A DNA stretch of 64,000 bases from Alphaproteobacteria bacterium (lineage in GTDB: Bacteria > Pseudomonadota > Alphaproteobacteria > JABAAW01 > JAHZMA01), in contig JAHZMA010000091.1 of NCBI GenBank assembly GCA_022599575.1, positions 1-64,000 on the forward strand, written 5' to 3'. Positions 1 through 64,000 of this stretch are shown in pieces (position 1 is the first letter of the stretch; each line of letters starts with the position of its first letter). The notes under the pieces were generated by a model. The model made no database searches and had not been told where the DNA came from. It worked only from the letters and a program-made list of their open reading frames with translations. The position numbers and the translations under genes were made by a program.

Positions 1-77
1 GCTGGTAACAGCATGGTAAGCCCGATAATAATTGTCATTAAGCCTTGAGCGGCTACGATTGGTCTAAATCTATGCAA
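1..77 (-). CDS. TrkH-like potassium transporter, N-terminal fragment (runs off the window)
   Basis: Only the first 25 or so codons are in the window. A TTG codon at 77-75 follows a GAGG motif by 7 nt, and the frame then reads HRFRPIVAAQGLMTIIIGL, an N-terminal Phe-Arg-Pro followed by a hydrophobic helix ending in MLLPA. This resembles the start of TrkH/KtrB-type potassium uptake subunits, whose first helix often carries a MLLPA-like end. The assignment rests on this short stretch alone, so another polytopic membrane protein is possible. Confidence 0.4.
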   Translation of the reverse strand, partial: MHRFRPIVAAQGLMTIIIGLTMLLP

Positions 78-120
78 ATAGGCACCTCAACAAAGCCCAA
101 AATGATGTTAACAAAAAATG

Positions 121-594
121 TTAACGATTTTTATATGCTTTATGGCAAGATGCACAGTTTTTGCCGACCACGCCTAATTGCGCGCTAAAAGCTTTAATAT
201 CATTCGATTCGGCTAATTTCACCAATTCTGCTGTTTCGCGGATAAGTGATTGCATCTCTAAATTAAAATCATCTTGATTTTGCCAAATGTTGGGTTTGGC
301 TTTGGATTTGCCATTATTCGGCACTTTTTGTTTGAATGCATCAACAGATTGGGCGGCACTGATATTAAGAATAGAGGCAAGCCCTGCAAGATGGCTTTGC
401 TGGTCAATATTGCCTTTAAGGATTTCAGAAATGCTATTAAGGTTGCGCTGTAAATTATACATGAGACTTTGCCGATAGGTAATAACAGCATCAGCATTAT
501 CTTGAGCAAATATTTTTACTGGTAATAGGGTTAAAAATAATGCCAATAAAAAATTAACGATTATTTTCTGTGTTTTAAGATGATAAAAACTCAA
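121..594 (-). CDS. Cytochrome c prime-like periplasmic protein
   Basis: The C-terminus carries CASCHKAYKNR, a CxxCH haem c site lying only a few residues from the end as in the cytochrome c prime family (four-helix bundle, periplasmic, about 150 residues with signal). The open frame extends up to 669, but a TTG at 594-592 sits 7 nt after a clean AGGAG (606-602). That start gives 157 residues beginning with a normal signal peptide (KIIVNFLLALFLTLLPVKIFAQ region, probable cleavage after FAQ). The longer version would bury the signal peptide internally, so TTG is preferred. Family role: haem protein implicated in NO binding or electron transfer; the partner is unknown here. It faces the next gene divergently. 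Confidence 0.75.
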   Translation of the reverse strand: MSFYHLKTQKIIVNFLLALFLTLLPVKIFAQDNADAVITYRQSLMYNLQRNLNSISEILKGNIDQQSHLAGLASILNISAAQSVDAFKQKVPNNGKSKAKPNIWQNQDDFNLEMQSLIRETAELVKLAESNDIKAFSAQLGVVGKNCASCHKAYKNR

Positions 595-740
595 TTCATG
601 TCTCCTACTATAAATATGCGATGATGTTATCATTGTTATGACAATAAGCAAAAAATAACGCGCTTGCAACTTATAAAGCTATTTTTATGGTGTAATATGA
701 TTATAATTAAACAAATAAGGCAAATGGGAAAGTAAAATAT

Positions 741-1520
741 ATGACGTATCATTTATACAATGAAGATTGTCTAACGGGATTGGATAAGATTGCTGATGAG
801 TCAATAGACCTTATTGTGACCGACCCGCCTTATTGTCTGGGCAAGGATTATGGCAATGATTCTGATAAAATGAACAGCGATGATTATCTAGAATGGACGC
901 AAAACTGGATTAACAAGGCGATTCCTAAACTTAAAATAACGGGTTCGTTTTATATATTTCTGACATGGCAATACTCACCTGAAATATTTTCTTTTATCAA
1001 AACCAAAATGCCGATGATGAATGAAATTATCTGGGATAGAAAAGTGCCAAGCATGGGTGGTAGCACCAGAAGATTCACCTCTGTCCATGATAATATTGGC
1101 TTTTTTGTGAAGGATAAAAAAAATTATTATTTTGATATTGATGCAGTTAGAATCCCGTATGATGCGGTAACAAAAAAAGCGCGCACAAGGTCGATATTCA
1201 AGGGCGCGAAATGGCTAGAGATAGGCTATAACCCCAAAGATTTATGGTCAATATCGCGCTTACATCGGCAACATGCCGAACGCGAAAATCACCCCACCCA
1301 AAAACCATTAGAATTGATTGAAAGAATCGTCAAATCTAGCTGTCCTGAACATGGTACCGTGCTAGATTTATTCGCAGGCAGTGGCACAACGCTTGAAGCC
1401 AGCATCAAAAATAACAGAAAAACCATAGGTTTTGAAATTAATCAACATTATTGCACGATAATTGATAACAGGCTGGCAAATATTAATAGCCAATCAAATC
1501 TTTTGCCAAATCTTTTTTAA
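741..1520 (+). CDS. Orphan adenine-specific DNA methyltransferase, YhdJ-like
   Basis: Motif IV DPPY lies at residues 28-31 and the SAM-binding motif I (DLFAGSGTT) near residue 210. That is the beta-class order, with catalytic motif first and SAM motif last. The HPTQKP motif precedes motif I as in YhdJ and CcrM relatives. At 259 residues it lacks the roughly 80-residue C-terminal DNA-binding extension of CcrM, so it is closer to YhdJ-type stand-alone m6A methyltransferases. No restriction endonuclease lies beside it; the neighbours are a cytochrome gene and the ATP synthase operon. A regulatory or protective role is inferred. The target sequence cannot be read from the protein. Confidence 0.8.
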   Translation: MTYHLYNEDCLTGLDKIADESIDLIVTDPPYCLGKDYGNDSDKMNSDDYLEWTQNWINKAIPKLKITGSFYIFLTWQYSPEIFSFIKTKMPMMNEIIWDRKVPSMGGSTRRFTSVHDNIGFFVKDKKNYYFDIDAVRIPYDAVTKKARTRSIFKGAKWLEIGYNPKDLWSISRLHRQHAERENHPTQKPLELIERIVKSSCPEHGTVLDLFAGSGTTLEASIKNNRKTIGFEINQHYCTIIDNRLANINSQSNLLPNLF

Positions 1521-1674
1521 ATAGAGTGACAAGCAATGGGTCAGCTATTACATGTTTACTTTATCAGCAAAATTTGTTAGATAATCTAATGAATAGCGAT
1601 GATTTGATTTTTTATCTTTTGCATCGCTGATTGCTTTTATTTTTTATCATGACGAATGAGAGGCGGATTTTATA
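1521..1674. promoter_or_regulatory. Leader of the F1 ATP synthase operon, with a short palindrome
   Basis: This 154-nt AT-rich gap precedes atpH and should hold the operon promoter. A perfect 13-nt palindrome, TTAGAT-A-ATCTAA, lies at 1577-1589. No convincing -35/-10 pair was found. The ribosome-binding region AGGCGG at 1661-1666 lies 8 nt before the GTG start. The 19 nt 1661-1679 match the rpsM initiation region at 17 positions. Confidence 0.4.
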
Positions 1675-2229
1675 GTGGCGCAAAGAGCGACTATTAGTGA
1701 GATTGTGTTACGCTACACACAAGCACTTTATATGTTGAGTGAAGAACAACAATTAACAGATGGTGTGGCAACTGAACTTTCTCAATTGTGCATGATGCTT
1801 GATAATCATTCGATTTTAGAGCAGGCATTTTGCAATCCTGTGGTTTCTAGGCGCGAACGCGTTAATCTTTGTCGCGCATTAGCAGTTAAGGTTAATTTAT
1901 CAACGATTGCGCGTAATTTTGTGTGTTTGCTTGCACAAAAAGGGCGGTTAAATTTATTGCGGTTGATTGAACAAAAATTCCAAGAATTTTCGGCTGATGA
2001 AAGAGGGGAAACCAAAGTTGAGATTACCAGTGTTAGCCTGCTAGATGATGACATAACAGAATCATTGAAAACACAATTACAGAATGTTACAGGTAAATCT
2101 GTTTTTATTGCCAATAAGATTGATGAAAATATTATTGCTGGTTTGGTTGTTAAAATCGGTTCTCATATGTTTGATTTTTCGGCACAAACACGCTTAAGGC
2201 GGATTATCCACCATATGGAAGGGTTATAG
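1675..2229 (+). CDS. atpH: F1 ATP synthase subunit delta
   Basis: This is the peripheral-stalk subunit linking the F1 head to F0 subunit b (OSCP homologue). It has 184 residues, against about 177 in Escherichia coli, and opens with the conserved YTQALYMLSEE helix. The C-terminal part shows the family pattern ...AGLVVKIGSHMFDFS.. followed by LRRI. The GTG start follows AGGCGG, and no upstream ATG in frame fits. It is first in an atpHAGDC operon and ends 3 nt before atpA, indicating translational coupling. The F0 genes (atpIBEF) are absent, as is usual in alphaproteobacteria, where F0 is encoded elsewhere. Confidence 0.95.
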   Translation: MAQRATISEIVLRYTQALYMLSEEQQLTDGVATELSQLCMMLDNHSILEQAFCNPVVSRRERVNLCRALAVKVNLSTIARNFVCLLAQKGRLNLLRLIEQKFQEFSADERGETKVEITSVSLLDDDITESLKTQLQNVTGKSVFIANKIDENIIAGLVVKIGSHMFDFSAQTRLRRIIHHMEGL

Positions 2230-2232
2230 AAT

Positions 2233-3762
2233 ATGGATATTTTAGCTTCAGAAGTATCTGATCTCTTAAAATCAGAGATTGAAAATTTTGATGTTGAGGC
2301 CAATGTTGCCGAAGTTGGACAAGTAATTTCGGTCGGCGATGGTGTTGCACGTGTCTATGGATTAGATAATGTGCGCGCTGGTGAATTGGTGGAATTTGAA
2401 ACAGGCGTGAAAGGCATGGCACTCAATCTTGAAAAAGACAATGTTGGTGTTGTGATTTTTGGCGATGACAGGCAAATTAAAGAGGGCGAAACCGTTAAGC
2501 GCACCAACTCGATTGTTGATGTGCCGATTGGCAAAGCATTGCTGGGGCGCGTGGTTGACGCGCTTGGCAACCCGATTGATGGCAAAGGCACAATTGATAC
2601 CACCGAGCGACGCATGGTTGAGGTAAAAGCACCCGGTATTATTCCGCGCAAATCAGTACATGAACCCGTGCAAACAGGGCTAAAGGCGATTGATTCTTTG
2701 GTGCCGATTGGGCGCGGGCAACGTGAATTGATTATTGGTGATAGGCAAACGGGAAAAACCGCTGTTGCGCTTGATACGATTATCAATCAGCGTAGTGTCA
2801 ATAATGGCGATGATGAAAGTAAAAAACTTTATTGTATTTATGTGGTGATTGGGCAAAAACGTTCCACTGTAGCGCAATTGGTTAAAGTATTGGAAGATAA
2901 AGGGGCGTTACAATATAGTATCATTGTTGCCGCCACCGCATCTGAGCCAGCACCAATGCAATTTTTAGCACCCTATAGCGGTTGCGTGATGGGTGAATAT
3001 TTTCGCGATAATGGGATGCATGCTTTGATTGTCTATGATGATTTATCAAAACAGGCGATTGCCTATCGGCAAATGTCGCTATTATTACGGCGTCCACCGG
3101 GACGTGAAGCCTATCCGGGTGATGTGTTTTATTTGCATTCACGCTTGTTAGAACGGGCGGCGAAAATGAGTGATGAAAAAGGTTCAGGCTCGCTAACAGC
3201 TTTGCCAATTATTGAAACCCAAGCAGGTGATGTTTCGGCATATATTCCAACCAATGTGATTTCGATTACTGATGGGCAGATTTTTCTAGAAGCAAGCCTG
3301 TTCTTTAAGGGCATCAGACCAGCGATTAATGTGGGTATTTCGGTTAGCCGTGTTGGCTCTGCGGCACAAACCAAAGCGATGAAAAAAGTATCGGGCTCAA
3401 TCAAGTTAGATTTGGCACAATTTCGGGAAATGGAAGCATTTTCGCAATTTGCATCTGACCTTGATACCGCCACTCAAAAATTATTGGCACGTGGTGCGCG
3501 TTTGACAGAATTATTGAAGCAACCGCAATATTCGCCATTGGCAATGGAAGAACAGGTTGTCTCTATTTATGCGGGTGTTAATGGCTATTTAGATGATTTG
3601 AAAATTTCTAATGTGCGTGATTTTGAAGTACGTTTGCTAGAAACTTTGAAAAAAATTCATGGTGATTTACTCACTGAAATTCGTGAATCTGCAACGCTTT
3701 CGGAAGAAAATGAGCAACGTTTGCAAAAGATTTTAGATGAGTTTAAGGCTGATTTTACTTAA
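2233..3762 (+). CDS. atpA: F1 ATP synthase subunit alpha
   Basis: This is the non-catalytic nucleotide-binding subunit of the F1 hexamer. The 509-residue length is typical. The N-terminal beta barrel ([18 protein letters not shown]) is followed by the Walker A GDRQTGKT near residues 169-176, the [12 protein letters not shown] strand and the alpha-subunit signature [17 protein letters not shown] near residue 365. The C-terminal helical domain ends in [12 protein letters not shown]. It is immediately downstream of atpH and upstream of atpG in the same operon. Confidence 0.98.
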
Positions 3763-3788
3763 AAATTATGTCTGTTGTAGGATAAAAA

Positions 3789-6670
<2,882 letters not shown>

Positions 6671-6672
6671 TC

Positions 6673-7086
6673 ATGAGCGAATCGACAACATTTCAACTTG
6701 ATTTCATCACCCCTGAAGAGGTGGTAACATCAAAACGTGCTGAAATGGTGGTTGTGCCAGCGGTTGAAGGCGATATTGGCGTGTTACCGGGTCATTCGCA
6801 AATCATTGCCCGTTTACGTCCAGGTATGGTCTGTGTTTTTAGCAATAATGAGATTCAAGAACGGTTTTTTATTGAAGGTGGCATTGCCGAAATCAATGCA
6901 GAATATTGCGTGTTATTGATTGAAAAAGCGATTGCTGAAAAATCATTAAATGTTGATTTGGCGGCGCAAGAACTTGATGATTTACGCGAAAAAACAACAA
7001 ATAATCAAAATGATGAGCATTTGGTAAAAAAAATAATGATTGCCGAAGCTAAAATAGAGGCGATTAATTATCCGCCCTATTCGTAA
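6673..7086 (+). CDS. atpC: F1 ATP synthase subunit epsilon
   Basis: This is the small rotor-associated subunit that can inhibit ATP hydrolysis. It has 137 residues, beginning with the beta-sandwich pattern FQLDFITPEEVV and then VPAVEGDIGVLPGHSQIIARLRPG, a hallmark of AtpC. The C-terminal helices are present but short. It starts 2 nt after the atpD stop and closes the operon. Confidence 0.95.
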   Translation: MSESTTFQLDFITPEEVVTSKRAEMVVVPAVEGDIGVLPGHSQIIARLRPGMVCVFSNNEIQERFFIEGGIAEINAEYCVLLIEKAIAEKSLNVDLAAQELDDLREKTTNNQNDEHLVKKIMIAEAKIEAINYPPYS

Positions 7087-7124
7087 AATATGGCAAATGA
7101 GAGTATCATAATGGAGAGGAAATC

Positions 7125-7652
7125 ATGGCAGGAAGCTTAAATAAAGTATGTCTTTTAGGAAATTTAGGGCGCGACCCTGAAATTCGAACCATGCAAAATG
7201 GTAAAAAAGTAGCTAATTTTTCAATCGCAACATCGGAACGTTGGCGTGGCAATGATGGGCAACAGCAGGAACGCACCGAATGGCACCGCATTGTGGTATT
7301 TTCCGAAGGGCTTGTGGGCGTGATTGAACGCTATGTTAAAAAAGGCAGTAAGCTTTATATTGAAGGGCAGTTGCAAACCCGCAAATGGCAAGACCAGTCA
7401 GGGCAAGACCGCTATAGCACCGAAGTAACCTTGCAAAATTTCAATTCTAAATTAATCATGCTTGATAGCCGTCCCAATGATGGTGGTGGGTATCAATCGG
7501 CAGGTCAACCAGATGACATGGGTAATAGCAACCAACAGGGTGGCAATTATTCGCAAAATAATGATTCTGGACAAAATAATTCTGGGCAGGGTGCAAATGC
7601 TGATAATACCTATAATAGCGCGCAAGATTTAGATGATGATATTCCGTTTTAA
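7125..7652 (+). CDS. ssb: Single-stranded DNA-binding protein
   Basis: This SSB coats single-stranded DNA in replication and repair and recruits partners through its acidic tip. The OB-fold begins [18 protein letters not shown] and continues through [11 protein letters not shown] and [17 protein letters not shown] Gln/Asn/Gly-rich linker (residues about 115-165) leads to the conserved terminal DDDIPF. The length of 175 residues matches E. coli SSB. GGAGAGGAAATC precedes the ATG. The separation from uvrA, the common neighbour, is notable but not rare. Confidence 0.96.
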
Positions 7653-7654
7653 TT

Positions 7655-8008
7655 GTGCTTAAAATAATGCTGAAACAGTATTATCCTTATATTTTGTTGG
7701 TTTTAGCGATTATCGCTGAAGTTATCGGAACATCATTACTGAAAGATACTGATCAATTTAGGCGATGGAATATCGCATTGGTGATGATTGGTTTTTATGC
7801 GGTGTCATTTTATCTGTTAAGTATTGTAGTGAAAACAATCCCAGTTGGCATCGCCTATGCGCTATGGTCAGGGCTTGGCACAGTGTTTATTGTGTTGATT
7901 GCCATTTATAAATATCAGGAAATCCCGAATTTACCGACTATATTAGGGCTTGCGATGATTGTTGGTGGGGTTGTGATGGTCAATCTTTATTCTGATACAG
8001 CGCATTAA
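7655..8008 (+). CDS. Small multidrug resistance (SMR/EmrE-like) transporter
   Basis: This is a four-helix membrane protein of the drug/metabolite superfamily. It shows the essential membrane-embedded Glu in helix 1 (AIIAEVIGTSLLK) and the family motifs YALWSGLGTVFIVLI and LGLAMIVGGVVMVNL. EmrE-type members exchange protons for quaternary cations; SugE-type members export guanidinium. The sequence alone does not separate these cleanly, though the Tyr-rich first loop and the ALWSG motif lean to EmrE. The start may be GTG 7655 or ATG 7667; the latter gives the typical length of 113 residues. It follows ssb by 2 nt. Confidence 0.88.
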   Translation: MLKIMLKQYYPYILLVLAIIAEVIGTSLLKDTDQFRRWNIALVMIGFYAVSFYLLSIVVKTIPVGIAYALWSGLGTVFIVLIAIYKYQEIPNLPTILGLAMIVGGVVMVNLYSDTAH

Positions 8009-8038
8009 ATCGCTTTTCCAAAATCCACCCTACCAAGA

Positions 8039-8779
8039 TTATTTTTCTGGCCATTGCCAGCCTAAATGCTCACCATTATCCAGCGCAATCATTTGTCCCG
8101 TCAGGCTTGATTGATTGATGATAAATAACACAGCATGACAAATTTCATCAATCGGGGTGGCTTGTGGCAAGGGTAATTTTTGATATTGTCTGATAAACTG
8201 TTCGTTAGTTTGATGAATACTTGGCAGAGTTGGGCCGGGCGCAATCGCATTGACCCTTATATTGGGTGCCAATGCCAATGCCAATGTACGCGTCATTGTC
8301 CATAACGCTGATTTTGCGATGCTATAGCTGGTAAAATGCGGTGTTAATTTCAACACGCGTTGGTCAATCATATTGATAATATTTCCCTGTTGCTTTATTT
8401 GCTTGGCAAATTGTTGCGAAAGCCAAAAGGGTGCTTCCAAATTGGTCATAAAATGCTTATCCCAACTGTCAAAATCAGTATCACTCCATTCATCACGCGT
8501 GAAAATAGAAGCGTTATTAATCAACAATGTAAGGGGTGGCATGGTTGCATTGATAGCAGGAATCAGTGCCATAATTTGCTGTCGATTCGTTAAATCGCTC
8601 TTAAAAATTTTGGCTTTGCCACCTGATTCGATGATGCTTTGTTGCAAATTTTCAGCATCGATGTGTGATTGATGATAGTGAATCGCGATATGATAGCCCG
8701 CCTCTGCCAATGTTTCGGCAATTTGCGCGCCGATTCGTTTGGCACTGCCAGTGATAAGGGCGGTTTGTTCAAGCATCAT
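8039..8779 (-). CDS. Pteridine reductase-type short-chain dehydrogenase (FolM/PTR1-like)
   Basis: This 246-residue Rossmann SDR has the NADPH motif TGSAKRIG (residues 10-17), where Lys/Arg after the glycine mark NADPH preference, and NNAS near residue 90. At the catalytic position Ser is replaced by Asp (MIDQRV, about residue 138), with Tyr exactly 13 residues later in SYSIAK. This Asp/Tyr/Lys arrangement is known from Leishmania PTR1 and shared by FolM-like enzymes, so reduction of dihydropteridines or dihydromonapterin is the likely activity. Its start overlaps the end of the helicase gene by 11 nt, which suggests co-transcription. Confidence 0.8.
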   Translation of the reverse strand: MMLEQTALITGSAKRIGAQIAETLAEAGYHIAIHYHQSHIDAENLQQSIIESGGKAKIFKSDLTNRQQIMALIPAINATMPPLTLLINNASIFTRDEWSDTDFDSWDKHFMTNLEAPFWLSQQFAKQIKQQGNIINMIDQRVLKLTPHFTSYSIAKSALWTMTRTLALALAPNIRVNAIAPGPTLPSIHQTNEQFIRQYQKLPLPQATPIDEICHAVLFIINQSSLTGQMIALDNGEHLGWQWPEK

Positions 8780-11444
8780 CTAAAAACTCCTTGATATCAG
8801 AGATAATCTCGTTGATCGGGGCGCGGGTAATTGTCACATGTTCAGGAAAAATATCGGCCATTCGGCTTGGAAAATGATGGTCTAATAACACGAACACGCC
8901 CTTATCATTTTTATGACGCATCAATCTGCCGAAGGCTTGCTTTAATTTGAAGCGCACCAATCTTTCGGGATAAATTTTACCAAAAAATTGTTGGCGCGCT
9001 GATGTTAAAATATCGGGACGCGTCCATGGCATTTTATCCAATATCACTTGCCGCAAGCCCCTGCCCGGTACATCGATACCATCACGCAAACTATCAGTGC
9101 CTAAAAGACAAGCATTTTCGTCATTCTTGAAAATTTCTACCAAATTCGGTACCGAATATTTATCAACATGCTGGGCATAAAGCGCAATATTTTCTTGTGC
9201 CAATGCCAGATTCACCGCCTGATGGGTGTTTTTAAGTTGCTTGATTGAGGTGAATAACCCTAGCGAACCGCCTTTTGATGCTAAAAATAATTGCAAATAG
9301 GCATCGTTGATATGGTCGGGTTTTTTGTTAATATCGTTGGCAATAAAGATACGGGTTCGATTCGCATAGTCAAAATCATTATCAAAACGCGCCAATAAGG
9401 GTTGCGGAAAATCGCTGATGCCTTGCATTGCGTTTGCTAAATCATCTTGTGCCACATCATGATGTGAAAATAAAGTTGCCGACGTCATCGCAAAGCCGTT
9501 TAATTTTTGTAATAATTGGTCGGATAATAATTGCATTGGGTTGATGGCATGGCGACAAAATTCAAAATCATAGCTGATGCCCTGTCTGCGCTTTACCATC
9601 AGCCAATCAATACAGAGTTCGGAAAAATCCTGCATCGCAAGCTCGCGCATCATATCCTGCCATTGCGTCAATGTTGCGCTAAAATGTTCTAACCTTTGCT
9701 TGATACGCTCAAGATTGATGCTATCGACCTTATCTAATTTATCATCATCAAGCAAATTTTCTATTTTTGTGATAATTGCACCCAGTAAAATAGCCAGCAA
9801 TTCAATCATTTTTGCCAAATCATGCGCCGCCTGATTTAGCGCAGGTGGGGTTGGGGTAATCGGTGCTTCCAAATTATAATAGGGGTCGGCATTTTTATTA
9901 TAATGGGTCACATAAAGATTAAGCTGATGTAAGAAAATTTCAGTTTCGCCTTGCGGTGTATCATTGATGATTCGTTGACACCAATTTATCTGTGGTAAGA
10001 ATACCAAAGCATCAGATAATCGATGTATCAATGGCGCAATCTCTTTATGGCTGGCAAATTTACCCAATCTTGCTTGCAAACCGCGCATGGCAGGGCGAAA
10101 TAATGATGATTGCCTGCCACCATGATGCTGCGGATTATCATCAAGCCATTGTTTCAATTGTGTGGTCTCTGCGCCATTAAAACTAACGGCATAGAAATTA
10201 TCGGCCGCTTGAAACAGATGATGCGCCTCATCAAAAATCATAATATTCAGGCGTGGATTATGCTCAATCGCACCACTTTGCGCTTCGGTGAGCGATAAAG
10301 CATGATTGCTGATGATAATATCGGCATGTTTGCTTTGGTGACGCACCGATTCGATGAAACAATTTTTATAATGCGGGCAAAGCTGATGGATACAGCCATA
10401 GCGACGGTCGGCAACTTCGCGCGCCAATTTATTATCAAATAAATCTTCCAGCCAAGCGGGGAAATCATCGCCATTCATATCGCCGAATTTTGTCTCGCTT
10501 AACCAACGGGCAAGCAAGCCTAGCGCAATCAGCATCGGGCTTTTGCTGGTGAAATAACGGTCTAATGCCTGCTTATAATTTAGCAAACACAGGTAATTTT
10601 CACGTCCCTTTCGAATCGTTACATTATCGTGAAATGATAATGCCTCGCGATAAATTTGATGTTGCAAATTTCTGCTATAGGTGCTGACCCAAACTGATGC
10701 GTTATTTTGGGTGGTGTACAGATAGGCGGGCAACAGATAACCCAGCGTTTTACCCGTACCTGTATGCGCTTCTAACAATGCAGCAGCAGGTGGTGTATCC
10801 TCGAATCGGGGGTTAAAAATATGATTCACCGCATGGCTGTACGCGTGCTGGCCATCGCGCATTTGCTGGGCGCGTTTATCTACAATTTTTTCAAGCATTG
10901 CGGATATATCATCAATATTGGGCGGGGTTTGCGATTTTGGCGGTAATATCGGTTGATTTTGCCATTCGGGCAAATCTTGCCAAACCATAAAGGCAGATGC
11001 AATATCCATTGGGTTATCGGGCGGCGTTAAAAAATCAAACCAGCCCCAACCCGCTTGTCTCATTTTTTGCGCCAATGCGTGAATACGCGGATAATCCTGA
11101 TGGGCATGTAAGTTTTGCTGAATTTGCGTGGCAATATCACGTAAGATTTTTGCTTGCTGCATGGGTGATCTGTGATAGGGTTGTTGAAATGCTTTGGCAA
11201 GTCCAAAAATAGTGGGGGCGGCAATCAGGGTTGGATTGTCAAAACTCACCCAATGTAAAATATCCAAATGAGAAAAATCGCTAAAGCCAAATATTTTATG
11301 ATTGCATAATAGCGGGCAAAAATCAGTCCGCGCCATTTGGCGCAAATCTTGTAGCGATAGCTGACTGACCTCTTCCTCTATCAAGAAATAACTGTCATTT
11401 TGTTGAATGAGAACAGGATAATGTTCGAAATTACGCAAAACCAT
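8769..11444 (-). CDS. DinG/Rad3-family ATP-dependent DNA helicase
   Basis: This 891-residue superfamily 2 helicase has Walker A in EAHTGTGKTLGYL near residue 228 and the DEAH box in MIFDEAHHLFQAAD near residue 406. Between them lie four cysteines (NYLCLLN, then GCIHQLCPHYKNC) spaced as an XPD-type [4Fe-4S] cluster. The C-terminal motif VI region reads QAFGRLMRHKNDKGVFVLLD. DinG-like enzymes unwind 5' to 3' and resolve R-loops and damaged forks. The roughly 200-residue N-terminal part before the helicase core is not recognised. It is transcribed with the downstream pteridine reductase gene. Confidence 0.88.
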   Translation of the reverse strand: MVLRNFEHYPVLIQQNDSYFLIEEEVSQLSLQDLRQMARTDFCPLLCNHKIFGFSDFSHLDILHWVSFDNPTLIAAPTIFGLAKAFQQPYHRSPMQQAKILRDIATQIQQNLHAHQDYPRIHALAQKMRQAGWGWFDFLTPPDNPMDIASAFMVWQDLPEWQNQPILPPKSQTPPNIDDISAMLEKIVDKRAQQMRDGQHAYSHAVNHIFNPRFEDTPPAAALLEAHTGTGKTLGYLLPAYLYTTQNNASVWVSTYSRNLQHQIYREALSFHDNVTIRKGRENYLCLLNYKQALDRYFTSKSPMLIALGLLARWLSETKFGDMNGDDFPAWLEDLFDNKLAREVADRRYGCIHQLCPHYKNCFIESVRHQSKHADIIISNHALSLTEAQSGAIEHNPRLNIMIFDEAHHLFQAADNFYAVSFNGAETTQLKQWLDDNPQHHGGRQSSLFRPAMRGLQARLGKFASHKEIAPLIHRLSDALVFLPQINWCQRIINDTPQGETEIFLHQLNLYVTHYNKNADPYYNLEAPITPTPPALNQAAHDLAKMIELLAILLGAIITKIENLLDDDKLDKVDSINLERIKQRLEHFSATLTQWQDMMRELAMQDFSELCIDWLMVKRRQGISYDFEFCRHAINPMQLLSDQLLQKLNGFAMTSATLFSHHDVAQDDLANAMQGISDFPQPLLARFDNDFDYANRTRIFIANDINKKPDHINDAYLQLFLASKGGSLGLFTSIKQLKNTHQAVNLALAQENIALYAQHVDKYSVPNLVEIFKNDENACLLGTDSLRDGIDVPGRGLRQVILDKMPWTRPDILTSARQQFFGKIYPERLVRFKLKQAFGRLMRHKNDKGVFVLLDHHFPSRMADIFPEHVTITRAPINEIISDIKEFLDDA

Positions 11445-11585
11445 AATTAAAATGTCGCAAATGTAATAATTTAATGAAAATAAAATGCTTATCTTATCTT
11501 TAGGCTATGGTATAATATTTATAGCCTGCAATGGGCTTTTATGATGATTTAAGTTAAGTTTTTCACATATTTAGGGATAAATGCA
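11445..11585 (+). promoter_or_regulatory. Promoter and leader of the corrinoid-protein gene
   Basis: An extended -10 box TGGTATAAT lies at 11508-11516. No strong -35 is visible, as is usual for extended -10 promoters. The transcript would begin near 11523, leaving a leader of about 60 nt with a small AGCC/GGCT hairpin (about 11522-11536) followed by TTTT. AGGGAT at 11573-11578 lies 7 nt before the ATG. Confidence 0.5.
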
Positions 11586-12272
11586 ATGGCTGATGATGAT
11601 TTGGATTTAAATACGCTGTCTGATGACGAGCTTGTTGAGCAAATGTGGGACGATTTGTATGATGGTTTGGCCGATGAAATTACAGCGGGCACCAATATTT
11701 TACTCAAACGCGGTTGGCAACCTTATGATGTTCTGACCAAAGCATTGGTTGAGGGCATGCGGATTGTTGGTATTGATTTTCGCGATGGCATCTTATTTGT
11801 GCCTGAAGTTTTACTTTCTGCCAATTCCATGAAGGCGGGTATGGCGATTTTACGCCCCTTGCTGATTGCAACTGGCGCGCCTAAATTAGGCAAGATGGTG
11901 ATTGGCACGGTTAAGGGCGATATTCATGATATTGGTAAAAATTTGGTATCGATGATGATGGAAGGTGCTGGCTTTGAAGTGGTGGATTTAGGCATTAACA
12001 CATCGGTTGAAGAATATTTTGCCGCGCTTGATGAACATAAGCCCGATATTTTGGGCATGTCTGCTCTGCTTACTACCACAATGACCTATATGAAAGTGGT
12101 GGTTGATGCCATGATTGAAAAAGGCATTCGTGATGATTATATCGTGATGGTTGGTGGTGCGCCACTGAATGAAGAATTTGGTGAAGCGGTGGGGGCTGAT
12201 GCCTATTGCCGTGATGCGGCCGTTGCGGTGGAAACAGCCAAAGATTTGATGAAGCGCAAACATAATCAATAA
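11586..12272 (+). CDS. Corrinoid (B12-binding) methyltransferase protein, MtbC/MetH cap-domain type
   Basis: The 228-residue protein has two domains: a helical B12-cap domain (residues 1-90, including GIDFRDGILFVPEVLLSANS) and a cobalamin-binding Rossmann domain with the axial-histidine motif D-x-H-x-x-G (GDIHDIGKNLV, about residues 110-120). Such proteins carry methyl groups between a substrate-specific methyltransferase and a methyl acceptor, for example tetrahydrofolate, in methylamine, glycine betaine or related one-carbon use. No cognate substrate methyltransferase (MttB-like) or MtbA-like gene is adjacent, so the substrate is unknown. The next gene codes DUF1638, a frequent companion. 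Confidence 0.9.
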   Translation: MADDDLDLNTLSDDELVEQMWDDLYDGLADEITAGTNILLKRGWQPYDVLTKALVEGMRIVGIDFRDGILFVPEVLLSANSMKAGMAILRPLLIATGAPKLGKMVIGTVKGDIHDIGKNLVSMMMEGAGFEVVDLGINTSVEEYFAALDEHKPDILGMSALLTTTMTYMKVVVDAMIEKGIRDDYIVMVGGAPLNEEFGEAVGADAYCRDAAVAVETAKDLMKRKHNQ

Positions 12273-12321
12273 TGGCGCAATATGATATTGCGTGGTAGTA
12301 ATCAGTATATTGATAGGTGAT

Positions 12322-13011
12322 ATGGTGATGGAAGCAAGCGGTGATACGCGTTTATTACCTGATAAAAAGGGACAGGTTTTTTTTGCTAATAAGCAAAAAC
12401 CGATTAACTCTATTGCTATCGAGCAAAGGGTTGCGATTATCGCCTGCGGTGCGCTGGCGCATGAAATCATGCAACTGATTCGATTGAATGATTTTCACCA
12501 TATTCAGCTTTTTTGCTTGCCTGCCAATTTACATAACCGCCCAAAACAAATTGTACCAGCATTGCGTGAAAAATTAACGGAATTACAAAATCTAGGCTAT
12601 CAAAAAATTGTCATTGGCTATGGTGATTGCGGCACTGGTGGCGGGTTAGATAAATTCATCGCTGAACATGGCTTAACTCGAATCGATGGCGCGCATTGCT
12701 ATGCTTTTTTTAGTGGCTTGCAACAATTTGATGAGATGATGGAACAAGAGATTGGTACATTTTTTCTCACCGATTATATGGCTAAATTTTTCGATTCGCT
12801 AATTATCAAAGGGTTGGGCATCGATAAACATCCTGAATTAAAAAAGATTTATTTTGCCAATTACAAAAAATTAACCTATCTGGCGCAAACTAATGATGTG
12901 GGCTTACAACAAAAAGCAAAAGATGCCGCCATATTTTTGGGGCTTGACTATCAATTTGTGCAGACTGATTATGGCTTATTGGCAGATTTTATTGAACGTG
13001 AAGCCAGTTAA
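12322..13011 (+). CDS. DUF1638 family protein, companion of corrinoid methyl transfer
   Basis: The protein carries the DUF1638 core: IACGALAHEIMQLI near the N-terminus, then VIGYGDCGTGGGLDKFI and GAHCYAFFSGLQQF. The conserved Cys residues of these segments may bind metal (inference). The family is often encoded beside corrinoid proteins and related methyltransferases, but its biochemical role is not established to my knowledge. The frame is open from GTG 12292, but AGGTGA at 12315-12320 favours an ATG at 12322 or 12328. It follows the corrinoid gene by about 50 nt. Confidence 0.8.
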   Translation: MVMEASGDTRLLPDKKGQVFFANKQKPINSIAIEQRVAIIACGALAHEIMQLIRLNDFHHIQLFCLPANLHNRPKQIVPALREKLTELQNLGYQKIVIGYGDCGTGGGLDKFIAEHGLTRIDGAHCYAFFSGLQQFDEMMEQEIGTFFLTDYMAKFFDSLIIKGLGIDKHPELKKIYFANYKKLTYLAQTNDVGLQQKAKDAAIFLGLDYQFVQTDYGLLADFIEREAS

Positions 13012-13020
13012 AAATATGAG

Positions 13021-13845
13021 CTAAAAGCGCAGTTCCATCACGGGCTTATTATCATTATATTGGTCGATTAAAATATTAATGTTAATCACAATCAATGTGA
13101 GCGTTAAACCTGGTACAATCGCCATATGGGGCGCGATATGGAAAAAATTCTGAGCATCAAATAGCATTTTACCTAAACTTATTTGGTCGGGCGATGCGCC
13201 AAATCCTAAATAGCTTAAACCCGCTTCGGTTAAAATCGCGATGGTGAACAGGCTGGCAATTTGCACGATGAGTGGTTTTTTGATATTGGGAAGATAATAA
13301 ATGATACAAATCTGCCAAAAAGACGCCCCTAACAAATGTGCCGATTTAATAAAATAGGCAGATTGCAATGTAAGAATTTGGCTTTTGGTTAATTTCAAGA
13401 TAACGGGCAGGCTAAATAGCGCAATCGCCAGAATTGGCACATAACGCCCAACACCAAAAAACGCGGCAATAAAAATCGCGGTAATAATGGTAGGAAAAGC
13501 AAATAGAAAATCACCAAACAAAGCGGTGATAAATACGCCAATGCGCGGATAATAAGCGGCAATAAAGCCCAAAAAAATTGCTATCATGGCTGATGGCACA
13601 ATCGCAATAGAGGCGATGAATAGGCTCTGCCCCATGCCAAATAATAATAATGATAAAATATCGCGCCCTAAATAGTCGCGTCCGAATGGGTGGTTGAATG
13701 ATGGCATAGCAAACCGTGCGCTAATATCAATATCGCTGATAGTGTGGGGTTGCCAAAAAACGCCCAATAGGCAAAGCGCGATGATAGCTAATAATGAGAT
13801 AATGGTAAAATGTTTTGTGGTTTTCTGCATGTAATTATCGGGCAA
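13021..13845 (-). CDS. ABC transporter permease, DppC/OppC type
   Basis: This 274-residue inner-membrane permease has an N-terminal helix, a periplasmic segment with FNHPFGRDYLGRDILSLLLFG (the DppC-family GTDxxGRDxxS-like loop) and five or so further helices. The cytoplasmic coupling helix region reads AHLLGASFWQI. The family takes up peptides, nickel or opines. It lies 15 nt after the DppB-like permease and ends the operon. Confidence 0.88.
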   Translation of the reverse strand: MPDNYMQKTTKHFTIISLLAIIALCLLGVFWQPHTISDIDISARFAMPSFNHPFGRDYLGRDILSLLLFGMGQSLFIASIAIVPSAMIAIFLGFIAAYYPRIGVFITALFGDFLFAFPTIITAIFIAAFFGVGRYVPILAIALFSLPVILKLTKSQILTLQSAYFIKSAHLLGASFWQICIIYYLPNIKKPLIVQIASLFTIAILTEAGLSYLGFGASPDQISLGKMLFDAQNFFHIAPHMAIVPGLTLTLIVININILIDQYNDNKPVMELRF

Positions 13846-13860
13846 TTTATCACGTGTTTA

Positions 13861-14820
13861 TCATCGCGTACGGGGGTCAAGCAAGCGACGTACAACCTCG
13901 CTAAATAGATTAAGACTGAGGATTAATAAGGTAAAAAATAAGAAAATAATCTGCAATGCGGTAATATCACGTTTTAGCAAAGATTGCACCGCAAACTGCC
14001 CCATACCCGGCAGAAAGAAAATATTTTCAATCACAATCGTGCCTGAAAATAAAAAGGCAAATTGCAACATACAAAGCGTTAATAAGGGTGGCGCGATATT
14101 TTTTAGCAAATGATGCGATAAAATCCTTCTTGGCGAACAGCCTTTGCAATAAGCGGTGATAATAAAAGGTTGTTGTAAAATATTGAGTGCTTGGATACGG
14201 GTAAAACGCGCCATAATCGCAATTTGCGGCAATGATAATACAATCACTGGCATCAAAAATGTTTGCAAAAGCGCAGATGAATCAAACCCGCCAGCGGGCA
14301 GTAATTGCCAATAAATTGATAATAATAAAGTAATCAGCATCGCGCACCAAAAGCTAGGAATTGCCAAAAAAATCAACAATAAAAACATGATGGCATTACT
14401 GGCACTGTCATTTTTTTTGCCATGATGGCGAAGTGCTAAAAATAAGCCAAGCGGCACCGCAATAATATTGCTTAATAAGAGTGAGCTGATTGCCAAAATG
14501 ATGCTAATCGGAATTTTAGCGGCTAATAATTTGGCAATGGAAGTTTGGTAAATGATGCTTGTGCCTAAATTGCCCTGTAATAATTCTAGCAACCAGTCAT
14601 AATAGCCCGCCCAAAAAGATTGGTTTAAGCCTAATTGTTCTCGTAAATTTGTCAATATCGCGTCATTACCTTGAATACCAAGCAAATATTCACTGGCATC
14701 GCCCGGCAGGTGATAAAAAAGAGTAAAAATAAAAAAAGATGCTAGTAACAGCCAAAGAATCAGTAATAAAAATTGCCTGATGAAAACTGTAGTAAAAATT
14801 CCAGTAAAAATCATTGCCAT
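13861..14820 (-). CDS. ABC transporter permease, DppB/OppB type
   Basis: The 319-residue polytopic protein has the DppB N-terminal pattern (FFIFTLFYHLPGDASEYLLG, then LREQLGLNQSFWAGYYDWL) and the coupling region ARFTRIQALNILQQPFIITAYCKGC. Its ATG overlaps the end of the substrate-binding protein gene by 10 nt, so the two are translationally coupled. Confidence 0.88.
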   Translation of the reverse strand: MAMIFTGIFTTVFIRQFLLLILWLLLASFFIFTLFYHLPGDASEYLLGIQGNDAILTNLREQLGLNQSFWAGYYDWLLELLQGNLGTSIIYQTSIAKLLAAKIPISIILAISSLLLSNIIAVPLGLFLALRHHGKKNDSASNAIMFLLLIFLAIPSFWCAMLITLLLSIYWQLLPAGGFDSSALLQTFLMPVIVLSLPQIAIMARFTRIQALNILQQPFIITAYCKGCSPRRILSHHLLKNIAPPLLTLCMLQFAFLFSGTIVIENIFFLPGMGQFAVQSLLKRDITALQIIFLFFTLLILSLNLFSEVVRRLLDPRTR

Positions 14821-16295
14821 GAAATATCAGTGACATCAGCCGCCTGTATCGGACTATTTGCCCAATAGCCTTGCAGATTTTTATGCCATACGCCCAATTT
14901 TGGCAGTTGAAATAAAAATCCTGCTGCAACTGTTTCAGCTAAAATTTGTTGTGCGCGCTGTGAAAGATTTTTTAACGTAGCCTCATCGGTGGCATATTGC
15001 ATATCCGCTATGATTTGATTGAATTCATCATTATGATAAGAAAAATAATAATCATTACGGGCATAAATATTCATATCATTGGGTTCGGTATGGGCGATAA
15101 TGGTTAAATCGTAATTTTTACCGCGAAACACGTCTTTTAGCCAACCACTCCATTCCATATTATTCAGCTCCACCGCAATCCCAATCGCGCGTAATTGTGC
15201 GGCAATAATCTCGCCCGAACGGCGCGAATAACCCGATGGTGGCAAGTCGATTTGCAAAGTCTCGCCTTGATAAATGCTTTTTGCTAGATATTGCTTAGCA
15301 ATGGAGATATCAAACGGGGTGATATGGGATAAATCCTGATAAAAAGGGTGATGCGATGGCATATGTGAGCTTATAGCTGTGGCATAGCCAAACATTGCGC
15401 CATCGATAATGGCTTGTTTATTAATGGCATGGGCAATGGCACGCCTTACATTAATATCATTCATTAATGGCTTGGCATGATTGATGGCAAGAATCGTCTC
15501 ACCTTCAGTTGAACCGATGGTGATTGTTAGATTTTCATTTTTGCTTAACCGTTCTAATTGCTCGGCGGCACGAAAATTAGGAAAGCCATCAATCACTTGT
15601 GTGCTAATAGCATTAAAAGCGGCTGTGGTATCGGAGAGAAACATAAAAATCACTTGCGCCAATGCGGGCGCATTGCCATGATAATCAGGATTGCGTTTGA
15701 GAGTAATTTTTTGGCCTTTTTGCCATGAATCAAAAACAAACGCACCCGTGCCAATCGGGTGTTGCTTATTATTATCAGCTGATGATTCATCTATCATCAC
15801 CGCATCGCCCCATGCCATTTTATAGGCAAAATCACTATCGGATTGGTTAAGGATAATACGAATTTGAAAATCAGAAATTTTTTCTATTGTCTTAATGTTA
15901 TCAAATAATATTTTTTGGGCATTAACGCTGTTTCCCCCCCGCGCACGATTGAGCGAAAATAACACATCATCAGCGGTAAATGTTTCGCCATTATGAAAAG
16001 TGACATTTTGTTTTAGGGTAAAATCATAAATGGTGGCATTTTCAGAAATTTGCCACTTTGTTGCCAGCATTGGCACAATCTCGGCATTGTGATTGATACG
16101 GGTAAGCCCTTCAAAAATATTATGATAGGTGACTTCATCAATCGCGCCAGCGGCACCAGCGGTGGGGTCAAGATGGTCGGGTTCTAATGCAAGCCCAATA
16201 ACCACATCATCGCGTTTTGCACTATCATCATCTTTGCTACAAGCACTGAGCAATAAAGTGGTGGTGATTAAAATAAGGGTGATAAAAAATCTCAT
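14811..16295 (-). CDS. ABC transporter substrate-binding lipoprotein (SBP family 5)
   Basis: Family 5 solute-binding protein of the peptide/opine/nickel class. The start is placed at ATG 16295 because GGAAAG lies 7 nt upstream; a TTG at 16310 is the alternative. The N-terminus is a lipoprotein signal ending LLLSAC, so the mature protein is probably anchored through Cys19. The family signature near the N-terminus reads GLALEPDHLDPTAG, followed by VTYHNIFEGLTRI and YDFTLKQNVTFHNGETFTADD, typical of DppA/OppA proteins. It is first in a three-gene operon with the two permeases. No ATP-binding subunit gene is adjacent. Confidence 0.9.
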   Translation of the reverse strand: MRFFITLILITTTLLLSACSKDDDSAKRDDVVIGLALEPDHLDPTAGAAGAIDEVTYHNIFEGLTRINHNAEIVPMLATKWQISENATIYDFTLKQNVTFHNGETFTADDVLFSLNRARGGNSVNAQKILFDNIKTIEKISDFQIRIILNQSDSDFAYKMAWGDAVMIDESSADNNKQHPIGTGAFVFDSWQKGQKITLKRNPDYHGNAPALAQVIFMFLSDTTAAFNAISTQVIDGFPNFRAAEQLERLSKNENLTITIGSTEGETILAINHAKPLMNDINVRRAIAHAINKQAIIDGAMFGYATAISSHMPSHHPFYQDLSHITPFDISIAKQYLAKSIYQGETLQIDLPPSGYSRRSGEIIAAQLRAIGIAVELNNMEWSGWLKDVFRGKNYDLTIIAHTEPNDMNIYARNDYYFSYHNDEFNQIIADMQYATDEATLKNLSQRAQQILAETVAAGFLFQLPKLGVWHKNLQGYWANSPIQAADVTDISWQ

Positions 16296-16425
16296 CAGCA
16301 GGCTTTCCAATAATAATTGGCATATAATAATTGGTAAACAACAATTAATTGACCATGAAGCTTATTATTTATAGCAGAAAATAGCGATAATGGCAATTAT
16401 TGTCGCCATTACGATGAAAATATTA

Positions 16426-17139
16426 TTATGGCAAAATCACTTGCCATTGGCGATTAATATAGCCTTCTAATGGACGAAAACGCTGTTTGTAGCTCATTTT
16501 TGGTGAATTTTTTACCCAATAGCCAAGATAAAGATATTTTAGATTTTGCTGATTAACATAATTAACCAAATCTAAAATAATATAGCTACCCAATGAACGT
16601 TCGGTTAAAAAAGGGTTATAAAAACTATAAACAGCCGAATAGCCATCAGTGAATTTATCTAAAATACAAGCGGCAATCAACTCTTTTTGATTGGTTCTAT
16701 ATTCCATCAGACACGTATTAATCGGCGATTGTAGCATCATATCAGCATATTCTTGAAAACTCATATGCGACATTTCGCCATTATGATGGCGCGTGGAAAC
16801 ATAAAGATGAAACAGCTCATATTGTTCGTAAGTGATATTGGTTTCCAGTAATTTACCCTCTATATCACGATTTTTATTCAAAATTCTGCGCCAAGAAGGC
16901 TTCATTTTGAATTCATTGCACCGAATGCGGCTTGATACACATGCTGAACATTTTGGGCAAATTGGGCGATACATGATATTATGGGAACGGCGGAAGCCAG
17001 CATTGGAAAAATGCATGGTTTCTTCCATACTCAGCGGACGGTTGATGCGTGTGAAAAGCTGATATTCCGAATGATTATCAAGATAAGGACAATCCATCGG
17101 TTGCGAGCGAAAAAAAATATGAGGTGATTCTTGGTTCAT
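16426..17139 (-). CDS. bpt: Aminoacyl-tRNA:protein transferase (Ate/Bpt family)
   Basis: This N-degron enzyme adds Leu (Bpt) or Arg (Ate) from tRNA to the N-termini of acidic residues to mark proteins for Clp degradation. The N-terminal segment has the family pattern CPYLDNHSEYQLFTRI, GFRRSHNIMYRPICPKCSAC and then RIRCNEFKMKPSWRRI. The C-terminal GNAT-like half contains SLGSYIILDLVNY and YLYLGYWVKNSPKMSYKQRFRPLE. The length of 237 residues matches the bacterial family. Whether Leu or Arg is used cannot be decided from the sequence. Confidence 0.9.
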   Translation of the reverse strand: MNQESPHIFFRSQPMDCPYLDNHSEYQLFTRINRPLSMEETMHFSNAGFRRSHNIMYRPICPKCSACVSSRIRCNEFKMKPSWRRILNKNRDIEGKLLETNITYEQYELFHLYVSTRHHNGEMSHMSFQEYADMMLQSPINTCLMEYRTNQKELIAACILDKFTDGYSAVYSFYNPFLTERSLGSYIILDLVNYVNQQNLKYLYLGYWVKNSPKMSYKQRFRPLEGYINRQWQVILP

Positions 17140-17147
17140 TTTGCTTT

Positions 17148-17324
17148 ATGACTATGATTATGGTGAAATATATTCATGTGATTTTGGTTGTGATTTTGGT
17201 CATTTTATTGGCATCATGTGGTATGGAAAATTTTCCTAGCATAAAAAATGTGCCACATGTTCCAGAAGAAAAATTGCAACAAAATGATGATAACCGTCCT
17301 TCCATTGTGATTGAAGAATCTTAA
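17148..17324 (+). CDS. Small lipoprotein, divergent from bpt
   Basis: The protein is about 58 residues, with an N-terminal helix (KYIHVILVVILVILLASC) ending in a clear lipobox (LLASC). The mature part after Cys is only about 36 residues, acidic and Pro/Asn-containing. The frame is open from 17124, which would overlap bpt; ATG codons at 17148, 17154 and 17160 are better starts, though none has a strong ribosome site. It is convergent with argG. Function unknown. Confidence 0.55.
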   Translation: MTMIMVKYIHVILVVILVILLASCGMENFPSIKNVPHVPEEKLQQNDDNRPSIVIEES

Positions 17325-17364
17325 AATTACCAGTTTAATTTTTTTTGTTTAAATTTTTTTTAAC

Positions 17365-18576
17365 CTAATCCTTATAATAATTGCCCAACCGTAAGCGCAA
17401 AGCATTCAGTTTGATAAAGCCTTCAGCATCGCGTTGGTTATAGACATCATCTTCTTCAAATGTAACATGGTCAAGTGAATATAGGCTATTAGGGCTTTTT
17501 CTACCGATAACAGCAACACTACCTTTATAGAGGCGTAACATCACGTCGCCCGTGACATTGGTTTGCGACTTATCAATTAAAGCCTGCAGCATGTCACGTT
17601 CGGGCGAAAACCAAAAACCATTATAAATAATTTTAGCATAGCGTGGCATTAATTCATCTTTCAGATGTGCTGCCTCACGGTCAAGGGTGAGTGATTCGAT
17701 AGCACGATGCGCTTTTAGCAATAATGTGCCACCCGGTGTTTCATAAATGCCTCTGGATTTCATACCAACAAAGCGATTTTCTACCAAATCTATGCGCCCT
17801 ATGCCATGTTTGCCACCAAGTTGATTCAATTTTATCAATAAATTTGCGGGCGATAATGTTTCACCATTCACGCTTACCGCATCACCTTGTGCAAAACCGA
17901 CTGTAATATCTTCGGGCTTATCAGGGGCATTAAGGGGAGATGTGGTACGTTGATAGATATGTTCGGGGGCTTCTTGTGCGGGGTCTTCTAAAATTTTTCC
18001 TTCAGCGGAAATATGCAACATATTGGCATCTATCGAAAAAGGTGCTTCACCAAACTTATCTTTTGGAACAGGAATCTGCCTTTCTTGGGCGTAGGCGATA
18101 AGTTTGTTACGGCTGTTAAGGTCCCATTCGCGCCATGGCGCAATCACGTGAATATGGGGGTTCAAGGCATAATAGCCAAGCTCAAAACGGATTTGGTCAT
18201 TGCCTTTGCCTGTTGCGCCATGTGCCACAGCATCGGCATTATTTTCGGTAGCAATTTCAATTTGTCGCTTGGCAATCAGTGGACGGGCAATTGAGGTGCC
18301 TAACAGATACTCACCCTCATATAATATATTAGCGCGAAACATAGGGAAAACATAATCTTTAACGAAAACCTCGCGCAAATCATCAATATAAACTTTGCTG
18401 GCGCCTGATTGTTCTGCTTTTTGCCGCACTTGTTCAGCATCATCACCTTGCCCTAAATCAGCAAAAAAGGCGATAATATCAGCTTGATAGGTCTCTTTAA
18501 GCCAATGTAGAATAACAGAAGTATCAAGGCCACCTGAATAGGCCAACACGATTTTGTTAATATTTTTATTGCTCAT
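17365..18576 (-). CDS. argG: Argininosuccinate synthase
   Basis: The enzyme joins citrulline and aspartate using ATP in arginine biosynthesis. The N-terminal P-loop-like [12 protein letters not shown] (residues 12-23) is diagnostic. Further family segments are [34 protein letters not shown] and [19 protein letters not shown]. The length is 403 residues, typical. No argH is adjacent. Confidence 0.97.
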
Positions 18577-18614
18577 TTTTTCCTCACCTTTTGCGAAAAT
18601 GATGTTTATAATGC

Positions 18615-18863
18615 TTAATTAAATTTTTTCGTTGTTAGGCATAATAATGGTTGGGTATTATCAGGGATAATGATAGGCGGATGGCTGCTTTTTTGTGGTG
18701 ATGTAATGCTATGTTTGGCGCATAAATCATCTGGATTGCGCTGAATATCGGCAAGCGCATCATGATGGGTAAAGATTGGTAAAATATTAGCTAATATCAC
18801 ATAGCTGATAAACAAAATCAGGCTATTGGTGAATATGAATAAATTTTTTTGCAAGAAACGCAT
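18615..18863 (-). CDS. Small exported or membrane-anchored protein of unknown function
   Basis: The gene codes 82 residues. AGGAG lies 9 nt before the ATG, which supports expression. One N-terminal hydrophobic segment ([20 protein letters not shown]) is followed by a polar tail with two cysteines and a Pro/Ile-rich stretch ([15 protein letters not shown]). It lies 38 nt upstream of argG on the same strand. No family is recognised. Confidence 0.5.
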
Positions 18864-19025
18864 TATTAGTTACTCCTATAATCAAAAATATCATGATGCA
18901 ATTTTAATGCCAGTAATGTTTAAGCTAAAAATGATAACAAACGATATTTTTAGTGGGTATTTGTAATGATACTTGCTATAATAGTTTGATTTTAATAATA
19001 TAAGTAAATTTTTAAAAGGTTGATA

Positions 19026-21017
19026 ATGGCTCTGGAATTAGATGAAGATTTAGAGGATTATATTCTAGATATTATAGAAGATTTGGAATATACGGAAGAT
19101 GATGACAGTCTTCTTGCTAAAATCAATGCAGGTAATCAAAATTTTCCAGACCATCTGTTGCTTTGGAATTATTTAACAGCCTTGTATTTATATCAAAGGC
19201 AAAAATATGGTCACGCTTATGTGATTTTAAAAAAGGTGCATGATGATGGCTATCAGCATGCTGAAACGATTTATGTGTTGGCGGTGATCGCGGCGGCTTT
19301 GGGTTTGAGCGATGAAGCGCTTTATTATATTAAATTAAGTTCCGCGCTGGAAGATGGTAATCAGGATTTAATTCCAGATTGGTTGCCAAAATTTGAAAGT
19401 GCTTTTTTCTTTCGTGATTCAAAAGAGCTAATAGATTCTATCGCCTATTTAATTAAGCGTGGCCATTACAAAAGCGCTTATGAGAAATGTTCCGATTTAA
19501 CGTTGGCTTTTACCAGCCATATAGAAATTTTTACCATGATGATTCGACTATCAATTTTGAATAATCGGCCTCATAATGTAACACATTTTGTAGAAAAAAT
19601 TATTGATTATTATCAAGGCGAATTAACATCATCAGAAGCATTGCTGATGAGTGATTTATTTTTATATTTACGAGATGAAGAAAACCTTTCTTTATGGCTT
19701 GATGAGGCAAAAAAAGCTTTTGATAGTCGCAAACTTTTGGCGCATGAACAAAGACATTCATTCAGGCAAGACCCTTCCTATCATGCCATTACAAGCTATT
19801 ATCGGCTTAATATGGTTGATAAAAAAAGAGAACTAGAAAAACAATATGCCAAAGCGCATTTGCCGATAAAACCCTATGATAGAAAAAAATCAAGCCAAAA
19901 TAAAGATTTGAAATTAGGTGTTTTTATTGGTTCTTATCCGCAATCAGAACATCGGTTAAATTATTTGGCAAATAAATTATTATTGTTTCGTGGCACAAAT
20001 TTATCCATTTATTTTTATTTTGACCGCGAAAAATATTTTGATGATTATTTAAAATATAACAATTTTGTAGAAAATATTTTTTATGTCGGACGCATTGATA
20101 ATGAAACATTGGCTGAAATTGTTCATCGTGATGAAATTGATATTTTGCTAGATATTAATGATTATGCTATTGCGTCACGTATCAATTTTTGGCGAAAAAA
20201 ACCAGCTTTCTTAAATGTTTTATATGCTGGTGATGATGAAACCGCCCATTTATGGGGTTATGATGCAGTGCTAGGTGACCAACATCTTTACCCAATCACA
20301 AAGGGGCAATCTTTTGATAAGGGGGAAGCCATTATTGAGCATCAAACAGATAAAGCGACGATTTTACGAATGCGTTTTCCTTTGTTAGAATATTTTGGAG
20401 GTATCCAGCCAATAGAGTCTGATGTTCCGATAAAAAGTTCTTTTATCGTTGGTATTCATGTTAAACGCGTTGATTTAGATGATGATAAAATAAAAATGTT
20501 ACACAATCTTTTGCAACAACATACGCAAATAACGATAATGTTTGAGGTTGATATGTTGGGTGGCGAGGTGATGTTTCAAGAGATAATGGAGCTGATTGCG
20601 GGTGATGATGAGGCATTGCAGGCGCGTATCATTAGCGTTAATTATGATTTGCCACTGGAAACATTTATTTTATATCCTGATATTATGCTTAATTTATCAT
20701 ATTCGCATATTGATTTGGTGCAAACATGTTTGTCGCAAAAAAGAATTTGTTTATGCTATCAAGGCATGTTACCTAGTGAACGCGTTGATGCATCTATTTT
20801 ATTGACACTTAATGAAAATTTTAAGGGTAAATTGGTGTTTGATAATTGGCCTGATTATTATCAGGCGATTATTGATATCATGCAAGATGATACTAAGAAA
20901 ACACAATATCAAGAAATGATTGGTTCGGTTGATATAACAGATAAGAAAAAATTATCTGAAAATATTGTGATTACGTATGATGATTTGAAATTTATAACAA
21001 AGAATTTTTTTGAGTAA
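19026..21017 (+). CDS. TPR protein with an O-GlcNAc-transferase-like (GT41) glycosyltransferase domain
   Basis: Residues 1 to about 270 are helical and TPR-like, with an acidic start (ALELDEDLEDYILDIIEDLE). The C-terminal half, beginning LKLGVFIGSYPQSEHRLNYL, resembles the catalytic region of bacterial OGT/SPINDLY proteins: EIDILLDINDYAIASRINFW followed by KKPAFLNVLYAGDDETA and AVLGDQHLYP matches the family DILVDLxGHTxxxRxxxxARRPAPxQ...DPYLxP arrangement in degenerate form. Glycosylation of a protein substrate is therefore inferred. The start is ATG 19026 after AAAAGG; a TTG at 19020 also opens the frame. It is followed after 4 nt by a DUF115 gene. Confidence 0.65.
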   Translation: MALELDEDLEDYILDIIEDLEYTEDDDSLLAKINAGNQNFPDHLLLWNYLTALYLYQRQKYGHAYVILKKVHDDGYQHAETIYVLAVIAAALGLSDEALYYIKLSSALEDGNQDLIPDWLPKFESAFFFRDSKELIDSIAYLIKRGHYKSAYEKCSDLTLAFTSHIEIFTMMIRLSILNNRPHNVTHFVEKIIDYYQGELTSSEALLMSDLFLYLRDEENLSLWLDEAKKAFDSRKLLAHEQRHSFRQDPSYHAITSYYRLNMVDKKRELEKQYAKAHLPIKPYDRKKSSQNKDLKLGVFIGSYPQSEHRLNYLANKLLLFRGTNLSIYFYFDREKYFDDYLKYNNFVENIFYVGRIDNETLAEIVHRDEIDILLDINDYAIASRINFWRKKPAFLNVLYAGDDETAHLWGYDAVLGDQHLYPITKGQSFDKGEAIIEHQTDKATILRMRFPLLEYFGGIQPIESDVPIKSSFIVGIHVKRVDLDDDKIKMLHNLLQQHTQITIMFEVDMLGGEVMFQEIMELIAGDDEALQARIISVNYDLPLETFILYPDIMLNLSYSHIDLVQTCLSQKRICLCYQGMLPSERVDASILLTLNENFKGKLVFDNWPDYYQAIIDIMQDDTKKTQYQEMIGSVDITDKKKLSENIVITYDDLKFITKNFFE

Positions 21018-21021
21018 AACC

Positions 21022-23418
21022 ATGGCAGAAGATGTAAAGCAAATAAAATTAATACAAGCTGATCAATTATATACAAAAAATTTACGATGGTTAGCAATTA
21101 GATATCCGCATATTTATGAAATTTTATCCGAAAAAAAAGTTACATTTGATGCATTAGAATTTGATGATTCTGGTGATGTTATTAATATATTTGAGCAAGA
21201 TAAAAAATTATATCCGCAAGATTTGCATACACATATTGCAGCACAGATGGACGATAAAGAAGCGGTTTCCAGAAAATCCACACCAATGAATGAGTTTTAC
21301 TCACCTGAATATTGTTTTGGTTTAAGCTATGCAGAAAGAATGTTTTTTACTAATAATTTGATTTCACGGCAAAATATTATTGGCACACAATATATCAAAC
21401 ATTTTTTTGATGATGGTTTGCTTGATTATGATATGATGGTGAATCATAAACATCATCCTCATTTTAATGGCAGTGCTTTTTTGGTTTGTTTCGGGCTGGG
21501 CTTGGGGCATCATATTGATTTGTTATTTGAAAAATATCAATTTGCTAATTTGGTGATTTTTGAAAAGAATTATGATTTTATTCAATATGCCGCGCATTTT
21601 CATGATTTTTCAGTTTGGGAAGAAAAATGTGAAAATAAATCAGGGAAATTAATAATTCTTGATAGTGCTAAAATGAAAACGCAAAATCTTGATAGAGAGT
21701 TTGCCAGTAGTATTTATAGCAGTATCTATTATCCATTATTTGATAATAATTTATTTTTTACCCATATTGACGATATTAATTATCGCGAATTTGATGTTGA
21801 TTTTAATAAAACATCAGTCTCGTTACGCTTTGGCAGAGGTTTTTTAGAAGATGAGGCACAAATGCATCATAACTCTATGCTTAATATTTTTAGAACGCTT
21901 AAAACCAAACGTCTGCAAAATGATAAAATTCTAACCAAAAAATTAGTCGACTATCAAAAATTACCACTCTTGCTTGTCGCTAATGGTCCCTCGTTGGATG
22001 AATCTATTGATATTATAAAGCAAAAGGCAGCACAAGGTTATATGATTATGGCTTGTGGTACAACATTAGTCACCTTGCTTGAATATGATATTTTTCCTGA
22101 TATTTTTATTAATTCTGAAAATACATTTGTTGATTATTGGCTGTTGGAAAAATTCACGCGAAAATATAGAGATGATGCGCGTTGGAAAAATATTATTTTT
22201 ATTGGTTTTCAAACCACATCACCAACATTAGTAAGGCTATTTGAACGTGTTATTTATGTGTTGCGTTCACATAGTACCAATGCAATAGATACTGCCTTTA
22301 CTGTGTTTGGTGCTGAAGAAGCGAAAAAAGGAAAATGGGTCATTGATTTTGTCACGCCCAACGTTGTTAATATTGCTTTAGGAATTACGCTTCCTTTAGG
22401 ATTTCAAAATATTTATTGCTTGGGTATGGATTTGGGTACAAGGTTTGGCATTGGTCATTCTAAAAAATCATTTTATCAGCAATATAAGATTGATGATTTT
22501 AAGCTTGGCTTAACATGCAAGCGCGGTTATCAAATGGATGAAATGATTTATCGATTACTGCGCTTGAAATCACCTGATTTTACCGATGCAAAAATGCGTG
22601 CTAATTTTGGCGGTAGTGCGGTCTCTAATTTTATTTTAGATCATACTTCTTTAGGAATAGAACATCTTGTTAATAGAATCGAAATGGTTCATATCGATCG
22701 TTATCAGCTTTATAATTGTAGTGATGGCAGATATATAGACCATCTTACCCCGTTATTCCCTCATCTAATACCTGATTTACCCGAAAATTTACAAAATCTT
22801 GATAAAGAACAGGAAAAAGCAAAATTATTTGATAATCAATATAATATTGATATTGGTGAAACAGAGCAACAAGAAATTAAAATGCGCATTGCTCATAATT
22901 GTGATGTGTTGCATGCACAATTGAATGAGATTCAATCAATTATTACCAATTATCGTACCTTTGGTATTGAGGAATATGAGGATTTTGAAAAATTTGTATC
23001 ACAAATTATGATGGTTTTTAGTCAAAACAATGTAAAGAATAAAGAGTTAGATTTAACAAATAGCGAAGTCAATACCCTGCTTGTCGGTACAATTATTATT
23101 TATTTGCATCATATTTATAAAATTTTTATGTATATTGATAAGAAAAATTACATGATGTTCATGGATAGCATGTTAACGGATTTAGAAGATTTGTTAACGC
23201 AGAATTATCAATATACTGAATTTATCTTCAACAGAAGCTTAGATAATTTAGAAAAATATGACTTTTTACAAGCACAAGAATCACCCATATCCATTAATGA
23301 TGATCGCTATTTTCAAAATTCTGTGCATCATCTATATATCACCAGAAAAAAATTGGATGTCTCATATCCGGGCGGGCTTCATGAGAGGAAAGTGCTTCCA
23401 TTTGTGATGGGTCAGTGA
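21022..23418 (+). CDS. DUF115 (Maf/MptE-like) protein, probable glycan or flagellin modification enzyme
   Basis: The central part (about residues 310-500) carries the DUF115 core: LPLLLVANGPSLDESIDII, then ACGTTLVTLLEYDIFPDIF, NSENTFVDYW and IYCLGMDLG near the end of the domain. DUF115 proteins include motility accessory factors (Maf) that attach nonulosonic acids to flagellin, and MptE-like pterin kinases. The 798-residue size with flanking N- and C-terminal helical regions fits the Maf group. ATG 21022 is the likely start. Its coupling to the GT41-like gene and the WecA-like gene suggests a protein or surface-glycan modification role. No flagellin gene lies nearby. Confidence 0.7.
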   Translation: MAEDVKQIKLIQADQLYTKNLRWLAIRYPHIYEILSEKKVTFDALEFDDSGDVINIFEQDKKLYPQDLHTHIAAQMDDKEAVSRKSTPMNEFYSPEYCFGLSYAERMFFTNNLISRQNIIGTQYIKHFFDDGLLDYDMMVNHKHHPHFNGSAFLVCFGLGLGHHIDLLFEKYQFANLVIFEKNYDFIQYAAHFHDFSVWEEKCENKSGKLIILDSAKMKTQNLDREFASSIYSSIYYPLFDNNLFFTHIDDINYREFDVDFNKTSVSLRFGRGFLEDEAQMHHNSMLNIFRTLKTKRLQNDKILTKKLVDYQKLPLLLVANGPSLDESIDIIKQKAAQGYMIMACGTTLVTLLEYDIFPDIFINSENTFVDYWLLEKFTRKYRDDARWKNIIFIGFQTTSPTLVRLFERVIYVLRSHSTNAIDTAFTVFGAEEAKKGKWVIDFVTPNVVNIALGITLPLGFQNIYCLGMDLGTRFGIGHSKKSFYQQYKIDDFKLGLTCKRGYQMDEMIYRLLRLKSPDFTDAKMRANFGGSAVSNFILDHTSLGIEHLVNRIEMVHIDRYQLYNCSDGRYIDHLTPLFPHLIPDLPENLQNLDKEQEKAKLFDNQYNIDIGETEQQEIKMRIAHNCDVLHAQLNEIQSIITNYRTFGIEEYEDFEKFVSQIMMVFSQNNVKNKELDLTNSEVNTLLVGTIIIYLHHIYKIFMYIDKKNYMMFMDSMLTDLEDLLTQNYQYTEFIFNRSLDNLEKYDFLQAQESPISINDDRYFQNSVHHLYITRKKLDVSYPGGLHERKVLPFVMGQ

Positions 23419-23442
23419 TGGATATGATAAAATAAGATAATT

Positions 23443-24492
23443 ATGCCTTATTTATTATTACCTGAATTTTATTACAGTGTTTTGGTGCTTATTTTATTAA
23501 GCATACTTTCATGGTTTGAAATTAAATTTTTACGCAAAATTTTTCTTTCAAAACGGATTGTGAGCAAAGTGATTCATGTTGCATCTATTCATAAGCGTCC
23601 TGTCCCCTATGGTGGTGGGATTGCGCTGGTTGATATGTTTGTGTTGGCATTGATTTTGTGGTTAATTTTTTTGGCATCAAAGGTGAGTTTACCAACAATT
23701 TTGGGTTATGAATTTTTGCTGGCATTGATTGGTATCTGCCTTGTATCATTTTGGGATGATATTAAGCCATTACCACCACTACCACGCTTATTAGTGCAGA
23801 TGATATTTGTGGCATTATTATTACCGTTATTACCTGGCTCAATTTTACTTAATTATTTTCCGCAATGGTTTGATTGGCTTTTTGCTTTTTTATTTTGGGT
23901 TTGTTTCACCAATTTTTTCAATTTTATGGATGGGATTGATGGTATTAGTGGTGTCCAGATGGGTTCAGTGGGGGCTGGATTGTTTTTGGTGACGTTATTT
24001 ATCGGCAATGATGATATTTTTCTTACCACAGGTTTGCCCGGTTTAGCATTGCTATGTGCGGCTATTGTGTTTTTATTATGGAATTGGCATCCAGCTAAAA
24101 TATTTTTAGGTGATTGTGGGTCGGTGCCGATTGGTTTTATCATTGCTGGTCTTATTTTACAGCTTTCCAGCTATGGCTATTGGGAAGCGGCAGTGATTTT
24201 ACCGCTTTATTATTATATGGATGCTGGGCTTACTTTATTAAAGCGTATCATTCGTTTAGAAAAAATCTGGTTGCCACATGTTTCGCATTTTTACCATATG
24301 GCGCGTATTTCGGGCTATCCGCATAATGTGATTAGCCGTGCGATTTTATTGAATAATTGCCTGTTGATATTATTGGCAATTTTATCAATTTATTATGAAT
24401 TTATATCATTACTGGGAGCGTTTTGTAGCACTTCTTTATTGTTATTTTGGATGTTTCGTGGCAAACAAACCTCAGTAAAACCAACCAAATAA
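23443..24492 (+). CDS. WecA/MraY-like polyprenyl-phosphate sugar-1-phosphate transferase
   Basis: This polytopic enzyme (349 residues, about 10 helices) moves a sugar-phosphate from a UDP-sugar to undecaprenyl phosphate, the first step in lipid-linked glycan synthesis. The family signatures are RPVPYGGGIAL at the N-terminus, WDDIKPLPP, NFMDGIDGISGVQ (the Mg-binding Asp region) and KIFLGDCGSVPIGF. The final VSHFYHMA matches the conserved His loop. It is unlikely to be the peptidoglycan MraY because it lies outside a dcw cluster and next to glycosylation genes. The sugar is not determinable. Confidence 0.85.
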   Translation: MPYLLLPEFYYSVLVLILLSILSWFEIKFLRKIFLSKRIVSKVIHVASIHKRPVPYGGGIALVDMFVLALILWLIFLASKVSLPTILGYEFLLALIGICLVSFWDDIKPLPPLPRLLVQMIFVALLLPLLPGSILLNYFPQWFDWLFAFLFWVCFTNFFNFMDGIDGISGVQMGSVGAGLFLVTLFIGNDDIFLTTGLPGLALLCAAIVFLLWNWHPAKIFLGDCGSVPIGFIIAGLILQLSSYGYWEAAVILPLYYYMDAGLTLLKRIIRLEKIWLPHVSHFYHMARISGYPHNVISRAILLNNCLLILLAILSIYYEFISLLGAFCSTSLLLFWMFRGKQTSVKPTK

Positions 24493-24508
24493 AATCAGTT
24501 TGATAAAA

Positions 24509-26563
24509 TCAGCGTTTTTTCTTTTTGGTTAAGATTTTTACCGCCAAATCATAATCGATAGCACAGGCACTGAGTGGCATTTCTAAATCTTTATAGCGCA
24601 ATTTTTTTAATTCATCACGCATGATGGTGGCTTGTTCAAAATCCAACTCATCGGCTGTTTGTTTCATTGATTGTTCTAATTTTGGCAGATATTGCTTTAA
24701 GGCGATGCTATCAAACATTAATCTTTGGTCTTGATGGGTGGCGATAAGAATATCTTGCTGACTTTCTTTAAGATAAGGCATATCATGCACAGCACGCTTA
24801 ATTGATTGCGGCGTGATGTTATTTGCCTCGTTATATTGTTGCTGTTTTTCACGGCGGCGGGTGGTTTCATCAAGCGCATATGTTAATGAATCAGTCATAT
24901 GGTCGGCATAAAGCACGACTAGCCCGTCAATATGGCGGGCAGCACGGCCAATGGTTTGCACCAAAGATGTTTTTGAGCGTAAAAAGCCCTCCTTATCAGC
25001 ATCTAAAATCGCGACTAAAGCACATTCAGGAATATCCAACCCTTCGCGCAATAAATTGATACCCACCAAAATATCAAAAACCCCTTGTCGTAAATCGCGG
25101 ATGATTTGAATTCGCTCTAACGTATCAATATCCGAATGTAGATAGCGCACTTTTAAGCCCGCCTCATCCATATATTCCGTTAATTCTTCAGAAAATTTCT
25201 TGGTGAGTGTGGTGATTAAAGCGCGTCCACCTTTTTCAATGGTTTTACGGCATTGGTCAATCACATCATCTACTTGCCCAGCAATCGGGCGGATTTCGCA
25301 AATCGGGTCAAGCAAACCTGTTGGGCGAACAATTTGTTCCACCACATGTCCGTCACTTAAATCCAGCTCCCATTGTCTGGGGGTGGCAGAGACAAAAATG
25401 GTTTGTGGACGGTTATTATCCCATTCTTCAAATTTTAACGGACGGTTATCCAAGCATGAAGGCAGGCGAAAACCATATTCCGATAGGGTGGATTTTCGAC
25501 TGAAATCACCCTTATACATCGCGCCTAATTGTGGTATCATCACATGGCTTTCATCGACAAATAACAGCGCATCTTCAGGGAAATATTCAAATAAGGTTGG
25601 CGGTGCCTCACCTTGCTTTCGGCCACTTAAAAAGCGCGAATAATTTTCAATGCCTTGACACATGCCAGTCGTTTGTAGCATTTCAATATCAAAGACTGTA
25701 CGTTGTTCTAATCGTTGCGCCTCTAGTAATTTATTATTATCGTGCAATTTTTGCAGTTGAATCTGCAATTCTTCTTTAATATTGTCAATCGCCTTATAGA
25801 TGCTAGGGCGCGGGGTAGCATAATGCGAATTGGCATAAAGTCTGATATGGTCGGGTGATTCGATATTGACGCCAGTTAAAGGGTCAAAGGCTTTGATTTG
25901 CTCTACCTCGTCACCAAAAAAGCTAATACGCCACGCACAATCTTCCAAATGGGCAGGAAAAATTTCAATATTATCGCCACGTACACGGAATCTACCCCGT
26001 GAAAAATCAATTTCATTGCGATTATATTGCAATTCAACCGCTTGCTTGATGAAACTTTGTTGTTTTAATTGCATTCCTTTTTCAACATCAATCACCATTT
26101 TTGAATAGGTTTCGCGGTCGCCAATGCCATAAATGCAGGAAACTGATGCCACAATAATCACATCGCGATGCTCTAATATCGCACGGGTGGCACTATGGCG
26201 CATACGGTTGATTTGCTCGTTAATTGTCGATTCTTTTTCAATAAAAGTATCGGTGCGTGGCACATAGGCTTCGGGTTGATAATAATCATAATAAGAAACA
26301 AAATATTCGACATGATTATCAGGGAAGAAATCACGCATTTCGGCATAAAGCTGGGCAGCAAGGGTTTTATTATGCGCCAAAACAAGGGTTGGTTTCTCGG
26401 TTTGGGCAATCACATGCGCCATCGTGAAAGTTTTACCTGAACCTGTAACGCCTAATAGGGTTTGATTGCGTAAATTGGCAACAACGCCTTCACCTAATAA
26501 TTTAATTGCTTGCGGCTGGTCGCCCGCGGGCTGAAAATCGGATTGTAATTTAAATATGCCCAT
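24509..26563 (-). CDS. uvrB: Excinuclease ABC subunit B
   Basis: This is the DNA-damage verification helicase of nucleotide excision repair. Walker A (TLLGVTGSGKTFTMA) lies near residue 40, and the beta-hairpin region has YYDYYQPEAYVPRTDTFIEK near residue 95. The DEAD-like box FVDESHVMIPQ and motif VI (QTIGRAARHIDG) are present, and the C-terminal UVR helical pair includes LEQSMKQTADELDFEQA. The length is 684 residues (E. coli 673). It begins 1 nt after the rppH stop. Confidence 0.98.
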   Translation of the reverse strand: MGIFKLQSDFQPAGDQPQAIKLLGEGVVANLRNQTLLGVTGSGKTFTMAHVIAQTEKPTLVLAHNKTLAAQLYAEMRDFFPDNHVEYFVSYYDYYQPEAYVPRTDTFIEKESTINEQINRMRHSATRAILEHRDVIIVASVSCIYGIGDRETYSKMVIDVEKGMQLKQQSFIKQAVELQYNRNEIDFSRGRFRVRGDNIEIFPAHLEDCAWRISFFGDEVEQIKAFDPLTGVNIESPDHIRLYANSHYATPRPSIYKAIDNIKEELQIQLQKLHDNNKLLEAQRLEQRTVFDIEMLQTTGMCQGIENYSRFLSGRKQGEAPPTLFEYFPEDALLFVDESHVMIPQLGAMYKGDFSRKSTLSEYGFRLPSCLDNRPLKFEEWDNNRPQTIFVSATPRQWELDLSDGHVVEQIVRPTGLLDPICEIRPIAGQVDDVIDQCRKTIEKGGRALITTLTKKFSEELTEYMDEAGLKVRYLHSDIDTLERIQIIRDLRQGVFDILVGINLLREGLDIPECALVAILDADKEGFLRSKTSLVQTIGRAARHIDGLVVLYADHMTDSLTYALDETTRRREKQQQYNEANNITPQSIKRAVHDMPYLKESQQDILIATHQDQRLMFDSIALKQYLPKLEQSMKQTADELDFEQATIMRDELKKLRYKDLEMPLSACAIDYDLAVKILTKKKKR

Positions 26564-26564
26564 T

Positions 26565-27059
26565 TTATGATGATAAATAATGGCTAATATGGGGTTTAAA
26601 AATTGTTACGAGCTGTCGGTAGAGTTGCTTCTTGAATGGCACAATAATATTGGGCAATTCATCAATATCACGCCATTTCCACTCTAAAAATTCTGGTATA
26701 TCGGTATCAAGATTGATTTCTGTTTCATCGCCAGTAAAAGCAAAACAGCACCATTTTTGCTTTTGCCCGTTATATTTGCCTTGCCAGAATCTTTCACGCA
26801 AATCATCAGGTAAATCGTAATAGAGCCAATCATGATGTTGATAAATAAGCCTCGTCGATTCGATTGATGTTTCTTCTTTTAATTCACGTATTGCGCTTGC
26901 CAGAATATCTTCGCCTGATTCAATACCACCTTGTGGCATTTGCCAATAATCGCCCGGATAATCAATGCGGTTTGCGGTAAAAATTTTGCCAGTTTTTGAT
27001 ACCAGCATGATACCCACACAAGGTCTATAATTGGGTCTGTAAGGAGCGTTATTATTCAT
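26565..27059 (-). CDS. rppH: RNA pyrophosphohydrolase (Nudix)
   Basis: The enzyme removes pyrophosphate from 5' mRNA ends and starts RNase E-dependent decay. The Nudix box is intact (GGIESGEDILASAIRELKEE then TSI). The N-terminal YRPCVGIMLVSKTGKIFTA and the DYWQMPQGG motif are those of RppH/NudH. The length is 164 residues. It lies in the typical alphaproteobacterial ctpA-yibQ-rppH order. Confidence 0.93.
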   Translation of the reverse strand: MNNNAPYRPNYRPCVGIMLVSKTGKIFTANRIDYPGDYWQMPQGGIESGEDILASAIRELKEETSIESTRLIYQHHDWLYYDLPDDLRERFWQGKYNGQKQKWCCFAFTGDETEINLDTDIPEFLEWKWRDIDELPNIIVPFKKQLYRQLVTIFKPHISHYLSS

Positions 27060-27061
27060 GG

Positions 27062-28204
27062 TTATTTCGGGTCATATAAATAAGAGAGTGGTACGATTTG
27101 GACATCATTTAAATCATTAATCCAAGTGACAATATCATTAATAGAAAAATTATAGGCATGAAGGCGGGCAACAAAAATATCTTTATCGCTATTAAGGATT
27201 GCATCAAGCAAATCATCTAGGCTTTCTTGATGATTATCACGGCTGGTATAATTGTAAAATTGCCAATCAATCGAATCGCTTAAATTTTGACTAGTGGTAC
27301 GGGCATTATTTAAATAATTATTATGAAGCACCGATAAAAGCGTGTGTTGATTAATGATGTTGACAATATTATCAAAATTTTGTTGAGCAATCGGCGTGTT
27401 AGTTGCATAAGGCATTGAGATGCCAACATAGCCTGTGGTAACAGTCATTAATTTATTAAGGATAATCTCATTATTTTCTTGCGTTTCATTATTACTAAAA
27501 TCAAATCCTAGCGGACCTGGGTCAAAATTGACGAAATGTTCTGTTGCGCTTATTGGGGCATGCAACAACACCTCATGCCCCTTTGAGCGGGCAAAAAGAA
27601 CCCATTGCCCAAGAAAATCAGCATAGGGGCTAAATTCTAATGTGACTTCAGCAGCAGTATCAATGGAAAATTCAGTCACATCCTTATGGTTACCTAAATC
27701 AGCAAGAATCAACACAAATTGTTTTTTGTTATCATCAATCGGCTGGCTATAGCTTGAACGGTATCTTTGCCAGACGGGTGTGCCTTGATAGGAATTAGGG
27801 ATAGGGCCATTATTGGTTAATTTAATAAAATTAGGGTCAAGCGCATCGGTTGGGTTGTCGAAATAAGATTGCCAAAAATTTTGTTGTGATTGTTCGCTCA
27901 TATTTTGCAATGAAATTGGATAAATATATTGCCTGACTGGAACACGCAAAAAAGAACGTTCTGCAACAAAAAGGTTAATCGATGCTGGTGCATAAAAAGC
28001 ATACATCAATAATCCAGCGATTGATAAAGAAAAAATGATGACATAGCTAAGGTAATAAAACCACCAAGGGTAAGATGTGAATAAGCTTGTAAAACGCGCT
28101 AAAAACCGCTTTTGTTTATTAAGGCGAACTGTTTCAGAATCAAACGTAAAAAATTCGCTTTTTTCCTCAGATTTTTTAGATTTTCTACGACTAATTTTAA
28201 CCAT
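27062..28204 (-). CDS. Divergent polysaccharide deacetylase family protein (YibQ-like)
   Basis: An N-terminal cytoplasmic basic segment (KISRRKSKKSEEK) precedes one membrane helix (WWFYYLSYVIIFSLSIAGLLMY). The periplasmic domain then has FVLILADLGNHKDVTEFSID, EVLLHAPISA and DPGPLGFDFSNNETQENN, the arrangement of the divergent polysaccharide deacetylase fold (DUF610/YibQ). In the family the motif is usually VIDDLG; here it reads LADLG. A start at 28240 would overlap ctpA, so ATG 28204 (MVKISRR) is preferred; it leaves 7 nt after the ctpA stop. Enzymatic activity is unproven for the family. Confidence 0.75.
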   Translation of the reverse strand: MVKISRRKSKKSEEKSEFFTFDSETVRLNKQKRFLARFTSLFTSYPWWFYYLSYVIIFSLSIAGLLMYAFYAPASINLFVAERSFLRVPVRQYIYPISLQNMSEQSQQNFWQSYFDNPTDALDPNFIKLTNNGPIPNSYQGTPVWQRYRSSYSQPIDDNKKQFVLILADLGNHKDVTEFSIDTAAEVTLEFSPYADFLGQWVLFARSKGHEVLLHAPISATEHFVNFDPGPLGFDFSNNETQENNEIILNKLMTVTTGYVGISMPYATNTPIAQQNFDNIVNIINQHTLLSVLHNNYLNNARTTSQNLSDSIDWQFYNYTSRDNHQESLDDLLDAILNSDKDIFVARLHAYNFSINDIVTWINDLNDVQIVPLSYLYDPK

Positions 28205-28211
28205 ATTGTTA

Positions 28212-29525
28212 CTATTGGCGATTGGTTTGATAGATAGCAATGCCCTTAAGAATATCTATACTACGTTGTAATTGATAATCATTTTTATAGCGGTCATTAT
28301 CATCTTTATCTTTATCTTTATCCTTATTATCTTTATCATCCGTTTCATCTTTACTATCCAATGCGCCCTTCAAGTCTTTTTCAAACCTTTGATTAGATTC
28401 CACCGTTTCTAACCGTGCCAGTGGAATTTCAATATCGGGCTTAATGCCTGTGCCTTGAATTGATATACCAGAAGGTGTGTAATAACGTTGCACTGTTAAT
28501 TTTACTGCCGCTTCAGGATATTTGCGTAAGCCAAAAATATTTTGCACCGAACCCTTGCCAAATGATTGAGTGCCAACAATAATTGCCCGTTTATGGTCTT
28601 GCAGGGCACCTGCAACAATTTCTGAGGCAGAGGCGGAACCATTATTAATCAGCACCACTAAAGGCATACCATCAGTAATATCGCCCCGTTTCGCTTGCGC
28701 CCGTGAAGAATTAGCATTATCGCGCCCCCGTGTAGAAACAATCTCGCCTTGTTCTAAAAACGCATCAGTCACTGAGATTGCTTGTGTTAATAAACCGCCC
28801 GGATTATTGCGTAAATCTAAAACAAAACCCAATAAGTTAATATCATCATTTTTTGCTTTGCGCCGCATATCGCGCACTTGCTTGGTGAGTTCTGAGGTTG
28901 TATTGCCACTAAAGTTAGTGATTCTGATATAGCCGACATCACCGATAATATCCGAACGCACCGAACGTAATTTAATAATTTCACGCTTTAAGGTAAGCTC
29001 GAATGGCTCAATACCTTCACGAAAAATTGAAATTGTAATTTTTGTGCCGGGCTTACCACGCATCATCTCAACTGATTCGGCTAATGTAAGCCCTTGCACC
29101 GATTCTCCGTTTAGATGGGTGATAATATCACCAGCTAACACACCTGCACGGCTGGCAGGCGTATCATCAAGTGGCGTAATGACTTTCACAAAACCTTGCT
29201 CTTGCGTTACTTCCATGCCCAATCCGCCAAATTGTCCACTGGTTGAGGTCTTAAAATCTTTTAAGCTTTCAGCATTAAGATAGGAGGAATGGGGGTCAAG
29301 ACTTGAAAGCATACCAGCAATCGCCGCTTCAATTAATTCTTTATCATCCACCTCATTGACATAATCGCGCTTAATCAGCTCAAACGCTTCACCAAATGCG
29401 TCTAATAATCTTGCTGTGTCTTTATCAGATTGTGCATAGGCATTTTGTACATAGATATTTTGTACAGGGGCAAAAAATGTAGCGGGGAGTGTAAATAATA
29501 GGGTGAATATTAATAAATAACGCAT
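28212..29525 (-). CDS. ctpA: S41 family C-terminal processing protease
   Basis: This secreted serine protease cleaves C-terminal tails of periplasmic proteins. It has a signal peptide (YLLIFTLLFTLPATFFAP), a PDZ domain (about residues 85-170, GLGMEVTQEQGFVKVI) and an S41 catalytic core with NNGSASASEIVAGAL (nucleophile Ser near residue 304) and GTQSFGKGSVQNIF (general-base Lys). The C-terminus is a lysine/aspartate repeat (KDNKDKDKDKDDNDR) coded by a GAT/AAA-type simple repeat. It lies between an EnvC-like gene and yibQ, the usual order in the class. Confidence 0.93.
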   Translation of the reverse strand: MRYLLIFTLLFTLPATFFAPVQNIYVQNAYAQSDKDTARLLDAFGEAFELIKRDYVNEVDDKELIEAAIAGMLSSLDPHSSYLNAESLKDFKTSTSGQFGGLGMEVTQEQGFVKVITPLDDTPASRAGVLAGDIITHLNGESVQGLTLAESVEMMRGKPGTKITISIFREGIEPFELTLKREIIKLRSVRSDIIGDVGYIRITNFSGNTTSELTKQVRDMRRKAKNDDINLLGFVLDLRNNPGGLLTQAISVTDAFLEQGEIVSTRGRDNANSSRAQAKRGDITDGMPLVVLINNGSASASEIVAGALQDHKRAIIVGTQSFGKGSVQNIFGLRKYPEAAVKLTVQRYYTPSGISIQGTGIKPDIEIPLARLETVESNQRFEKDLKGALDSKDETDDKDNKDKDKDKDDNDRYKNDYQLQRSIDILKGIAIYQTNRQ

Positions 29526-29580
29526 TTAAGAAACCTCATGATGAATTGATAATAATCCTTATCTTTATAAAGGATTTTTG

Positions 29581-30699
29581 TTAAGAAAGCCAACTTTTCG
29601 GATTGATATGTTTACCATTTTTACGAATTTCAACATATAATTCGGTGTTTTGTTCCGACATTTTGCCAATCGGCTCGCCTTGCAACACCCATTGCCCACG
29701 TTTGGCATAGAGTGTGTGTAAGCCAGAAATAACAGTATGAAAACCATCGCTATGTTCAATAATCAGCATTCTACCCTGATTCTGAAACGCACCAGAAAAC
29801 ACCACCTTGCCATCAAATGATGCCAATACTTCGGAATTGACACGGGCTTTAAGCATAATCCCACGCGAGCTTAAGCCAAAAGCGGTTTTTTGTCCGAAAT
29901 TACGAATGATGTCGCCGTTTACGGGTAGGGTAATTTTACCCTTAATTGGGAATTTACGAATGGTTCGTGGTTTTTCGGTGCGGTCTGCTTTGGCTGTGCT
30001 TTTGGTTTCGCTGGCTTTTTTCACAAGCTCTTCTACATTGCGTGCGGCTTTCCGCAAAGCTTTTGTTTCTGTGTCCAGTTTTGTTAAGGTGGCTTTATTA
30101 ACTTTTAACAGGCGATTCTTATTTTCTACCAAACGGGTAATACGAATATGGTTTTCAGCTAAATCTTCGCTGGTTTCAAATAATAGAATTTTTTCATTTT
30201 GCAGCTTTTGTTGCGTCTCCATCAATTCAGTAATTTCACTACTAATATCTCTGATACGGTTTTGCAAGCGTGGTGTGATATAGCTAATGAGTAGATGCGA
30301 GCGTGCCGCCGCCAACCCATCAGTAGGATAAATCAAGAATAATTTATCGGGCTTATCAGAAATTTGTAACATCGCAGATAGTGTATCACCCAATTTTTGA
30401 TTATCGCCAAGCATTGTTTTGCGCTGTTGCAATTCTTGTGATGCTAATAACCCCACTCGTTCTTCAATACGGGTAATTTTGGCTTGAATTTCTTGACTGC
30501 GATTGGCGATTGAAATCAAATCTAATTGTAATTTATTAACCTCATCATTTAATTGACGCTGTTGCTTATTGATGGTGGTTTTTTTTTGTTTTAATTTTTC
30601 GACATTATCAACGGCTGAAGCTGATGATATGCTGAATAATGCTAAAAATAATAGCGCGTAAATTTTTATGATGTGTGTTTTTGTTATGTGATTAAGCAT
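29581..30699 (-). CDS. EnvC-like murein hydrolase activator (M23 family)
   Basis: The 372-residue periplasmic protein has a signal peptide, long coiled-coil segments (residues about 30-230) and a C-terminal LytM/M23 domain (FPIKGKITLPVNGDIIRNFG ... GMLIIEHS-type region reading GRMLIIEHSDGFHTVISGLH). The zinc-site residues usual in M23 enzymes look incomplete (for example GRMLIIEHSDG in place of GxxVxIxHxxG), consistent with an EnvC-type activator of amidases rather than an active peptidase. Its start overlaps the end of gpmI by 16 nt. Confidence 0.82.
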   Translation of the reverse strand: MLNHITKTHIIKIYALLFLALFSISSASAVDNVEKLKQKKTTINKQQRQLNDEVNKLQLDLISIANRSQEIQAKITRIEERVGLLASQELQQRKTMLGDNQKLGDTLSAMLQISDKPDKLFLIYPTDGLAAARSHLLISYITPRLQNRIRDISSEITELMETQQKLQNEKILLFETSEDLAENHIRITRLVENKNRLLKVNKATLTKLDTETKALRKAARNVEELVKKASETKSTAKADRTEKPRTIRKFPIKGKITLPVNGDIIRNFGQKTAFGLSSRGIMLKARVNSEVLASFDGKVVFSGAFQNQGRMLIIEHSDGFHTVISGLHTLYAKRGQWVLQGEPIGKMSEQNTELYVEIRKNGKHINPKSWLS

Positions 30700-32228
30700 G
30701 TGCCACTCATTTCAACAGGTTGCTTGATTGCCATTAAATGCAATAGGCTGGGAGCAATATCGGCTAAAACACCTTCTTGCAAGTTAATTTTTTCATCACC
30801 ATAATAGCTTAATTTTACCAGATTACAGCTATGGGCAGTGTGTGGTTTTTGGGTTTGTTCATCAAACATGATTTCGATATTGCCATGGTCAGCAGTTAGC
30901 AACATAGCAACATTATCTGGTTGATGCCGATTGCGCCTATCAATCGATTCTAACACGCGCCCCAGCATTTTATCAATAAATTCAACGGCTTTAATGGCTG
31001 CTTCCATTTTACCACTATGCCCAACCATATCAGGATTGGCATAATTAATTGCGATAAAATCATAGCTGCCACTATCAATTGCCTCACATAAATGGTCGGT
31101 TACTTTTTGCGCCGCCATTTCTGGCTGTAAATCATAGGTGGCAATTTTAGGCGATGGCACTAAAATCCGTGTTTCACCTTTCAAGGCTTGTTCAATCCCG
31201 CCATTAAAAAAATAGGTAACATGGGCATATTTTTCAGTCTCTGCCAAACGCAGTTGGGTTTTGCCTGCAAGCGCAAGAGTCTCGCCTAACCCCATATTAA
31301 TCGGTATGGGCGGAAAAAAGCTGTGTAATTTTTGATTGAGGCTTTCAGAATAGTCGCACATGCCAAAAAGAGCCGCGAATTGTGGCGACTTTATTGCTTG
31401 TGATGGTTCGATACCACTTTCAATATTGGCTAATAATGCCATGATTTGCCTAACGCGATCGGCACGAAAATTAGAACAAATCACAATATCGCCTGCTTTC
31501 ATGCCATCATAATCCCCGATAATGGTTGGTGGCATAAATTCATCACTGATATTTTGTTGGTAATAAGCGTCAATCGCCTCATTTGCAGTGACAAAATGCT
31601 GTTTGGCTTTATCATCTATCATGCCATGCGCTATGGCATGATAGGCGGCTAATGTACGTTTCCAATTTTTATCGCGGTCCATCACAAAATAGCGTCCGCA
31701 TAAGGTTTTAATGGGGGCATCAGTTTGTTGCTGAAAATTTTTGAAATATGTTTTTGCGCTGGTTGGCGGGCAATCGCGCCCATCGCTAAAGCCATGAATC
31801 ACGCATTTTTTATGGTGTGCCATGATATGATTGGCAATTTGTATCATATGTTGTTGATGCGAATGAACACCGCCTTCGGAAAGCAAGCCTAATATATGGA
31901 CGCAATTATCGGCTTTCAATTGCTGAAGCGCATCATTTAAGGGTTGATAAGATGCTAAAAAATCTTCGGCAAATGCTTTAGTGATGCGTGGCAGGCTTTG
32001 AAAGATAATTCTGCCAGCACCTAAATTAAGATGCCCAACTTCCGAATTACCCATCTGCCCATCTGGCAATCCAACCGCCTCGCCCGATGCCTGCACCAGA
32101 CTTTGTGGCGCGGTTGCACAAATTTTATCCCAATTCGGGGTATGTCCCTGAATGATTGGATTATATGTTGCTTGTTCTGAATGCCCCCAACCATCCAAAA
32201 TACATAGGATAACTGTTTTTTTCATCAA
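30684..32228 (-). CDS. gpmI: 2,3-bisphosphoglycerate-independent phosphoglycerate mutase
   Basis: The glycolytic enzyme interconverts 3- and 2-phosphoglycerate with two Mn ions. The N-terminus LCILDGWGHSE carries the metal-binding Asp, and the phosphoserine site is in DGQMGNSEVGHLNLGAGRI (Ser near residue 64). Further marks are FSDGRDCPPTSAKTYF and LLTADHGNIEIM. The length is 514 residues, typical of GpmI. It is first in the gpmI-envC-ctpA-yibQ-rppH-uvrB run, divergent from rpsM. Confidence 0.97.
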   Translation of the reverse strand: MMKKTVILCILDGWGHSEQATYNPIIQGHTPNWDKICATAPQSLVQASGEAVGLPDGQMGNSEVGHLNLGAGRIIFQSLPRITKAFAEDFLASYQPLNDALQQLKADNCVHILGLLSEGGVHSHQQHMIQIANHIMAHHKKCVIHGFSDGRDCPPTSAKTYFKNFQQQTDAPIKTLCGRYFVMDRDKNWKRTLAAYHAIAHGMIDDKAKQHFVTANEAIDAYYQQNISDEFMPPTIIGDYDGMKAGDIVICSNFRADRVRQIMALLANIESGIEPSQAIKSPQFAALFGMCDYSESLNQKLHSFFPPIPINMGLGETLALAGKTQLRLAETEKYAHVTYFFNGGIEQALKGETRILVPSPKIATYDLQPEMAAQKVTDHLCEAIDSGSYDFIAINYANPDMVGHSGKMEAAIKAVEFIDKMLGRVLESIDRRNRHQPDNVAMLLTADHGNIEIMFDEQTQKPHTAHSCNLVKLSYYGDEKINLQEGVLADIAPSLLHLMAIKQPVEMSGTCLIT

Positions 32229-32278
32229 TGTTTTCTTGTCGGTGAAATGACAATCTTTATTTAAGAATCAGTTATGCG

Positions 32279-32314
32279 CCTGAATATTGACCTGAATATT
32301 GACCTGAATATTGA
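32279..32314. repeat. Three perfect tandem copies of a 12-bp unit
   Basis: The unit CCTGAATATTGA is repeated three times without change. Each copy contains the palindrome AATATT. At 12 bp per copy the sites would be nearly on the same face of the helix, which would suit repeated binding of a regulator, but slippage expansion is equally possible. Confidence 0.85.
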
Positions 32315-32520
32315 ATCGTATACTGAGTTCGCATATTTAAGTGATAGAAATAACAGTTTTATCAAATTTTAGCAAAGATTTTTGCCAAAAATAGTTAAAA
32401 AATCCCATATGAAATGAGCAATAATGACAATAATCACAAATATTACGCAAGATATGTATTTTTTTCTTTTCTTTTTCATCATTTATCATTAAAATCACTG
32501 AAATTCGTTCAGCAATAAAG

Positions 32521-32557
32521 CAAAAATCATTCTCATATATATTGAGAGGGATTTTTG
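32521..32557 (+). terminator. Leader hairpin upstream of rpsM (attenuator- or terminator-like)
   Basis: CAAAAATC (32521-32528) pairs perfectly with GATTTTTG (32550-32557), and the inner TCTCA (32531-32535) pairs with TGAGA (32543-32547) around a TATATAT loop; a 2x2 mismatch separates the stems. It is AT-rich and followed by mixed T/G sequence, so it is not a textbook intrinsic terminator. Its position in the 5' leader of a ribosomal protein operon makes an autoregulatory RNA structure possible. Confidence 0.5.
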
Positions 32558-32603
32558 TGTTGTTTTTAATTGTTGAAACTTTAATAGAAAGGCGGACTAT
32601 ATA

Positions 32604-32972
32604 GTGGCAAGGATTGCTGGGGTTAATATTCCCACTGGAAAGCGTGTCGTGATTGCGCTAACCTATATTTACGGTATCGGAAATCATCATGCGCGTAAAA
32701 TTTGTGAGGCATGTAAAATTGAATCTCCGATGCGTGTGAATCAGCTCTCTGATAGTGACGTTGCGCTGATTCGTGAAGAAATTGATAAAAATTATCAAGT
32801 AGAAGGCGATTTACGCCGTGATACTTCTATGAATATCAAACGTTTGCTTGATTTGGGCTGTTATCGTGGGTTACGCCACAGGCGTGGATTACCAGTGCGC
32901 GGGCAACGTACCCATACCAATGCACGCACCCGTAAAGGGCCTGCCAAAGCAATTGCTGGCAAGAAAAAATAA
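32604..32972 (+). CDS. rpsM: 30S ribosomal protein S13
   Basis: It has the complete S13 pattern: [20 protein letters not shown] at the start, [16 protein letters not shown], then [20 protein letters not shown] at the C-terminus. The length is 122 residues. The GTG start lies in a context (AGGCGGACTATATAGTGGC) closely matching that of atpH. It heads the rpsM-rpsK-rpoA-rplQ operon. Confidence 0.98.
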
Positions 32973-32984
32973 GGAATAAATTTA

Positions 32985-33371
32985 ATGGCAAAACGAGTTG
33001 TTCGTAAAAAGAAAGAGAAGAAAAACATATCGGCAGGCATTGCCCATATCAATTCTACTTTCAATAATACTATGATTACCATTAGCGATGTGCAAGGCAA
33101 TGCGATTTCATGGTCATCTGCTGGCGCACAAGGTTTTAAGGGTAGTCGCAAATCTACACCTTATGCCGCACAGATTGCCGCTGAAGATGCCGCACGCAAG
33201 GCTTTAGAGCAGGGCATGAAAACATTGGAAGTTAATGTTAAAGGGCCGGGTTCTGGACGCGAAACAGCATTACGGGCATTGCAAGCAGTTGGGCTAGTGG
33301 TAACCAGTATCAGCGATGTAACGCCAATACCACATAATGGTTGTCGTCCACCAAAAAGAAGACGTGTATAA
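32985..33371 (+). CDS. rpsK: 30S ribosomal protein S11
   Basis: This is the platform protein of the small subunit. Diagnostic segments are [58 protein letters not shown] and the C-terminal [16 protein letters not shown]. The length is 128 residues. It starts 12 nt after rpsM with AAGGAA upstream. Confidence 0.98.
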
Positions 33372-33396
33372 CCGCTTAAAATTATAAGGAATAAGT

Positions 33397-34434
33397 ATGA
33401 GTAACCAAGTGGAACCCTATATCCAAAAAAATTGGATAGATTTGATGCGTGCCAATAAATTAGAATTGGTGCCCGGATATGATGAGAAACGCAGTGCCGA
33501 AATTGTGGCGCATCCTTTAGAACGTGGCTTTGGTCTTACATTAGGCAATGCGCTAAGAAGGGTTTTGCTATCATCACTGCAAGGTGGGGCGGTAACATCA
33601 GTTCAAATTAAAGGCGTATTGCATGAATTTTCGTCTTTACCGGGCGTGAAAGAGGGCATTATTGATATTATTTTGAATATCAAAAATCTTGCCTTAAAAG
33701 TGGATACTGGCAAACCAAGCAAAATTTACCTCAATCATAAGGGTGCAGGGCCAGTGACTGCTGGCATGATTGAAACGGGTGCCGATATTGAGGTAATGAA
33801 TCCCGATTTGGTGCTTTGCAATCTAAGTGGCAATGGTGAAATTGCGATGGAAATGAATGTGGAATTGGGTAAAGGCTATGTATCAGCGGCGCAAAATCGT
33901 CCTGAAGATGCGCCTATTGGCCTGATTGCGGTCGATTCGATTTTCTCACCCGTGCGTAAAGTTTCTTACAAGGTGGAAAACACAAGGGTTGGGCAAGATA
34001 CTGATTATGATAAATTGATTATGAATGTAGAAACCAACGGTTCGCTTGCCCCTGATGATGCGGTTGCTTATGCGGCACGAATTTTAGTGGATCAATTTAA
34101 CTCATTCATCAATTTCCAAGAACCTGAAGTGGTGAAAAGTGAAGAAATTGCCGAAGAAATTCCATTTAACCGCAATTTATTACGTAAAGTTGACGAGCTT
34201 GAATTATCGGTACGTTCTGCCAATTGTTTGAAAAATGATAATATCATTTATATTGGTGATTTGGTGCAGAAAAGTGAAAATGAAATGCTACGTACACCTA
34301 ATTTTGGACGTAAATCACTCAACGAGATTAAAGAAATCTTAAGTCAATTAGGCTTGTCATTTGGTATGGATATTCCAGAATGGCCACCTGAAAATATTGA
34401 AAGTCTAATTAAAAAATTAGATGATGGATTTTAA
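33397..34434 (+). CDS. rpoA: RNA polymerase subunit alpha
   Basis: The N-terminal assembly domain shows [20 protein letters not shown] (residues about 42-61) and [19 protein letters not shown]. The C-terminal DNA- and activator-binding domain has [20 protein letters not shown] and then [17 protein letters not shown]. The length is 345 residues, typical of alphaproteobacteria. It lies between rpsK and rplQ as usual. Confidence 0.98.
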
Positions 34435-34451
34435 GAAAAGGAATTTTAGTC

Positions 34452-34877
34452 ATGCGACATCGTAAAGCCCATCGAAAACTCAACCGCACCTCATCGCATA
34501 GAAAAGCGATGTTTATGAATATGGCGAATGCTTTGATTAAGCATGAGCAAATTAAAACCACCGTGCCAAAAGCGAAAGAATTACGTTCTGTGGTGGATAA
34601 ATTGATTACCGCCAGCAAGAAAGGCCGCCTTCATGATAGAAGACGGGTCTATGCTTTTTTGCGTGACGAGGATATGACCAAGAAATTATGGGATGTTCTA
34701 GCGCCACGTTATCAAACGCGGCAAGGTGGTTATAGCCGTGTGCTACGCGCAGGGTGGCGGCATGGCGATGCTGCTGATATCGCCTATATCGAATTGGTTG
34801 ATAGAGATGTTGAGGCAAAAGGCAAAGATTCTGGTCCGAAACAAAATGAATCAACACAACAAGAAGTGGTTGCTTAA
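34452..34877 (+). CDS. rplQ: 50S ribosomal protein L17
   Basis: [20 protein letters not shown] opens the conserved domain, followed by [17 protein letters not shown] and [17 protein letters not shown]. The length is 141 residues, with a short polar tail. It closes the operon. The downstream gap to 34955 holds an AT-only inverted repeat (AAATTTT/AAAATTT, about 34896-34915) but no GC-rich terminator. Confidence 0.98.
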
Positions 34878-34954
34878 TATTGATGATTGCTGATAAATTT
34901 TTTAATTAAAATTTAGGCTATCAAATCGGGTATTATTTTTTTAAAGGGCTTTTC

Positions 34955-35689
34955 TTACCAAAACTTAAAAGAAGAGCCAGATTCCTCTGTTTCTTTTTCG
35001 TCAACAGGTTCTATCTTTTTAATATCATTCTTTGGCTCATCTTTTTTGTTATTGTTAAACAGATTATTGCTGAAATTACTTTCTTTCTTAATCGGTTTTT
35101 TGGGTGTGCTTTTCGGACTGGTATTGCCAGATAGTGTCGCTTTTGATGCGCCGGGCCAGTCGATATTGACATCATCAAGAGAATCAAGAAATTTTCTAAT
35201 GTTATTTTCTACTGACCTGAAAATCGCCTCGTTGCGTTTTGCCTTGCCTAATTCATTTTTATCAACAACAAAATATTGTAAATAGAAATTCTTGCCTGTT
35301 CTTTTATCAATCAACTCATAGCTGATGACTGATTCTGATTGATAATACTCCAATTTACGCACCTGCACGAATAAGGCAATTTTATATTGAGACGCATCAT
35401 TAAAAATGGCGGAACGGATGAGTGATTCATCAAGCACGGTTCGAAAGGAATTATTAAAATCCTGCCCTTCAATATAGACATTACCCAAACGTGTGCTTTT
35501 TGGGTCCATTGAAATGATGATATTTTCTAAATCGGCATTGATTTTACTTTTACTCACTTTAATAACAGGGCTAAAGTTGAGATCTTGTGCGCTTGCATTA
35601 TGATGATATAATGAAAGCATTGCGATTATCGTGAATGATAAAATATAATGAAAAAAGTAACGTGATAGGGGCATTTTCTTTTCGCTCAT
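34955..35689 (-). CDS. Secreted protein of unknown function with charged C-terminal tail
   Basis: The protein has 244 residues. A signal peptide (YILSFTIIAMLSLYHHNASA) is followed by a compact domain (residues about 35-170) in which VQVRKLEYYQSESVISYELI and KTGKNFYLQYFVV suggest beta strands, as in outer-membrane lipoprotein or assembly-type folds. The tail (about 180-244) is low-complexity and rich in Lys, Asn, Glu and Ser, ending SSFKFW. No family is recognised with confidence. It is convergent with rplQ. Confidence 0.6.
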   Translation of the reverse strand: MSEKKMPLSRYFFHYILSFTIIAMLSLYHHNASAQDLNFSPVIKVSKSKINADLENIIISMDPKSTRLGNVYIEGQDFNNSFRTVLDESLIRSAIFNDASQYKIALFVQVRKLEYYQSESVISYELIDKRTGKNFYLQYFVVDKNELGKAKRNEAIFRSVENNIRKFLDSLDDVNIDWPGASKATLSGNTSPKSTPKKPIKKESNFSNNLFNNNKKDEPKNDIKKIEPVDEKETEESGSSFKFW

Positions 35690-35766
35690 TTTCTTTGTTT
35701 ATTTTTCTTACTATCGGGTTTGTTATCAAAACAGGCATATTTTACCATTTTTTTTACAAAATGGCA

Positions 35767-36399
35767 TTATTTATTTAAAAAATGTTTAAAATTTTGTTTG
35801 GCAATGTTGATCAGGTCGGTTTTCAGCAATGAAAACATTTGATGGTCTTCGCGATGCCCGTTAATTTCTAAAAAACTGCGTGCCTCACCTTCTAACGTAA
35901 AATTACATTTTTTTAGCAAATTGATTGAAGCATGATTACTTGCCATACAAAAAGCTTCTATGCGATGAAAATGCAATTCCATAAAAGCATAACGGGTAAC
36001 AAGCGCAATCGCTTCTTGCATATAGCCATTGCGCGTAAATTCTTCACCCATCCAATAGCCGATTTGTATGCTTGCGGCTGAGCCAAACCGAATATTGCCT
36101 ATGGTGATACCGCCCATCAGCTGATTATCGGATTGACGCATGATAAAATAGATGATATTGCGCCATTGTTTGCGATGTTGCCTAAATTTTTTTAAGATTC
36201 TCAAATAGCCTTGTTTATTCAGTAAATTTTCATCCCAAAGCGGTTCCCATGGTTGCAAAAAACCATGATTTTTTGCTCTTATTTCCACCCATTGTATGCC
36301 ATGCTTGCGTTGTGGCAATTCTAAAAAAACATCATGTCCTTGTAATGTTTTTTTGGGATGCGAATCGACTAATAAACTATTAATGAAAAATAAACTCAT
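35767..36399 (-). CDS. GNAT family N-acetyltransferase, RimJ/RimL type
   Basis: The acetyl-CoA fold is recognisable from IYFIMRQSDNQLMGGITIGN, IGYWMGEEFTRNGYMQEAI (the pyrophosphate-binding loop lies in this segment) and the ending ASNHASINLLKKCNFTLEG. RimJ-type members acetylate N-termini, often of ribosomal proteins. The open frame extends to 36468, but ATG 36399 reduces the overlap with the protease gene to 20 nt and is preferred. It is translationally linked to the M16 protease, an order common in alphaproteobacteria. Confidence 0.82.
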   Translation of the reverse strand: MSLFFINSLLVDSHPKKTLQGHDVFLELPQRKHGIQWVEIRAKNHGFLQPWEPLWDENLLNKQGYLRILKKFRQHRKQWRNIIYFIMRQSDNQLMGGITIGNIRFGSAASIQIGYWMGEEFTRNGYMQEAIALVTRYAFMELHFHRIEAFCMASNHASINLLKKCNFTLEGEARSFLEINGHREDHQMFSLLKTDLINIAKQNFKHFLNK

Positions 36400-37624
36400 C
36401 AGCTGCCCCAACTGAAACCCAAGATTCTTTAGCATTGCGTAATTTTTCGGCAAATTGATTGAGCGCATTCAGATCAATCGCGCTAATTTTTTGCGTTACA
36501 TCATCGATGGAATGAATCTTATGATAAATATGATAAGATTTGGCATTATATTGCATACGTTGGTCAATATTTTCGTAATTAATATAGGCGCGCGCCAATA
36601 ATTGTTTTTGCGCCATTAAAACTTCTTCTGCAGTAAGAGTGTTTTTGGTATTGGCAAGCTCATCACGTAAAGCATGATATAATTGTTGCGCTTTGCTGGG
36701 GTCGGTGGCGGCGTAAATGCCAAATAATCCAGTATCATGATAGGGTTGCATAAAGCTTTGCACTGCATATGCCAGCCCTAATTTTTCGCGAATGGTTTGA
36801 AAAAGTCTTGACGACATAGTCTCACCAAAAATTTCTGAAAAAGCGGCGGCATGATAAAAATCATCATCATTGGCGGTAGGCCCTTGTAACGCCAAACAAA
36901 GATGAAATTGTTCAATCGGCCGTTTAATATGTTGGTTGCCATGATGATGTGTGGCTTTTTTAAAATTCTGTCCCTGTTTTTTTTGTGGCACATGGCTAAA
37001 ATAGTGCGTGGCAAATTCTAAAATAGCCGCCTCATCAAATTTACCTGCCACCGATAGAATAAGATTATCGGCACTATAATAATCACGCATGAAGTGACGC
37101 AAATCATCAGCAGTGATTGTTTGTAAACTCTTTTTATCACCTAAAATCGGTTCGCCCAGATGGTTATCAGCAAAAACCACTTTCTGTAACCCGTCAAATA
37201 GCACATCTTCAGGATTATCTTCTGCTTGCAAAATTTCTTGCAACACAACATCGCGTTCAGAATGCAAATCATCATGATTGAATAAAGGGAAGCTAAGCAT
37301 ATCTGCTAAAATATCAATGCCAATTTTGGCATCATCCGCCATCATTCGCACATGATAGGCGGTTTCTTCGCGCCCAGTAAAAGCATTGATTGACCCACCA
37401 CATTGCTCAATTTCTTGAGTAATCGTATAGCAGGAGCGAGTTTTTGTGCCTTTAAATAACATATGTTCTAAAAAATGCGCTAGCCCAGAAATTTTTTCAT
37501 AGCGGGCACCCACACGCACAAACGCGCCAATCGCCACAGTGTGGCAATCAATAATCGGGTCTAATAAAACTGTTAAGCCAGAGGGTAAATGATGAATGGT
37601 TGCGCTCATGCTTTTAATTGCCAT
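36380..37624 (-). CDS. M16 family zinc metallopeptidase
   Basis: This peptidase of the insulinase/mitochondrial processing peptidase class has the inverted zinc motif HxxEH in LAHFLEHMLFKGT (residues about 46-58) and the downstream Glu in ERDVVLQEI. It also has SINAFTGREETAYHV and GETMSSRLFQTIREKLGLAY. The length of 414 residues fits the single-chain bacterial form. It may start at residue 6 (MSATIHH). The physiological substrate is unknown. Confidence 0.9.
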   Translation of the reverse strand: MAIKSMSATIHHLPSGLTVLLDPIIDCHTVAIGAFVRVGARYEKISGLAHFLEHMLFKGTKTRSCYTITQEIEQCGGSINAFTGREETAYHVRMMADDAKIGIDILADMLSFPLFNHDDLHSERDVVLQEILQAEDNPEDVLFDGLQKVVFADNHLGEPILGDKKSLQTITADDLRHFMRDYYSADNLILSVAGKFDEAAILEFATHYFSHVPQKKQGQNFKKATHHHGNQHIKRPIEQFHLCLALQGPTANDDDFYHAAAFSEIFGETMSSRLFQTIREKLGLAYAVQSFMQPYHDTGLFGIYAATDPSKAQQLYHALRDELANTKNTLTAEEVLMAQKQLLARAYINYENIDQRMQYNAKSYHIYHKIHSIDDVTQKISAIDLNALNQFAEKLRNAKESWVSVGAADEFIFH

Positions 37625-37731
37625 AGTTTGCGCTTTTAATCAAGCGATTTGATGCTTGCAACATTATCCTATAACATGCGATAAAGACAAAACTATCATA
37701 ATATTAAGGATGCCTTAAATGAGAGGTAAAA

Positions 37732-39528
37732 ATGACTGACCATATTCGTAATTTTGCGATTATCGCCCATATTGATCACGGCAAATCAACACTTGCCGAT
37801 AGAATGATTGAAATGGCGGGCAATGTGCAGAGCCGTGAGATGAAGGCGCAATTATTAGATTCGATGGAATTAGAGCGCGAACGTGGCATCACCATTAAAG
37901 CGCAAACTGTGCGGTTAAGTTACCCATATCAGGGTAAAAATTACGTACTGAATCTGATTGATACCCCTGGCCATGTTGATTTTTCTTACGAAGTCTCGCG
38001 GTCATTATCGGCATGTGAGGGGGCATTATTGGTGGTTGATGCCTCGCAAGGCGTGGAAGCGCAAACGCTTGCCAATGTTTATCTGGCACTAGAAGCTGAT
38101 TTAGAGATTATTACAATCTTAAACAAAGTTGACTTACCAGCGGCAGAACCCGAACGTATCATGCGCCAAATCGAAGATGTGATTGGGCTATCATGCGCCA
38201 ATGCGGTGCAAATTTCTGCCAAAACTGGCAAAAATATCGATGCTGTATTCGCCGCCATTATCAATGATTTACCGCCCCCCAAAAAACAAACCGAACAAAG
38301 ATTAAGCGCGCTATTGGTGGATAGTTGGTATGATAGCTATCTGGGCGTGATGATTTTGGTAAGGATTTTTTCAGGCTCTATTAAAAAAGGGATGAAGATT
38401 CGAATGCTATCTAATAATGCGGTATGGCAGGTGGAACGGGTGGGTATTTTTACCCCGCAAACAAAAATTGTTGATGCGCTAGGCGAGGGCGAGGTTGGCT
38501 TTTTAACCGCAGGCGTGAAAACAGTTTCTGATACCCATATTGGCGATACCATGACTGATGATAGAAATCCGCTGACTGTGGCGCGGTCGGGCTTTAAGCC
38601 ATCGGTGCCAGTGGTGTTTTGCGGTATTTTCCCAGTGGATAATGGCGATTATAAAAATTTACGCGATGGCATTGAAAAATTAGCATTGAATGATTCCAGC
38701 TTCCATTATGAAACTGAAAATTCTACCGCTTTGGGGCTTGGCTTTAGATGTGGCTTTTTAGGGTTGTTGCATATGGAAATTATCATGGAACGGCTGGTGC
38801 GTGAGTTTGATTTAGATTTAATCTCTACCGCACCATCGGTGGTGTATCGAATCACCATGAAAAATGGCGATGTCAACGATTTACAAAATCCTGCCGATTT
38901 TCCTGATATTAGCCAGATTGCCGATATTTCCGAACCATGGATTCAGGCGCGGATATTAGTACCAGAAAGCTATATGGGTTCGGTGATTACCCTTTGCACC
39001 GATAAAAGAGGCAAGCAAATTGAGATGAATTATGTTGATGGGCGTGCTTTATTGGTTTATGAATTGCCGCTTAATGAAATTGTGTTTGATTTTTATGATA
39101 GGCTGAAATCGGTATCGCGTGGCTACGCATCGTTTGATTATGAGTTGAAAGATTATAAAAGTGGTGAATTGGTGAAATTATTGATTTTGATTAATAACGA
39201 ACCTGTGGAAGCGCTGGCATTGATTACCCATAGAAGTTCGGCAGAAAATCGCGGGCGCGAAATCTGCACCCGCCTAAAAGATTTGATTCCGCGTCATATG
39301 TTTAAGATTCCGATTCAAGCCGCGATTGGCAGTAAAGTGATTGCGCGCGAAACCATTGCCGCCATGCGTAAAGATGTGACCGCAAAATGCTATGGTGGCG
39401 ATATTACCCGTAAGCGTAAATTGCTAGAAAAGCAGAAAAAGGGCAAAAAGAAAATGCGGCAATTTGGTAAGGTGGATATTCCGCAAAATGCCTTTATTGA
39501 AGCATTGCGTATGGGTGATAATAAATGA
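37732..39528 (+). CDS. lepA: Elongation factor 4 (back-translocase)
   Basis: This is a ribosomal GTPase with G1 [13 protein letters not shown] (residues about 12-24), switch [22 protein letters not shown] and [13 protein letters not shown]. The LepA-specific C-terminal domain includes [20 protein letters not shown] and then [20 protein letters not shown]. The length is 598 residues, matching E. coli LepA (599). The stop overlaps the rlmN start by 4 nt. Confidence 0.98.
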
Positions 39529-40622
39529 TGCCTGCTTCCACGATTTTAAGCGATGAAAAAAACCTTATCGGTTTTGACCGCGCCATGTTGCAAGATTTAA
39601 TCACAGATTTGGGCGAGCAAAAATTCCGTGCCAATCAGCTGTTTCAATGGTTGTATCATCACGGCGCGCAAGATTTTGATGCCATGCATAATTTGGCAAA
39701 ATCTTTACGGGTAAAATTGCATGATGCGGGTTATTATATCATTCGTCCCGAAATTGTGAACCATCAAAAATCGGTTGATGGCACACAGAAATGGCTGTTA
39801 CGTTTAAGCGATGGCAATGAAATTGAAACAGTTTATATCCCTGAAAAAACCAGAGGCACGTTATGTATCTCATCACAAATTGGCTGTACGCTTAATTGCA
39901 GCTTTTGTCATACAGGTACACAAAGGCTGGTGCGGAATTTAACTGCTGGCGAGATTGTTGGGCAGGTGATGAAAGTGCGCGATGAATTAGGCGAATGGCC
40001 AAGTCCGCACGAACAGCGCAAAATCAGCAATATTGTGCTGATGGGCATGGGCGAGCCACTCTATAATTACGATAATGTGGCGCGTGCAGTGAAACTGATT
40101 TGCGATGATGAGGGGATTTGTCTCTCGCGCAGACGGGTAACATTATCAACATCAGGCGTTGTGCCGCTGATAGAAAAAGTTGGCGATGAATTGGGCTGTG
40201 TGCTAGCGATTTCACTTCATGCAGTGCGTGATGATTTGCGCGATATGTTGGTGCCGATTAATAAAAAATGGAACATAGATGCGCTGATGCAAGCCTGCCG
40301 CACTTACCCTGGCCTTAAAAATTCCAAACGCATCACCTTTGAATATGTGATGCTGAAAGATATTAATGATTCCGAAGCTGATGCGCGCGCGCTGGTTCAA
40401 TTAATTGCGGGCATTCCTGCCAAAATTAATCTGATTCCGTTTAACCCATGGCCGGGTAATAATTATCAAACATCATCAGATGAACAAATCAAAAAATTCG
40501 CAAAAATTGTGTTGAAAGCGGGTTATGCCTCGCCTGTACGTACACCACGCGGTGCTGATATTATGTCGGCTTGCGGGCAGCTAAAATCCTCATCGCTTCA
40601 TGCCAATCTACAATCAGCTTGA
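39525..40622 (+). CDS. rlmN: Dual-specificity 23S rRNA/tRNA adenine-C2 methyltransferase
   Basis: This radical-SAM enzyme methylates A2503 of 23S rRNA and A37 of some tRNAs. The Cx3Cx2C cluster motif is in [14 protein letters not shown] (near residues 123-130). [17 protein letters not shown] and [14 protein letters not shown] are typical, as are the resolving cysteines in [17 protein letters not shown]. The length is 365 residues. It is coupled to lepA upstream and overlaps ruvX by 23 nt downstream. Confidence 0.96.
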
Positions 40623-41058
40623 TGAATTTGCCAATCACCTTACAGATGGGGTAGTGATGGGGATTGACCCTGGCACCAAACGCATTGGTGTGGCATTTTC
40701 GGATAGGGCGCAGAATATGGCGTTTTCCGCATTGATTGCCGATAATTTAGAAATGATTATCCCTGAATTTAATGCGCGTGATGCGGTGGCGGTGGTGGTT
40801 GGCTTACCGCGCAACACTGATGGCGGGCTGGGTCCATCAGCATTAAGGGCGCAAAAACAGGCGCAGGAATTGTCGGTATTATTGCCTTGCCCAATTTTAT
40901 TATGGGAGGAATGGTATTCCACAGTGGCGATGGAAAAAATGCTGATTAAAGATGTGGATATGAGCCGCGCCAAACGCAAAAAAAACCTAGATAAATTAGC
41001 GGCGGCGTTTATTTTGCAAGGTGCGCTTGATGCGGTAAGGAATTATTCGGAAAAGTGA
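40600..41058 (+). CDS. ruvX: Putative pre-16S rRNA nuclease (YqgF/RuvX)
   Basis: This RNase H-fold protein has [15 protein letters not shown] (first catalytic Asp, residues about 21-35), [20 protein letters not shown], and [12 protein letters not shown] in place of the usual WDERLST-type motif. It ends [15 protein letters not shown]. The length of 152 residues is typical. In E. coli YqgF matures the 5' end of 16S rRNA. It is the last gene of the lepA-rlmN-ruvX unit and is followed by a tRNA gene. Confidence 0.93.
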
Positions 41059-41121
41059 TAGCGAATATTAAACTTGTCAAATAGCAGTGAATCTGATAAT
41101 TTCAGCACCTGCTTACAATAC

Positions 41122-41198
41122 GCGCCTGTAGCTCAGCTGGATAGAGTGCTTGACTACGAATCAAGAGGTCGGGAGTTCGAATCTTCCCAGGCGCGCCA
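41122..41198 (+). tRNA. tRNA-Arg (anticodon ACG)
   Basis: The 77-nt cloverleaf reads: acceptor stem GCGCCTG with CAGGCGC, D arm GCTC-AGCTGGATA-GAGT region, anticodon stem CTTGA with TCAAG around loop CTACGAA (anticodon ACG), T arm GGGAG-TTCGAAT-CTTCC, discriminator G and an encoded CCA end. ACG reads CGN arginine codons after conversion to inosine. It marks the left edge of the accessory island, consistent with tRNA genes acting as integration sites, though no integrase or duplicated tRNA end was found. Confidence 0.96.
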
Positions 41199-41287
41199 TT
41201 ATTGTAGCGCCATTTTTACTTTATATCACGTTGCCCTCTGATTGTTTAAACGATCGATATTTTAGTGCGTGGTACAGGCGGGGGGTA

Positions 41288-41350
41288 AAGGGGGGTCATT
41301 TTTGGCATTGGACTTCTGTCTCAATGCCTACAAAATGTCGCACCCCCCTT
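41288..41350. repeat. Long G/C-tract inverted repeat (63-nt hairpin)
   Basis: Three nested stems: AAGGGGGGT (41288-41296) with ACCCCCCTT (41342-41350), CATTTT (41297-41302) with AAAATG (41332-41337), and GGCATT (41304-41309) with AATGCC (41323-41328), around a 13-nt loop. Unpaired T/TAC and TCGC bulges separate the stems. The six-G and six-C runs are foreign to this AT-rich chromosome. A second G6 run lies directly upstream and a further C5 tract near 41407. It lies between tRNA-Arg and the island genes; it could be a strong terminator, a mobile-element relic or a recombination site. Confidence 0.8.
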
Positions 41351-41426
41351 ATAATAATGTTTTGCTACCTTATAAGAATAAATTTGCTATAATGCATCAT
41401 TTTCAACCCCCTTATCCGAGCCTGAT

Positions 41427-41786
41427 TTGTTTAGTCCACGTTATAAAAATACCATCACTGCAGAGTTTCAGCTTCTGCCCGAACGCGTTGATGCGCTAAA
41501 ATTATGGCAAAATGAAATCAATCAAGAATTGCGGAAGCCCAAAGATAAGCTTCGTGCCGAAAAACAAATGCACGAGCAATTTTTTACGGATATTTTTGAA
41601 AAAGTGCTTGGTTACAAAAAACGCAGCGCAGGCAATAACCAATGGACAATTACCAGCGAATATGCCACCGATTTAGACGCCACGCGCCCTGATGGTTGCT
41701 TGGGTGTTTTCACAGATGAAGCTGATAATGCTGATGATGTGCAGGCGGTGATAGAGTTAAAAAGCCTTAAAACCGACCTGATTTAA
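41427..41786 (+). pseudogene. N-terminal remnant of a type IIG restriction-modification enzyme
   Basis: The 119-residue frame (TTG start) ends abruptly. It has the N-terminal nuclease domain of large combined restriction-methylase proteins (Eco57I/TaqI-like class): a helical LPERVDALKLWQNEINQELR, KLRAEKQMHEQFFTDIFEKV, LGYKKRS, DLDATRPDGCLGVF and then AVIELKSLKTDL, which supplies the ExK half of a PD-(D/E)xK site. Intact relatives continue for several hundred residues with a methylase domain. Here the frame stops with TAA; reading stays protein-like for about 22 more codons in the same frame, then the opposite-strand R-M genes begin. Its likely C-terminal counterpart lies at 44640-44879. Confidence 0.65.
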
Positions 41787-41867
41787 GACAAAACCGAAAA
41801 GATGACTATAGAGCGTATTAAAGAAAGAGGCGGATATGATGAAATACATGGCTAGTTGATAGCTATA

Positions 41868-42899
41868 TCAAATTTCATTTAATAATTTTTTTCTATTCCA
41901 ATTATAGCCATCGGGTTTAATAACTTCACCATTGAAAATTGCCTGTAATTTTCTATCGTTTATAATACGAGATGCTATTTTTTCTTCATTGATAAGAATT
42001 TCAGTTTCAGTATGTAAGCACCATTCTTGTAATACTTGTTTATATTCGATTTTATTACGATTGTCTTGATTGTTTAAAAATTTGCATTTTTCTATAAACT
42101 TACGGTCTGATATTACATTGATAATGGCGAGCAATTGTTTCATTGTATCTTTTTCACCTGATAAAAAATCCCATAATTCAGCTGAAAGTAAAATTTCATC
42201 TTCTGAAAAAAACTTGGTTCCGCCAATAATTGAGTTTAAAAAACGTTTTTTACAATATCCTGTTGTCGTATCGCTTGTAGGGTCGAAAGGGAACCCTAAA
42301 TAGAAATTAACGCTTTTGCCTTTAAAGAGACGTTTGAGAGCTACTCTACCTTCCATAATTTTACGTTTTTCGCTTATCATATTGCTAGAATTTGGCTTTA
42401 CGGTTTTTAATTCTATTGCTGTAACGGAAACGTTATTTTCAATAAACACATCTGCTGAAAAATCTTGTACATTGATAGTTACAGTATCATTCGTTTTTAG
42501 TATTTCTTGAAGCTCATTTGCAAGATTAGGGTTTCTTTTGCCATTAGAAAGTTGAGTAACTATTTCATCAATTTTGTTTTTTTGAGAGATTGGAATAGAT
42601 AAATTCCCTTTCTTTTTTGAAGTATATTCGCGTTTTTCACCACCAGATAAAATATGTGCAATTTTTTCAAAAAAGTTTTGTCCAAGAGTTGTGTTTAAAC
42701 CGTGTAACCAACTACTTAAACTAATAAAACACGGTATATCATGACCAATTTTCCCTAATTTATTACCAAACGCTTCTAAAAAAGCTTCATGAAAAGGTGC
42801 GTTACGATTATTTGAAGCATCTTGGGGGAATGTGTCAAATCGTTTTACTAAGATATTTATAACGGTGGATGCTACGTGTTCTTTGATTTCATTATTCAT
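41868..42899 (-). CDS. Type II restriction endonuclease, TdeIII-like
   Basis: The 343-residue protein lies one base after the methyltransferase stop, in the classic R-M order. The N-terminal segment NAPFHEAFLEAFGNKLGKIG followed by SLSSWLHGLNTTLGQNFFEK resembles the TdeIII family. A candidate PD-(D/E)xK site is FSADVF...VTAIELKTVK (about residues 150-170), with Asp and then E-x-K. If the family call is right, a GGNCC-like target is expected by family precedent, but this is not proven. The base composition is visibly more AT-rich than that of flanking housekeeping genes. Fallback description: R-M associated nuclease of unknown specificity. Confidence 0.65.
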   Translation of the reverse strand: MNNEIKEHVASTVINILVKRFDTFPQDASNNRNAPFHEAFLEAFGNKLGKIGHDIPCFISLSSWLHGLNTTLGQNFFEKIAHILSGGEKREYTSKKKGNLSIPISQKNKIDEIVTQLSNGKRNPNLANELQEILKTNDTVTINVQDFSADVFIENNVSVTAIELKTVKPNSSNMISEKRKIMEGRVALKRLFKGKSVNFYLGFPFDPTSDTTTGYCKKRFLNSIIGGTKFFSEDEILLSAELWDFLSGEKDTMKQLLAIINVISDRKFIEKCKFLNNQDNRNKIEYKQVLQEWCLHTETEILINEEKIASRIINDRKLQAIFNGEVIKPDGYNWNRKKLLNEI

Positions 42900-42900
42900 G

Positions 42901-44508
42901 TTAGCATTTTTTCAAGTGAAAAATTGTTTCTGAATAAGGATTTTTATCGCGTTCAGTTCTGTTTAGAACGGGTCTTTCATAGCTATTAATAATCTTCATA
43001 TCAGCTTGTTTTGCAATTTCAGGATATAAATTCCATTTATCATTAGCAACAAGGAAAACATTAAAATCATCAATCATATATTTGCGTGCATTTTTTAATA
43101 CCGCAGCTATTCCTTGAGCATATTCATCACGTGCTTTTTTGCCTTTCCCTTTATATAAGGGACCTATTTCTAGTTCATCGTTGCGTTCAAAACCAAATAA
43201 ATCATAGGCATAAGCATGTTGTTCGTGGTAATCAATTTGTCCAACATAGGGGGGAGAAGAAAATATACCGCTTATTTTATTTTTTGAAAGTAATTTGCCA
43301 AAAGTTAAATTATTTTTTGTTACCTCGCTTATTATATCTACTTCTTGAGAGTTTGCAGATAATACGGTTGAGTAGGCATTAGTACGAAGCGTTGAAAATT
43401 CTTTTAATCTTGCAACGGTATCATTAGCATAGCGTATAAACCAGTTTTTACTTGAAAAAATAGGTTTGCATATTTTTTTATGCTTATGGCAATAATAACT
43501 ATTAAATTGAGGCTCTTTTAATGTTGCAAGGTCAGAATGCATTGTAGCCCTACAAGAACGTATGGTACGGCTTAAAATAATACAGACAATATTTTTAATG
43601 TCTTTGTTTTTGATATTATTACTCAAAGCATAAATATTTTTAATTTCATCATAAATATTTTTAATGTACCATTTGTCTAAAAAGGTGTGGTTTTGGTCGG
43701 ATTGCAATTTTATATTATATTTTTGTAAAAGCTGATGATAATTATCTAAGAATTTTTTTTCTTTTTCTTGTGAATATACATCTTCATCGATTTCATCTTT
43801 ATAAACTTTTCTTTTGAATTGTGGGCTTGGAAAGTGTTTTTGATTAAACATTGAAAGTTCGTTTGAAAGTTCTTTTTCAAATTCCATAATTTTGGCATTC
43901 ACTGGAATTTCATTTAATTGAAAAATTATATTGGCTATTTCTTCTTCTAGTTCATGAAGTTGATAATTGGATAATTTTGCTTCAGCAATCGAACAGTTGA
44001 ATTTTGATATATCAATTCCGATGCTATTAATACCTAATTCGTTTGCTTGTACTAAGGTTGTACCAGAACCGCTAAAGGGGTCCAAAATGGTGTCGCCTTT
44101 ATTAAAAAATATGTCACGCTTAAAACTATCTATATGGCTATCAATAAAATATTCTACTAATTGAGGGATATATTTTCCTTTATAAGGGTGCAAGCGGTGC
44201 ACATGCTTGGTTGTATCTTTTTCTCTTAAATGGTCAAAAGATAGCGCCCAATTTAAATCATCACCTAATTTTTCTTTCCAACGGATTTCACGGTTGCCAA
44301 GGTAAGAATTATAATAAGATTGTAATTCTGCAATATCTATCAAGCCACCATCAAAGGTTTGAATTTTTCCATATTGAATAAGATAGCTGATATTACTATT
44401 AGAAATGTTGCGCGAAAGAAATGTACTTGCCCAACGCGAGGCTTCTTTCACAGTGACTAAGTTACTGTTAGATTCATTAGAAAGAATATTGAGCGATAAT
44501 TGATACAT
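42901..44508 (-). CDS. Type II DNA methyltransferase, probably N4-cytosine
   Basis: The SAM-binding motif I DPFSGSGTTLVQANELG (near residue 145) precedes the catalytic motif IV FSSPPYVGQIDYHEQ (near residue 415), with about 270 residues between. The S-P-P-Y motif is typical of m4C enzymes, and motif I before motif IV with a long insert is shared by a group of bacterial m4C methylases. A short N-terminal helix-turn-helix-like region (TVKEASRWASTFLSRNISNS) may bind DNA or a promoter. ATG 44508, with AGGAAG just upstream, is preferred over 44547. It protects the host against the adjoining nuclease. Confidence 0.82.
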   Translation of the reverse strand: MYQLSLNILSNESNSNLVTVKEASRWASTFLSRNISNSNISYLIQYGKIQTFDGGLIDIAELQSYYNSYLGNREIRWKEKLGDDLNWALSFDHLREKDTTKHVHRLHPYKGKYIPQLVEYFIDSHIDSFKRDIFFNKGDTILDPFSGSGTTLVQANELGINSIGIDISKFNCSIAEAKLSNYQLHELEEEIANIIFQLNEIPVNAKIMEFEKELSNELSMFNQKHFPSPQFKRKVYKDEIDEDVYSQEKEKKFLDNYHQLLQKYNIKLQSDQNHTFLDKWYIKNIYDEIKNIYALSNNIKNKDIKNIVCIILSRTIRSCRATMHSDLATLKEPQFNSYYCHKHKKICKPIFSSKNWFIRYANDTVARLKEFSTLRTNAYSTVLSANSQEVDIISEVTKNNLTFGKLLSKNKISGIFSSPPYVGQIDYHEQHAYAYDLFGFERNDELEIGPLYKGKGKKARDEYAQGIAAVLKNARKYMIDDFNVFLVANDKWNLYPEIAKQADMKIINSYERPVLNRTERDKNPYSETIFHLKKC

Positions 44509-44639
44509 AGCTTCCTGCAAATTAATATACCTGAATATAAAGTACATACTTTATAAGATACATACAAGAGATACAATGGAGTTATCCAAATTCATTATCT
44601 ATATCATGTTTCTTACGCCCTGCTTCACCGCTTCGCTTG

Positions 44640-44879
44640 CCAAGTTCTGACATAGCATGGCTAATAATAGGGTCATATTTAACCAACAAGCTGAAAAAAG
44701 ATAACATCACCCTAAAAGGCGAAGTAAAAGAAGAATGGCTAGAGAGATTCGAACGGTTAAAATCCGAGATACAGGTGATAGATACCGCCATCACCCAAGC
44801 CGAGCAAACACTCAACCAACTCACCTATCAACTTTACGGGCTAACAACAGAAGAAACCAACCTGATTGAGGGTGAGTAA
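44640..44879 (+). pseudogene. C-terminal remnant of a type IIG restriction-modification enzyme
   Basis: This open stretch reads KEEWLERFERLKSEIQVID, then AEQTLNQLTYQLYGLTTEET and NLIEGE before a stop. The xxLVYxLYGLTxEExxxxE end is the hallmark C-terminus of large type II restriction-methylases. There is no ribosome site or plausible start, and the upstream part is not protein-like. It has the same strand as the 41427 remnant and the expected polarity, so both are probably the two ends of one broken gene with its middle lost and an R-M pair in its place. Confidence 0.6.
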
Positions 44880-45131
44880 TGGAATTTCACATTAAAAGCA
44901 AAATCAAGGTCGCTGTTAATCAATAAGATGCTTTATTCACACTTTATCCCTTTAGTTATCCATAGAGTCTTAAAAATTAAAATAAAGAAATTTATTGATA
45001 TAAAAAACAATCCACAGAAAATTATAAAAAATTATTGAATCAAATCAGAGTCTTGACTCAATAATTTGGCTAATGAATTTGACGGGTGCCATTTTTTGTT
45101 CATAATCATTTATAATGGCATTAAGGTAATT
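44880..45131 (+). promoter_or_regulatory. Promoter region of the DprA-like/PRTase cassette with inverted repeats
   Basis: This is a 252-nt very AT-rich gap. AAATTATTGA (45029-45038) and TCAATAATTT (45058-45067) are perfect inverted repeats 19 nt apart. A second palindrome, GAGTC-TT-GACTC (45048-45059), partly overlaps the right arm and contains a TTGACT (-35-like) at 45053-45058. A repressor binding site over a promoter is plausible. AAGG at 45123-45126 lies 5 nt before the ATG at 45132. No ORF is supported in the gap; a frame opening at 45066 is only an extension of the next gene. Confidence 0.45.
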
Positions 45132-46052
45132 ATGAATATGAATACACAGTCACAGCTTTTAAAATCTTTTGATAATCAATCGCCTTTTCACAATGCGTTA
45201 TGCGATTCTGATGAAATTGGTGCGTTTGAAGCTTTGTGGCTTGGCGAAGATGTGAAAAGTTCAAAAGGGATTGCAACTAAATTTAAATCTTTTCCTGAAG
45301 CATCACATGCTGATTTAATTGATAATGAAACAATGATTAAAGAACATGCGAAACGGGTTTATGATATTTTTGATAAAGAAAGAATTAAACCTTCTTTGAT
45401 ACTACGTTCTACCTATAATTATCCTAAAAGATTAAATGATGCCCAATATCCTGTTAGCTTGATGTATGCAAGGGGTAATATCAATTTCCTTGAAGAAAAA
45501 TCTGCCGTTGCTGTGATTGGCACAAGAACTGCAACTGATGAGGGCAAGGCGCGCACCAAACGATTGGTCAAAATATTAGTTGATGAAGGTTTTATTATTG
45601 TATCAGGGTTGGCGGAAGGCATTGATACTGTTGCTCACCAAACCGCCATTAATAATGGGGGTAAAACGATTGCGGTGATGGGTGTACCAATCAGCCGTTA
45701 CTACCCTACAAAAAATAGAGATTTGCAAGATGAAATTGCAAAGAATCATTTATTATTGTCGCATGTTCCTGTTTTACGTTCTTATCAGCAGCAAGATACT
45801 CGAAAGCTTAATTTTTTCTTTCCTGAACGTAATAGTATTATGTCCGCTTTGTCTCAGGCAAGTATCATTGTGGAAGCTTCTGATACGTCAGGAACATTGA
45901 TACAAGCAAAACAAGCATTAAAACAAGGCAGACAGCTTTTTATTCTTGATAGTTGCTTTAATAATTCAGATTTGAAATGGCCACATCAATTTTTGGCAAA
46001 AGGAGCTATTCGCGTTAAAGAACCAGAGGATATTATAAAAAACCTTGGTTAA
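45132..46052 (+). CDS. DprA-like (SLOG superfamily) protein of a defence-type cassette
   Basis: The 306-residue protein has the complete DprA/Smf Rossmann-fold pattern: AVAVIGTRTATDEGKARTKR, FIIVSGLAEGIDTVAHQTAI, GGKTIAVMGVPISRYYPTKN, FFPERNSIMSALSQASIIVE, then SDTSGTLIQAKQALKQGR. Housekeeping DprA has an N-terminal SAM-like and C-terminal winged-helix domain; here the N-terminal 110 residues are unlike these and the protein ends right after the fold. The SLOG superfamily (Smf/DprA-LOG) has been proposed to bind or process nucleotides in conflict systems. The next gene, overlapping by 8 nt, codes a phosphoribosyltransferase, so a joint nucleotide-related role is inferred. ATG 45132 with AAGG upstream is chosen over 45066. 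Confidence 0.78.
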   Translation: MNMNTQSQLLKSFDNQSPFHNALCDSDEIGAFEALWLGEDVKSSKGIATKFKSFPEASHADLIDNETMIKEHAKRVYDIFDKERIKPSLILRSTYNYPKRLNDAQYPVSLMYARGNINFLEEKSAVAVIGTRTATDEGKARTKRLVKILVDEGFIIVSGLAEGIDTVAHQTAINNGGKTIAVMGVPISRYYPTKNRDLQDEIAKNHLLLSHVPVLRSYQQQDTRKLNFFFPERNSIMSALSQASIIVEASDTSGTLIQAKQALKQGRQLFILDSCFNNSDLKWPHQFLAKGAIRVKEPEDIIKNLG

Positions 46053-46710
46053 TTTTAATTTACGTAAAATAGAATTAAAAGATAACCATCATTTTATTAA
46101 TAAAAATGATGAATGTTTTTATATGATGGCGTTTGTATCACCGTTAGATTACCGAAATGGTGTAGAGGAAGATTTGCTTTATAATTTTAAAAAGCCGATG
46201 TATAAAAAACCCAATCCATTAGAGTGGCGACATAAAGAAAAAGCAATAAGAGAAATAGCTGATATTTTTAAAAACAGTGTTTTTGATAAGTTTAACAATA
46301 AACAAACGATTGTTATTCCTATACCACCATCGAAAATAGTAGAACATGATGGACATGATGATAGAGTTGTACAGCTTTTAAAGATTGCACTTAAAGAAAA
46401 TATTAAAGTTACGTATAGGGATGATATTTTGATTCAAACAGAAAGCTATCCAGCATCACATGAAAACGATGGAAATCGTATATCAAAGGAAAAGCTTGAA
46501 TCAATTTATGAAATTAAGTTAGATGCGTTAGATTTAAATATTGAACAAATTATTATTTTTGATGATGTTATTACTTCAGGTGCTCATTTTAGAGCAGTTT
46601 GTAATAAACTTGAACAAGGGTTAGGTGATAAATTTCAAGAATATGATATTAAAGGCTTGTTTATCGGTAGAAAAATTCACGAAGAGTCTGACAATGATTT
46701 CATAATATGA
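46045..46710 (+). CDS. Phosphoribosyltransferase-fold protein paired with the DprA-like gene
   Basis: The 221-residue protein carries the type I phosphoribosyltransferase PRPP loop as IIIFDDVITSGAHFRAVCNK (about residues 167-186), preceded by a strand IVIPIPPSK like the ComF-type family. The mid-region RISKEKLESIYEIKLDAL matches the flexible-loop segment of ComF-like proteins only loosely. The acceptor base is not identifiable. The gene starts at TTG 46045, overlapping the upstream stop by 8 nt, so translation is coupled; the next ATG pair is at 46123 and would remove 26 residues of plausible protein. It lies 4 nt before the end of convergent aroQ. Confidence 0.7.
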   Translation: MVNFNLRKIELKDNHHFINKNDECFYMMAFVSPLDYRNGVEEDLLYNFKKPMYKKPNPLEWRHKEKAIREIADIFKNSVFDKFNNKQTIVIPIPPSKIVEHDGHDDRVVQLLKIALKENIKVTYRDDILIQTESYPASHENDGNRISKEKLESIYEIKLDALDLNIEQIIIFDDVITSGAHFRAVCNKLEQGLGDKFQEYDIKGLFIGRKIHEESDNDFII

Positions 46711-46714
46711 ATAA

Positions 46715-47143
46715 TCACCCCAACCATTCACTCATTTTTTGTGCGGCGAAGATATAGCCTGATGCGCCTAGCCCCACAATCGCACCATTGGCGCGGGTGG
46801 TGATATAAGAATGATGGCGAAAGGATTCGCGGCTATAAATATTGCTGAGATGCACTTCAATCACATAGCCCTCATAGGCATTTAGCGCATCAAAAATCGC
46901 GATAGATGTATGGCTAAACGCGCCTGCATTGATGATGATGCCAGCATAAGTGCCACGTGCCTCGTGAATTTTATCAATCAACACCCCCTCATGGTTGGAT
47001 TGCAGATGGTCAATTTGTAGGTTGCTGAATGTTTTTTGGCAACGCGCCATAATATCATCAAGCGTATTCGTGCCGTAAAGGTCAGGTTCTCGTGTGCCGA
47101 GTAAATTTAAGTTTGGTCCGTTTATGATAAGAATTTTATTCAT
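46715..47143 (-). CDS. aroQ: Type II 3-dehydroquinate dehydratase
   Basis: The enzyme catalyses the third step of the shikimate pathway. It has the complete family pattern: ILIINGPNLNLLGTREPDLYG at the start with the catalytic-loop region following, GIIINAGAFSHTSIAIFDAL, VEVHLSNIYSRESFRHHSY (here reading VIEVHLSN) and AIVGLGASGYIFA. The length is 142 residues. In many alphaproteobacteria aroQ precedes accBC; that is not so here, since the island ends directly against it. Confidence 0.97.
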   Translation of the reverse strand: MNKILIINGPNLNLLGTREPDLYGTNTLDDIMARCQKTFSNLQIDHLQSNHEGVLIDKIHEARGTYAGIIINAGAFSHTSIAIFDALNAYEGYVIEVHLSNIYSRESFRHHSYITTRANGAIVGLGASGYIFAAQKMSEWLG

Positions 47144-47166
47144 GGTTCATTATCCGCATTCATGTA

Positions 47167-48267
47167 TTAAGGTTGTCGCAACCAATTTTCAGCATTATTG
47201 ACGGCAATGTCAATATCGTCTGGCGTGATTTGTTGTTGTAATTGTTCAAGTTGTAAAATGGCTTGTTCATCGCCGCTTTTTGCCGCGAGATAATACCATC
47301 TATAGGCTTTTCTTTTATCAGTCTCTTCATCACCATTAAGGTATAATTTTCCTAATGCGGTAAAAGAATCACGCTGATTATTGCGTGCCGCTTGTTCGTA
47401 CCATTCAATGGCAATATCACGATTTTGCGCGACGGCATTATTATCGGTGCTGTATAAATCGCCTAATGCTTTTTGGGCATTTGCATTGCCTTTTTGCGCA
47501 GCTTTGGTAAATAATGCAAAGGCTTCGGCATCACTTTGTGTTACTTCTCTGCCCTCAAGATAGAGTTTTCCTAATGCGACTTGTGCGTTTTCATCGCCTT
47601 GTTCTGCTGCCAATTTTGACCAATAAAGTTGCTGTTGCCCATCTTGTGGCACGCCTCTGCCATCGGCAAATAAACGCCCTAATGCGGCTTGCGCTTCTTT
47701 ATCGCCTCTCTCGGCGGCGCGCCAATACCATTTTGCCGCCCTGCCATCATTGACTGATGTGCCGAAACCTTGTTCATACATCAGCGCCACTTGTTTTATC
47801 GCTGTTAGATCCTCATGTTGGTCAGCGGCTTGCGTGTAATATTGCAATGCCAATTCGTAATCTTGTGCGACATCATTCCTGCCATAAAAAAAGATGTCTG
47901 CTAATCGTAATGTGGCATGAAGGTTACCATTTTCGGCTGCTGGTTCATACCAGCGCACTGCTTCTACAATATCAGGCGCGCGCCCCAACCCTTGATAGTA
48001 AATATCAGCTAACGAGGTTTGCGCTGCCACATGATTTTTACGCGCGGCGCGGTGATACCATTCTTCAGCTTTGTTATAAAATTTGAGCTTAAATACGCCA
48101 TATTTGGCAAATAATAAATAGCTATCGGCTAATTCATTTTGTGAATCAACATCACCTTGTTGGGCAAGAATAGTTGTTCGGCGAATGCGGTCGGCATTCA
48201 AGCCTGCTAATATTATTGCCAGCGTTATCGTAAGCCCGATAATCACCAATATAAGTCTTTGCAACAT
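47167..48267 (-). CDS. Sel1-like (SLR) repeat protein
   Basis: After one N-terminal membrane or signal helix (LILVIIGLTITLAIILAGL) about eight to nine Sel1 repeats follow, each with the A-x-x-x-L-G-x-L-Y/F-x-x-G-x-G-V-x-x-D/A-x-x-x-A pattern: for example AQAALGRLFADGRGVPQDGQ and AQVALGKLYLEGREVTQSDA. Such solenoids are scaffolds for protein-protein contacts, often in the periplasm. No enzymatic domain is present. Function unknown. Confidence 0.8.
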   Translation of the reverse strand: MLQRLILVIIGLTITLAIILAGLNADRIRRTTILAQQGDVDSQNELADSYLLFAKYGVFKLKFYNKAEEWYHRAARKNHVAAQTSLADIYYQGLGRAPDIVEAVRWYEPAAENGNLHATLRLADIFFYGRNDVAQDYELALQYYTQAADQHEDLTAIKQVALMYEQGFGTSVNDGRAAKWYWRAAERGDKEAQAALGRLFADGRGVPQDGQQQLYWSKLAAEQGDENAQVALGKLYLEGREVTQSDAEAFALFTKAAQKGNANAQKALGDLYSTDNNAVAQNRDIAIEWYEQAARNNQRDSFTALGKLYLNGDEETDKRKAYRWYYLAAKSGDEQAILQLEQLQQQITPDDIDIAVNNAENWLRQP

Positions 48268-48347
48268 TTGCTACTCCGCTATTAAGGCTGATATATTAGC
48301 ATAAAAAGAGTAACAAATCAGCAATGTTTTTAGGCGAGAGCTTTGCA

Positions 48348-49370
48348 TCATACTGATGATAAAAATTCTTCAGCTAGCAAACAAGCTTGTGTGGTAAAAT
48401 CTTTGCTTTGTTGGGCGGCAAGTAAGGTGGTTGCATGCGAGCCAATCCAGCCCAATAGCACCATTTTTCGCAACATGATAAAGCAGGGTATCATGGCAAT
48501 ATCATCGGGCGTTAAGTGTCGGGTTTTTAGATAACCTGCAAGCCATGCTTCAATTATTTCAGGCTTTTCGGGGTGATTTTCAATGAAAGAAAATGCTGCC
48601 CCAATATCATATAAAAACCAGCTAAAACCGCAATCATCAAAATCCAGCACTTTTAGCTTATCGCCTTCAATTAAAAAATTGGCAAGCCGTAAATCAGCGT
48701 GAATCAGCCCATAATTATCATCAGATTGACCGTAATGATATAGTTTACTTTTTATTTTTTCAGTGGTGCGCGTCAGTAATTTTATTGCCTCATTACTCAT
48801 GCTTGGATTTTTTATGGTCGAGTCACTATTATTGACTGTATGTTGCCATGCGCCCCAATGTGGATTTGCGCCAATCATACCATCAAAATCCCAATTTAAG
48901 CGGGTGAAAAATGATGGGAGCTCGCCCGCAAATTTTTGACTATGCAGATGCAATTTTGCAGTGATATTGCCCAGATGATAAAAATTTTTAGGTAATTGCT
49001 GATGCTCATTTAAGTGATGACCTGTTAAAAATTCAAACAGCAACATATGATATTGTTGTTGAGTAATATTATCATCGTAACATTGCAATTTTTTGCCATT
49101 TTTGCCGTGCAAAATATCAGCAGTGATGATGATATTATCGCGCTGCAACGCTTCAATCCATGCAATTTCACTTAAAATCGCATCGCTAGAATGATAGCCT
49201 ACTCGGTTGATACGCAAGATTTTTATCACAGGATTATACTGAACCTTAAAAGTGGCGTTTTCCGAAAGATTGATAAGTTGATAATCAGCATCTGCTGGAA
49301 TATCCCATAAGATATGACTTGCTTGGGCGATGCGTTGCAAATCATCAGTGATTAAAGCAAAATCTTGCAT
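48348..49370 (-). CDS. Aminoglycoside phosphotransferase (APH) family kinase
   Basis: This is a protein-kinase-like fold with the catalytic loop GLIHADLRLANFLI (H-x-D-x-x-x-x-N, near residue 230) and the metal-binding Asp in LKVLDFDDCGFSWFLYDIG. The N-terminal lobe includes TFKVQYNPVIKILRINR. Relatives include homoserine kinase ThrB-like and SrkA-type kinases as well as amino-acid and choline-type kinases; the true substrate is unknown and antibiotic resistance is not implied. The 340-residue length fits. It ends 80 nt before the Sel1 protein gene. Confidence 0.8.
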   Translation of the reverse strand: MQDFALITDDLQRIAQASHILWDIPADADYQLINLSENATFKVQYNPVIKILRINRVGYHSSDAILSEIAWIEALQRDNIIITADILHGKNGKKLQCYDDNITQQQYHMLLFEFLTGHHLNEHQQLPKNFYHLGNITAKLHLHSQKFAGELPSFFTRLNWDFDGMIGANPHWGAWQHTVNNSDSTIKNPSMSNEAIKLLTRTTEKIKSKLYHYGQSDDNYGLIHADLRLANFLIEGDKLKVLDFDDCGFSWFLYDIGAAFSFIENHPEKPEIIEAWLAGYLKTRHLTPDDIAMIPCFIMLRKMVLLGWIGSHATTLLAAQQSKDFTTQACLLAEEFLSSV

Positions 49371-49378
49371 GATGAAAT

Positions 49379-50671
49379 TTACGTATGTCGCTTCATCACC
49401 GCGCCTAACCCTTTGAATTTTTGTTCAAAATTCTCATAACCGCGGTCTAAATGATAAATATGCCGTAAGATTGTTTCGCCCTGTGCGGCAAGGGCGGCAA
49501 TCACCAAACCGAAACAGGCGCGAATATCAGATGCGGCAATATCAGTGCCGTGAAGTTTTGCGCCACCATGAATGGTAGCTTTTGCACCTTGAATATCAAT
49601 TTTCGCGCCCATTTTTTGATATTCGGTGGCGTGCATGAAGCGGTTTTCAAAAATCAATTCATTGATTTGCGATTTGCCATCAACCAAACATAGCAATGCC
49701 ATTAATTGTGCTTGAATATCGGTGGCAAAACCCGGATAGGGGGCGGTATCGATGGTAATCGGGTTAAAATTTTCGGGCGCGCCACTTACTGTTATCTGAT
49801 GGCCATCAATCGCGATATTTGCGCCATTTTTGGTCAGAATATCTAAAAAACCTTTGATAATATCTGGATGAGCATGGGTAAGGGTAACATTGCCTTTGGT
49901 GGCAATAGCGGCAATCACAAAGCTTGCCGCCTCAATTCTATCAGCAATAATGTGATGGCTCGCTGATGTGAGTGGCACACCGTTCTTGCCTTGAATCTGT
50001 AATGTTGATGTGCCAATACCCTCGATAGGTACGCCCATTTTTTGTAGCAAATGCGCCAAATCAGTGATTTCTGGTTCTAGCGCAACATTCTCTAATATTG
50101 TCTCACCTTTGGCAAGGGCAGCAGTCAGCATCAAATGTTCGCTTGCCCCTACTGAAATAAAAGGAAACTTAATATGCGCGCCTGTTAAACCGCCTTTAGG
50201 CGCGGTGCTAATCACTTTACCATCTATGATTTCCACCTGCGCGCCCATTTGTTGCAAGCCTTTAAGATGCAAATCAATCGGGCGGGCGCCAATGGCATCG
50301 CCGCCCGGCAGGGTGATTGTGGCTTGCCCCTCACGCGCTAATAAAGGCCCTAATACTAAAATTGAGGCGCGCATCTGATTCACTGCCTCATGCACTGCCA
50401 ATGGCGAGATAATATCCTTAAACTCGATTTCTAATTGTTGTGGCGAACCAGTGCGGCCGCTTTTATCGGCAATGATGGTGGCTTTTGCGCCCAATTCACT
50501 CAAAATTTCTAGTAATTTTGTGGTATCGGTTAGCATCGGAAAATTATGCAGGCTTAAAACCTTATCGGTTAATAAGGCGGCACAAATAAGGGGAAGGGCA
50601 GAATTTTTAGCACCGCTAATGGCAACTTTACCGTTTAATTGCGTTTCGCCTTGAATCGTTAAATGGGGCAT
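49379..50671 (-). CDS. murA: UDP-N-acetylglucosamine 1-carboxyvinyltransferase with Cys-to-Asp at the catalytic site
   Basis: This is the first committed enzyme of peptidoglycan synthesis. The 430-residue two-domain fold is typical (ISGAKNSALPLICAALLTDK at the start and later VNQMRASILVLGPLLA). The active-site loop of E. coli MurA contains Cys115 in GGCTIGARPVDLH. Here the loop reads GGDAIGARPIDLH with Asp at residue 125 (codon at 50299-50297). Asp at this position is known from naturally fosfomycin-insensitive MurA (for example Mycobacterium and Chlamydia) and keeps the enzyme active. It is last in a minus-strand run with rodA and mrdA. Confidence 0.97.
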   Translation of the reverse strand: MPHLTIQGETQLNGKVAISGAKNSALPLICAALLTDKVLSLHNFPMLTDTTKLLEILSELGAKATIIADKSGRTGSPQQLEIEFKDIISPLAVHEAVNQMRASILVLGPLLAREGQATITLPGGDAIGARPIDLHLKGLQQMGAQVEIIDGKVISTAPKGGLTGAHIKFPFISVGASEHLMLTAALAKGETILENVALEPEITDLAHLLQKMGVPIEGIGTSTLQIQGKNGVPLTSASHHIIADRIEAASFVIAAIATKGNVTLTHAHPDIIKGFLDILTKNGANIAIDGHQITVSGAPENFNPITIDTAPYPGFATDIQAQLMALLCLVDGKSQINELIFENRFMHATEYQKMGAKIDIQGAKATIHGGAKLHGTDIAASDIRACFGLVIAALAAQGETILRHIYHLDRGYENFEQKFKGLGAVMKRHT

Positions 50672-50673
50672 GA

Positions 50674-51777
50674 TTACTCCGATAAACCGCTGGTCCAGGT
50701 ATCGCGATGGATATGGATGGATAATAATAGACCGATTGAAAACATGGTGGTGATAAGGGCAGAACCACCGTAAGAAAGCAATGGTAGTGGCACACCTACC
50801 ACAGGTAAGATGCTCATCACCATACCTAAATTGACAAAAATATAGAGGAATAGCGTCATGCTAATGCCCATCGCCAGTAACTTACCAAATTGATGACGGC
50901 AATAAAAGGAAGTCGCAAAAGCAATTAAAATAATCATAAAATACAGAGTTATCACTGTAAACCCACCAATAAAACCTAATTCTTCGGCAAGCATGGCAAA
51001 AATAAAATCAGTATGTTTTTCAGGGAGGAAATTAAGATGGCTTTGTGTGCCTTGTGCAAAGCCTTTGCCCCACAAACCGCCTGAACCCAATGCAATTTTA
51101 GACTGAATCACATGATAGCCCGAACCTAGCGGGTCGTTTTCTGGGTTCAAAAATGCAATGACGCGATCTTTTTGGTAGCTACGTAAATTAGCCCATAAAA
51201 TTGGAATCGCCGCCAACACACCCGCACCGCCTAATAAGAAAATCCATAGTCGAATGCCTGCTAAAAATAACACTGAGATACCGCCAACCATCAGCACCAA
51301 AGATGTGCCTAAATCAGGTTGTCGCAAAATTAGTATAATCGGCACTAAAAGGATTAATGCAGGGGGTATCATATTGGGCAGACGGTTAATTTGTTCTAAT
51401 GGCAAGCGATGAAAATAACGCGCCAATGCTAAAATAACTGCTACTTTCATCAATTCAGAGGGTTGAATGCGAATAAAGCCTAAATTTATCCACCGTTGCG
51501 CGCCCATGCCGATTGAACCGATAATTTCTACCAGCAATAAGCCAAAAAGACAGGCAAAATAAAGCCAATAGGCAGAATTATACCAAAAGCGGATATTAAT
51601 GCTTGCCACTACTAACATTGCGATAAAGGCAGCAATGAAGCGCACCAGCTGTTTTGATGCCCAAGGTTGCATTGAACCCCCTGCTGCTGAATAAAGCATG
51701 ATAAAGCCGAATAAGCTTAAACTCAGCACAATCAGTACTAAAAACCAATTAATATCGCGTAATTTTGTCCAAATCAT
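50674..51777 (-). CDS. rodA: Peptidoglycan polymerase RodA (SEDS)
   Basis: This is the SEDS-family glycosyltransferase that polymerises lateral-wall glycan with PBP2. It is polytopic, with GAQRWINLGFIRIQPSELMKV, RQPDLGTSLVLMVGG and the periplasmic DPLGSGYHVIQSKIALGSGG. It ends VMSILPVVGVPLPLLSYGGS, the SEDS signature. The length is 367 residues (E. coli 370). It lies 16 nt after mrdA, the usual arrangement. Confidence 0.96.
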   Translation of the reverse strand: MIWTKLRDINWFLVLIVLSLSLFGFIMLYSAAGGSMQPWASKQLVRFIAAFIAMLVVASINIRFWYNSAYWLYFACLFGLLLVEIIGSIGMGAQRWINLGFIRIQPSELMKVAVILALARYFHRLPLEQINRLPNMIPPALILLVPIILILRQPDLGTSLVLMVGGISVLFLAGIRLWIFLLGGAGVLAAIPILWANLRSYQKDRVIAFLNPENDPLGSGYHVIQSKIALGSGGLWGKGFAQGTQSHLNFLPEKHTDFIFAMLAEELGFIGGFTVITLYFMIILIAFATSFYCRHQFGKLLAMGISMTLFLYIFVNLGMVMSILPVVGVPLPLLSYGGSALITTMFSIGLLLSIHIHRDTWTSGLSE

Positions 51778-51793
51778 TATCTATGCCTTACAT

Positions 51794-53629
51794 TTATGCC
51801 TTATATAATCTTTGCACATTGACGAGGACATCACGGGCAATCGGTGCGGCCGCAAGCGAGCCACTATTGCCATGTTCTACCACCACTGAAATTGCCCAGC
51901 GTGGTTTTTGCACGGGCGCATAGCCTACAAATAACGCATGGTCGCGTTTTTTCCATTCTAATAGATGGCTGGCAATCACACCAGTTTCACGTTCTTTTTC
52001 TGAAATATTACGCACCTGTCCTGTACCAGTCTTGCCAGCAAAAGCCCAGCGCGGATTTGTTACTCGGTTGTGATAGGCGGTGCCTGTTTTATGATTAACC
52101 ACCTGATACATGCCACGCTTGATAAGGTCTAAATGAGATTTTTTAACGGGTATTTTATCAAAAATCGGCTGATTTTGGTTCAATAATAAATCTTTTTTAT
52201 CATCATCTAGCATCAAAAGAGTAGGCTTCACGGCATAGCCACCATTAACAAAACGTGAAATCATGGTCGCCATTTGCAAAGGGGTTGCGGTTAGATAGCC
52301 TTGCCCGATACCCGTGATTAATGTCTCACCACTTTCCCAATTTGTGCCAATTACTTTTTTCTTCCATGCAATATCTGGCACAGTGCCAACTTTATTGTTA
52401 TGTAACTGAATATTTAAGTCTGTGCCCAAACCAAACATGCGCGCATATTTGGCAATGTTATCCACGCCTGTTTCCAGCGCAACCTTATAAAACCATATAT
52501 CGCAAGAATTGCTCATTGCTTTTGTGAGATTAACATTTTTATGCCCCCAACTTGCCCAGCAATAAAAATTACGACGCCCATAAGGGATAGAACCTGAACA
52601 GAAATGTCTGGTATTAGGCGATAAACCATTTTCTAAAGCGGCCATTGTTACAACGGGCTTGAATGTAGAAGCAGGTGCGTATAACCCCGATACCGCCTTA
52701 TTAATAAGCGGCTTATAAGGGTTGTTGAGCAGATTATCCCATTCTAATTGTTCAATACCGCGCACAAATTTATTGGGGTCAAAATTAGGTGTGGAAACCA
52801 TCGATAAAACTTCACCGCTATGAATATCCATCACCACTACCGAGCCCGATTCAACAGATGTCATTCTTTGCGTCACATAATCTTGCAAACGGTTATCAAT
52901 GCTCAAGCGAATATTTTTGCCTTTAATGGCAGGAATCCGCTTCACTTCTTTCAGCGGCCGTCCCGATGCGTTAACTTCTAAATGCAACGCTCCGCCCTCA
53001 CCACGCAAATTGGATTCATAAAATTTTTCAATGCCATTCTTGCCGATGTGAAAACCCGGTATACTGAATAAACGGCTTTGCGTAACTTCTTTTTTGTTAG
53101 GTTGAGCAACAAAACCAATAATATGGGCATAAAGATTGCCTTGCGGATAGATACGCTCTTGTCCTGCATCAATATATATGCCGGGTAAATTAAGCCTCTC
53201 TATTTCGATTTTACTCACCTCGACCCAGTTAAGATGCTCAATCAACTCAATCGGTTGAAAGATGGGTGAACGGCTAATATTGTCTAGAATCTTTTTTTGT
53301 GTTGATGCTGGTAATACCACGATTTTACTTAATTCTCGCAATGTGTGCTTCACATCATCGGCTTCTTCGGGGATAAGCAAGATACGGTAATTATCGGTAT
53401 TGCGTGCTAATTCTAACTGGTTTCGGTCAAAAATGTAGCCACGCTCGGGGACAACCAAACGCGAACGGATACGGTTCTCATCAGCCAATGTTTTATAGCG
53501 GTCAGATTCCAAAAGCTGTAGATAGGTAAGTCTGCCACCCAATATGCCGAATATTGTTAGCTGTCCGCCCAACATCAATATTGAGCGACGGTTAAAGATT
53601 TTTTGACGCGATTCACGCATTAAAGCCAT
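51794..53629 (-). CDS. mrdA: Penicillin-binding protein 2
   Basis: This transpeptidase of the elongasome has an N-terminal membrane helix (SILMLGGQLTIFGILGGRL), a pedestal domain and a C-terminal transpeptidase domain. The active-site SxxK is in LYAPASTFKPVVTMAALENG, then SNSCDIWFYKVALETG supplies SxN, and KTGTGQVRN supplies KTG. The frame is open to 53698, but ATG 53629 follows GGTGA and overlaps the mreD stop, so it is preferred. The length is then 611 residues. Confidence 0.95.
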   Translation of the reverse strand: MALMRESRQKIFNRRSILMLGGQLTIFGILGGRLTYLQLLESDRYKTLADENRIRSRLVVPERGYIFDRNQLELARNTDNYRILLIPEEADDVKHTLRELSKIVVLPASTQKKILDNISRSPIFQPIELIEHLNWVEVSKIEIERLNLPGIYIDAGQERIYPQGNLYAHIIGFVAQPNKKEVTQSRLFSIPGFHIGKNGIEKFYESNLRGEGGALHLEVNASGRPLKEVKRIPAIKGKNIRLSIDNRLQDYVTQRMTSVESGSVVVMDIHSGEVLSMVSTPNFDPNKFVRGIEQLEWDNLLNNPYKPLINKAVSGLYAPASTFKPVVTMAALENGLSPNTRHFCSGSIPYGRRNFYCWASWGHKNVNLTKAMSNSCDIWFYKVALETGVDNIAKYARMFGLGTDLNIQLHNNKVGTVPDIAWKKKVIGTNWESGETLITGIGQGYLTATPLQMATMISRFVNGGYAVKPTLLMLDDDKKDLLLNQNQPIFDKIPVKKSHLDLIKRGMYQVVNHKTGTAYHNRVTNPRWAFAGKTGTGQVRNISEKERETGVIASHLLEWKKRDHALFVGYAPVQKPRWAISVVVEHGNSGSLAAAPIARDVLVNVQRLYKA

Positions 53630-53633
53630 ATTA

Positions 53634-54155
53634 TCACCATAATTTATGCCGCAAAAATGCGAAAATACCATGTAGGGGAATATAACATAGACTAGCAAAA
53701 ACCATGCTTAACATTAATTGGGCAATATTCGGGTAATTGCCATCAATAATGGTAATGATGATATGGATGAAAAACGGGATGAATAACATTGCCATAAAAA
53801 TTGCTAAACTAACAATCACTGAACGATTCCAAAAACTATCACGGATGATGTTACAAAGCAAATAGCAGGCTAAAAAAGTGATGCTGTAAACGCCAATGAT
53901 TTGCCCAATTAATAAATCCAGCCATAGCCCAAAAAAGAGTGCCATGCCAAGATGAAAATAGTGGTGCCCGTTAAAAGCCCAGTAAAAAATTCCGATATAT
54001 AGAAAAAATACGGTAAAACCTTCAAGATTTGTTAGAAATGATTGCGAAATGCTCGATAATAATAAAAAAGCACAGCATAAAAATGGCAAACTTGCTTTTA
54101 CAGTGAATATATACCATTTTTCTTCCTGCGTAGAAATGCTTTTGCGGTATGTCAT
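53634..54155 (-). CDS. mreD: Rod shape-determining protein MreD
   Basis: A small polytopic membrane protein of 173 residues with about five helices, including GMALFFGLWLDLLIGQIIGV, the family hallmark region with a conserved Asp. Its position between mreC and mrdA is the main support. The stop overlaps the mrdA initiation region, and its start overlaps the mreC stop by one base, so translation is coupled. Confidence 0.85.
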   Translation of the reverse strand: MTYRKSISTQEEKWYIFTVKASLPFLCCAFLLLSSISQSFLTNLEGFTVFFLYIGIFYWAFNGHHYFHLGMALFFGLWLDLLIGQIIGVYSITFLACYLLCNIIRDSFWNRSVIVSLAIFMAMLFIPFFIHIIITIIDGNYPNIAQLMLSMVFASLCYIPLHGIFAFLRHKLW

Positions 54156-55045
54156 TAATTTTGTCTTTCTTGGTAATCATTCGCAATATTTTTGCTTTTA
54201 TCATCAGGAATAATTTTTGCGGCAAAGCTTAAAATATCAACATATTCTAGTCGATGTGGTGTTACCAAAGGTGCGATTTTAATGTCTATACCATCATTAG
54301 AAATTACTTTTCCAACCAGAATGCCCGCTGGAAACACACCGCCATGCCCCGATGTTAATACTTGCATACCGGGAGTAATCACTGAATCGATGGCAGAAAA
54401 TAATAAATCAGTTTGGTCTGAATTATTACCGCCCATAATGGCGCGCAATCTTTCATCGCCTACCACAATCGGCACACGGCTGTTAATATCAGTTATCAGT
54501 AACACGCGAGAATATTTATTTTTAACATCAATGATGCGCCCAACCAATGCGCCATTATCCATTGCAATATCGTTAATTGCAATATTTTGATTCTTACCAG
54601 CATTTATCAAAAAACTATTGATAAAAGTGCCAGATAAATCGGCAATCACCCTTGCAACCACAAAATTACCGGGCAATTTTGGAAAATCATTTGCTAAATT
54701 CCATCTTTGGCGCAATAGCTGATTTTCAGCCAATAATTGCCTTGCATAAGATTCCCAATAGCTGGCTTGCCGCATCTCAATTTGCAAATCTTGATATTTT
54801 TGCTGTAATGTTTGGTAATCGCCAACATTATTGCTGATATTACCCACCATACGGAACGGGGCTGTGGCAATATTAATAAGCGGCGCGGTAACGCTCATCA
54901 CACTGCCACGTAAACCGCTATAGAGGTTTTTATAAACCTGCCCACTTACCAGCAATAAAATCGCAATAACAGTGAGAACAATCAATAAAGTATGTTGTGG
55001 GTTAATTCTAGCAGCTAAACCGTGGCGTGAGCGACGACGTCTCAT
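54155..55045 (-). CDS. mreC: Rod shape-determining protein MreC
   Basis: Periplasmic scaffold of the elongasome. An N-terminal basic segment (RRRRSRHG) and one helix (TLLIVLTVIAILLLVSGQVY) precede a coiled coil (residues about 75-110) and the beta-barrel pair, with VVARVIADLSGTFINSFLIN, SRVLLITDINSRVPIVVG and LLFSAIDSVITPGMQVLTSG. The length is 296 residues. It lies 16 nt after mreB. Confidence 0.93.
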   Translation of the reverse strand: MRRRRSRHGLAARINPQHTLLIVLTVIAILLLVSGQVYKNLYSGLRGSVMSVTAPLINIATAPFRMVGNISNNVGDYQTLQQKYQDLQIEMRQASYWESYARQLLAENQLLRQRWNLANDFPKLPGNFVVARVIADLSGTFINSFLINAGKNQNIAINDIAMDNGALVGRIIDVKNKYSRVLLITDINSRVPIVVGDERLRAIMGGNNSDQTDLLFSAIDSVITPGMQVLTSGHGGVFPAGILVGKVISNDGIDIKIAPLVTPHRLEYVDILSFAAKIIPDDKSKNIANDYQERQN

Positions 55046-55061
55046 TGACTAAACGCTCCGA

Positions 55062-56379
<1,318 letters not shown>

Positions 56380-56556
56380 ATGCCACGCAGACGCAAGCAA
56401 AATAATCAGATGGGCACAATCTATATGATTTTGGCTGGTATCAGCCTTATTGTGATTATTATTATTTATTTAGGGCTGATTAAAGACCCAAGATCTGGGA
56501 TCGATCGCGAGACCAAAAGATTTAATTTAGAGTTTAATTTAGAACAAAAACTGTAA
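56380..56556 (+). CDS. Small single-pass membrane protein
   Basis: The gene codes 58 residues. AAAGG lies 5 nt before ATG 56380, which is preferred over an upstream in-frame ATG at 56362. A basic head (PRRRKQNNQMG) precedes one transmembrane helix (TIYMILAGISLIVIIIIYLG), then a charged tail with Arg, Glu and Lys. This predicts a cytoplasmic N-terminus by the positive-inside rule. It is 17 nt upstream of xerD on the same strand. No family recognised. Confidence 0.55.
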   Translation: MPRRRKQNNQMGTIYMILAGISLIVIIIIYLGLIKDPRSGIDRETKRFNLEFNLEQKL

Positions 56557-56573
56557 GGTTAATAAAGTGATAT

Positions 56574-57500
56574 ATGGCAATGAATGACGGGCATATATTA
56601 GAGCAATTTTTGGAAATGATGATGGTAGAACGCGGTGTTGCCGCCTATACCATTGACGCTTACCGCAAAGATTTATCCGATTATCAGCAATTTTTACATG
56701 AACAAGAAAGCAATGTTACCGATGTTGATGCGCGGCTGTTAATGTTATGGCATGCTGATGCCAAAATGCGTGGCCATCAAGCCTCTAGCATTGCCAGAAA
56801 ATTTTCAGCTATTCGTCAGCTTCATAAATTTATGCTGATTGAGCAATGGCGCGATGATAACCCTACCAAATTATTAAAAATGCCAAAATTAGGCAGGAAA
56901 TTGCCGAAAATCATATCAGATGAAGAGATGCAGAATTTATTTGATGTGTTAGAAGATATGCAAAAAAGTCAGCCGCATGATGCTATCCGCCTCACCTGTT
57001 TGCTAGAAATTCTTTATGGCAGTGGGTTAAGGGTTTCTGAATTGGTCAGCCTGCCTTTATCTGCGATATTAAGCGATGCAAAATTATTACGTGTGATGGG
57101 CAAGGGCGGTAAGGAACGCATCGTGCCGCTTTCTGATTTGGCGTTAGAAGCCTTAACAGCATGGATAAGCATCCGTCATCTTTATGTGCCGAAAAATAAG
57201 GAAGAAGATAAGGGTTTTATATTTCCCTCAAAAAGCAAGCAAGGGCATTTAACACGGCAAAGATTCGGACAAATGCTGAAGGAATTGGCGGTTTTAGCCA
57301 ATATTCCGCCAGAAAAGATTAGTCCGCATGTGGTGCGCCATGCCTTTGCCAGTCATTTATTGAATAATGGTGCGGGGTTATTATCGGTTCAAAAAATGCT
57401 AGGCCATGCCGATATTACCACCACGCAAATCTATACTCATATTTTAAGTGATGAGTTAAAAAAATTCGTGCTACAAAATCATCCGCTCAACGGGATGTGA
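56574..57500 (+). CDS. xerD: Tyrosine recombinase XerD (or XerC)
   Basis: Site-specific recombinase that resolves chromosome dimers at dif. The N-terminal core-binding domain (residues 1-100) is followed by the catalytic domain with Arg in YGSGLRVSELVSLPL (about 153), HVVRHAFASHLLNNG (H-x-x-R, about 252-255), LGHADITTTQIYTHI with nucleophile Tyr near 287. The length is 308 residues. XerD rather than XerC is favoured by general resemblance only. Confidence 0.9.
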   Translation: MAMNDGHILEQFLEMMMVERGVAAYTIDAYRKDLSDYQQFLHEQESNVTDVDARLLMLWHADAKMRGHQASSIARKFSAIRQLHKFMLIEQWRDDNPTKLLKMPKLGRKLPKIISDEEMQNLFDVLEDMQKSQPHDAIRLTCLLEILYGSGLRVSELVSLPLSAILSDAKLLRVMGKGGKERIVPLSDLALEALTAWISIRHLYVPKNKEEDKGFIFPSKSKQGHLTRQRFGQMLKELAVLANIPPEKISPHVVRHAFASHLLNNGAGLLSVQKMLGHADITTTQIYTHILSDELKKFVLQNHPLNGM

Positions 57501-57680
57501 TGAGAGGTGATTCAACAAAATATGATTGATAAAGATAAGAATAAGAATATTCAGGGCAATATATTTGCAATGATTGAACATAAATATAAATATTAAACCA
57601 AAAAAATATTTTTGTTGCGAATATAGCCAAAAATTTGCCTCAAATTATAAAAATCAATAACATAACCTCCTGTAAGCCTA
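57501..57680. other. Intergenic region after xerD
   Basis: AT-rich sequence with no supported ORF. Several short near-repeats of ATAAATATAAATATTAAACC type are seen, but no clear intrinsic terminator for xerD. It leads into the promoter and palindrome at 57681-57714. Confidence 0.4.
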
Positions 57681-57714
57681 TTGACAAGTTTTGTATGTAT
57701 AACATACAAAACTT
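57681..57714 (+). promoter_or_regulatory. Promoter -35 box with overlapping 29-bp perfect palindrome (probable operator)
   Basis: A consensus -35 TTGACA (57681-57686) is followed directly by the palindrome AAGTTTTGTATGT-ATA-ACATACAAAACTT (57686-57714, two 13-bp arms). The -10 element must lie within or just after the palindrome. This geometry is that of a repressor operator sitting on a promoter, like those of TetR- or GntR-type regulators. No regulator gene lies beside it. Spacing to the CANSDH start is 33 nt, with AAGGAG at 57739-57744. Confidence 0.75.
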
Positions 57715-57747
57715 TATAGGTAACTTAAATACGATAAGTTAAGGAGT

Positions 57748-58908
57748 TTGAATATGGAAAATGTGGTTATTTTAGGTGCAGGCGATGTCGCTAAGGCAGG
57801 TGCTGTTAAATTGTCAAAGGTTAATCCGAATTTGAATATTTATTTAGTATCAAGGTCTGCTGATAAGCTGAAAAATATAAAAAAAGAAATTTTGGTTAAA
57901 GCAGCATGTGATGTTGATTATGAAACCATCGATGTTTATCATAACATTGATGAGTTTATTAAATTCCTTAAAACTTATCAAATAGATACAGTTGTTAATC
58001 TCGCTAGTCCGTATGTTAATTTGAAGGTTATGGATGCATGTTTGGCTGTTAAAGCTAATTATTTAGATACTGCATGTTATGAGGCTAAGGATACCAAAGG
58101 CTTCAGTTATAAGGAGCAGTTGGAATACCAAGAACAATTCAAGCAAGCAGGTATCGTTGCAATATTGGGGGCAGGAGGAACGCCGGGAGTGTCAAATCAT
58201 TTGGCAGCACTTGCGGGTTTAGAGTTAGCTTCTGATGTGAAAGAGATTAGAATACTAGATGGTAATGCAGGGTCTCAAAGTGCTTATAGATTTGCCACCA
58301 ACTTTTCAGCTGAAGATAATATCAAAGAGTTAGATAATCCATGCAAACATTATGAAGATGGCCAATGGTTGGAAACCACACCGTTCAGCTGTAAAACCAA
58401 TTTAGATGATGGTCTTAATTATTATCGTATCTATCACGAAGAGCAGGAAACTTTACTAAGAAGATTTCCAAATATCCATAAGATAGAAAATTTTATGAGC
58501 TTTGGAGATATTTATCTTAACTACTTTAATGTCTTAAAAGATGTCGGTATGTTTAACCATAGGAATATTGATGTAGATGGTATTAGTATAGCACCTATCA
58601 AAGTTTTAGCCAGTGTGCTCCCAGCGCCATCTGAGGTAGCTTCAATCACTAAAGGTAAAGCCTTTATAACTGTGATTGTAAAAGATAAAGAAGATATAGC
58701 AGTAACTTATAAATGGCTAATGGACCACCAAACATGCTATGCGGATGTCGGTGCAGGCGCGGTTGCCTGGTCTACAGGTGTACCTGCTGTTATGTTCGCA
58801 GGTCTTATGTCAAATAAAGAACCGGGTGTTTATACGGTTGAAGAACTTGATCCTAAATCTGTTAAGTCACAATACAGCAAATTTGATATTCATGTAGAAA
58901 GAACGTAA
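57748..58908 (+). CDS. Carboxynorspermidine/carboxyspermidine dehydrogenase
   Basis: This saccharopine-dehydrogenase-fold enzyme condenses a diamine with aspartate semialdehyde to carboxy(nor)spermidine. The Rossmann start is VVILGAGDVAKAGAVKLSKV (residues 3-22), with VNLASPYVNLKVMDACL and ILGAGGTPGVSNHLAALAGL typical of the group. The length is 386 residues; the published family is about 400. ATG follows AAGGAG by 8 nt. The next gene, 1 nt away, codes the decarboxylase, giving the alternative spermidine route that does not use S-adenosylmethionine decarboxylase. Confidence 0.9.
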   Translation: MNMENVVILGAGDVAKAGAVKLSKVNPNLNIYLVSRSADKLKNIKKEILVKAACDVDYETIDVYHNIDEFIKFLKTYQIDTVVNLASPYVNLKVMDACLAVKANYLDTACYEAKDTKGFSYKEQLEYQEQFKQAGIVAILGAGGTPGVSNHLAALAGLELASDVKEIRILDGNAGSQSAYRFATNFSAEDNIKELDNPCKHYEDGQWLETTPFSCKTNLDDGLNYYRIYHEEQETLLRRFPNIHKIENFMSFGDIYLNYFNVLKDVGMFNHRNIDVDGISIAPIKVLASVLPAPSEVASITKGKAFITVIVKDKEDIAVTYKWLMDHQTCYADVGAGAVAWSTGVPAVMFAGLMSNKEPGVYTVEELDPKSVKSQYSKFDIHVERT

Positions 58909-58909
58909 T

Positions 58910-60037
58910 ATGAGAACCCCTTACCACATTTTTGATGAGAGACAATATGAAAGGAATTTAATTTTACTAAAGCAGATATCACAAGAGACTGGTTGTAAAT
59001 TCTTATTAGCACTGAAAGGTTACATCCCTTTTCATTCTGTTGAACTTACAGAAAAATATTTAGATGGTATATCAACCTCAAGTGTATATGAACATCGCGC
59101 ATCTCATACTTATTTTCCTAAATTATCTAAGCACTACTATGCTCCAGCCACTTCCGAAGAAGATATGAAAGCAATAATTGATATGGAACCTGAAGTTATT
59201 GTGTTAAATTCACATCAGCAACTTGAACACCATCAAAATAAAATTCCACATTACATAGGTATAGATTTAAGATTGAATCTTCAGCATGTAATATCTGATG
59301 CAAATGTATTTGAGGGTTATGACCCTAATAGACCATTTAGTAGATTTGGTGTAACTCAGTCTGAATTACAAGAAGATAAACTAGAAAGAGTGAGTGGTAT
59401 TCATATCCACGTTCTTAATAGTCAAGGTGCGAAAGATTTAGAAGCGATGGTGGCTATATTAGAAAAGAAGTTTCATAAACTCTTACATCAAGTAACCAGA
59501 TTAAATCTTGGTGGCGGCCATACAATTACAAAGGAAGATTATGACATTGATAGATTGAAAAAGATAATGATTAGATTGAAGGAAACTTATAATTTAGAAA
59601 TCTATTTAGAACCATCTGAGCATGTATTTCATAATTGTGGTGTTTTAAAAACTAAAGTCTTATCGATAATGTATAATGATATAAATATAGCGATAGTGGA
59701 TACATCTGCTAAGAACCATATGCCTGATATACTCGAGTCACCTGATTATTCAGTAGAGTTTAAGGAAGGTGAGTTAAATAATAACAAACCACATTATTAT
59801 CGTGTTGGTGGTTGCACTTGCTTAACGGGAGACATAATTGGTCAATATTCATTTGAGAAACCATTAAAGGAAGGCGATATACTTACAATTCAGAATCAAA
59901 CTGCTTATACAACAACTCAAGCTACATGGTTTAATGGCATCAGAAAACCAGGATTAGAAGTAATCGGAACAGATGGCACTCTTAAATTATCAGTTGAGGA
60001 TTCATATGAGGATTACATGACCTCAATGAGAATGTAA
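58910..60037 (+). CDS. nspC: Carboxynorspermidine/carboxyspermidine decarboxylase
   Basis: This PLP-dependent fold-type III decarboxylase makes norspermidine or spermidine. PLP lysine is in FLLALKGYIP (about residue 37), FSRFGVTQ and GIHIHVLNS follow, then LNLGGGHTITKEDYDIDRLK, YLEPSEHV, VDTSAKNHMPDILE and GGCTCLTGDIIG with the catalytic cysteine motif. The length is 375 residues. It is coupled to the dehydrogenase gene. No SpeD/SpeE gene is nearby. Confidence 0.93.
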   Translation: MRTPYHIFDERQYERNLILLKQISQETGCKFLLALKGYIPFHSVELTEKYLDGISTSSVYEHRASHTYFPKLSKHYYAPATSEEDMKAIIDMEPEVIVLNSHQQLEHHQNKIPHYIGIDLRLNLQHVISDANVFEGYDPNRPFSRFGVTQSELQEDKLERVSGIHIHVLNSQGAKDLEAMVAILEKKFHKLLHQVTRLNLGGGHTITKEDYDIDRLKKIMIRLKETYNLEIYLEPSEHVFHNCGVLKTKVLSIMYNDINIAIVDTSAKNHMPDILESPDYSVEFKEGELNNNKPHYYRVGGCTCLTGDIIGQYSFEKPLKEGDILTIQNQTAYTTTQATWFNGIRKPGLEVIGTDGTLKLSVEDSYEDYMTSMRM

Positions 60038-60040
60038 GAT

Positions 60041-60069
60041 ATAAGGCTATATATAGATTATAGCCTTAT
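60041..60069 (+). terminator. Hairpin terminator after nspC
   Basis: ATAAGGCTATA (60041-60051) pairs perfectly over 11 bp with TATAGCCTTAT (60059-60069) across a 7-nt loop. It lies 4 nt after the stop codon. The following T-run is weak (TTAACC), so termination strength is uncertain, but its position at the end of the operon fits. It may also serve the convergent EamA gene. Confidence 0.65.
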
Positions 60070-60165
60070 TAACCTATTTCGACTCGCCAGCAAACTTGGC
60101 ACAACTAAAAACCTCCCAAAACCATGAATGTTCAAAGCGTATTCACCGCAAGCCTACCTCGATTG

Positions 60166-61068
60166 CTAGTCTAGCTCAATATTCTCTTTATGAGCGAGGA
60201 TACCACCCAAACTCACCGCCCCGATAACGACGCATACGCCTGCCCATTGTAATGGTAACAATACATCGCCCAGTAACAGATAGGCAGTGCCAATGGCAAC
60301 AAAGGGTTCAATATTCATAATCAGGCTTCCTAGATCTGGGCGCAAAAATGCCACCGATAAAAAGATAAGAAATATACCAAGCGCATAGAATAGCTCGGCT
60401 GCTATTAGAAAGACCCAGCCTGATACAGAATACGGAGTTTGATAATCACCGGTAATGATAATCAAAATTAGGGTTAATATAGTTACCGATACACTGCCGA
60501 CAAATACCAGCCGATGCGTTTGAATTTTATGATTGGCGGCATAATCCACAAAATACATACAGGCAGAGCCAATTGCCCCGACCACTGCTAAAATCAGCCC
60601 TAACGGGTGAAGCATGTTGAATTGTGGCCCAACTGTTAAGATAAGTCCGATAAAAACGGTGAGATAAATGAGGGTAAGTTTTAGTGATGGGCGTTTTTTT
60701 GTTAAAAAAGCGATCGTAAAAAATACCATCATCGGAAATGTATAGAGGATGACAATCATCAGATTGGGCGAAATGAAAGTGATGGCATACAGTGCCCCAT
60801 AGGCAGTAAAAATCAACGCAATGGAGGAAAGAATAACGGCTCTTATTGGAATTTCTTTGATATTTAGCGGTTGTTTGATGATGATGGCATACACCCATAA
60901 AGCAACCATTGGCACAAGGCCGTCTAACAGTAGTACAAACAACACATCTGCACCCTCTTGATAGGCATATTTGGAAAAGCTGGGTGTGATACCAATGCTA
61001 ACTGCTGCGCAGAGTGAGAAAAGCGCACCTAATCGGGGGTGGCGTCCTAATGATTCGAGTTGGCTCAT
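60166..61068 (-). CDS. EamA/DMT-family transporter, copy 1
   Basis: Drug/metabolite transporter with two EamA repeats, ten predicted helices, 300 residues. The first repeat includes GITPSFSKYAYQEGADVLFV, the second ends PDLGSLIMNIEPFVAIGTAY followed by LLLGDVLLPLQWAGVCVVIG. The short tail LAHKENIELD resembles the tails of the two following paralogues. Export of amino acids, metabolites or polyamines is possible; the substrate is unknown. Confidence 0.85.
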   Translation of the reverse strand: MSQLESLGRHPRLGALFSLCAAVSIGITPSFSKYAYQEGADVLFVLLLDGLVPMVALWVYAIIIKQPLNIKEIPIRAVILSSIALIFTAYGALYAITFISPNLMIVILYTFPMMVFFTIAFLTKKRPSLKLTLIYLTVFIGLILTVGPQFNMLHPLGLILAVVGAIGSACMYFVDYAANHKIQTHRLVFVGSVSVTILTLILIIITGDYQTPYSVSGWVFLIAAELFYALGIFLIFLSVAFLRPDLGSLIMNIEPFVAIGTAYLLLGDVLLPLQWAGVCVVIGAVSLGGILAHKENIELD

Positions 61069-61168
61069 ATTGTGGTTATCTCCATATTTAAGAATAAAAA
61101 ATTTTTAACTTTATAACACATTAAATTTAACACTAGAAAGTTAACATTGGGCGAATCGATAAAGCTGG

Positions 61169-62096
61169 TCATGAATGTTCTCTAACCGTCATATCTTCGG
61201 GTTCTAAATGTTGCCGATGGGCAATGATACCACTTAATGTGATAGATGCAACCACCACGCACACGCCTAAAATTTGAATGGCTGATAATCTATCACCTAA
61301 CAGCAAAAAAGCGGTACTAATGGTTACAAAGGGCTCGATATTCATAATCAGGCTTGCCAAATCAGGGCGCAAATAGGTGGCGGAAAGAAAAATCAAGATA
61401 ATGCCCAACATGTAACAAAAGGCACCTATTAGTAACAATCCCCAACCGATATTAGAAGCGGGCGGGCTATAGCCATCGCTGGCAATTAACCAAACAAGGC
61501 TGATGATTGTCAGGCTAACGCTGCCGATAAAAACCAGACGATGCGTGCCTACATCGTCGCCTGCCACATGCCCTACAAAATAAAACATTGCCGAACCAAT
61601 GGCCGCTAAAAATGCCAATAAAACGCCCCAAAGATTGATGGTTTGAAATTCAGGACCAATCGCTAAAGCCAACCCTAAAAAAGTGCTGATATAAAATACA
61701 GTCAGCAATAAAGAAGGAGCTTTTTTGGTAAGAAAGGCGGTGGTTAATAACACTAAAATCGGAAATGTGTATAGAATGATAATCATCAGGCTTGGCGAGA
61801 TGAATGTAATGGCATAGACTGAACCAAAGGCGGTAAGATTGAGCGAAAGGCAGGCAAGTATCATTGCTTTGCGTGGAATTTTATGCAAAGAAAGTGGTTT
61901 TTTAAAGAAAATTGCAAATAAATATAAAAATATCACGGGCACTAGCCCATGTAATAAAATCACAAAAATCGCACCTGCGCCATCTTCATAGGCATATTTG
62001 AATAATACAGGCGTGATGCCAATGGAAAGGGCGGCTAACAATGAAATCAACGCGCCTAATAAGGGCTGTGTGCCTAATGATATTAATTTGCTCATA
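61169..62096 (-). CDS. EamA/DMT-family transporter, copy 2
   Basis: This 309-residue paralogue of its neighbours starts MSKLISLGTQPLLGAL and has GITPVLFKYAYEDGAGAIFV and PDLASLIMNIEPFVTISTAF. It ends IAHRQHLEPEDMTVREHS. The open frame extends to 62380, but that upstream part reads through the previous paralogue in another frame, so ATG 62096 is used. It lies 7 nt after copy 3. Confidence 0.87.
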
Positions 62097-62103
62097 ATGA
62101 CTG

Positions 62104-63045
62104 CTATGAATGTTCTATAATCGTCATATCTTCGGGTTCTAAATGCTCGCGATGAGCAACAATACCCCCTACCGAAATCGCGAAAATCACCGCAATCACG
62201 CCGATAAATTGAATCGGGGTAAGAATATCGCCTAGCAATAAATAGGCAGCACCGATACTCACAAAGGGCTCGATATTCATGAATAGGGTTGCCAAATCTG
62301 GGCGCAAGACGGTGGTGGAAACAATCACCATTACCATACCGCAAGTATAACATAATGCCGCTAATATTAACACGCCCCAACCCAGTGAAGATGCGGGCAA
62401 CGCGACATTGCCCGTTAGCAACATCATCAATAAAGCAAGCAAGCCAACTGCTGAACTACCCACGAATAAGATGCTATGCGATTTTACCTCGCTGCCCGCC
62501 ATATGCCCTAAAAACATTAACATGCTGGCGCCGATAGCGGCGCAAAACGCCAAGCCAACCCCTAGCCAACTAACAGTATCAAATTTAGCACCAATGGCGA
62601 CGGCTAACCCCAAAAAGGCAATAAGATAAATTAATATTAGCTTTAATGAGGGTAATTGTCGGTTCATGAAAGCAACAGAAATTAGCACGATAATTGGAAA
62701 GGCATATAAAATCGTTACTGCCAAACCCGGTGAAATAAAGTTAATGGCACTCATTAAGCCAAATGCCGTCAGCGAGAGTGATAGCCCTGCAATCATCACC
62801 GCTTTGCGCGGGATTTTATGCAGGCGAAGGGGTTGTTTAATAATGATGCTATAGCAAAATAATGTGAGAACTGGCACCAGACCGCTTCTCACTAAGATAA
62901 CTGTAAATAGACCCGCCCCCTCATTATAGGCAACTTTGGCAAGGGTTGGTGTTAAGCCCAAGAACAAAGCCGAAATCAATGCTAGCATCACGCCTAAAAA
63001 TGGACGCGTGCCTAATCCTTGAAATTTTTTATCTTGCTGTGACAT
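62104..63045 (-). CDS. EamA/DMT-family transporter, copy 3
   Basis: First gene of the tandem triplet. It has GLTPTLAKVAYNEGAGLFTV and PDLATLFMNIEPFVSIGAAY and ends IVAHREHLEPEDMTIIEHS, nearly the same tail as copy 2. ATG 63045 (MSQQDKKF) is chosen; an ATG at 63066 adds seven residues. The gene is divergent from the DUF4910-like gene. Confidence 0.87.
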   Translation of the reverse strand: MSQQDKKFQGLGTRPFLGVMLALISALFLGLTPTLAKVAYNEGAGLFTVILVRSGLVPVLTLFCYSIIIKQPLRLHKIPRKAVMIAGLSLSLTAFGLMSAINFISPGLAVTILYAFPIIVLISVAFMNRQLPSLKLILIYLIAFLGLAVAIGAKFDTVSWLGVGLAFCAAIGASMLMFLGHMAGSEVKSHSILFVGSSAVGLLALLMMLLTGNVALPASSLGWGVLILAALCYTCGMVMVIVSTTVLRPDLATLFMNIEPFVSIGAAYLLLGDILTPIQFIGVIAVIFAISVGGIVAHREHLEPEDMTIIEHS

Positions 63046-63122
63046 AAGGTGGTTTCTCTGTGGCATTCTAATTGCTTATAAGTTGATGTTGTATTGTAAA
63101 CTATTTATTGTAGATGTGATAG

Positions 63123-64000
63123 ATGAATTATCATAAATTAGATCAATTGTTTGATAAATTATACCCAATATGCCGTTCAATTACTGGACCCGGCATTCGT
63201 CAATCTTTAGAGATCATCCAAGATTATATGCCGCTTACCATTGAAAAAATAGCGACAGGAACACAGGTTTTTGATTGGGTAGTGCCACAAGAATGGCAGC
63301 TTAATAAAGCTTCTTTGACAACAATGGATGGCACAGTCATTTTATCAACAGAGCAATCTAATTTGCATGTTGTTAATTTTTCAGAAAATTTTAAGGGTCG
63401 GGTTACCAAACAAGAATTGGAAGAACATTTATTTTCAATTCCAGATTTCCCACAAGCAATTCCCTATGTTACCAGTTATTACAAGGAAAGATGGGGGCTT
63501 TGTATCGCGGACGAACATAGAAAAATGTTACCAGATTGTAAGTATAATGTTGATATTGACACGCAAAAATATGATGGTTATCTGAATTACGGTGAATTGT
63601 TTTTAGCAGGAAACACGCCTGAAACTGTTTTGTTGACATCATATCTTTGTCACCCAAGCATGGCAAATAATGAATTATCAGGACCATTAGCTTTGGTGGG
63701 TTTGTATTATGCTCTTAAAAATTTACCGAACAGACGCTTTAGCTACCGTTTTGTATTATTGCCAGAAACAATTGGCTCGATATCCTATTTAGCAACCAGA
63801 AGAAAACAGCTTGAAAAAGATATTATTGGCGGGATGGTGCTGACCTGTTTAGGAGGCCCCAATAAGCAGGTAAGCTTTAAGCTTAGCAGGTCTGATTGGC
63901 TTGGTGCGCCTACAATGAGTGATAAATTAGCAAGAAATTTGGCTGATTACGATGCAGATAATTATCGCATCCGCGATTTTACACCAACAGAAGGGTCGGA
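63123..64000 (+). CDS. DUF4910/DUF2172 aminopeptidase-like protein, incomplete at the window end
   Basis: The frame from ATG 63123 is open to the end of the window (292 codons). The opening LDQLFDKLYPICRSITGPGI, then VFDWVVPQEW, and the core TVLLTSYLCHPSMANNELSG followed by YRFVLLPETIGSISYL are the signature of DUF4910/DUF2172 proteins. These have an M28-like zinc aminopeptidase fold and are often encoded in surface-polysaccharide or flagellin-modification clusters. The metal site of the visible part is H (CHPS), N in ANNE and E (PETIGS). In the family the N-terminal domain is followed by a winged-helix domain, which lies off the window. Confidence 0.8.
   Translation, partial: MNYHKLDQLFDKLYPICRSITGPGIRQSLEIIQDYMPLTIEKIATGTQVFDWVVPQEWQLNKASLTTMDGTVILSTEQSNLHVVNFSENFKGRVTKQELEEHLFSIPDFPQAIPYVTSYYKERWGLCIADEHRKMLPDCKYNVDIDTQKYDGYLNYGELFLAGNTPETVLLTSYLCHPSMANNELSGPLALVGLYYALKNLPNRRFSYRFVLLPETIGSISYLATRRKQLEKDIIGGMVLTCLGGPNKQVSFKLSRSDWLGAPTMSDKLARNLADYDADNYRIRDFTPTEGS

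What the first reader, a model, noticed from the sequence alone, without database searches (positions are those of the whole stretch)
45132..46710. Two-gene cassette of a stripped-down DprA/SLOG protein with a phosphoribosyltransferase
The DprA fold is intact, but both usual accessory domains are absent, and the gene overlaps a PRPP-loop phosphoribosyltransferase by 8 nt. The pair lies in a defence island next to an R-M system, has its own inverted-repeat promoter region and is AT-rich. SLOG proteins are proposed nucleotide sensors or processors in conflict systems; a PRTase could make or salvage a nucleotide signal. I cannot tell whether this exact pair has been catalogued.
Basis: partly seen in the sequence, partly recalled or inferred. 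Interest (0 to 1): 0.85.

Follow-up and report, generated by a model that had tools for sequence, protein, structure and literature searches.

The report
Short-form ShosTA toxin–antitoxin anti-phage pair
The two genes are a member of an already catalogued bacterial anti-phage toxin–antitoxin system called ShosTA, in a compact form whose toxin lacks the extra domain of the solved example, and the toxin gene varies much more between close relatives than its antitoxin does.

Summary
There is a 306-aa DprA-family gene (45132-46052) and, overlapping it by 8 nt, a 221-aa phosphoribosyltransferase (PRTase) gene (46045-46710). They lie in a 5.5-kb low-GC stretch beside a TdeIII-type restriction-modification pair. 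The pair is already catalogued: PADLOC calls the genes ShosA (E=4e-88) and ShosT (E=1.6e-24). Of 121 related ShosT genes in genomes and viral contigs, 118 have ShosA directly upstream; the other three lie at a contig edge. The genome carries a separate canonical dprA and comF, so this is not its competence set.

"Stripped-down" is overstated: a conserved three-helix N-terminal region is kept and only the C-terminal domain is missing. The solved E. coli ShosT has 424 residues, with an HAD-like hydrolase domain before the PRTase. The window ShosT is a ComF-like PRTase alone, so the reported PRTase-plus-pyrophosphatase mechanism cannot be carried over whole.

The new point is variation. In a second allele from the same metagenomic bin, the sequenced part of shosA is 98% identical while most of shosT is about 65%, with a 97%-identical block around the PRPP loop. 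Several enterobacterial pairs show the same imbalance.

Verdict: new member of a known kind, moderate interest.

The parts
45132..46052 (+). shosA: DprA/SLOG-family antitoxin, 306 aa; three-helix N-terminal region (residues 25-82) plus Rossmann (DprA) domain (about 87-295), no C-terminal winged helix
   Evidence: PADLOC ShosA PDLC03961 4.2e-88; Pfam PF02481 3.3e-58; AlphaFold pLDDT 92.2; PDB fold matches 3uqz DprA and 8zva ShosA
46045..46710 (+). shosT: ComF-like phosphoribosyltransferase toxin, 221 aa, TTG start, 8-nt overlap with shosA
   Evidence: PADLOC ShosT PDLC03962 1.6e-24; pLDDT 91.9; PDB fold matches 7p0h ComF 3e-6 and 8zvc ShosT with PRPP-Mg 1e-5; profile match to ComF, probability 96.5%
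46558..46581 (+). PRPP-binding loop FDDVITSG of ShosT (residues 172-179)
   Evidence: D173 D174 T177 G179 invariant in 96 sequences
46318..46335 (+). PIPPSK motif of ShosT (P92-K97), probable pyrophosphate loop
   Evidence: P94 invariant, P92/S96/K97 at least 90% conserved; assigned by analogy with the ComF PPi loop (PMC9005727)
46069..46551 (+). region of shosT replaced in the co-binned allele (47% aa, 65% nt identity)
46552..46653 (+). island of near-identity around the PRPP loop in the two alleles (97% nt; 31 of 32 synonymous codons identical)
45029..45067 (.). inverted repeat upstream of shosA, arms 15 nt, 14/15 complementary; possible operator, unproven
   Evidence: promoter scan at chance level
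41868..42899 (-). neighbouring TdeIII-type type II restriction endonuclease
   Evidence: Pfam RE_TdeIII 7.9e-61, PADLOC REase_II
42901..44547 (-). neighbouring DNA methyltransferase of the R-M pair
   Evidence: PADLOC MTase_II 2.3e-218
41122..41198 (+). tRNA-Arg (ACG) at the left edge of the low-GC stretch
   Evidence: ARAGORN, Rfam tRNA

Best explanation
A ShosTA-type toxin-antitoxin and abortive-infection module of the short-ShosT form. shosA and shosT are co-translated from one mRNA (inferred from the 8-nt overlap). ShosT, a ComF-like PRTase, binds Mg-PRPP through its DDVxTxG loop and, when not restrained, transfers or consumes phosphoribosyl pyrophosphate, disturbing the nucleotide pool and damaging replication until growth stops (inferred from the conserved active-site residues and from reports on the long-form relative and RqlH). 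ShosA, a DNA-binding DprA-family protein, holds ShosT in check and/or repairs the damage; phage interference with host or phage DNA metabolism tips the balance (inferred). Shown here: gene pair, fold, active-site conservation, obligate co-occurrence, mobility and allele variation. Not shown: toxicity, neutralisation, anti-phage activity, substrate.
For: PADLOC ShosA/ShosT hits. 118/121 co-occurrence, same order, mostly overlapping or abutting, including phage Mana, phage Riah and plasmids of Enterobacter, E. coli, Rhizobium and Sphingobium. Short ShosA proteins including the window's form one clade with 100% ultrafast-bootstrap support, apart from 19 canonical DprAs. Fold match of the ShosT model to PDB 8zvc 'ShosT with PRPP-Mg' and of ShosA to 8zva 'ShosA from E. 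coli APEC O1'. Literature: a DprA+PRTase pair protects E. coli against T7 and lambda (PMC9122126); ShosT disturbs purine metabolism and causes filamentation and death, ShosA counteracts it (review PMC12593503 citing Pu et al. 2025); in RqlHI the PRTase domain is genotoxic, mutating the PRPP pocket largely removes toxicity and the DprA-like partner restrains it (PMC4670107).
Against: The biochemically characterised ShosT is a 424-aa HAD-PRTase protein; the window ShosT has no HAD domain and no significant BLASTP match to it (E=0.68), so the published mechanism may hold only in part. Nothing was tested at the bench. The Pu et al. 2025 paper itself is not in the library and is known here only through a review.
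Confidence: 0.82

Rival explanations
1. Sensor-effector defence without toxin-antitoxin logic: ShosA directly senses phage DNA or DNA-protein complexes and switches on the PRTase effector, which is harmless otherwise.
For: Proposed for the DprA+PRTase pair in PMC9122126; ShosTA is said to respond to phage ssDNA-binding protein or DNA-protein complexes (PMC10732053); ComFC, the closest fold, interacts with DprA in competent species (PMC9005727).
Against: The same paper describes DprA homologues as antitoxins in shosTA, syrTA and rqlHI; removal of the DprA-like RqlI leaves RqlH toxic.
Confidence: 0.12
2. A competence or DNA-uptake pair (DprA with ComF) of the host.
For: ShosT is related to ComF (NCBIfam ComF 6e-6; profile match 96.5%; best fold match 7p0h ComF) and ShosA to DprA.
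Against: The genome has a separate canonical dprA (C60) and a separate ComF-like gene (C75). ShosT lacks ComF's four-cysteine zinc finger. The pair sits on phages, plasmids and variable islands.
Confidence: 0.02
3. Nucleotide-signal or salvage module in which the PRTase makes a nucleotide messenger sensed by the SLOG protein.
For: A SLOG-containing effector, Thoeris ThsA, is activated by cyclic ADP-ribose isomers (abstract of PMC11204291); PRTases make nucleotides.
Against: No further effector gene travels with the pair in the annotated loci; ShosA groups with DprA proteins rather than ligand-sensing SLOG clusters (only a weak LDcluster4 hit). No signal is reported for characterised relatives in the sources read here.
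Confidence: 0.04

Closest known systems
ShosTA, PADLOC models PDLC03961 (ShosA) and PDLC03962 (ShosT)
   Same: Both proteins hit, at 4e-88 and 1.6e-24; same gene order and overlap as 118 relatives.
   Different: The window ShosT is a low-scoring member (85 bits against 116-170 for other short ShosTs); the window ShosA branches first in the short clade.
Long-form ShosTA of E. coli APEC O1 / P2-like prophages (PDB 8zva, 8zvb-d, 9vzo, 9w2p/q; phage P2_4C9)
   Same: DprA-family antitoxin followed by a PRTase-domain toxin with a PRPP loop; same fold.
   Different: Its ShosT has 424 aa with an N-terminal HAD-like domain (Pfam 3e-4) and only 11% structural-alignment identity to the window's 221-aa protein; ShosA is 32% identical over 184 residues.
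PsyrTA / RqlHI
   Same: DprA-like antitoxin with a PRTase-domain toxin; PRTase domain genotoxic without the partner.
   Different: There the PRTase is fused to a RecQ-like helicase; none here. PADLOC PsyrT hit is only 0.0079.
ComFC and DprA of natural transformation
   Same: ShosT is related to ComF and ShosA to DprA; ComFC and DprA interact in some competent species.
   Different: No zinc finger in ShosT, no C-terminal domain in ShosA, separate operon and mobile context.

Membership tests
ShosTA (broad, as catalogued in PADLOC) | DprA-family antitoxin gene | tested here: met
   PDLC03961 4.2e-88; clade support 100%
ShosTA (broad, as catalogued in PADLOC) | PRTase-family toxin gene with PRPP loop | tested here: met
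   PDLC03962 1.6e-24; invariant DDxxTxG; fold
ShosTA (broad, as catalogued in PADLOC) | the two genes adjacent, shosA first, conserved together | tested here: met
   118/121, remaining 3 at contig edges
ShosTA (broad, as catalogued in PADLOC) | ShosT toxic, ShosA neutralises; protection against phage | not testable with these tools
   needs bench assay
Long-form (APEC O1 / P2) ShosTA with HAD-PRTase toxin | N-terminal HAD-like hydrolase domain in ShosT | tested here: not met
   window ShosT is 221 aa with no HAD hit and no room for one; the long form has one
PsyrTA / RqlHI | RecQ-like helicase fused to the PRTase | tested here: not met
   no helicase domain; PsyrT hit 0.0079
Canonical DprA (competence) | falls in the DprA clade, equivalog score reached | tested here: not met
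   TIGR00732 180.5 bits against cut-off 191.15; separate clade, support 100%
ComF | N-terminal four-cysteine zinc finger | tested here: not met
   window ShosT has no Cx2C pairs; ComF set has invariant C19 C22 C32 C35

The most novel reading that the evidence does not exclude
The short ShosTA form is a mechanistically distinct system (PRTase alone, no HAD pyrophosphatase) in which the toxin, not the antitoxin, is the fast-changing partner: shosT alleles are exchanged or diversified around a conserved PRPP loop while shosA stays nearly fixed, because ShosT's variable surface is what phage triggers or phage inhibitors contact.
Probability: 0.3. Interest if true: 0.6.

Novelty: new member of a known kind. 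Interest (0 to 1): 0.38.

Why it matters
It shows that the catalogue name ShosTA covers two clearly different toxins: a solved HAD-PRTase form and a widespread PRTase-only form related to ComF. Published biochemistry should therefore not be carried over to the short form without testing. The strong imbalance between a near-constant antitoxin and a variable, partly mosaic toxin makes it directly testable whether the toxin surface is the point of contact with phages.

Tried and rejected
A search of viral contigs with ShosA alone found nothing; the ShosT profile worked. The PADLOC ShosT profile on related genomes mostly rings on housekeeping ComF (13 of 14 control genomes), so those counts were not used. 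The competence reading was rejected because dprA and comF exist elsewhere. The promoter claim was not accepted because site counts are at chance. A search for direct repeats bounding the island at the tRNA gave nothing convincing. An explanation of the shosT/shosA imbalance purely by allele replacement was rejected: in several pairs synonymous divergence is similar in both genes (e.g. L115/L120 p=0.44, L144/L148 p=0.47), so fast protein evolution also contributes. The primary mechanism paper (Pu et al. 2025) and Kimelman 2012 could not be opened. Neighbour scans have no control set, so enrichment is not claimed as a statistic. A fold search against viral models gave nothing closer than generic PRTases. 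The window's organism was not identified.

Full report
What is there. Gene 1 (45132-46052) encodes a 306-aa DprA-family protein and gene 2 (46045-46710) a 221-aa PRTase; they overlap by 8 nt. Pfam finds DNA_processg_A in gene 1 (3.3e-58) but only weak PRTase hits in gene 2. PADLOC identifies ShosA (4.2e-88) and ShosT (1.6e-24). AlphaFold models are confident (ShosT pLDDT 91.9; ShosA 92.2). ShosT's best solved matches are ComF 7p0h and 8zvc 'ShosT with PRPP-Mg'; ShosA's are S. pneumoniae DprA 3uqz and, among others, 8zva 'ShosA from E. coli APEC O1'.

Architecture. ShosA keeps a three-helix N-terminal region (helices 25-37, 44-53, 66-82) with strongly conserved positions (E28, A31, E33, L35, W36) in 77 relatives and lacks a C-terminal winged helix, so 'both accessory domains absent' is only half right. 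ShosT has a family-specific N-terminal part (conserved C24, N47, K49, K64), a PxPPSK motif, D105/R107, H139 and the invariant DDxxTxG loop. A profile comparison with ComF proteins gives 96.5% probability, but ComF's zinc-finger cysteines are absent.

Co-occurrence and spread. A ShosT profile drew 80 loci from genomes and 41 from viral contigs. In 118 of 121, ShosA lies directly upstream, mostly overlapping or abutting; in the other three the contig starts at shosT. Hosts range over Proteobacteria, Bacteroidota, Acidobacteriota, Chloroflexota, Nitrospira and a cyanobacterium (record titles). Annotated phages and plasmids carry the same pair. The short ShosA proteins including the window's form one clade (support 100%), apart from canonical DprA. 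The genome's own dprA (C60) and a ComF-like gene (C75) are elsewhere.

Two forms under one name. Phage P2_4C9 carries the long form: ShosT 424 aa, identical or nearly so to PDB 8zvb-d (phmmer 977 bits over residues 1-424), with an HAD-like N-terminal half. The window ShosT shows no significant BLASTP match to it and the ShosAs are 32% identical over 184 residues. Of the 121 short-type open frames, 119 are too short (305 aa or less, stop to stop) to hold an HAD domain plus PRTase; L149 and L150 are longer. The review PMC12593503 says, citing Pu et al. 2025, that ShosT is both a phosphoribosyltransferase and a pyrophosphatase, disturbs purine metabolism and leads to DNA duplications, filamentation and death, that ShosA binds DNA and counteracts it, and that T7 Gp0.7 is a trigger. 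If the pyrophosphatase is the HAD part (inference), the short form must work by its PRTase alone. In RqlHI the PRTase domain accounts for the toxicity and a PRPP-pocket mutation largely removes it (PMC4670107), which makes a PRTase-only toxin plausible.

Toxin variation. A second contig of the same bin (C23) holds the same locus with the same flanks (aroQ, Sel1-repeat gene) and starts inside shosA. It is best read as a co-binned strain (bin contamination 5.2%). The sequenced part of shosA (last 137 codons including the stop) is 404/411 nt identical; aroQ is 94% and the Sel1 gene 88%. shosT codons 9-169 are 47% aa and 65% nt identical, codons 170-203 (PRPP loop) 97% nt with 31/32 synonymous codons identical, and the end diverges again. 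Synonymous identity differs between shosA (126/131) and the variable part of shosT (49/71), p=1.5e-7, so this is a mosaic produced by recombination, not by selection on the protein alone. Among distant loci, ShosA pairs above 90% identity have ShosT identities from 57 to 100%. In enterobacterial pairs nucleotide identity drops at or just after the gene junction, and synonymous divergence is significantly higher in shosT for some pairs and equal for others. Both allele replacement and fast protein change seem to occur. The pairs are not independent, so this is a lead, not a law.

Setting. The stretch from tRNA-Arg (41122-41198) to aroQ (46715-47143) has GC 0.29-0.35 over most of its length. It holds a TdeIII-type R-M pair lying between two fragments that look like the two ends of a type IIG enzyme (41427-41786 and 44637-44879), then shosTA. 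Neighbours of relatives include AbiD, PbeA, an oligonucleotide cyclase, methyltransferases, DruA, ImmA/IrrE-type peptidases and phage integrases. This fits a defence or mobile context, without a control set.

Verdict. A real, conserved, mobile, defence-type pair that is already named. It is a divergent, early-branching member of the short ShosTA form. Function is inferred with good confidence; substrate and trigger of the short form are open.

Noticed in passing
window 41274-41364: A ~90-nt strongly hairpin-forming sequence next to tRNA-Arg recurs in at least six other contigs of the genome at roughly 78-88% identity: a dispersed palindromic repeat with no Rfam match.
   Followed up: partly
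window 41427-41786 and 44637-44879: Two same-strand fragments resemble the N- and C-terminal ends of type IIG restriction enzymes, with the TdeIII R-M pair between them on the other strand: probably an older R-M gene broken by the newer cassette.
   Followed up: partly
L002/L004 (G000:C23): A second allele of the locus from a co-binned strain with a mosaic shosT.
   Followed up: yes
E. coli genomes (hits H22-H77): About 640 E. coli genomes hold only a 3' remnant of a short-form shosT without a matching shosA, in many listed cases beside an IS30 transposase.
   Followed up: no
L149, L150: Two viral contigs have a longer ShosT-like open frame (~390 aa) with the PRTase part at its end and a more distant DprA partner: possible further toxin fusion forms.
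   Followed up: no
L027 8439-8567: The Rhizobium plasmid pRACO34Aa carries a second annotated DprA gene about 4 kb from its shosTA pair, beyond IS66 transposase genes.
   Followed up: no
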